Positions 1 to 26,005 of a stretch of 26,005 nucleotides of DNA are shown one piece after another. The stretch is from a virus, in IMG/VR virus record IMGVR_UViG_3300010354_018205, positions 1 to 26,005 of that record. One strand, given 5' to 3'. The first letter of the stretch is position 1, and every line of letters starts with the position of its first letter. The notes beneath the pieces are model-generated. The model was not told the origin of the DNA and made no database searches. It saw only the letters and a program-made list of their open reading frames with translations. Position numbers and translations under genes: made by a program.

Positions 1-1
1 A

Positions 2-373
2 AACAAGAAATACGACCGCAGGGGAACAGTTGGTACGCATCATTACACCAACTTTCGTCATGTCAAAGGCATTGACTGTCTCGGCTCCTACATTGAAGAA
101 ACTTTTTCCAAGCATGAAGGGAAAGTTAAACTATTGGGAGTTGACAATGTTCCTGAAGCAAAAGACGTAAATGAATATAAGTTTGATCCCGATACTCACT
201 ATGTGATGATTTTTGGACAGGAACAAATCGGGGTTCCTGAAAACGTTCTAAGTATGTGTGATGATGTTCTTTATATTCCTCAGTATGGTTCTGTTCGCAG
301 CATCAATGTTGGAACTGCCTCTGGTATTATAATGAATAATTATTGTTCGTCAGTTCATTCCTTCGTAGTGTAA
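2..373 (+). CDS. TrmH/SpoU-family RNA 2'-O-methyltransferase, 5'-truncated by window edge
   Basis: The frame is open from the window edge, so the true start lies upstream. An internal TTG at 134 is not the start, because homology-like sequence precedes it. The visible part carries the two C-terminal hallmarks of the SPOUT/TrmH superfamily: motif 2, IFGQEQIGVPENVL, and motif 3, IPQYGSVRSINVGTASGIIM, which form the knotted S-adenosylmethionine site. Members methylate a ribose 2'-OH in tRNA or rRNA; the substrate here is unknown. The stop codon lies inside tRNA-Gln, so the last 15 nt of the gene are also the 5' end of the tRNA. The family is clear, but specificity is not. Confidence 0.85.
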   Translation, partial: NKKYDRRGTVGTHHYTNFRHVKGIDCLGSYIEETFSKHEGKVKLLGVDNVPEAKDVNEYKFDPDTHYVMIFGQEQIGVPENVLSMCDDVLYIPQYGSVRSINVGTASGIIMNNYCSSVHSFVV

Positions 374-429
374 CGGTAGCACCAGAGACTTTGGATCTCT
401 TTGTCTAGGTTCGAATCCTAGCGAAGGAA
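359..429 (+). tRNA. tRNA-Gln (anticodon TTG)
   Basis: Cloverleaf with acceptor stem TCCTTCG/CGAAGGA (359-365/422-428), anticodon loop CTTTGGA giving anticodon TTG, and a T-arm with GGTTCGAATCC. No CCA is encoded. The first 15 nt overlap the 3' end of the methyltransferase gene, so processing the tRNA from a joint transcript would cut that mRNA near its stop. Confidence 0.93.
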
Positions 430-442
430 TTAGGAGATTATT

Positions 443-694
443 ATGAAACCAGTTGGCAAATGGATATTGGCAAAATCGTTGATCGGTGGTCAAAAAACCA
501 CGGAAGCAGGAATCATCTACAACGAAAGATCAAGCTCACGAATCATTCCAGCAAAGGTTGAGGCCATCGGAAACAAACTCACAGAGGACATTCAGGTTGG
601 CGATACAATCTGGTGGGATGTCGGCAAGATCAAAGATGGTTATGCTGGTTCACATGTGGTCCATCAGGACTGGATTGAGTTTGTAGAGAGATAA
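443..694 (+). CDS. GroES-like co-chaperonin (T4 gp31 role)
   Basis: This 83-residue protein has the GroES beta-barrel pattern: an opening KPVGKWILAK strand, a mobile-loop region around residues 17-35 (GGQKTTEAGIIYNERSSSR), and GDTIWWDVGK in the position of the GroES VGD/V-F core. It is shorter than GroES (about 97) and T4 gp31 (111). Such proteins cap the host GroEL chamber, and in T4 gp31 is needed to fold the major capsid protein. A good ribosome-binding site (AGGAG, 8-9 nt upstream) sets the start. It lies just after tRNA-Gln and is probably co-transcribed. The dome or roof loop seems reduced. Assignment rests on fold pattern, not alignment. Confidence 0.75.
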   Translation: MKPVGKWILAKSLIGGQKTTEAGIIYNERSSSRIIPAKVEAIGNKLTEDIQVGDTIWWDVGKIKDGYAGSHVVHQDWIEFVER

Positions 695-700
695 AAGAAA

Positions 701-722
701 CAACCCCGAACATCTCGGGGTT
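701..722 (-). terminator. Hairpin terminator between convergent genes
   Basis: Inverted repeat CAACCCCGA / TCGGGGTTG with a 4-nt loop. On the minus strand it is followed by TTTCTTTT, so it best terminates the gene ending at 753. On the plus strand the U-run is weak, but the hairpin may also end the GroES-like transcript. Confidence 0.75.
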
Positions 723-752
723 GTTGGACCTGAGATCCTATCTCAAGTGGGG

Positions 753-1277
753 TTATTTCTTTTTGTAGTCTGGATGACTTCTTATTCTTTTTTCCAAGTC
801 TGCAATTTTTGTGACCATTGCTCTACCCTTACCAGTGAATCTGAATGCTGATTGTGGTTCATCCAATTCGTAGCTGGCTTGATCAAGGGTGGATTTCATT
901 TTTTCTAATTCATCGGTCAAAGCCGCAATTGATGGTTCACCAGGAGCATCATCGGCATCATTGTATTGATTTACCAATCCTTGCTCGTTTAATTTTTTGG
1001 GGAATCCGCCATAGAAGATGTTTCCGTCAGTGACTACGGTTCCTTCTTCGATTGTTTGCTTTTTGCCTTTCATTGCTTGTCCTATTTTCTTTCTTCTATT
1101 TTTTAAATATTTGTCTCTTGAGGTATTTGGTTTACCGTCATTGTCAATGTCAGCGTCTTCTTGACCAACTGGATCTAATTTAGAATTTTTTTTGCTTGCT
1201 ATCATTGCTTCAAGCAGTTTAATTCTTTGTACCAATTCTTCGCATAATTGTTTATAATAAATTCCAGAGTTTTTCAT
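753..1277 (-). CDS. Late phage protein with N-terminal coiled coil and EF-hand-like loop
   Basis: 174 residues, function unknown. Residues 6-30 (IYYKQLCEELVQRIKLLEAM) form an amphipathic helix that resembles the N-termini of the genes at 2209, 7094 and 8166. Next comes an acidic loop, EDADIDNDGKPNTSRDKYLKNRR (D-x-D-N-D-G, EF-hand/dockerin type, a motif I recall from T4-like cyanophage proteins). The C-terminal half is helical with a basic tail (HPDYKKK). A late promoter lies exactly 5 nt upstream of the ATG. It is last in a late cluster and ends at a terminator. I infer a virion-associated or scaffold-like role. Confidence 0.7.
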   Translation of the reverse strand: MKNSGIYYKQLCEELVQRIKLLEAMIASKKNSKLDPVGQEDADIDNDGKPNTSRDKYLKNRRKKIGQAMKGKKQTIEEGTVVTDGNIFYGGFPKKLNEQGLVNQYNDADDAPGEPSIAALTDELEKMKSTLDQASYELDEPQSAFRFTGKGRAMVTKIADLEKRIRSHPDYKKK

Positions 1278-1282
1278 AATAT

Positions 1283-1290
1283 TATTTATC
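1283..1290 (-). promoter_or_regulatory. T4-type late promoter (GATAAATA)
   Basis: GATAAATA lies 5 nt before the ATG at 1277. In T4, the TATAAATA box spans about -13 to -6, so the start site would be the A of the ATG. The box also contains the TAA stop of the upstream 51-residue gene. Confidence 0.65.
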
Positions 1291-1441
1291 TTTTACGAGA
1301 TTTGGGGGCAGACCCCGGTTGTCCATGTCTTCTCGTTGGTGCAATTTGTGGATGTTGTGGAATAATTTTTGTTTTTGATTCAACAATATTTTCTATTTGT
1401 TTGTTGTTTTTATTTTCTTCTGGGCTATTTGAATTTTTCAT
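1286..1441 (-). CDS. Small basic protein sharing its C-terminus with the upstream gene product
   Basis: A 51-residue ORF starting MKNSNSPEEN and ending SAPKSRKR. The SD-like AAGGAGA lies about 10 nt before the ATG, overlapping the end of the upstream gene. Its last third, [20 protein letters not shown], nearly repeats the C-terminus of the protein encoded at 1445-2212 ([20 protein letters not shown]). Its first residues (MKNS) match the next gene's start. The stop TAA is embedded in the late promoter of the following gene. The duplicated protein motif plus the ribosome-binding site make it a real gene despite its size. Function unknown. Confidence 0.72.
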   Translation of the reverse strand: MKNSNSPEENKNNKQIENIVESKTKIIPQHPQIAPTRRHGQPGSAPKSRKR

Positions 1442-1444
1442 ATT

Positions 1445-2212
1445 TTATGGTCTCCTTAATGGTGCAGAACCAGGTTGTCCATGTCTTCTCGCTGGTGGAA
1501 TTTGTCTGTGCTGAGGAATTCTGGAACCAGATCCACTGCCGGAACCGGAGCCAGATCCACTTCCCGAACCGGAGCCAGAACCAGTGCCAGAACCAGAACC
1601 AGATCCACTGCCGGAACCGGAACCAGAACCGATGCCAGATCCTGTACCTTCTCCATTTCCTTGCCCACCACCTTGGCCTGAACCAGTTCCCGGTCTTCTG
1701 ACCGGTTTTCTATCTTGACCTTGTGGTTGAGTTTGTTGTGGTGGTGCGATTGGTTTATTTTGTGGTATCGACAAAGGTTCTTCTCTAGGTACTGTGAAAC
1801 CATATTCAGGAACTTCAAATGGCCCCTCTTCTTCATCCCAAAATGGAGTTGTTTGAACATCATCCCCCTCATCTGTTAATATTGGACCACCACCACCCTG
1901 TCCACCATCTCCGCCTCCACCGCCACCTCCACCACCTCCACCGCCACCTCCACCTTCCCCTGGCTGTCTATAAATTGGTTTTGAGAACCAGTACTGAGGA
2001 AATCCTGGTGGTGTTGGTCCTGGAATTGTGTATGGAGTAAACGGCCAAGGATAATCTACAATCCAATAATCTGGTGCTGGAGTTGGAGGCAACGGATATC
2101 CGTATCCTGGTCTTACATATTGTGGGGTAGTTCCAGGAGGATTAATTGCAATTGGCGGTATACCGTCACCGAACTGATCTTCTAATAAAAATTGTTTAAA
2201 TCTTTTTATCAT
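1445..2212 (-). CDS. Low-complexity Pro/Gly/Ser-rich probable virion protein with capsid-targeting-like N-terminus
   Basis: 255 residues. The N-terminus [11 protein letters not shown] has the size and L-L-E ending of a T4-type capsid-targeting sequence (prohead protease cuts after L/I-x-E). Then follow a Pro/Tyr-rich segment (about 20-80), a run of 15 glycines near residues 88-102, an acidic segment, and a long Gly-Ser dipeptide repeat (about residues 190-230). It ends with the basic tail [19 protein letters not shown]. The start overlaps the stop of the gene at 2209 (ATGA-type). Another frame over the same DNA is open for 138 codons, but its composition is a by-product of the repeats. I infer a disordered virion protein; no enzyme motif is visible. 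Confidence 0.7.
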
Positions 2213-2685
2213 ATCATTCCATGCATTCTTTTTAAGCGTTCAACTTCACCGGTCATGTAGTTTCCAATTGCAGTGTTTGTCGCTTGCCATGTTGCTTTTT
2301 CTGGCATTTCAATTTCTTGTGTTTGTGGATTGTCGGAAAATCTTTGCAAAACATCTCTTAAACCATATTCGCCCACCCCATAAGGTTCAAACCCATGCTG
2401 TGATTTTGGATCAAACGGGTCTTGTTCTGGTTGCATTTCAGCTGTTTCTTCTTGACCTTCTTCTTGTTTTCTTCTGGATTTTCTTCCTGTTTTTTTTGCC
2501 ATTTGGCTGGGAGCCGATTGCATTTGTTGGCCATATTGACCTTGTGGAGATCCCGAATCAGCAGAACCTGAAGCTTGTGCGGCTGTAATAGACTCATCTA
2601 ACAATTTTAATTGCTCTAAAAGTTTTTGTTTTTGTTCTTGGAGCGCAGCACAACGAAGTTTGTAAAAATTTTCTAAAGAAGTCAT
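2209..2685 (-). CDS. Late phage protein with N-terminal coiled coil
   Basis: 158 residues. MTSLENFYKLRCAALQEQKQ opens a coiled coil to about residue 36, and its FYK-L-x(3)-L pattern resembles the products of 753, 7094 and 8166. A Gln/Ser-rich linker, a basic patch (KKTGRKSRRK) and a Glu/Gln-rich stretch follow. The C-terminal 50 residues are a more ordered, Trp-containing segment. The late promoter GAATAAATA is 5 nt before the ATG. First gene of a late cluster, coupled by overlap to 1445-2212. Function unknown; a virion or assembly role is inferred. Confidence 0.7.
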   Translation of the reverse strand: MTSLENFYKLRCAALQEQKQKLLEQLKLLDESITAAQASGSADSGSPQGQYGQQMQSAPSQMAKKTGRKSRRKQEEGQEETAEMQPEQDPFDPKSQHGFEPYGVGEYGLRDVLQRFSDNPQTQEIEMPEKATWQATNTAIGNYMTGEVERLKRMHGMI

Positions 2686-2690
2686 ATAGA

Positions 2691-2699
2691 TATTTATTC
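2691..2699 (-). promoter_or_regulatory. T4-type late promoter (GAATAAATA)
   Basis: ATAAATA box with 5 nt (TCTAT) to the ATG at 2685. The same GAATAAATATCTAT string precedes the resolvase gene at the other end of the window. Confidence 0.68.
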
Positions 2700-2700
2700 A

Positions 2701-2738
2701 AATAAAAAACCCGGTTTTTCAGATGCGGGAAAACCGGG
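2701..2738 (-). terminator. Rho-independent terminator of the tmRNA unit
   Basis: Stem CCCGGTTTT / AAAACCGGG (2730-2738 with 2710-2718), followed on the minus strand by TTTTTTATT. It closes the tRNA/tmRNA transcription unit just before the next late promoter. Confidence 0.9.
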
Positions 2739-2751
2739 AAACCCCACTGCT

Positions 2752-2790
2752 TTAAGCAGCCATCCGCATTGGTGCGGCTTTTGTTGTTGC
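2752..2790 (-). other. tmRNA proteolysis-tag reading frame (ATTKAAPMRMAA)
   Basis: Reads from resume codon GCA at 2790 to TAA at 2752. The tag is ATTKAAPMRMAA, 12 residues with terminal M-A-A. Bacterial tags usually end in L-A-A, V-A-A or similar, which ClpXP and related proteases read. Met in the antepenultimate position is a conservative change, so it may still be a degron. The start of the tag is inferred from position, not proven. Confidence 0.75.
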
Positions 2791-3095
2791 AACTGTTTAT
2801 TTACGACACTTGTTACCCGTGTCGGGTATCTCCTTCTTTCATACTCTGCTCCAGTCGATGCCATTCAGCCCCTTAAATGCCCCGCTGCAACGAGGACTTG
2901 TTTCGCCATCCCTAAAGTTTGCAGAGGCTTTAGGTTAGGCTAATGGAGCCGAGGGGATTCGAACCCCTGTGCTGTTAGCATTTCTGTCCGAGATCAACAA
3001 TACCGAAAGCGTAGTGAGGGACCTGCACCCATGCTCAATCACCGTTTGCAACCAATGATCCTAGTAGGCATCACACACCTAGCCACGCATATGAA

Positions 3096-3710
3096 TTATT
3101 TATCTTCCTCTATATCGTAATAATAATTGTCATCATCACCTGTCAAAATCCAACGGTCGCTTTTATCTTCACATCTGTAAACTTGATTGTCAACTTTGTA
3201 GTCTGGGTTCTCTGGGAATGGCTTGGTCGTGAATGACATATGTTTCCAATAAATTCTATTGTTTGGCTGGAGTGCATAATTGCCATTGTCCAACTCAATC
3301 ATGTGTAGACATTTGTACTGGCTTGGTGCATCGCTATACGGATTATCATACCAATCAAACGTCATCATGTAATTTCCCCAAGAGTGGGTTTTGTCTTTAA
3401 AAATTACTTTTGCTCTTGCTCCGGAAAGATAATCATATACTGTAACAGTTGCATTTACAGAGAAACAATCCCAAAGTTGTAAATGATCCAATGGTTGCTC
3501 TTTCGATACTTTGCTGCACAGTTTATGAATAGGTATTCTACTCCGTAAAGTACCGTTATCTAGCATAACAGTAAAAAGCAATGCACGATCAGCATGAGAT
3601 TGGGCTGCAAATACAGTTACCTTTTCATATTCGCCCTTATATCTTTCATTTTGATAAAGGTGTTCCTTCCTCAAAAGGCAGTAAAAATGTGGGATGTTCA
3701 AATTGTACAT
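3096..3710 (-). CDS. Conserved phage hypothetical protein (T4-like cyanophage type)
   Basis: 204 residues beginning MYNLNIPHFYCLLRKEHLY, soluble, rich in aromatic residues, with an acidic C-terminus (DDDNYYYDIEEDK). The N-terminal PHFYCLLRKEHLY, the RSRIPIHKLC segment and YALQPNNRIYWK match my memory of a conserved but uncharacterised protein of T4-like cyanophages. It starts 3 nt after tRNA-Tyr on the same strand and ends just before the tmRNA, so the mRNA is probably released by tRNA processing. No catalytic motif is seen. Confidence 0.75.
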   Translation of the reverse strand: MYNLNIPHFYCLLRKEHLYQNERYKGEYEKVTVFAAQSHADRALLFTVMLDNGTLRSRIPIHKLCSKVSKEQPLDHLQLWDCFSVNATVTVYDYLSGARAKVIFKDKTHSWGNYMMTFDWYDNPYSDAPSQYKCLHMIELDNGNYALQPNNRIYWKHMSFTTKPFPENPDYKVDNQVYRCEDKSDRWILTGDDDNYYYDIEEDK

Positions 3711-3712
3711 AA

Positions 3713-3794
3713 TGCGAGCAGAGAGATTCGAACTCCCGTAGGCTTTGCCATCTGATTTACAGTCAGACCTCGTTGACCGCTTGAGTATACTCGC
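3713..3794 (-). tRNA. tRNA-Tyr (anticodon GTA)
   Basis: Acceptor GCGAGTA (3794-3788) pairs with TGCTCGC (3720-3714), discriminator A. Anticodon loop CTGTAAA gives GTA. A long variable arm (class II) and a T-arm GGGAGTTCGAATCTC are typical for bacterial tRNA-Tyr. No CCA is encoded. Confidence 0.93.
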
Positions 3795-3800
3795 TAAAAT

Positions 3801-4184
3801 TTATTTTTTTTTTCTACTTGTTCTACCGTTACCTTTATTTTTATTTTTATATGTTGGTGTTTGTGAATGGCAATTTGGACAGAGCAATCTTAAATTTTCA
3901 ATTCTGTTGTCTGTAGAATTTCCATTAATGTGATCCAATTCAAGGACTAAAGTATTTCCATTCCATTCATTTATGTTACATATAATGCATTTATTTTGTT
4001 GAACTTCAGACAAAAATCTTTTTTTAACTCTTATTCCGGGGACAATTTTTTTGGATAACCAATTATCTATCGTTACTTTATATTCGTATTGTTTTTGGCA
4101 TTTATTTGAACAATACTTTCCTTTTTGACATTGTTCTCTGTATTTAAATGTTTTATCGCAACTTAAACATTTTCCTATCTTCAT
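3801..4184 (-). CDS. Free-standing HNH endonuclease with N-terminal zinc ribbon
   Basis: 127 residues. The N-terminus has CLSCDKTF and YCSNKC (Zn-ribbon). The C-terminal HNH domain has CIIC, LELDHINGNSTDNRIENLRLLCPNCH, that is D-H, N and H residues with a structural zinc formed by the two C-x2-C pairs. This is a common phage and bacterial HNH family, often homing endonucleases that cut at intron-less or competitor sites. It sits between tRNA-Thr and tRNA-Tyr, a typical invasion point. GAGG precedes the ATG. The tail is Lys/Asn-rich. Homing activity is inferred. Confidence 0.88.
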   Translation of the reverse strand: MKIGKCLSCDKTFKYREQCQKGKYCSNKCQKQYEYKVTIDNWLSKKIVPGIRVKKRFLSEVQQNKCIICNINEWNGNTLVLELDHINGNSTDNRIENLRLLCPNCHSQTPTYKNKNKGNGRTSRKKK

Positions 4185-4224
4185 TGTAGACCTCGTATTA
4201 ATATATAGATTAGGTCTGCTTTAA

Positions 4225-4296
4225 AGCCATCTATGGGAATCGAACCCATGATCTGTCGCTTACAAGGCGACTGCATTACCACTCTGCTAAGATGGC
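4225..4296 (-). tRNA. tRNA-Thr (anticodon TGT)
   Basis: Acceptor GCCATCT (4296-4290) pairs with AGATGGC (4232-4226). Anticodon stem GTCGC/GCGAC with loop CTTGTAA gives TGT. The T-arm contains GGGTTCGATTCCC. No CCA is encoded. Confidence 0.92.
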
Positions 4297-4441
4297 AAAT
4301 CGGGCGTTGAACCCTTTTTCCAAACCCGATCAAGGTCTGGTAAGTATGATGCTAGCCCTTCGCGTTCTTCTACGGTGTACGCGCCCCACCGCCGATTGCA
4401 GCTTGGGTATCAGGTATCCCGACACTGCTTTTTGATTGTCT
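4297..4441 (-). ncRNA. GC-rich non-coding leader, candidate structured RNA
   Basis: No ORF covers this stretch. It is clearly richer in G+C than its AT-rich neighbours and is predicted to be the first 145 nt of the minus transcript starting at 4441, upstream of tRNA-Thr. Three hairpins are visible: 4398-4428 (GCAG and GGG arms), 4373-4391 (CGGTG/CACCG), and 4299-4330 (ATCGGG plus TTG arms). It does not form a tRNA: the GGGTTCAACGCCC element has only three T-stem pairs. No known riboswitch class is recognised. Confidence 0.45.
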
Positions 4442-4447
4442 GGCAGA

Positions 4448-4475
4448 ATTATATATCAACATAGCATCAAGTCAA
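4448..4475 (-). promoter_or_regulatory. Sigma70-type promoter for the tRNA/tmRNA unit
   Basis: TTGACT (4475-4470), 16-bp spacer, TATAAT (4453-4448), giving a start near 4441. Its -35 box is one half of the palindrome AGTCAATTAATTGACT (4470-4485); the other half is the -35 box of the + promoter. Confidence 0.75.
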
Positions 4476-4479
4476 TTAA

Positions 4480-4507
4480 TTGACTTAACAATTTTATGAG
4501 ATATATT
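4480..4507 (+). promoter_or_regulatory. Sigma70-type promoter with predicted start at the ATG
   Basis: TTGACT (4480-4485), 16-bp spacer, TATATT (4502-4507), then 6 nt to the ATG at 4514. It is divergent from the minus promoter, and both -35 boxes lie in a perfect 16-bp palindrome. Confidence 0.7.
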
Positions 4508-4513
4508 GTTGTC

Positions 4514-4864
4514 ATGGCTAAAAAGAGAAGAATCAAAACCGTTCCTTACATTTTAAATGAATTTGATCTTGTCGATCATCTTTTAGATGAAACAGACGAG
4601 CAATTCAATAAATCTTTGTTGGAAATGCCATTCTCTCTGTTGATTCAAAATTATGGAGAATATTGTGAAGCCATTGGTCAACTTGTTGAATCAAGAAGAA
4701 GCAATCCAAAAGATCAGAGAATGGATAAACTCTACAATCGCAAACACAAACTTCTAGATGAATTGAAAAAAATGATGTTTGATGAGCGAGAAAACGCAAA
4801 CAGAGCAAATTATCATTATGATATTATTGCCGATGAGATGTGGGTATTTAAGAATAAAAAGTAA
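4514..4864 (+). CDS. Early-type phage protein of unknown function
   Basis: 116 residues from MAKKRRIK. I chose this ATG over the one at 4496, because the -10 box of the only good promoter (4502-4507) lies between them, leaving 4514 as the first transcribed start. The basic N-terminus is followed by an acidic helical segment (EFDLVDHLLDETDEQF) and a helical, charged middle (about 60-95). No known domain is recognised. It lies divergent from the tRNA/tmRNA unit and convergent with 4872-6296. Confidence 0.72.
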   Translation: MAKKRRIKTVPYILNEFDLVDHLLDETDEQFNKSLLEMPFSLLIQNYGEYCEAIGQLVESRRSNPKDQRMDKLYNRKHKLLDELKKMMFDERENANRANYHYDIIADEMWVFKNKK

Positions 4865-4871
4865 TGTAACT

Positions 4872-6296
4872 TTAAATTTTTGCTTCAACGGGGCCAGCCC
4901 AGCCCGAATAACCAGCGGAATTTTGCGCGGTAACTATAAAATTATAAGTTATTCCCGCAGTAAAAGATCTGTAAACTGTTCCAATTGTCATACCGGAGTA
5001 AAAAGCTTGCGTGCTTCCTGCTGGAAGTTGAGAAACAAGTGGAAGAACTTCACCCTCAACTTGTATTGCAGAATTTGTATTACTATAATCAATCCAACTT
5101 ATGTGATAACCAGTTCCAGTTACTGCTACATTTCTATCATAGATCCATTTTTTAAGAGCTTTCAAAAAAACGGTATCATATAAAATTGAATTTGTATAAT
5201 CAAATGTGTGCGATTGAGTAGTTGACCCTAAAAATACGGTTTCTTTTGTTGGTGGATAATAACCATATGCAAAGTTGCAACTGTCTCCGTATATTGCAAA
5301 ATTAGAAAACACTCCGGTCATTCCTCCGGTTCCATCTAATAACTGATATCCAGCAACTGGAAAATCTGGATATGTATTATAAGTATAGTAAGACTCTGTA
5401 AAAGCTAAGTTAGTTAAAGGTTTTTTCCAAGTTAAAACTGCTCCGTTTGGTGTAACAATAAACATTGGTAAATTTGAAGGCCAAGTTATTTGATTAGCAA
5501 TTTTATATATTTTTACATTTTCTAACTCTTGCTGTGTAAAAGGTTCAGTCAACTCAAGGATAGCTAAATCTTTTGACTCGCCAAATGTTATACCTAAGTT
5601 ATTCAAATTATTTTGGCAATAATCCACATCATAGTCAAGATCATACCCAGCATTTCCACATTCCCCATCAACAATATCATTAAGCCAAAAGCTTAAATAT
5701 GCAGTTTTGTCATAAACAGTGTTGTTTTTACCTATAAATCTAACTTGTATAAAAGGATCTACCGTGGAGCCAATTATATTATTAAAATAATTACCCAAAG
5801 TCGGCCCATTCCATAATGGATCTATCATGTGCCCACCAACAACAATATGCATTGGACTTATTAAACAACCAGGTATATCTCCCGTGTTCCAATAATTGTA
5901 ATCTTCCAATATATTTGGATAAGCACCACACCAACCATCATCATATAAAGCTTGTCTTAAACCTAAGTTATTATTTGCAAAAACTTGACTTGAAACTGGG
6001 AATGGGGGAGAATTTGCTTGAAATCCATTAAAGTAACCAAAATTAACCACATCAGGTTCATTGCCAGTAAAATAAAATGCAGCTCCTCTTCGTCTAGCAA
6101 CAATACCGGAAAAATCTAAGTCAGTTGGCAAATTAGAATTTGGAACATATGCTGTTATATTTTTTAAATATAAATTTTGATTAAATCCAATTGGTCTTGC
6201 CCAACTAAAAGTCGATCCTGCAAAATCTATAATTGGTTCAGAATCGTAAGTATATAAATCATGTATTGTTTTATTGTAATTTATTACGTGTGCCAT
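4872..6296 (-). CDS. Trypsin-like-fold protein with C-terminal FN3-like domain, probable virion-surface protein
   Basis: 474 residues. I see a plausible S1-type triad in order: His156 in LISPMHIVVGGHM (as in the trypsin helix after P-x-H), Asp243 in DLAILEL (as in D-I-A-L-L), and Ser339 in YGDSCNF (as in G-D-S-G). The oxyanion Gly is kept, but the residue after Ser is Cys rather than Gly. The last 90 or so residues (GYHISWIDYSN ... TYNFIVTAQNSAGYSGW) match an FN3 fold. This is consistent with a tail or capsid adhesin, or with a protease. It starts 3 nt after the stop at 6300 and is coupled to that gene. Activity is uncertain. Confidence 0.6.
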   Translation of the reverse strand: MAHVINYNKTIHDLYTYDSEPIIDFAGSTFSWARPIGFNQNLYLKNITAYVPNSNLPTDLDFSGIVARRRGAAFYFTGNEPDVVNFGYFNGFQANSPPFPVSSQVFANNNLGLRQALYDDGWCGAYPNILEDYNYWNTGDIPGCLISPMHIVVGGHMIDPLWNGPTLGNYFNNIIGSTVDPFIQVRFIGKNNTVYDKTAYLSFWLNDIVDGECGNAGYDLDYDVDYCQNNLNNLGITFGESKDLAILELTEPFTQQELENVKIYKIANQITWPSNLPMFIVTPNGAVLTWKKPLTNLAFTESYYTYNTYPDFPVAGYQLLDGTGGMTGVFSNFAIYGDSCNFAYGYYPPTKETVFLGSTTQSHTFDYTNSILYDTVFLKALKKWIYDRNVAVTGTGYHISWIDYSNTNSAIQVEGEVLPLVSQLPAGSTQAFYSGMTIGTVYRSFTAGITYNFIVTAQNSAGYSGWAGPVEAKI

Positions 6297-6299
6297 AAA

Positions 6300-6869
6300 T
6301 TAAATTAACTCTCTTCTGAAATATATGTCCATGCTTTCCTCATTGAAAGAATTGTCTGTCCAACCAAGCGTCACTCCACTCAGTGTCATAGTTGCGCTAA
6401 GATTGCTTGGGGTTTCTGGTGGCAAAATCTTAGTTTTATTTCCGCCATCAATGTCATTGATGTCTTGATGTTCTCCCAAAGCTGGCATTTTTATGAATGC
6501 CAGTGCTTGAAAGGGAGAAAGTTTGTGACCAAATTGATTTACAAAAATATTTAAACCTTCTATTAAATTATATGTAAATCCTTCATAAATAAAACTTTTT
6601 GGAAGATCTTGTAAATATTCAGATTCTTCAATTATTGTTCTTGTTTGTTGTTTTTTATTTGTAAAAATATTATTTAACTTATTTAAATAATTTTCACTAA
6701 AAAAATTAGTATTGGTTTTGTCAATGGTTGAGATATTATTTTTTTTAACATTTAAATTTGAATACAAATAATCATTTAAATTTATTTTTTGGATATTTTT
6801 ATTTTTATCAAAATTTTTATTATTTTTGATAATATTAATTATATCATTTTTTACAGGATCATATCTCAT
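6300..6869 (-). CDS. Late phage protein ending in a partial FN3 domain
   Basis: 189 residues. The N-terminal 85 are extremely Asn/Lys/Ile-rich and repetitive (AT-rich codons), perhaps disordered. Residues 95-135 (LPKSFIYEGFTYNLIEGLNIF...) look ordered. The C-terminus PETPSNLSATMTLSGVTLGWTDNSFNEESMDIYFRRELI is the first half of an FN3 domain and stops where the next beta strands should begin. The following gene 3 nt downstream has its own FN3 domain at its C-terminus. A late promoter sits 5 nt upstream of the ATG. It may be a truncated structural protein. Confidence 0.62.
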   Translation of the reverse strand: MRYDPVKNDIINIIKNNKNFDKNKNIQKINLNDYLYSNLNVKKNNISTIDKTNTNFFSENYLNKLNNIFTNKKQQTRTIIEESEYLQDLPKSFIYEGFTYNLIEGLNIFVNQFGHKLSPFQALAFIKMPALGEHQDINDIDGGNKTKILPPETPSNLSATMTLSGVTLGWTDNSFNEESMDIYFRRELI

Positions 6870-6874
6870 AAAAG

Positions 6875-6882
6875 TATTTATC
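6875..6882 (-). promoter_or_regulatory. T4-type late promoter (GATAAATA)
   Basis: 5 nt (CTTTT) to the ATG at 6869. It abuts the divergent + promoter of the 6917 gene, with 2 nt between the elements. Confidence 0.68.
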
Positions 6883-6883
6883 T

Positions 6884-6910
6884 TTGTTTTTATATGGTTT
6901 GTGTTATAAT
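6884..6910 (+). promoter_or_regulatory. Extended -10 promoter, start predicted at the ATG
   Basis: TG-T-TATAAT (6902-6910) is an extended -10 element; the -35 (TTGTTT at 6884) is poor. 6 nt separate TATAAT from the ATG at 6917. Confidence 0.62.
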
Positions 6911-6916
6911 ATACTC

Positions 6917-7093
6917 ATGAATAAAAAAGAACTTGAAGAATTGATATATGATTTTGGTCACGTCATGTATAGATTGGGTAGAATGGAAACTGACGAAAAT
7001 TCTTCTACCAAAGAATATAATGCAATGACAAAGAAAAAAGAAGAACTCACCAAAAAATTTGATGAGTTCTTCAAAACTTCTATTAAAATGTAA
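6917..7093 (+). CDS. Small helical early-type protein
   Basis: 58 residues, MNKKELEELIYDFGHVMYRLG... , highly charged, with two predicted helices and a Lys-rich end. The start is the first ATG after a TATAAT box, 6 nt away, which excludes the longer frame from 6884. It ends tail-to-tail with the dockerin-repeat gene, stop codons touching. Family not recognised. Confidence 0.68.
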   Translation: MNKKELEELIYDFGHVMYRLGRMETDENSSTKEYNAMTKKKEELTKKFDEFFKTSIKM

Positions 7094-8131
7094 TTAACGA
7101 ATTCTGCGTCTACGTTGTTGTGTCATTCTTGTTGGTGGTACTCCTTGTGGTGTTGGGATTCCCCAATTTTGAAGAACTGATTGGAAATCTCCTCCACCTT
7201 GACCACCTAACGCAAGACCGAGATCTAAGCCGTCAACAACTCCATCACCATTCAAATCTCCTGGGGTTGGTGAACTGCCACCACCACCTTGTGTCGGTCT
7301 GTTATATTGACCTGTGACGGTATTTTGTTGGTTCAGAGAGCCAGTTGGCGATTGACCTGGGCTACCGGCCATAGTTGGTCTACCATATCCAGAAACTGTG
7401 TTTGGCGTACCAATTATACCTGTTGTAGAAACTTGTCCACCGCCACCACCACCACCTTGTGTCGGTCTGTTATATTGACCTGTGACGGTATTTTGTTGAT
7501 TTAATGAACCAGTTGGTGATTGACCTGGGCTACCGGCCATAGTTGGTCTACCATATCCAGAAACTGTATTCGGTGTGCCTATTACTCCTGTTGTGGAAAC
7601 TTGTCCACCGCCACCTCTTGGTGATCTGTTATATTGACCTGTAACTGTGTCGCTTGGTCTTAAGCTTGAAGATCCTGGAATTCTTCCTGGTGTTCCAGCA
7701 GGGCGCATTCCTCTTCCTGCGCCAACTGAAGTTACTTGAGTGTTCATTGGAACTGCTCCACCAATTTGTGTTTGTTGACCGACACCACCTAATTCTGTGG
7801 AACGCATTGCAGCACCACCTTGACCAAAATTTCCACCAAGAGCAAGCCCCAAATCAACACCATCAACTACACCGTCGCCATTATAATCATATGGTGAGTT
7901 GCTTTGTCCCCAAGAAGAAAGAACTCCTTGTACTTCTGCTGAATATTGATCACCAGAATTGACAGAATATCTATCACTGAGTGTGCTTGGGCCACCCATT
8001 TGTGCTGGTCTTGCCATTGTTTGATATGAAGCAACTGCTTCATTTATCATTTTTACTTCTTTTTCAAGTCTGTTGACTTGTTCTTGAAGTTGTTCGGATA
8101 AATTTTTGTAGTAGTTTGTAATATAATTCAT
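7094..8131 (-). CDS. Late protein with two dockerin-like calcium repeats around a tandem repeat core
   Basis: 345 residues. Residues 4-30 (ITNYYKNLSEQLQEQVNRLEKEV) form a coiled coil akin to 753, 2209 and 8166. Two dockerin-type loops are visible, YDYNGDGVVDGVDLGLALGG (about 82) and GDLNGDGVVDGLDLGLALGG (about 290), with D-x-N-x-D-G-x-x-D ligands. Between them is a Gly/Thr/Gln-rich repeat of 54-56 residues (QYNRPTQGGGG... VSGYGRPTMAGSPGQSPTG), present about two and a half times. The C-terminus MTQQRRRRIR is basic. The promoter TATAAATA lies 21 nt upstream with an AGGAAAC ribosome-binding site. Likely a virion protein with Ca-dependent fold; function unknown. Confidence 0.75.
   Translation of the reverse strand: MNYITNYYKNLSEQLQEQVNRLEKEVKMINEAVASYQTMARPAQMGGPSTLSDRYSVNSGDQYSAEVQGVLSSWGQSNSPYDYNGDGVVDGVDLGLALGGNFGQGGAAMRSTELGGVGQQTQIGGAVPMNTQVTSVGAGRGMRPAGTPGRIPGSSSLRPSDTVTGQYNRSPRGGGGQVSTTGVIGTPNTVSGYGRPTMAGSPGQSPTGSLNQQNTVTGQYNRPTQGGGGGGGQVSTTGIIGTPNTVSGYGRPTMAGSPGQSPTGSLNQQNTVTGQYNRPTQGGGGSSPTPGDLNGDGVVDGLDLGLALGGQGGGDFQSVLQNWGIPTPQGVPPTRMTQQRRRRIR
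7279..7640 (-). repeat. In-frame tandem repeat, period 168 then 162 bp
   Basis: The string gtgtcggtct recurs at 7291 and 7459 (168 bp apart), and a diverged copy begins near 7621 (162 bp). The repeat encodes the Gly-rich core of the dockerin-repeat protein. Unit length is a multiple of 3, so unit number could change without frame loss. Confidence 0.8.
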
Positions 8132-8152
8132 TGTTGTTTCCTGTAGTAAAAT

Positions 8153-8160
8153 TATTTATA
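8153..8160 (-). promoter_or_regulatory. Perfect T4 late promoter (TATAAATA)
   Basis: TATAAATA followed 21 nt downstream by the ATG at 8131 with AGGAAAC before it. This is the clearest leader-bearing late promoter in the window. Confidence 0.8.
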
Positions 8161-8165
8161 ATTTT

Positions 8166-8909
8166 TTATTTTTTAAGCCAACTATTTAATAATTTTTCTC
8201 TTTTTTCAGATTTTAATGTATTGGCCTTGTTTGAACTTTTTGTTTTTGATCCTTTAAGTTTTTCAATTTGATCTTTTAATTTTTTACCAAAAACTACGTC
8301 TGGAGTTTGTAAACTATATTGATCGGGCAAAGCATTTTGAAAGTTTGCAGTCATGTCTTGATTATTAAAAAGACCAAGTTTAGACAATCTTTGTTTTAAA
8401 TCTTGGGCCACATAATTGCTGGCTGCTTTATTTAAATTTTTCCAACCAATTTCAACATCTTGCTCTGGATCATCTTTTTCTGGAACCATTCCAGAATATT
8501 GACCAATGAATTGTTTTGCTCTTTCAAATGTGGCATCATCGAGACCAAAACCCATCCCAACACCAAGATTATTTGAATAGTGGGGTTTGTACGGAACAAC
8601 TTTTGTGTCTGTTCCAGGAATCATCCCTGGTTTTCCTTGACCTTTTAACGTTGCAGCAACAATTCCTTTGTTCCAAGACATGGCATCCGAACCACCGCCA
8701 ATGTCGCTATAAGAGTAAGTTCCGGCAACACCGCCTGCGTTTGGTACAGGTACTTTGCCGCTTGCGGCTGTCTGTGTTTTTTCAGTTGGAGTAAAAACAC
8801 CACCACCACCTTCAAGCAATTCTTGTTTTTGTTCTAATAATTTTTTAAGTTTAAAAACTTCGACTTCTAATTCCTCTGCCAGTAATTTGTATGGTGATTC
8901 AAAACTCAT
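8166..8909 (-). CDS. Late phage protein, coiled-coil N-terminus
   Basis: 247 residues. MSFESPYKLLAEELEVEVFK begins a heptad-like helix ending in LLEGGGG, a possible L-L-E processing site followed by a Gly linker. A Gly/Thr/Val-rich segment is next, with several PG and GYG-like turns, then a charged helical tail (KLKDQIEKLKGSKTKSSNK...) ending SWLKK. ATG overlaps the stop of the upstream gene (ATGA). No known enzyme motif; virion-associated by context. Confidence 0.7.
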   Translation of the reverse strand: MSFESPYKLLAEELEVEVFKLKKLLEQKQELLEGGGGVFTPTEKTQTAASGKVPVPNAGGVAGTYSYSDIGGGSDAMSWNKGIVAATLKGQGKPGMIPGTDTKVVPYKPHYSNNLGVGMGFGLDDATFERAKQFIGQYSGMVPEKDDPEQDVEIGWKNLNKAASNYVAQDLKQRLSKLGLFNNQDMTANFQNALPDQYSLQTPDVVFGKKLKDQIEKLKGSKTKSSNKANTLKSEKREKLLNSWLKK

Positions 8910-9106
8910 TTTAATGTTTCTCCAAATACTGATTTTAATATATCATCTATATTTGGTATATTTTGTCTTTGTAACTGGCTATAAAGTTGTTTTAAAACTT
9001 CTTGTTTCCATTGGGACAATCCATATTCTGTTGGGTTGTTTCTTCCCACTATCTGATCCTCTATGTTGTAGAGGTTACCTTCAGATATATTATTTTTTCT
9101 TTGCAC
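8906..9106 (-). CDS. Small late protein of unknown function (GTG start)
   Basis: 66 residues, MQRKNNISEG... IDDILKSVFGETLK. No internal Met exists, so the GTG at 9106, which overlaps the end of the upstream gene by 17 nt, is the best start. The stop overlaps the ATG of the next gene. Overlaps on both sides support a real, translationally coupled gene. No domain is recognised. Confidence 0.6.
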   Translation of the reverse strand: MQRKNNISEGNLYNIEDQIVGRNNPTEYGLSQWKQEVLKQLYSQLQRQNIPNIDDILKSVFGETLK

Positions 9107-9410
9107 GAAGCTTCTTCAAAGTAAGAGCAAGACGAGCACGCTTTCCAAGCTTGCCGCCTTTTTCTGCGGCCTTTTCAAGTTTGCCCATAGGAATATTTTT
9201 GCCTTCTTTTACTTTCAAAGATTTATGAAGAGCTCCTGGTTTCTTGATTGCCCCTTGAATCCAATTTTTCTTTTCGTTTAAGGCGTATTCAAGCAAAACA
9301 TTATCATCTTCAAATAAATTTTGAATAATATCGTCAGCAATGTCAAGTTCTTCTCTTAAAAGTTCTACTTGTGCAATAAGTTGTTTAATTTGAATTATTG
9401 TTGGGTCCAT
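9090..9410 (-). CDS. Basic phage protein with GALHKSL motif
   Basis: 106 residues. The first 40 are an acidic helix (LIAQVELLREELDIADDIIQ). From about 47, KKNWIQGAIKKPGALHKSLKVK, KNIPMGKLEKAAEKGGKLGKRARLALTLK resembles a recurring motif I know from phage and large virus proteins of unknown role: a short helical W-I-x-x-A-I-x-K-P-G-A-L-H segment followed by a basic helix. The tail is strongly basic (RAKKK), suggesting DNA or RNA contact. First gene of its late unit: the TATAAATA promoter ends 5 nt before the ATG. Confidence 0.75.
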   Translation of the reverse strand: MDPTIIQIKQLIAQVELLREELDIADDIIQNLFEDDNVLLEYALNEKKNWIQGAIKKPGALHKSLKVKEGKNIPMGKLEKAAEKGGKLGKRARLALTLKKLRAKKK

Positions 9411-9415
9411 GAAAG

Positions 9416-9427
9416 TATTTATAAATA
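9416..9427. promoter_or_regulatory. Bidirectional late promoter from one palindrome
   Basis: TATTTATAAATA contains TATAAATA on both strands, overlapping by 4 nt. It faces the ATG at 9410 (minus, 5 nt) and at 9435 (plus, 7 nt), so one 12-bp site may fire in both directions. Confidence 0.72.
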
Positions 9428-9434
9428 TTAAGTA

Positions 9435-9893
9435 ATGTTGATAGATTATAACTACAAAGTTTATTTGTCTGGAATCACCTTTTCTGGTGCAACTTATGCG
9501 TTTACACCTCCCTTCAAAAATAATAAAGGGTTTATATATTCTCCAGCCATAAGTAATAATTATGAAGATTTAGACACGCTTGCGGGAAGAGCTTACTTAC
9601 AAAAAATTGTATTTATGGACCCCAATGGAAATGACGTAGAGTTTGACGTTAACGCCAATAACATTGGGGGAATATTTTATTCTGGTTCTTTGGTGGATTA
9701 TTATGCTCAATTTATGCCCAATGCAACTAATTTAAGATATAATAATCTGAGAATAGGAACATTTGCTTCAACCGATGCCAACACAATTTTTATGCCAATA
9801 AAATATAAAAAAATGATATTCAGCCTATCTAATGATGCTCCCACCCCACCAGTAACATGGACCGACACAATAAAATTATTTACTCTTTACTAA
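9435..9893 (+). CDS. Late beta-rich phage protein, probable virion protein
   Basis: 152 residues, MLIDYNYKVYLSGITFSGAT... ending DTIKLFTLY. It is rich in Asn, Gly, Tyr and alternating hydrophobic residues, as in beta-sandwich structural proteins. It lacks a signal peptide and enzyme motifs. It is the first of three small late genes with similar C-terminal endings (LFTLY, AYELF, VYELF), so it may belong to the same family. Late promoter 7 nt upstream. A decoration or fiber role is inferred. Confidence 0.65.
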   Translation: MLIDYNYKVYLSGITFSGATYAFTPPFKNNKGFIYSPAISNNYEDLDTLAGRAYLQKIVFMDPNGNDVEFDVNANNIGGIFYSGSLVDYYAQFMPNATNLRYNNLRIGTFASTDANTIFMPIKYKKMIFSLSNDAPTPPVTWTDTIKLFTLY

Positions 9894-9894
9894 A

Positions 9895-10194
9895 ATGAGA
9901 CTATACAATAATTTAAAAAAATACACAGGAACCATAACCAAAAAAAATAAAGGTGTTTTGGTTGTTTATGAGTCTTCTAATTCAAGTACACCTATTATCG
10001 TTGCTACCTTGAGTGTTGTTAATACAGATAATACTTCCTCAACTGTAACTTTGGGCGCTTATCCCGCAACAGATATTAATGGTAATCCAATTTTTATTGG
10101 TACAAATGAAACAAGCTATGTATTTTTTCCATTTTCTATATCTGGCATCACTTTGGGTACAGGCGGTTCAGTTTCTGCTTATGAACTCTTCTAA
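9895..10194 (+). CDS. Small late beta-rich protein, paralogue of the next gene
   Basis: 99 residues, MRLYNNLKKYTGTITKKNKG ... SVSAYELF. It shares the opening MR-x-[YF]-N-N-x-K and the final V-[SY]-x-Y-E-L-F-type ending with the gene at 10203. ATG follows one nt after the TAA of the upstream gene (coupled). Probable virion protein by context and composition; the family is unknown. Confidence 0.65.
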   Translation: MRLYNNLKKYTGTITKKNKGVLVVYESSNSSTPIIVATLSVVNTDNTSSTVTLGAYPATDINGNPIFIGTNETSYVFFPFSISGITLGTGGSVSAYELF

Positions 10195-10197
10195 ATA
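10190..10197 (+). promoter_or_regulatory. Late promoter containing the upstream stop codon (TCTAAATA)
   Basis: TCTAAATA, 5 nt before the ATG at 10203. Its TAA (10192-10194) is the stop of the gene at 9895. Confidence 0.6.
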
Positions 10198-10202
10198 ATA
10201 GT

Positions 10203-10457
10203 ATGAGAACTTTCAATAATGTAAAATTCTTTGGAACTGGTACTGCCGGTGCAACCGGGGCCAAACAAAATGAAGCAATTCTTATTAGAAATGGTACTGG
10301 AACAAACACTATAACACTTCAATGCATCAATCCTGAAGGTGCTGTTGTTCCTGTTGGACCGCTTTCGGTTGCAGCAAATAGTGCAGTTATGTGGCCAACA
10401 TATGTGTATGGTTTCACTGCCAGCAGTGCAAACGTCACTGTATACGAACTGTTCTAA
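10203..10457 (+). CDS. Small late beta-rich protein, second paralogue
   Basis: 84 residues, MRTFNNVKFFGTGTAGATGA ... NVTVYELF. Gly/Thr/Ala-rich, likely beta fold. It is related to the upstream product at both ends, so I infer a local duplication followed by divergence and loss of 15 residues. The late promoter overlaps the previous stop. Function unknown; decoration protein or fiber tip is one idea. Confidence 0.65.
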   Translation: MRTFNNVKFFGTGTAGATGAKQNEAILIRNGTGTNTITLQCINPEGAVVPVGPLSVAANSAVMWPTYVYGFTASSANVTVYELF

Positions 10458-10459
10458 TT

Positions 10460-10666
10460 ATGCAAAAAAATCATCGGTGTCTTGTGACCAATCAAAGGTT
10501 AAACCCCGGAGAATGGTATTGGTATTCGTGGGAGATGGAAGCACCGATATCTGCTTCCGGAATGGCAGAAATAGAACAAAGAAGATTTGATCCAGACGAT
10601 GAATTCGCCAAAATTATTTGGGAAGAGTGGTGTTGGTCAAAAGAAATTGGTCAACCAGATCTTTAA
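10460..10666 (+). CDS. Small acidic, Trp-rich protein of unknown function
   Basis: 68 residues from the ATG at 10460, 2 nt after the upstream stop: MQKNHRCLVTNQRLNPGEWY ... KEIGQPDL. Trp is frequent (six) and acid residues dominate its second half. The longer frame opening at 10391 runs through the end of the previous gene and is not favoured. No domain is recognised. Convergent with the minus gene ending at 10676. Confidence 0.55.
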   Translation: MQKNHRCLVTNQRLNPGEWYWYSWEMEAPISASGMAEIEQRRFDPDDEFAKIIWEEWCWSKEIGQPDL

Positions 10667-10675
10667 TTATCAATT

Positions 10676-12259
10676 TTATCGAGTTCTATATTTTTTCAAA
10701 AGAACTCTGTCAAGATAATCTTGTGCTGCTTTTGGTGTTTGAGAATTCAAACTAACTGGAGATATTCCTTGCAGAATTCCTGTTTCCACTTCAGGTGCGA
10801 ATTCTCTTGCTTCTTTTGCTTTTCTCTCATCAGTATCAAGCATTTGATTCAACATTCGTGCAACACGATTCATAAATGCCGTTTCGGATGGAGTTTCACC
10901 TCTATTATCTTCACTGAATCGATTTATTTTTTTACCACCAATTCCCAAGAATCCACCTTGAGTAGCTTGTCTTCCGCCAAATAATTTATGTGCTTCACCT
11001 CTTTGCAATGCGTAAGCTGCCATTGCTAATTTTTCTTGTTCACTTAATTTATTCCATGCTTCTGATTCTGGTACAACATAACCCTTAAATTCTGGAATTT
11101 TAACACCAAGATTTACTTGTGGAATCTCTGGTTTTTTTGTTGTTTCAATTTCTTGTTCTGGAAATATTGGAAATTGTCCTCTTTCAACATCAAATGGGAA
11201 GTTATCTTGAGGTGCTGGTGCTGGTGCTGGTTCTGGAAATATTGGAAATTGTCCTCTTTCAACATCAAATGGGAAGTTACCTTGAGGCATTGCAGTTGGA
11301 ACAGAAGTAGAAACAGTAGAAGGTTTAGTTGGTATTTCTGGCATTCTCTTGACAACCGAGCTTCCTTTATTCTTCTGTTTTCTAGCTCTGCTTTCTGGAG
11401 TTGTAGGTGCTAAAGCTCCGCCTTCAACTTTATCATACCAAGCCTTTGGTGTTCCAAACTGTGGAATATTTTTTGGCCTACCACGCATAGTATAAAATTG
11501 CGGAGTATTGTAAGCTGGTGATTCACCGGGACCAGCTGTTGGCGACCAAGTTGGCGAACCTTTTGCAGCAAGATCAAAAAATAATTGACGGTGTTGTGGA
11601 TTTCTTGGGTCGTAATCTTGACCAGTCGCGGTTTTAAAATCACCTTGAGTTACTTGATAAACTGGGCTAATTTTTGAAGCTGATTTTCTTTCTGCATCAA
11701 CGGCTGCTGAAGCTTGTCTTGATTTTTCAAAAGCCTCTTCTGAACCTTCTTTGCCCATTAGGTCAAATGCACTTTTTGCTGCATCATAAGCTTCTTGTTC
11801 TGCTGCTGTTTTTGGTGTTGTGGTAAAGGTTCCAAAAGGCAAATTGGAAAATTGTTTTCCAGCTTTAACTCTTTGTATTCCTGTTTCTAATTTTTTACCT
11901 TGTTCATCTCTAATTCTTTCTTGACCTTCTGGGCTTAATTGATCTTCTAGTTCTGCAATTTTACTTGCAACCCCAGGGTCTACACCACCACTAGCTTCTT
12001 GTCTGGCTGCAACCCTTTTCATTCTATTCAAAAGATCTTGTGCTTCTTTTGTTTTTGCTTTTACCATTCCGCCAAGTCTTTTTTGGAAATCATAATCTGG
12101 ACTATCAGATACAACTGATGGGCTGTAACTTGTCGCGGGTGCTGGTGCAGTTGTTGGTGCGCTTGCACCTCCGGTGGTTGGCATATAATAAAAAGAACCA
12201 CCTGTTCCTAGTGAGGCTTCAGTTACATAAGAAATGATAAAGTCAGAAAGTTTTTTCAT
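10676..12259 (-). CDS. Large late protein with capsid-targeting-like leader
   Basis: 527 residues. MKKLSDFIISYVTE|ASLG has an L-x-E-type (V-T-E) end at residue 14 and may be a cleaved targeting peptide. Then comes an Ala/Pro/Thr-rich linker, a charged helical segment (about 60-190), an ordered core around VYQVTQGDFKTATGQDY and Pro/Trp-rich parts. The 25-residue duplication QGNFPFDVERGQFPIFPEP occurs twice, near 300-355. The C-terminal helical stretch precedes YRTR. A clear AGGAT ribosome-binding site precedes the ATG, 13 nt after the upstream stop. No enzyme motif; virion-internal role inferred. Confidence 0.7.
   Translation of the reverse strand: MKKLSDFIISYVTEASLGTGGSFYYMPTTGGASAPTTAPAPATSYSPSVVSDSPDYDFQKRLGGMVKAKTKEAQDLLNRMKRVAARQEASGGVDPGVASKIAELEDQLSPEGQERIRDEQGKKLETGIQRVKAGKQFSNLPFGTFTTTPKTAAEQEAYDAAKSAFDLMGKEGSEEAFEKSRQASAAVDAERKSASKISPVYQVTQGDFKTATGQDYDPRNPQHRQLFFDLAAKGSPTWSPTAGPGESPAYNTPQFYTMRGRPKNIPQFGTPKAWYDKVEGGALAPTTPESRARKQKNKGSSVVKRMPEIPTKPSTVSTSVPTAMPQGNFPFDVERGQFPIFPEPAPAPAPQDNFPFDVERGQFPIFPEQEIETTKKPEIPQVNLGVKIPEFKGYVVPESEAWNKLSEQEKLAMAAYALQRGEAHKLFGGRQATQGGFLGIGGKKINRFSEDNRGETPSETAFMNRVARMLNQMLDTDERKAKEAREFAPEVETGILQGISPVSLNSQTPKAAQDYLDRVLLKKYRTR
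11161..11283 (-). repeat. In-frame duplication, 75-bp unit
   Basis: The 48-nt segment starting gaaatattgg recurs at 11161 and 11236, separated by 75 bp, almost without change. It duplicates the FPFDVERGQFPIFPE segment of the 10676-12259 protein, with an Ala-Pro linker. Near-identity suggests a recent event. Confidence 0.85.
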
Positions 12260-12272
12260 TTTTTATCCTGTG

Positions 12273-12845
12273 TTACGGTCTTTCACCTTGTCTGCCGGTG
12301 TAACCACTTTCACGTCTTTCCCAATCTCTCATTTCATAATCTTCTTCTTCCGCTGCCAATTCTTCTTCTCTACCAACTCTAATACCTCTTTGAAGACTGG
12401 GATATCTGGCCATCATAGATGGATCAACAGCACCCATTACGTTATCTGAAGCATCGGCCTCAACATCAAATGCATCGGCATCTCCATCACCGTCAACATC
12501 TGTAACTTGTAAATCTTTTTTAACAGGATTAGTACCACCCAAAGCTCTGTTTATTGCCATCATCGCTTGGGGGTCCAATTTATGGATTGTTCCGATGGCT
12601 TTCTTTTCTGCTGCTATTTTTGCTTTAATTTGTTCTGATGTTAAATTTTCGTCACCGGGGCGAATTTTAATATCTTTTGGATATTGTTTGTGCAACCCTT
12701 TTGAAATATCGCTCAAAGGACCGCCGTTTGATTCATTTAATTGAACTTGTTTAGAATAAATTTTTGATTCAGAAAGCAATTTTGCTTTCATAGCAGCTGC
12801 ATTTAGTTCATGAATCCATGAATACGTGTTAATTTTCTTTGCCAT
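12273..12845 (-). CDS. Late protein with EF-hand-like calcium loop and capsid-targeting-like N-terminus
   Basis: 190 residues from MAKKINTYSW. This start is chosen because the late promoter TCTAAATA ends 5 nt before it, and a longer frame to 12896 would cross the promoter. L-S-E at 24-26 and L-N-E around 37-39 are possible prohead-protease sites. TDVDGDGDADAFDVE (about 115-130) is a D-x-D-G-D-x-D calcium loop. The tail is Arg/Glu-rich. First gene of the unit with 10676-12259; overlapping regulation with the divergent early promoter at 12860. Role unknown. Confidence 0.7.
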   Translation of the reverse strand: MAKKINTYSWIHELNAAAMKAKLLSESKIYSKQVQLNESNGGPLSDISKGLHKQYPKDIKIRPGDENLTSEQIKAKIAAEKKAIGTIHKLDPQAMMAINRALGGTNPVKKDLQVTDVDGDGDADAFDVEADASDNVMGAVDPSMMARYPSLQRGIRVGREEELAAEEEDYEMRDWERRESGYTGRQGERP

Positions 12846-12850
12846 AGAAA

Positions 12851-12858
12851 TATTTAGA
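12851..12858 (-). promoter_or_regulatory. T4-type late promoter (TCTAAATA)
   Basis: 5 nt (TTTCT) to the ATG at 12845. It lies 1 nt from the -35 box of the divergent + promoter, so late and early transcription face away from one another here. Confidence 0.66.
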
Positions 12859-12859
12859 T

Positions 12860-12887
12860 TTGACTTTACTTTAATAAAGCGTATAAT
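12860..12887 (+). promoter_or_regulatory. Sigma70-type promoter for the early cluster
   Basis: TTGACT (12860-12865), 16-bp spacer, TATAAT (12882-12887), then 7 nt to the ATG at 12895. Confidence 0.75.
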
Positions 12888-12894
12888 TATATTC

Positions 12895-13020
12895 ATGGAT
12901 ATTAATGGTCAGGCAGGAAAGGGCGATACTTACCGCCCGGTTGATTATAAGACTTGGTGTAAAAATTTTGATGAAATATTCAAAAAGAAAAAGACCAAGA
13001 AAAAAAGCAAAAAGAAGTAA
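12895..13020 (+). CDS. Small basic protein with GKGDTYRPVD motif
   Basis: 41 residues, MDINGQAGKGDTYRPVDYKT... ending in KKKK-rich sequence. A G-K-G-D-x-Y-R-P-V-D core followed by an N-x-D-x-I-F segment recurs in short proteins of many tailed phages. The role is unknown, though the basic tail suggests nucleic-acid contact. Its ATG lies 7 nt after TATAAT. tRNA-Gly begins 5 nt after the stop. Too short for typical ORF finders, but the motif is good evidence. Confidence 0.7.
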   Translation: MDINGQAGKGDTYRPVDYKTWCKNFDEIFKKKKTKKKSKKK

Positions 13021-13025
13021 AATTT

Positions 13026-13097
13026 GCGGGTGTAACTCAATGGCAGAGTGCAAGCCTTCCAAGCTTGATGTTGAGGGTTCGACCCCCTTCACCCGCT
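13026..13097 (+). tRNA. tRNA-Gly (anticodon TCC)
   Basis: Acceptor GCGGGTG (13026-13032) pairs with CACCCGC (13090-13096), discriminator T. Anticodon stem CAAGC/GCTTG with loop CTTCCAA gives TCC. T-arm GAGGGTTCGACCCCC. No CCA. An early promoter begins 3 nt later. Confidence 0.93.
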
Positions 13098-13100
13098 TTC

Positions 13101-13128
13101 TTGACAATTCCAAATAAGGATGTATAAT
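13101..13128 (+). promoter_or_regulatory. Near-consensus sigma70 promoter
   Basis: TTGACA (13101-13106), 16-bp spacer, TATAAT (13123-13128), then 6 nt to the ATG at 13135. Both boxes match consensus exactly. Confidence 0.85.
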
Positions 13129-13134
13129 ACTCAT

Positions 13135-13308
13135 ATGCCTAATTCAAAACAACGTATTACTGCTCGTACTCACAAAAAGCGCAAGTCTAGGATTGCTCGG
13201 AAACGTGCCGACAGTCTTATGAATGCAAAGGTTGGCACTCTCCGTAAGCTTGACGAGATTGGCCAACTTCCTAAGTCTGTCAAGCTCGCAAGGTTGCCTA
13301 ATGGCTAA
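13135..13308 (+). CDS. Small, highly basic early protein
   Basis: 57 residues from MPNSKQRITARTHKKRKSR, rich in Lys and Arg in its first 35, then KLDEIGQLPKSVKLARLPNG. I chose the ATG at 13135 since the one at 13120 lies inside the -10 region. The composition suggests RNA or DNA binding, or a host-takeover peptide, but no fold is recognised. It overlaps the next gene by 8 nt. Confidence 0.68.
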   Translation: MPNSKQRITARTHKKRKSRIARKRADSLMNAKVGTLRKLDEIGQLPKSVKLARLPNG

Positions 13309-13600
13309 GACTGAAACTGTTATGACGTTTGAAGAGGTTCGCAAGAAGTACAATAACATCGATTGTTTTTTCACTTATTTTGATGGTGAAAAATCTTCGT
13401 TTGACTTTTATGGTACTGATGCTTCTGGAACCGAGGTCAGAATCTCGGTTGGAGGTTGCCCTGCTTGGATCAAGCATCTGGCCTTTGGTCCCAACGATCC
13501 TCTAAATATTGCTGACGCTCTTGAACGTCATGTTCGCTACATTTCTGTTACCGATAACCGTGGCAAGGTTGTCTATGAACAAATTTTTGATGTAAACTAA
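13301..13600 (+). CDS. Early-type hypothetical protein
   Basis: 99 residues from MAKTETVMTF. This ATG, with AAGG 9 nt before it, replaces the longer frame, because its first 26 codons overlap another gene. The sequence has mixed alpha-beta character: an N-terminal helix, strands around CFFTYFDGEKSSFDFYG and VRISVGG, then a helix and two strands. No motif is identified. Part of an early + cluster. Confidence 0.65.
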   Translation: MAKTETVMTFEEVRKKYNNIDCFFTYFDGEKSSFDFYGTDASGTEVRISVGGCPAWIKHLAFGPNDPLNIADALERHVRYISVTDNRGKVVYEQIFDVN

Positions 13601-13608
13601 AGGAAGTT

Positions 13609-13989
13609 ATGAATAACTCAGATCACAACGATTTTATCAATTGGCAAAATGGTGACGAAGAGCCACCTAAGAACTTTTTCTATTATGGTCCTTTCAATGA
13701 CAAGTTTAAGGACATGTGGGAAAAGATGCATAACAAGATCAACAAGCAGGATTATGTTGATGACATGAAGGAATACATGAACTTTGATGACCTTATGAAT
13801 GATGTCACAAAGAATTCAAAGAAAAGACCTTCAAGAAACAAGTCTGCAAAGACAGTATTTGATCAGGATGATTATCTCAAATTGATTGAAATTCGGGGCT
13901 ATCTTTCTATTACCGAGCAGTATGCTCACGTAAAGGCTCTGGATAAACTTATCAATCAGATTGTTATTATTCCAAAGGACAAGCAATGA
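13609..13989 (+). CDS. Early-type acidic hypothetical protein
   Basis: 126 residues, MNNSDHNDFINWQNGDEEPP... . A good AAGGAAG ribosome-binding site precedes the ATG. The N-terminal half is acidic and aromatic (FFYYGPFNDKFKDMWEKMH); the rest is helical with a basic patch (SKKRPSRNKS). The stop overlaps the ATG of the RMF-like gene (ATGA), so the two proteins are probably translated in step. No known family. Confidence 0.65.
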   Translation: MNNSDHNDFINWQNGDEEPPKNFFYYGPFNDKFKDMWEKMHNKINKQDYVDDMKEYMNFDDLMNDVTKNSKKRPSRNKSAKTVFDQDDYLKLIEIRGYLSITEQYAHVKALDKLINQIVIIPKDKQ

Positions 13990-14204
13990 GTGATTATTTT
14001 CCAGGTTCTGCTTATAGTTTAGGATACCAGGCCAGAATGAAAGGTGGAGATAAACCTTCAAACACTGATATGGCAGAAAATAATGTTTATTGGCAAGAAT
14101 GGCTGACGGGATGGGATGATGCACACAACAAGATCATCTCCGAAGCAAGAGCAAATGCTGGTTGTTCAAAACCAAAGTGTTGTAAAAATTTTATTCAAGA
14201 TTAA
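13986..14204 (+). CDS. RMF/CrpP-like small protein
   Basis: 72 residues. The pattern AYSLGYQARMKGGDKPSNTD (residues 9-28) then W-x-x-x-W-L-T-G-W-D-D-A matches the two-helix fold of ribosome modulation factor: G-Y-x-A-x-x-G near the start and W-x-x-G-W-x-x-A later. RMF dimerises and silences 70S ribosomes in stationary bacteria; phage homologues exist, but their role is unknown. The Cys-rich tail (CSKPKCCK) is unusual. Last gene before a strong terminator; coupled to 13609 by an ATGA overlap. An effect on host ribosomes is inferred only. Confidence 0.55.
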   Translation: MSDYFPGSAYSLGYQARMKGGDKPSNTDMAENNVYWQEWLTGWDDAHNKIISEARANAGCSKPKCCKNFIQD

Positions 14205-14210
14205 CAAAAA

Positions 14211-14232
14211 CCCCCCGAAAGGGGGGTTTTTT
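14211..14232 (+). terminator. Strong terminator between convergent clusters
   Basis: CCCCCC-GAAA-GGGGGG followed by TTTTTT. A reverse-strand A/U pattern is also present, so it may work for the minus gene ending at 14231. Confidence 0.93.
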
Positions 14233-15943
14233 AATTTATTCCACGTAGTGTTTGATAAAATTTATTAACTTCATCTCCATACAAATTTACTGCTGACTCA
14301 TTATCTTGTTTTGTAATATTACCTATTGATCTATTAAAATTTTTCAATAATAATGATGGTGGTAGAGCCTGACCAGAAGTTAAAACTCTTCTTAAAGATT
14401 TGACCGGTTCAGGCTTTGTTGTTCCGGAAGCCAAAGCTGCTTTATATTCTTCTATACCTTTTCCTGTAGTAAAGCCCAAACCAAGTCTGGCCGTTCTATT
14501 TCTTAAAATGCCTGCAATTTCTTTTGGGTCGGCAGCAAATCCTGGATCAAGCAAACCTTTCATTATTCTCAGAGTAGTTCCTTTTTTTTCTATTTTTGAA
14601 CCAATCATTTCTTTGGCAATATCTTGAAATGATCCTCTTTTTTGTATTTGCTTTGCCTGTGATCTTGCTTGTGATTTTTTTGCTTCATCTTCGACAAAAC
14701 CAAGATCACCACCATGTTCTATCGCTGAAGCATATAATTCAAATGGGTCATCACCATTAAAAGTTGGTAAAAGACCACCATATTCCTCTTCTTTGGTGGC
14801 AACTGGAGTTGGTGCAGACCATCTTCCAAATTTTACGTCTTCTAAATCTGGAACTATTACTTTGCCTCGTCTTCTTAAAATTGAAGTGTCGTATGGATCT
14901 GCCCGTGATGGGTTTCTTTCAGCAAAATGGCGTTGAGCTCCAAGATGCCAAGCAGCAAGTTCTTTGTCATTCGCGGAATTTGATTTAATCAAATCTTCCA
15001 ATTCTCTTGCCGAAGATATTGAACCGTGAATGGCAGCTGCTCTTTCTCCCTGTTCAGATTTTTTTTTATTTCCTTCTACAGATTTTACCAAAGAATCGAT
15101 TTGCAATTCAAATGTTTGTTTTACATTTTCTGGAGTTGGGTCGATTGGACTGATTCCATCTTTTTTTAATTTGTCTATGTATTCTTCTCTGTCTAATGTT
15201 TCTTTTAATATGTCGAGTTCCATTAAATTTAATTCTTCTATTAAACTTTTTTCATTGTATGGAATAAAAAATATTTCTCCGCTTTCTTCATCTCGTACAG
15301 CCATTTTTCCTTTTTTGTTTCTTCTTTGAAAACGTTGCAAATATTTTTTTGTTCTACTGTCTTGTAATTGCTTCCAAGCTTTTGCAGATTTAAAAGCGTT
15401 AAATTCATCTTTCGAAACATTAAACATCTCAATGCTGGGGAACATGTTCACGGGATCGGATCTAGTAAGCATTGATCCCATTACAGGATCATACCCAGAT
15501 ACATTGCCTTTGTTGGCTTCTGGTGCATTTGCGGGAGTTCCTAGTGTTCCTGGTCCACCACCAGCAGAACCTGTTGACATGTCTTCTAGGAGGTTTAAAT
15601 AGCTAACTCCATCTTCCGCATTAAGCATAACGTGTGATTCAACTAAACAATCAAATTGTTCTTTTATTATTCCAAATTTCTCTGCCTCTTCATTAAAAAC
15701 TTGCAAAGTTCCCATCAAATTTTGTAATTTATATTTGGTTGTTCCGGGCGGTAGCTGATCGAATATTTTTTTAATTTTTATTACAAAATATTCAAACGGA
15801 TCTATGCTACCTTCATTTCCTTTAATATTTCCATTTGCATCTATTGCTCCCGAAGAATATGCTCCCAAAGCAGTATATGGACTGCTCACTGCATCTGCAA
15901 ATCTATAAAAATAGAATGAGGGTATATAGGACAAGTTTCCCAT
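14231..15943 (-). CDS. Large late virion-type protein of unknown function
   Basis: 570 residues. There is no L-x-E leader within the first 15 residues. The protein starts MGNLSYIPSFYFYRFADAVS, continues with a helical part (about 50-110, FEYFVIKIKKIFDQL) and a Gly/Thr linker, then YDPVMGSMLTRSDPVNMF (about 150). AWKQLQDSRTKKYLQRFQRRN and an EEYIDKLKK helix follow. Later it is charged and helical, ending FYQTLRGIN. I recall similar WK-x-x-D-x-x-x-x-x-Y-L-Q-R-F segments in uncharacterised cyanophage proteins. Late promoter 6 nt upstream. Virion role inferred from cluster. Confidence 0.65.
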   Translation of the reverse strand: MGNLSYIPSFYFYRFADAVSSPYTALGAYSSGAIDANGNIKGNEGSIDPFEYFVIKIKKIFDQLPPGTTKYKLQNLMGTLQVFNEEAEKFGIIKEQFDCLVESHVMLNAEDGVSYLNLLEDMSTGSAGGGPGTLGTPANAPEANKGNVSGYDPVMGSMLTRSDPVNMFPSIEMFNVSKDEFNAFKSAKAWKQLQDSRTKKYLQRFQRRNKKGKMAVRDEESGEIFFIPYNEKSLIEELNLMELDILKETLDREEYIDKLKKDGISPIDPTPENVKQTFELQIDSLVKSVEGNKKKSEQGERAAAIHGSISSARELEDLIKSNSANDKELAAWHLGAQRHFAERNPSRADPYDTSILRRRGKVIVPDLEDVKFGRWSAPTPVATKEEEYGGLLPTFNGDDPFELYASAIEHGGDLGFVEDEAKKSQARSQAKQIQKRGSFQDIAKEMIGSKIEKKGTTLRIMKGLLDPGFAADPKEIAGILRNRTARLGLGFTTGKGIEEYKAALASGTTKPEPVKSLRRVLTSGQALPPSLLLKNFNRSIGNITKQDNESAVNLYGDEVNKFYQTLRGIN

Positions 15944-15949
15944 TAAAAT

Positions 15950-15957
15950 TATTTAGA
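15950..15957 (-). promoter_or_regulatory. Late promoter containing upstream stop codon (TCTAAATA)
   Basis: TCTAAATA 6 nt before the ATG at 15943. Its TAA (15955-15953) is the stop of the gene at 15953-16381. Confidence 0.62.
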
Positions 15958-16381
15958 TTTCTGCCCCAAGCAACTTTCTGTCAACTCTTGGATCGGTATT
16001 TATTTTATGATATTTAACTTCTGGTAATTGTTTTATGTTGAATTCCAGGAAGACCAAAAAAGACTTCAAATAGGAGTGGAGCCTTGGTTCCAATCTAAAA
16101 AATAATATTCTTGCGCAATTTTCTTCACCAAAAACATTTTTTAAAATTATTATGTGATTTATTATCAATCTTTCTCTGATTGATTTCAGAGTTTTTTGCT
16201 TGTGTATTTTTTGTATGAGTCTATTAACGTATTTTACACGTTTTAAATCATCCATGAACTCTGTTTTTCCAGAGCAATGGGAATTAAAATAATGAGTCTG
16301 ACAGAATTGTAAAAAACTTTCTTCTGTCAGACTTATATTATTTTGCATTAGTTCAGTGAGCGCATCCACAATCTTCACCAC
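15953..16381 (-). CDS. Conserved phage protein of unknown function (DUF7207-like)
   Basis: 142 residues. FMDDLKRVKYVNRLIQKIH, SIRERLIINHIIILKNVFG and LFFRLEPRLHSYLKSFLVFL match the shape of a short, conserved protein of T4-like phages: an F-x-x-D-L-x-R-x-K-Y start, a central L-I-x-N-H-I-I, and a C-terminal L-K-x-F-L-x-F-L. I believe this is DUF7207-type, but cannot confirm. Helical throughout. It overlaps the previous gene by 29 nt. L-T-E near residue 19 resembles a cleavage site, but is not at the usual distance. Confidence 0.7.
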   Translation of the reverse strand: MVKIVDALTELMQNNISLTEESFLQFCQTHYFNSHCSGKTEFMDDLKRVKYVNRLIQKIHKQKTLKSIRERLIINHIIILKNVFGEENCARILFFRLEPRLHSYLKSFLVFLEFNIKQLPEVKYHKINTDPRVDRKLLGAEI

Positions 16382-16883
16382 TCATGTCAGGGACTATTAC
16401 CATTTGCACTTTTCTGAGCATGTTTGGTTGTTTAACTACGGTTGCCACTAAACTCAAACCGTGACCTAATTTTTCTTTGATTCCGTCTCCTTGAGAGAAT
16501 CCAGTCTTATTAACATCATCATATGGATTTTGCCCATAAACACCAATGTAAGGACTGCCGTATTGATAAAGCTTAATTACATTGTCGCCATCTTGAAGAG
16601 CGTTCTTTTGTTGAAAATCAAATCCAAAGTGATTTAATTTTTGTTTTACGACGTTAAGCACATGGTCAGGATCAATATAGTCTCTCTGACTAAGGCCATA
16701 AAGAAGAGCATTGATTGCATCGATTGATCTGGGAAGTTGAATGTTAAAAGTTCCCTTGTCGGTAAGGGCGCTTGGCATTCTTGGGGCTTGAGGATCACCG
16801 ATAAACAAACCACCACCGAAGGTTTGTTCACCTGAATTTTCTGTTAAGGGACCGGTTTGTTTTAATAATTCTTTAAATTTCAT
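16353..16883 (-). CDS. Late protein with capsid-targeting-like leader (MKFKELLKQTGPLTE)
   Basis: 176 residues. The first 15 residues end in L-T-E and share M-x-F-K-E-L-L with the 18049-20427 product, suggesting a common capsid-targeting peptide cleaved by the prohead protease. The body has a Gly-rich start (EQTFGGGLFIGD), an ordered core (NIQLPRSIDAINALLYGLSQ, FGFDFQQKNALQDGDNVIKL) and a C-terminal Cys motif GEDCGCAH. The ATG lies 9 nt after the late box. Role unknown; internal virion protein inferred. Confidence 0.7.
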   Translation of the reverse strand: MKFKELLKQTGPLTENSGEQTFGGGLFIGDPQAPRMPSALTDKGTFNIQLPRSIDAINALLYGLSQRDYIDPDHVLNVVKQKLNHFGFDFQQKNALQDGDNVIKLYQYGSPYIGVYGQNPYDDVNKTGFSQGDGIKEKLGHGLSLVATVVKQPNMLRKVQMVIVPDMSGEDCGCAH

Positions 16884-16892
16884 GGCTTATAT

Positions 16893-16900
16893 TATTTAGG
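16893..16900 (-). promoter_or_regulatory. Late promoter (CCTAAATA)
   Basis: CCTAAATA box 9 nt before the ATG at 16883, directly after the stop of the gene at 16901. Weaker first bases than the other late boxes. Confidence 0.5.
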
Positions 16901-18049
16901 TCAATTAATTTTTCTTTGTTCGCACAATCCAAAAAGATCTGGATTATAGTTTTCTGGGTCTAAATTTTTATTCATATTTGCAACAATGTCTTCGCTGACT
17001 TTTTTCCACTTTCCGCCTTTTCCTTTATAGCATTTAGCTGCCCATGCATTAGCATATGCACTCGGGTAAACATCAAATTTTTTCTTTGCTTGGGCTATGC
17101 AAGAAGCCCATTTCTTGGGGTCTTTTGCTTTATTCTTTCCCTCTTCTAATAATTCAGATTCCTCTTTCAACATTGCGCTTACTGGTTTGGCACTCCAAGT
17201 TTTGCAGGCCCAGTATCGTGCTTTCCAGCGGGGTCCAGGGTTATCACAGTTGTGCCGAGCACGGAAATTACGACGACGAGCTGGATCGTCTCTTTTGATT
17301 TCCATATTAGGGTCACCAAAGTTTACTTTTACAACATTTCCTTTATCATTTTTTACGTAAACTTTATATTTCTTGACATCTCCGCGCATAATTTTGTTTA
17401 ATTTTACTTTTTTATTTTCTGATTCGTAAACACAAATTTTTTCACCAAATTCGTTGTATGAAACTTCCTCTACATTGTCCAAAAATCCCATTACAGTTTC
17501 TTCCAAGAACTCTTGTGTGATTTCATTACCTTCTTCATCACTGAATCTGACTGTATATACTCCATTCTCAAAAATAACTTCATCTACATCTAAAATTTCT
17601 CCGGATTCGTTTATGATTAGATCACATGGAAGCAATTCTTGAACTTCAATTGGGGTAAAATTCATCTTAAAAACTTTTGAAGCGCTTTCCACAATGAATG
17701 TGTCGAAAGATTCTTTTACCTCTGTGACTCCAGTTTTGACAAATACTGGTTTTTTACCTTTTCCTTTTACATCGCCCTTTTCTGCACGACCTGCTTTCTT
17801 TTGTGCTGAACGTTTTCTTCTAACAAATGAGGCGATACCCTCTTTGCCCAGTTTCTTTGCTTTTTGTTTGCTCAAACAAGCTGAATATGGGGCTCCTTCC
17901 TCTGCATCACCACACTTACCAACTCTCTCGCCTTTTGTGTTATAGCGATCCCAGCCAGGACCACCGCCAGCAGATTCTTTATTGAACCATTTGCCTAGTC
18001 CAGATTTTTCAAATACTTTTTCAAGTAATATTTTTGTACGGGAATTCAT
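16901..18049 (-). CDS. Late mosaic protein of repeated phage motifs
   Basis: 382 residues from MNSRTKILLE (leader ending L-L-E). The start is the ATG in TAATG at the upstream stop, not the in-frame TTG 9 nt earlier. Modules seen: GPGWDRYNTKGERVGKCGDA ... YSACLSKQKAKKLGKEGIASFVRRKRS (a motif of phage proteins of unknown function), a beta-rich centre (about 125-225), NFGDPNMEIKRDDPARRRNF ... RARHNCDNPGPRWKARYWACKTW, and WASCIAQAKKKFDVYPSAYANAWAAKCY with a Gly/Lys end. Six or more Cys residues lie in these modules. Each module resembles a domain of unknown function that recurs in marine phages. Structural or packaging role inferred. Confidence 0.7.
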   Translation of the reverse strand: MNSRTKILLEKVFEKSGLGKWFNKESAGGGPGWDRYNTKGERVGKCGDAEEGAPYSACLSKQKAKKLGKEGIASFVRRKRSAQKKAGRAEKGDVKGKGKKPVFVKTGVTEVKESFDTFIVESASKVFKMNFTPIEVQELLPCDLIINESGEILDVDEVIFENGVYTVRFSDEEGNEITQEFLEETVMGFLDNVEEVSYNEFGEKICVYESENKKVKLNKIMRGDVKKYKVYVKNDKGNVVKVNFGDPNMEIKRDDPARRRNFRARHNCDNPGPRWKARYWACKTWSAKPVSAMLKEESELLEEGKNKAKDPKKWASCIAQAKKKFDVYPSAYANAWAAKCYKGKGGKWKKVSEDIVANMNKNLDPENYNPDLFGLCEQRKIN

Positions 18050-20427
18050 TACTTCCAATCCTTATTTTGTTTTTCACCTTTTTGATGGCCATTATCTGAC
18101 CTATTATCGGATTTATCACGAAGGCGTAAGTTATTTATACCATTTGAACCACCATTTCTAAGTGGTCTTTTGTGATCTACGTCTTTTCTGGAACCCTTTT
18201 TGACTTTTCCTTGGCGAATCAGTCTTTCTCTTGCTGCCGTTCTCTTGGCTCTTTCTTTTCTTTGTTTTGGTTTACCGTGGTAATTTCGGTATTCCATATC
18301 GTAATCTCTTTTGTATTCTTCATAAAAATGAGTGTTCAATTTATTCATTGCATACAATAAAATTTCTGGAGAGTGATTTATTCTGTTCAAAGCGTTGTTA
18401 AAAATTACTTTAAAATTGTCATTTTCCATCAAAACATTGCTGTTTGTAAGTAAAGATATTTCCTCTGAATCAACCAATCTTGCTTTTACCAAAGTATCCA
18501 AAACAAAGTTATTTGTAAGTGATTCAATTAACAAATCGTTTAACAGAAGTCCAGCATTTTCTGCAACTGTTTCTTTCATCGATCCTGTTTTTTCTACAGG
18601 AATTTTTACTGTTTTTTTACCTATTTTTACATAATTGTATTGTACAGTATTTAAATCTTTTGGAGTGAATCCTGGAAGCAAGCTTACATTTATATCAAAA
18701 TCCATATTTTTGGAGATATAATCTAAAGCTAATTCAACCGGATTTATTTGACCTTTTGGTATCAACAACGATTCAAGTGAAATTTCTTCAACGGGTTCTG
18801 TTTGCTCCACCACTGTTGAGAACTTTCTTAACATTTCTGATTGAGATTTTTTTGGTTTATCTACATTTTCGTCATTTATCAAATTAGAAGCTGGTTTTAC
18901 GGCAATGGTTGCGCTTCTAGCAATTTCATCAAAATACGAATCATCTAATCTAAAAATTCCATTTTGAGTCACCACGTGAGTTGGTGAAAAGTTTGGATCT
19001 TTGATATTGTCACCACGGTAATATGTCTTTAATATTGATTTTACAAATACATCAGAAAATTCAGATGGTTTGTTTGGAGTATTTTTGAAGAGAGTGGGAG
19101 TTGCTTTTGTTATTTCTTGTTGATAATTCTCCAAAGAAGCATATTTATTTAAATTGCCATTTTCATCAACAATCGGTCCTATATTTTGACCAGAATCATC
19201 TTTAAGAGGAGTTGCTTTAAGTTGCGCAAATAATTGGGGGTTATTTTTTATTTGAGAAAATGATTCTTTTGAAATTAAAAATTGATTAAATTTGGAACCA
19301 TTTGTTTGTACTGTGTCAATAAATTTAGCAACCTTTGGGTCATTTGATATTTCTGGAGAATTCAAAGCTTGCATTATTGCTCCTCCAATTACACCTCTGT
19401 AACCCTTGCTATTTTGATTGAATTTGTCGGTGGTTAAAGAAAATTCACCCCCGGAGGAGATTTTAAATTTATAGTTGCCACATTCCATATCCACATTTCC
19501 CTCTTCGAATGTGGTCTTTGTTCCGTTTTCTATGCTTGTTACTAGATTTTGAATGCACTGGTCGCCTATTTGTGAAAGAATTTTTTTTGCTTGTTCAAAT
19601 GCTTTCTTCGTGAATTCCAGAGCGTTGGGAGACAATGAAATAAATGAATCTAACTCTTGTTCGCTGGCTCCAGCTTTAATCTTGGCCAAGAATACGAGAG
19701 CGTTTAAAACTTGTTGATTGTATGATGTTGTTGAAAGCTGATTAATACCAAATTTTGTTGATAGCTTTTCAAATGTCATATCATCAAAATCTTGATTGGC
19801 TGGTGGATTACGTAATTGTTTAAAATATTCCTGTCTGATATCAATTGGCATTTGAATAAGTTGCTCGGGCGTCATCTGTGTCATCAATTGAAATATTTCT
19901 TGTTTTGATAGCCGCTTTGCTTTCTTTTCTGTTTCTGCAGGTTCTACCTTTTCCTCTTCTTTTTCAAATTTTTGCTCTTTTTCTTTTCTAGCCTCTTCTG
20001 TAGATTTTCCTTTTTTATCCTCTGGTTTTTCTTCTTTCTTTCTAATGTCACCAAATAGAAGTTTAGAAGCACCAGTTTGTTCGAAATTTTCATCTTTGAC
20101 CAAAGCACTAGCTTCGCCCATTGAAATTTCTTTGCCTTTGCTCAATACTTCATGAATTCCTTTGTTAAAGGAATCTTTAAAAATTAATTGAATCTTGCCA
20201 GATTTTGTTTTTACTGCGATAATTTCTTTGACAAGTTCTTCTTTTGATTTTCTGCTTCTTGGGACCTGTCTGGCTCTTTCTGCGCGTTTGCGTGCAGCAT
20301 CTTTGGCCTTATCGTCAGCAGAAGATCCTTTGATCTTCTCCTTTTCCATGGCCTCACCTGTGGTTCTAAAGGAATCGTTTCTGGAACGAGCAGCTTCCGT
20401 TAAATTTAATAATTCTTTGAAGTTCAT
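18049..20427 (-). CDS. Large capsid-targeted-like protein with C-terminal HNH nuclease domain
   Basis: 792 residues. The leader MNFKELLNLTE|AARS ends in L-T-E and matches 16353. A basic and then a charged coiled region (about 25-175, KEEKPEDKKGKSTEE) precede a mixed ordered body (about 200-700). The C-terminus, about residues 715-785, has a basic run, KGSRKDVDHKRPLRNGGSNG and INNLRLRDKSDNRSDNG. This is the phage HNH form, with D-H, N-G-G and N-L-R-x-x-x-x-x-x-N-R signature. Free-standing phage HNH proteins end alike. Fusion to a virion-type leader suggests a nuclease delivered with the DNA or acting in packaging. The late promoter is 7 nt upstream. Confidence 0.75.
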   Translation of the reverse strand: MNFKELLNLTEAARSRNDSFRTTGEAMEKEKIKGSSADDKAKDAARKRAERARQVPRSRKSKEELVKEIIAVKTKSGKIQLIFKDSFNKGIHEVLSKGKEISMGEASALVKDENFEQTGASKLLFGDIRKKEEKPEDKKGKSTEEARKEKEQKFEKEEEKVEPAETEKKAKRLSKQEIFQLMTQMTPEQLIQMPIDIRQEYFKQLRNPPANQDFDDMTFEKLSTKFGINQLSTTSYNQQVLNALVFLAKIKAGASEQELDSFISLSPNALEFTKKAFEQAKKILSQIGDQCIQNLVTSIENGTKTTFEEGNVDMECGNYKFKISSGGEFSLTTDKFNQNSKGYRGVIGGAIMQALNSPEISNDPKVAKFIDTVQTNGSKFNQFLISKESFSQIKNNPQLFAQLKATPLKDDSGQNIGPIVDENGNLNKYASLENYQQEITKATPTLFKNTPNKPSEFSDVFVKSILKTYYRGDNIKDPNFSPTHVVTQNGIFRLDDSYFDEIARSATIAVKPASNLINDENVDKPKKSQSEMLRKFSTVVEQTEPVEEISLESLLIPKGQINPVELALDYISKNMDFDINVSLLPGFTPKDLNTVQYNYVKIGKKTVKIPVEKTGSMKETVAENAGLLLNDLLIESLTNNFVLDTLVKARLVDSEEISLLTNSNVLMENDNFKVIFNNALNRINHSPEILLYAMNKLNTHFYEEYKRDYDMEYRNYHGKPKQRKERAKRTAARERLIRQGKVKKGSRKDVDHKRPLRNGGSNGINNLRLRDKSDNRSDNGHQKGEKQNKDWK

Positions 20428-20434
20428 CTCAAAT

Positions 20435-20442
20435 TATTTATC
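20435..20442 (-). promoter_or_regulatory. T4-type late promoter (GATAAATA)
   Basis: GATAAATA 7 nt before the ATG at 20427, in the gap after the stop of the 20449 gene. Confidence 0.65.
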
Positions 20443-20448
20443 ATAATA

Positions 20449-21027
20449 TTAAGGTTCCAAGGGATTAAACAATTTTAAGTTTTTATAGCTTTTGGCTTTT
20501 CCTCTTGCCACCTTATAAAGATTACTTTTATTTAAATTATTAATTTTTGCATATTCGGCTATGTTTTCTATATAAAACACTTCTTTAGTTACAATATTTT
20601 GAAAGGTTTCACCATTGTAAGTTATAACTTTTGGCTTTTTCTTTTCCTTAACATTTTCATGGGAGCCCACTGTTTCTTTAACTGCTCTGATTTCTACTGC
20701 TGTCCAGCCTTTGTAAGTTTTTCTTTTTCCATTCAAAAGTTCACAAATTTTTACAGCTGTGAGTCCATGCTGTTTTCCAAATTCGGTCATATTTTCAAAA
20801 AAAGTTTTCTCACCTGTGTCAACTCGCTTAAGCCAATATCCATTCTTTTCTTGTGCTGGAGATTTCCATTTCCAATACCGACCTTCTTTTGTAAAGAAAC
20901 CACCATGCTCATTTATAAAGGCATCCCTGTTAAAGGATGCCCTTGAGTTATCATTCATTCTTATCCAAAATTTTGAACCACGTCGATTCACTTCATCTTC
21001 TAAGGTTTTTAATTCATTAATTTCCAT
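20449..21027 (-). CDS. Free-standing DNA-binding protein with homing-endonuclease-type repeats
   Basis: 192 residues. Two copies of a helix-turn-helix-like repeat are visible: FENMTEFGKQHGLTAVKICE with NGKRKTYKGWT (about 77-112) and IENIAEYAKINNLNKSNLYK with ARGKAKSYKNLKL (about 150-190). These resemble NUMOD-type DNA-binding modules of homing endonucleases. No GIY-YIG or HNH catalytic motif is seen, so it may be a remnant or a recognition-only protein. The N-terminal third (RGSKFWIRMNDNSR) is basic. Overlaps the exonuclease gene by 11 nt. Confidence 0.6.
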   Translation of the reverse strand: MEINELKTLEDEVNRRGSKFWIRMNDNSRASFNRDAFINEHGGFFTKEGRYWKWKSPAQEKNGYWLKRVDTGEKTFFENMTEFGKQHGLTAVKICELLNGKRKTYKGWTAVEIRAVKETVGSHENVKEKKKPKVITYNGETFQNIVTKEVFYIENIAEYAKINNLNKSNLYKVARGKAKSYKNLKLFNPLEP

Positions 21028-21676
21028 TGCGATATTCCGTAATAATATTTTTTAATGCTTTGACGTAATTTATTGGTTTGCCTTGAAAAACTTGTTTCAA
21101 TCCATCTTCACAAGCAATCATAATTGCAAAATTATCTACAATTATTCCAGTTCTTTCTTGAAACATCAAGGCATAAGCAGTTGCTTGCGTAAAGTAATTA
21201 TCGATATCTTGTTTTCTTTTTTCTTTGGTACTTGCTTTAAAGTCGATGATAGAAAGTTTTCCATCATATTCTGCAATACAATCTGTTCTGCCAGCAAGAC
21301 CAAGAGTTTTTGACCACAGAGGAGTTTCAATTGCTCTAATATTGTCAATTTTATCTAGCTCTGGCTTCAACAAAAGAAAAAGAGCCTTAAAGTTTGGAAA
21401 CATTTCTTCCAAATCTATAGGCTCATTCTTTAGATACTTTTCTATTATGCTATGAAATTTAGTTCCCCGTGAAGTTACTCTTCTGCTTTCTTCTGGATTT
21501 TTTTGTCTCCATTCAGCAAAAAATTGTTGTTTTTTATGTCCTACTACCGTAGTGACACTGGGGAAGTCTCCACCTGGAGTAGAATAATGACGTTTACCGT
21601 CTTTTTCTATTTCTTTTAATTCGCAGGATAAATTTATAAAATTATGATTAAACTGTTTATATTCACACAAGGTCAT
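21017..21676 (-). CDS. PD-(D/E)XK nuclease (Cas4/RecB or MGME1-like exonuclease)
   Basis: 219 residues. The start segment NHNFINLSCELKEIEKDGKR and FPSVTTVVGHKK resembles the phage RecB/MGME1-like exonuclease family. RGTKFHSIIEKYL carries the conserved His, followed by an acidic helix. ETPLWSKTLGLAGRTDCIAE and KLSIIDFKAS give the catalytic D ... D-x-K core. FTQATAYALMFQERTG is the Q-x-x-x-Y motif. These enzymes degrade single-stranded or damaged DNA in replication or recombination. It is upstream of the homing-like gene, and its start overlaps no neighbour. No iron-sulphur Cys cluster is evident. Confidence 0.85.
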   Translation of the reverse strand: MTLCEYKQFNHNFINLSCELKEIEKDGKRHYSTPGGDFPSVTTVVGHKKQQFFAEWRQKNPEESRRVTSRGTKFHSIIEKYLKNEPIDLEEMFPNFKALFLLLKPELDKIDNIRAIETPLWSKTLGLAGRTDCIAEYDGKLSIIDFKASTKEKRKQDIDNYFTQATAYALMFQERTGIIVDNFAIMIACEDGLKQVFQGKPINYVKALKNIITEYRNGN

Positions 21677-21684
21677 TTATTATA

Positions 21685-22749
21685 TCACTTAATTCTTAAA
21701 GAGGTAGAATATTTTCCTAGAATTTTATCCAATATTGCATCTATATCATATGGAATTTCGGAACCCGGGCTTCCCATTTGTTTTTCGATTGGTAAAGAAG
21801 GTAAAGCTACAGGACTAAAACCAAATCCTCTTGGTTCTTCCTTCTTTTCTGGAATTTTTGGAGCTGGTTCTGCTCTTGGTAACGGTAGAGCTTGTGGGAA
21901 TGGTTCTGGCCATGGATATGGAAATTGTTGTGGTAGAGGTATTGCTTTACGTCTAGGTAAAGTTTCTGGTGCTGGTTCTTCTTCTGGAGCTCCTTCTGGC
22001 TCTTCCTTTGGAAGAGTATCCGGTGCTTCATCGGGTTTTGGTAATGGTTTTCCCTCTGGTTTCGGCTCTGATTTTTCTACCGGTGCTGGAGGAGGCTCAA
22101 ATGGCTTTTCTTTTGGCGGTGCTATTTCTTCTTTGGGTGGAGCTTTTTCCTCTTTTGGAAGTGTCGGTTCCTCTTTTGGTGGTGCTGGTTCCTCTTTTGG
22201 TGGGGCTTTTTCTTCTCTCGGGAATTTAAATGGTTCGGGACCCGTTTCTGGTTCGTCTTTTGTCAAACGCAATTCAGTTGGTTTTTCTGTGGAAACTTCT
22301 TCGGGTTTTAATTTTTTTACAACGTCGCCTTCTACAGCAACATCCTCTGGTTTTTTTGGTTCTAGCTTGATTGGTTCTCTTTTTTGTAATTGTGCTATTT
22401 GTGCTTCAACGTCATCTACTGCGCGGAAGAATGCATTCTGTATTTCTGGGTATTCTTCAAATTTAAATTCTGGATGTTTTTTCAAAAATTCTAATGCCAG
22501 ATCTTCATCACGTTTTCCAGTTTTTAAAGCTAATGCTAACAATTCTTCTGGCATTACATCGACTACTTTACGAACATTAATGCGTACTTCAAGTGGATCT
22601 AGTTTACCAGAACGAATAGCGTCGAGCAAGTCTTTTAAAAGCTTGGCCTTTTGTTCCAGCAATAAATTATTTTTATTTTCTTTCAATAATTTATTGATAT
22701 ATCTTTCTTCCAAAAGACAAAATAATATTGTGTTTAATTTTCTTATCAT
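21685..22749 (-). CDS. Pro/Glu-rich late protein with leader-like N-terminus
   Basis: 354 residues. The first 14, MIRKLNTILFCLLE, end in L-L-E and share MIR-x-L-N with the next upstream gene's product. Residues 15-150 are helical and charged. The centre (about 150-280) is a repeat of P-P-K-E-E-x-[AP]-type units (EKAPPKEEPAPPKEEPTL...). The last 70 residues have a Pro/Phe stretch and a short helix (IDAILDKILGKYSTSLRIK). The long opposite-strand frame from 21644 is a mirror of this repeat. Rod-like disordered linker inferred; a virion role is likely. Confidence 0.68.
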   Translation of the reverse strand: MIRKLNTILFCLLEERYINKLLKENKNNLLLEQKAKLLKDLLDAIRSGKLDPLEVRINVRKVVDVMPEELLALALKTGKRDEDLALEFLKKHPEFKFEEYPEIQNAFFRAVDDVEAQIAQLQKREPIKLEPKKPEDVAVEGDVVKKLKPEEVSTEKPTELRLTKDEPETGPEPFKFPREEKAPPKEEPAPPKEEPTLPKEEKAPPKEEIAPPKEKPFEPPPAPVEKSEPKPEGKPLPKPDEAPDTLPKEEPEGAPEEEPAPETLPRRKAIPLPQQFPYPWPEPFPQALPLPRAEPAPKIPEKKEEPRGFGFSPVALPSLPIEKQMGSPGSEIPYDIDAILDKILGKYSTSLRIK

Positions 22750-22752
22750 ATG

Positions 22753-23550
22753 TCATCTTCCTGCCGGAACATCAGTGTAAAAAGGATCTTGTCTTGCTCG
22801 TTTCTCTTGTTCTTCTTTTTGCTTTTTCCACTCTTTATATGCATCTCTTATTTCATTTTCTTTTTTCAATTCAAAATATGCATTTTTTTGGGCTGGAGTC
22901 ATATCTTTAGTGTCAATGTATTCTTCTACTTTTTCAGCACCCTTCATTGCACCCCAGATAGCCAAAGGACCCAATGTAACTGCTAAATTTAATGGTGATG
23001 TTAAAGCTCCCAATCCCTCTACTGCTGCAGTAGTTATCGCAGGACCAACTTTAGCACCACTTGCAATCAATCTTGGTGTGGTGGTCAAATAAGGATAAGC
23101 CAAATCTGTTCCAACTCCTGCGGTTGCCCATCCACCCCAATACTGACCCCAAGGACTTTCTACACCAAGTTTTTCCATTCCCTTCTCACCAAATTCACCA
23201 AGCGGTGTTAAGTTTGCCAAACCCATTTGCGCACCAAATCTGCCAATTGGTTTTGCTGTTGATTTTACTCTTTCTATTTGCGTTTTTGTAAATGACTCGC
23301 CCGCTTTTGGTTCTTTTAAAACATCTGTTGGCAAAATTGGAGCTATTTCACCAGTTACAGTTGGTGTTGGAACCGGAACAGGTGCTCTGGGAACAACTTG
23401 CCAAGTAGCTGGAGTTTTGCTTGGTTTTGCATCTTCTGGACCAATTCTACTCAGAACGTCTTTTTCTGAGTCAAATAATTCTTTTCTCGGTGGTTTTACC
23501 AATCCTTCAGATAAAATTTTTTCTAAAACTGGATTTAATCTTCTTATCAT
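22753..23550 (-). CDS. Late protein with long hydrophobic segment, possible ejected membrane-interacting protein
   Basis: 265 residues. MIRRLNPVLEKILSE|GLV has L-S-E at 13-15 and resembles the leader at 21685. After a Pro/Val linker, the residues around 170-215 (KVGPAITTAAVEGLGALTSP, NLAVTLGPLAIWGAMKG) are nonpolar and could form two transmembrane or amphipathic helices. The tail is strongly charged (KEWKKQKEEQEKRARQDPF). An internal-protein pore function is speculative. It starts 3 nt after the gene at 23553 and ends 4 nt before 22749. Confidence 0.68.
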   Translation of the reverse strand: MIRRLNPVLEKILSEGLVKPPRKELFDSEKDVLSRIGPEDAKPSKTPATWQVVPRAPVPVPTPTVTGEIAPILPTDVLKEPKAGESFTKTQIERVKSTAKPIGRFGAQMGLANLTPLGEFGEKGMEKLGVESPWGQYWGGWATAGVGTDLAYPYLTTTPRLIASGAKVGPAITTAAVEGLGALTSPLNLAVTLGPLAIWGAMKGAEKVEEYIDTKDMTPAQKNAYFELKKENEIRDAYKEWKKQKEEQEKRARQDPFYTDVPAGR

Positions 23551-23552
23551 TT

Positions 23553-24326
23553 TTATACTCTGAAGCTTGATTTTCTTTTTGGTTTTTCTGTAACAACAGA
23601 AACTTGTGTTCCGTCTGGATTAGTTACTACCTGGCTTGTTGGTGGAGCATTTCTATCTTTTCTTGGTTTAAAAATGTTTCCAGTTAATTTTTCAATTGCT
23701 TTTTCTTTGGTCATTCCTTGATACATTCTTTCATCTGTATCCATTGCCGGGGGAGTTGCCATTTTTGGTTCCGATGGTTCGCTCACTGATGGCTTTATAC
23801 CTTGAACAATATTGGTTCTTGGTAGCTGACCAAAATTTAAATTTAATGATCGAAATGAAGATCCCAAATCTAGGGAAGACTGACTTGATGTTGCAGTGTC
23901 AATAGTCGAAGAGGAAGCATCGGGATTTATTGGAGCAGTTTCTAATTCAAACTGTCCTCTTTTTTTTGAAAGTGTACTTGATCCCGGACCCATAGTACTC
24001 GACATCAATTGTTCATTTAAGTTAAAAATGTTTGTTGTGTAGTTGGCACCATTTCCTTTTGAGAATGGTTTTTCTGCGTTCATTCGATTTGTATAACTAT
24101 TCAAAAGACTTGATGTTCTATCTTTTACTTCACTGCTCATTTTTGAATAACCAAGAAGTGCTTGTCTTTTTTCCATTTCTGAAATGGGTTTAGTTACACC
24201 CATAACACCCTTTATGTCTTTCAAAAGATTTGGTTTGTTTACAGGTTTTTTAGACTCATTCAAGGCTTTTCCAGCAAAGAAATCCTTGACTTCCCAATAA
24301 AATTGTCTATTTTGTTTATTATCCAT
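23553..24326 (-). CDS. Ser/Asn-rich late protein with leader ending L-N-E
   Basis: 257 residues. MDNKQNRQFYWEVKDFFAGKALNE|SKK has L-N-E at 22-24, longer than the other leaders. It continues with a helical Lys-rich segment, then low-complexity Ser/Thr/Asn-rich sequence (about 110-170, DASSSTIDTATSSQSSLDLG). A basic C-terminus (RKDRNAPPTSQ, KPKRKSSFRV) ends it. First gene of this late run, with the late box 10 nt before the ATG. Unknown; likely virion. Confidence 0.66.
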   Translation of the reverse strand: MDNKQNRQFYWEVKDFFAGKALNESKKPVNKPNLLKDIKGVMGVTKPISEMEKRQALLGYSKMSSEVKDRTSSLLNSYTNRMNAEKPFSKGNGANYTTNIFNLNEQLMSSTMGPGSSTLSKKRGQFELETAPINPDASSSTIDTATSSQSSLDLGSSFRSLNLNFGQLPRTNIVQGIKPSVSEPSEPKMATPPAMDTDERMYQGMTKEKAIEKLTGNIFKPRKDRNAPPTSQVVTNPDGTQVSVVTEKPKRKSSFRV

Positions 24327-24336
24327 GGCTGTAAAA

Positions 24337-24344
24337 TATTTAGA
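24337..24344 (-). promoter_or_regulatory. Late promoter (TCTAAATA)
   Basis: Box 10 nt before the ATG at 24326. The + late box starts 5 bp away, so the pair is divergent. Confidence 0.58.
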
Positions 24345-24348
24345 TTTT

Positions 24349-24356
24349 CATAAATA
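24349..24356 (+). promoter_or_regulatory. Late promoter (CATAAATA)
   Basis: CATAAATA, then 10 nt with AAAGG to the ATG at 24367. It supports 24367 over the ATG at 24325 as the gene start. Confidence 0.6.
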
Positions 24357-24366
24357 CTTAAAAGGT

Positions 24367-24864
24367 ATGAAGAAGCAGGTTCTCCTGTTAAACCAAGACA
24401 ATACCCCACTCAATATTATCACTGTCGGTAAAGCTTTTAAGTTAATGTCAAATGATAAAGTTTGGGGTGATGAAACTACCACAGAATATTATGAAGTTGC
24501 ATCCGTTTCAAAAATTGTCAAGATACCTAAAATTTTAATCTTAAAATATTACGTAAAATTACCGTTTAGAAGAGCGGCACCCTCAAGAAAAAACATCTTG
24601 AGAAGAGATCAGTATGAATGCCAATACTGCGGTGTAGATCTTTGTGATAAAACAGCCACCGTAGATCATATTATTCCAAAATGCAAGGGTGGTGGTTCTA
24701 CTTGGGTAAATCTTGTTGCTGCTTGCAAAGATTGTAATTTGCACAAAGGAAATAGAACACCAAAAGAAGCAAAAATGGATCTCAAAAATAAACCAAAGGA
24801 ACCATCCTATGGATTCTTTTTTGATCACATGCTAATTACTTTTAGAAAGAAAAAAGATGCCTAA
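24367..24864 (+). CDS. HNH endonuclease (LLLNQDNTPLN family)
   Basis: 165 residues from MKKQVLLLNQDNTPLNIITV, a start that matches the usual opening of this bacterial HNH family (Q-V-L-x-L-N-x-D-x-x-P-L) and follows an AAAGG. Later: LPFRRAAPSRKNILRRDQYE, CQYCGVDL, then the catalytic core TVDHIIPKCKGGG, NLVAACKDCN and HKGNRT. The two C-x2-C pairs bind zinc, D-H and N-x-x-x-H carry the metal site. Some members cut invading DNA or are mobile; in phages the role is not known. Late promoter upstream. Confidence 0.9.
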   Translation: MKKQVLLLNQDNTPLNIITVGKAFKLMSNDKVWGDETTTEYYEVASVSKIVKIPKILILKYYVKLPFRRAAPSRKNILRRDQYECQYCGVDLCDKTATVDHIIPKCKGGGSTWVNLVAACKDCNLHKGNRTPKEAKMDLKNKPKEPSYGFFFDHMLITFRKKKDA

Positions 24865-25156
24865 TTACTCATTTGTGTGTGATGGTTGCAATCATGAATT
24901 TGATGAAATTTTACCAATGAAAGATTCAGATCTTCCATTGAAAAAACCATGCCCTAAATGCAATAAAAAGAAAATTGCCAAAAACTGGGGTCAGTACAAG
25001 ACTGGTATTGCCTACGACACCACTTTAACGCCCTCCAAACTGCACGGAAGTGCATGGGATGAGGTAATGGCCAAGGTCAAGAAGGCAGCTCCCAGGAGCA
25101 TGCAGGACCGCCTAGAACAAACCCGCACAATGAACGGTGGAAGATACGTAAGATAA
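24857..25156 (+). CDS. FmdB-like zinc-ribbon protein
   Basis: 99 residues. N-terminal zinc ribbon: YSFVCDGCNHEFDEILPM ... PCPKCNKKKI, two C-x2-C pairs, the FmdB family pattern (Met-Pro-x-Tyr-x-F/Y-x-C start). FmdB proteins are small putative regulators. The C-terminal half is Lys/Arg-rich (KKAAPRSMQDRLEQTR). It overlaps the HNH gene by 8 nt, so it is translated from the same mRNA. Its TAA is part of the late box for the next gene. Confidence 0.82.
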   Translation: MPNYSFVCDGCNHEFDEILPMKDSDLPLKKPCPKCNKKKIAKNWGQYKTGIAYDTTLTPSKLHGSAWDEVMAKVKKAAPRSMQDRLEQTRTMNGGRYVR

Positions 25157-25159
25157 ATA
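25152..25159 (+). promoter_or_regulatory. Late promoter containing upstream stop codon (GATAAATA)
   Basis: 5 nt (TTTTT) to the ATG at 25165. Its TAA (25154-25156) ends the FmdB-like gene. Confidence 0.68.
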
Positions 25160-25164
25160 TTTTT

Positions 25165-25461
25165 ATGGACTACGAAATTCAAAAGGTAATATTCAAAAAT
25201 TGCACTGTTTACAATATTTTGCATGAATCAAATATTTTGGGTCATGTCATTCAACATGAAAATTCAAATGTTTTGGTTCAAACTGATGAGTTGCCAATAA
25301 TTCCATTGGCTGAATCTTTTGGTTTCCAAGGTCATTTTTATCTTGCAACCGAAAATGGTTACGAATCAGTAAATTTAAATTCAACTTCAGAATTCAAGCC
25401 AATTTACGAATTCAAAGTGATTAACCTTGAAGATCACCTTTTGACTGAATCAGAGCTTTAA
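25165..25461 (+). CDS. Late hypothetical protein, mixed alpha-beta
   Basis: 98 residues, MDYEIQKVIFKNCTVYNILH ... DHLLTESEL. Alternating hydrophobics suggest beta strands in the first 70 residues; the C-terminus is acidic. No family is recognised. Its last 41 nt overlap, tail to tail, the 3' end of the resolvase gene on the other strand. Late promoter with 5-nt spacing supports the ATG. Confidence 0.68.
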   Translation: MDYEIQKVIFKNCTVYNILHESNILGHVIQHENSNVLVQTDELPIIPLAESFGFQGHFYLATENGYESVNLNSTSEFKPIYEFKVINLEDHLLTESEL

Positions 25462-25972
25462 GAATATAAAAGCTATCTACAATATCCGTAACAGGATTCG
25501 ACAAAGTTTTTTGATCAAACGCCAACAATAAGTTGGTGTTTGTTTCTTTTGAAAAAGACTCATACATCAAAGCCTTGTCAGCATTTCCTTTTCCGGTTGC
25601 CATTTTCTTTGCTTTTGATGGTTCTATTATTGTCAATGGAACTGCTGCTTTGTAAAGTTTATGTTTGAATATCCCCATGTTTTCCGCAAGATTGAATACT
25701 TTTCCTTTAGAACCATAAGAATAACCCTCGACAGCAACATCTGATGCTCCAATGCAAAGATTGATAGCCCAATCTGAAATCGTGTCAAAACGATCTACGT
25801 CTTGAACATATTCCTGAAAACTTTCACCAGTAATGTTTGGCAAAATTTTGTCTGCGTATTTTTTAGTGTTTGTCAAATAATAGAAAAAGCAATTGTCAAA
25901 TTTAAATGGCTTTCTCTCATCATAAAGACAGAGGCATGGGCACGTTATTGAATAATCTACACCTATTAACAT
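25421..25972 (-). CDS. RuvC-like Holliday junction resolvase
   Basis: 183 residues from MLIGVDYSIT. The RNase H-like core shows the first catalytic Asp in G-V-D-Y-S, Glu in VAVEGYSYGSKGKVFNLAEN, and the distal pair in VTDIVDSFYI. EPSKAKKMATGKGNADKALM sits where related resolvases contact DNA. Such enzymes resolve recombination or branched packaging intermediates; T4 uses unrelated gp49, so this may replace it. I prefer 25972 over the ATG at 25981, since the late box places transcription at about 25979, inside that codon. Confidence 0.83.
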   Translation of the reverse strand: MLIGVDYSITCPCLCLYDERKPFKFDNCFFYYLTNTKKYADKILPNITGESFQEYVQDVDRFDTISDWAINLCIGASDVAVEGYSYGSKGKVFNLAENMGIFKHKLYKAAVPLTIIEPSKAKKMATGKGNADKALMYESFSKETNTNLLLAFDQKTLSNPVTDIVDSFYILKALIQSKGDLQG

Positions 25973-25984
25973 GTGGAACATAGA

Positions 25985-25993
25985 TATTTATTC
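25985..25993 (-). promoter_or_regulatory. T4-type late promoter (GAATAAATA)
   Basis: Late box followed by TCT and the ATG at 25981. By T4 spacing, transcription would start near 25979, making 25972 the first intact start codon. Confidence 0.62.
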
Positions 25994-26005
25994 TTCATAC
26001 CAAGG

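Follow-up and report, generated by a model that had tools for sequence, protein, structure and literature searches.

The minus strand of the window, the 26,005-nucleotide stretch of viral DNA analysed here, encodes a precursor of 792 residues (18049..20427, ATG at 20427, stop at 18049-18051) in which a large body ends in an HNH nuclease domain. The plus strand of the same interval is full of stops, so the ORF exists on the minus strand only. The same architecture is found in about 80 loci. What was computed is the fusion, its conservation, the active-site residues, the predicted fold, the conservation of the candidate cleavage sites and the presence of gp21 in relatives. We argue that these fit a head-targeted precursor that would be processed by gp21 and release a small nuclease, which would be ejected with the genome and cut DNA in the recipient cell. 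We hold this reading tentatively, at something short of an even chance, and weigh it below against four others.

The fusion across its relatives

A scan of viral contigs found 55 loci that encode relatives, nearly all full length and 47-80% identical. When the HNH part and the body were used as separate queries, each gave 80 loci. Counts of sites and conservation refer to 33 non-redundant relatives and those of active-site residues to 32 aligned sequences. The body with a C-terminal HNH is present in 33/33. There is no intact body without the HNH among the roughly 80 loci of the body scan, and no HNH of a close type is fused to another protein in the 80 loci of the HNH-part scan. The preliminary description had proposed this C-terminal fusion, and the homologue search demonstrates that it is real and conserved. 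The exceptions are L147, which is truncated at a contig end, L096, where the frame is incomplete, and L153, which has NNVR for NNLR. In another copy (L053:8001-10358) the body is partly out of frame, with 30 stops in a straight reading, which is either sequencing error or decay. Among genome contigs a single full-length relative was found, on a contig of 7,990 bp from a Chitinophagaceae MAG, which is too little evidence to identify a host.

The C-terminal 90 residues are the best conserved part of the protein (mean majority identity 0.82-0.92 over 33 sequences), and the 50 residues that precede the HNH are among the least conserved (0.41-0.48 over the same set). In pairwise comparisons the HNH piece has a dN/dS of 0.00-0.04, against 0.02-0.10 elsewhere. 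By these ratios the HNH domain is under the strongest purifying selection within the protein.

This bears on the idea that a homing or selfish HNH was fused here by chance. HNH genes are often mobile, and the gene directly upstream in 55/55 relatives (20449-21027, minus strand) encodes a NUMOD-type DNA-binding protein without an HNH, which is possibly a partner or a domesticated homing-endonuclease remnant. However, about 80 loci have the HNH in an identical place and none shows an empty site, the domain is the most strongly constrained part of the protein, and the cassette around the gene is kept in 55/55 relatives. We consider a chance insertion very improbable and dropped it since the distribution contradicts it.

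The HNH domain

Residues 704-789 match phrog_4590, a family of 100 positions with no assigned function, at E=2.4e-19. The Pfam HNH model scores 15.0 bits, below its cut-off of 21.4, but that gathering score is a curation threshold and not a biological criterion. The phrog_4590 match and the 55 loci that encode relatives mean that this is not a chance resemblance. The motif spans residues 748-781 (18085..18186, minus strand). The stretch quoted in the preliminary description is there, with residues 748-780 reading KDVDHKRPLRNGGSNGINNLRLRDKSDNRSDNG. All 32 aligned sequences have D751, H752, N766, N775 and R776, so the metal-site residues, whose loss in relatives had been named as grounds for rejecting the assignment, are retained within the fused family. 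The D-H...N...N arrangement would place the motif with I-HmuI among the HNH types.

A model built from an alignment of the C-terminal 97 residues with free-standing homologues has a helix-helix-beta-beta-alpha arrangement and a mean pLDDT of 76.4. The best PDB match is the Gme HNH nicking endonuclease (4h9d, Z 5.9), at a sequence identity of only 17%. EcoKMcrA, colicins E9 and E7, pyocin S2, Cas8-HNH and the Cas9 HNH also match. A sequence search of the PDB with the HNH profile found no match. The structural scores are modest (Z up to 5.9), but the top matches are nearly all HNH nucleases and agree with the sequence motif, so we regard the predicted HNH nuclease fold as firm. The model fits the beta-beta-alpha fold that had been suggested as a check.

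Members of phrog_4590 also occur as free-standing genes of 78-106 aa, for example gp12 of Vibrio phage ICP2 and gp36 of Salinivibrio phage CW02. They are homologous to the fused domain and about 40-54% identical to it, but have neither leader nor body, and some are without catalytic residues. They start with M-x-RDY or a few residues earlier. In other phages such a gene lies between a PD-(D/E)XK exonuclease and a helicase. ORF sizes had made these genes look like a packaging module, and this was dropped when the neighbours proved to be DNA polymerase, exonuclease and helicase. In five of them (L261, L267, L278, L286 and L292) DVAH or DIAH replaces DVDH and the middle Asn is lost. Judged by these substitutions they are probably an inactive branch of the family.

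The predicted released fragment, residues 704-792 (18052..18318, minus strand), has a mass of 10.7 kDa and a pI of 10.5; among relatives the net charge ranges from +15 to +22. A domain this basic might serve in the head to bind or condense DNA with its catalysis unused, and the loss of the D or N of the motif in some free-standing homologues would agree with that. We think this rather improbable, since the four catalytic residues are invariant in the fused family and the dN/dS of the domain is the lowest in the protein.

Leader, candidate protease sites and the virion

The first 11 residues, MNFKELLNLTE (20395..20427, minus strand), resemble a capsid-targeting leader. The LTE that the preliminary description reported is present at residues 9-11, with its E at 11, and a hydrophobic-x-E is kept at the leader in 30/33 relatives. 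The T4 prohead protease gp21 cuts after L/I-x-E, and the internal proteins of T4 are directed to the core by short propeptides at their N-termini; in IPIII the first 10 residues are enough (PMC9026906). T4 Alt is also processed near its C-terminus (PMC9026906), which can be compared with the candidate sites near the C-terminal HNH here.

The body, residues 12-668 (18424..20394, minus strand), has a pI of 6.5. It has no convincing match in Pfam, PHROG, phage records or the PDB, and its fold is unassigned. Confidence in the full-length model is only moderate (pLDDT 71, pTM 0.43), so the lack of a fold match does not establish that the fold is new. The earlier label of internal virion protein stands in part. 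Its sole basis is the T4-type capsid-targeting-like leader, and the body gives it no direct Pfam or PHROG support.

Residues 669-703 (18319..18423, minus strand) are the most variable stretch of the protein and are flanked by two candidate prohead-protease sites, E668 and E703. An L-x-E is kept at E668 in 33/33 relatives. Of the 33 relatives, 32 keep a hydrophobic-x-E where the HNH domain begins (E703 in the window) and L052 does not, but it is an L/I-x-E in only 24/33, the others having V, M or F at P3. Per 8-mer, hydrophobic-x-E has a background frequency of 0.11 over residues 175-700 and of 0.30 over residues 640-700, which include one site. It must be said that these counts come from related sequences and are not independent; the argument is that the motif is kept within the most variable stretch. 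A cut at E703 would also fall about where the free-standing homologues begin. Since a protease-type site lies at the domain boundary, the alignment suggests that the HNH is probably a releasable unit and not a permanent fusion. We dropped a stable fusion that merely anchors the nuclease, because the boundary site argues otherwise.

Peptidase_S77 (gp21) and T4 portal (gp20) genes are present in 3/3 relative records longer than 125 kb; no gp21 match was found in the window's own 26-kb fragment. In one of the long records there are also a gene resembling a scaffold and a gp23 capsid gene, the latter with LTE|D near the expected processing point; by capsid protein the nearest isolates of this record are cyanophages.

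The virion proteome of the Kyanoviridae phage S-CREM2, which infects Synechococcus, has been determined by mass spectrometry (PMC10665884). It includes the cytidylyltransferase gp154, the SAM hydrolase gp6, the kinase gp14, gp13, gp15 and the protease itself, although its authors caution that such proteins possibly co-purified (PMC10665884). Gp154, gp6, gp14, gp13, gp15 and also gp12 were detected in the particles and have leaders like that of the fusion, but they are unrelated by sequence to its body or HNH. The leaders include MKNFSSFLTEA in gp154, MKDFDSFLEE in gp6, VKRFDAFLTE in gp14 and MKDLHSFLTE in gp13. With a strict leader pattern, 6 of the 9 leader-bearing S-CREM2 proteins are detected in the virion (Fisher p=0.0065; p=0.0013 for non-structural proteins only), p-values that are indicative only since the pattern was written after some leaders had been seen. 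A loose pattern is not significantly enriched among the S-CREM2 virion proteins (p ~0.1). The virion-detected gp12 (L313:4205-6814) is annotated as a Cas9 nuclease, a label that looks doubtful. It has MAE|A in FASFMAEA near its N-terminus and a D-H..N-L..N motif that is HNH-like, and no Pfam domain was found in it. Going by this motif, gp12 may be a precedent for an HNH-like protein in a virion, not described as such.

Neighbourhood and proposed route

A phrog_298 exonuclease lies two genes upstream of the fusion gene in 55/55 relatives. From this proximity and from the neighbours of the free-standing homologues one can only infer that the nuclease might open DNA for the exonuclease. The same facts, with an exonuclease next but one here and exonuclease and helicase genes flanking the free-standing homologues elsewhere, suit a cytoplasmic nuclease of DNA metabolism that never enters the head and whose leader and Glu sites are incidental. 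This is improbable in our judgment. The leader is kept in 30/33 relatives, such leaders track virion proteins in S-CREM2, and similar ones are found on most neighbouring minus-strand ORFs. Between 753 and 24326 of the window, 15/23 minus-strand ORFs have [LIVM]-x-E in their first 45 residues versus 3/12 plus-strand ORFs. Examples on the minus strand are VTE|A in 10676-12259, LTE|N in 16353-16883 and LLE|D in 1445-2212. Going by these motifs, the minus-strand ORFs are possibly a cassette of head-tagged proteins. In ORF 1445-2212 long glycine and Gly-Ser runs follow the leader. Two other HNH genes are present in the window: an HNH_5 gene (24325-24864, plus strand) kept in 54/55 relatives and one at 3801-4184 (minus strand) that was not found among the 55.

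The cassette downstream of the fusion gene is partly common with a Kyanoviridae cassette, and S-CREM2 gp154 sits in such a partly syntenic cassette. Homologues of o15953 are found in Melnitz, HTVC008M, S-SSM5 and S-CREM2, a homologue of o16353 in Melnitz, and part of o16901 in HTVC008M and Melnitz. The body profile has no match among the ORFs of the Kyanoviridae cassette. In Methylophilales phage Melnitz-3 a protein (L302:2187-4139) with the leader MKKFSEIIEA has a cytidylyltransferase-like start, and its C-terminal part is related to window ORF 16901-18058.

The neighbourhood also bears on a role in packaging. The HNH could act inside the prohead in branch resolution, nicking or help to the terminase, in the manner of HK97 gp74, and ejection would then be irrelevant. 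Other phages are known to use HNH proteins in packaging, and the leader would bring the enzyme into the prohead when it is needed there. However, genes of the HK97 gp74 kind adjoin the terminase, whereas the neighbours kept in 52-55/55 relatives are the exonuclease, the NUMOD protein and leader-bearing unknowns, none of them recognised as a terminase. T4-like phages also already use gp17 and gp49. The preliminary description had offered use at packaging as an alternative, and the lack of terminase genes among the conserved neighbours weakens it. We consider it unlikely.

The reading we prefer is release and ejection of the nuclease. The precursor would enter a T4-type prohead core through its leader. 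A gp21-type prohead protease would cut after E11 and at E668 and/or E703, and the products would be a large internal protein and a separate HNH endonuclease, about 89 residues long and strongly basic, which resembles in this the small internal proteins that T4 ejects. This fragment would be ejected with the genome and would nick or cut DNA in the newly infected cell, where the host chromosome and resident or competing phage DNA are plausible targets. We infer the packaging, cleavage, ejection, activity and target of the fragment from the computed results. The model needs a safeguard for the genome packed beside the nuclease, and this counts against it.

The closest parallel is with T4 IPI, IPII, IPIII and Alt (PMC9026906, PMC12373910). 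Both systems have a short N-terminal leader ending in L-x-E, a gp21-type protease in the same phages and a small basic product, which for the fusion is a predicted one. The characterised T4 internal proteins inhibit restriction enzymes or ADP-ribosylate, whereas the cargo here is an HNH nuclease at the end of a 700-residue body that is unrelated to them by sequence. Phage polyvalent proteins (PMC5512222) are likewise virion-delivered, multi-part and expected to be split by proteolysis. Their splitting is ascribed to a built-in zincin-like peptidase, whereas the sites in the fusion fit a separate head protease. They also combine several unrelated effector domains, whereas the HNH is the sole recognisable effector here and the body matches no family or fold. 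The HNH, the capsid-targeting leader and gp21 processing are each already known, and a description of a leader-tagged virion nuclease fusion with a release site was not found in the open-licence literature searched. What appears new is that these parts are combined and that a conserved site would set the nuclease free, which makes it a variant on the T4 internal-protein theme.

More tentatively still, we suggest that in a clade of T4-like phages a head-processed precursor frees an HNH nuclease that would act as an injected effector before phage gene expression. If true, this raises the question of how the packaged genome survives beside the enzyme. Single-residue tests are straightforward here, given the L-x-E boundary and the conserved active site. 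T4-like heads carry many leader-tagged proteins of unknown function. If the nuclease is released on maturation, it follows that an enzyme that cuts DNA can be delivered in the way of the internal proteins, and that carrier and cargo can be parted by the head protease.
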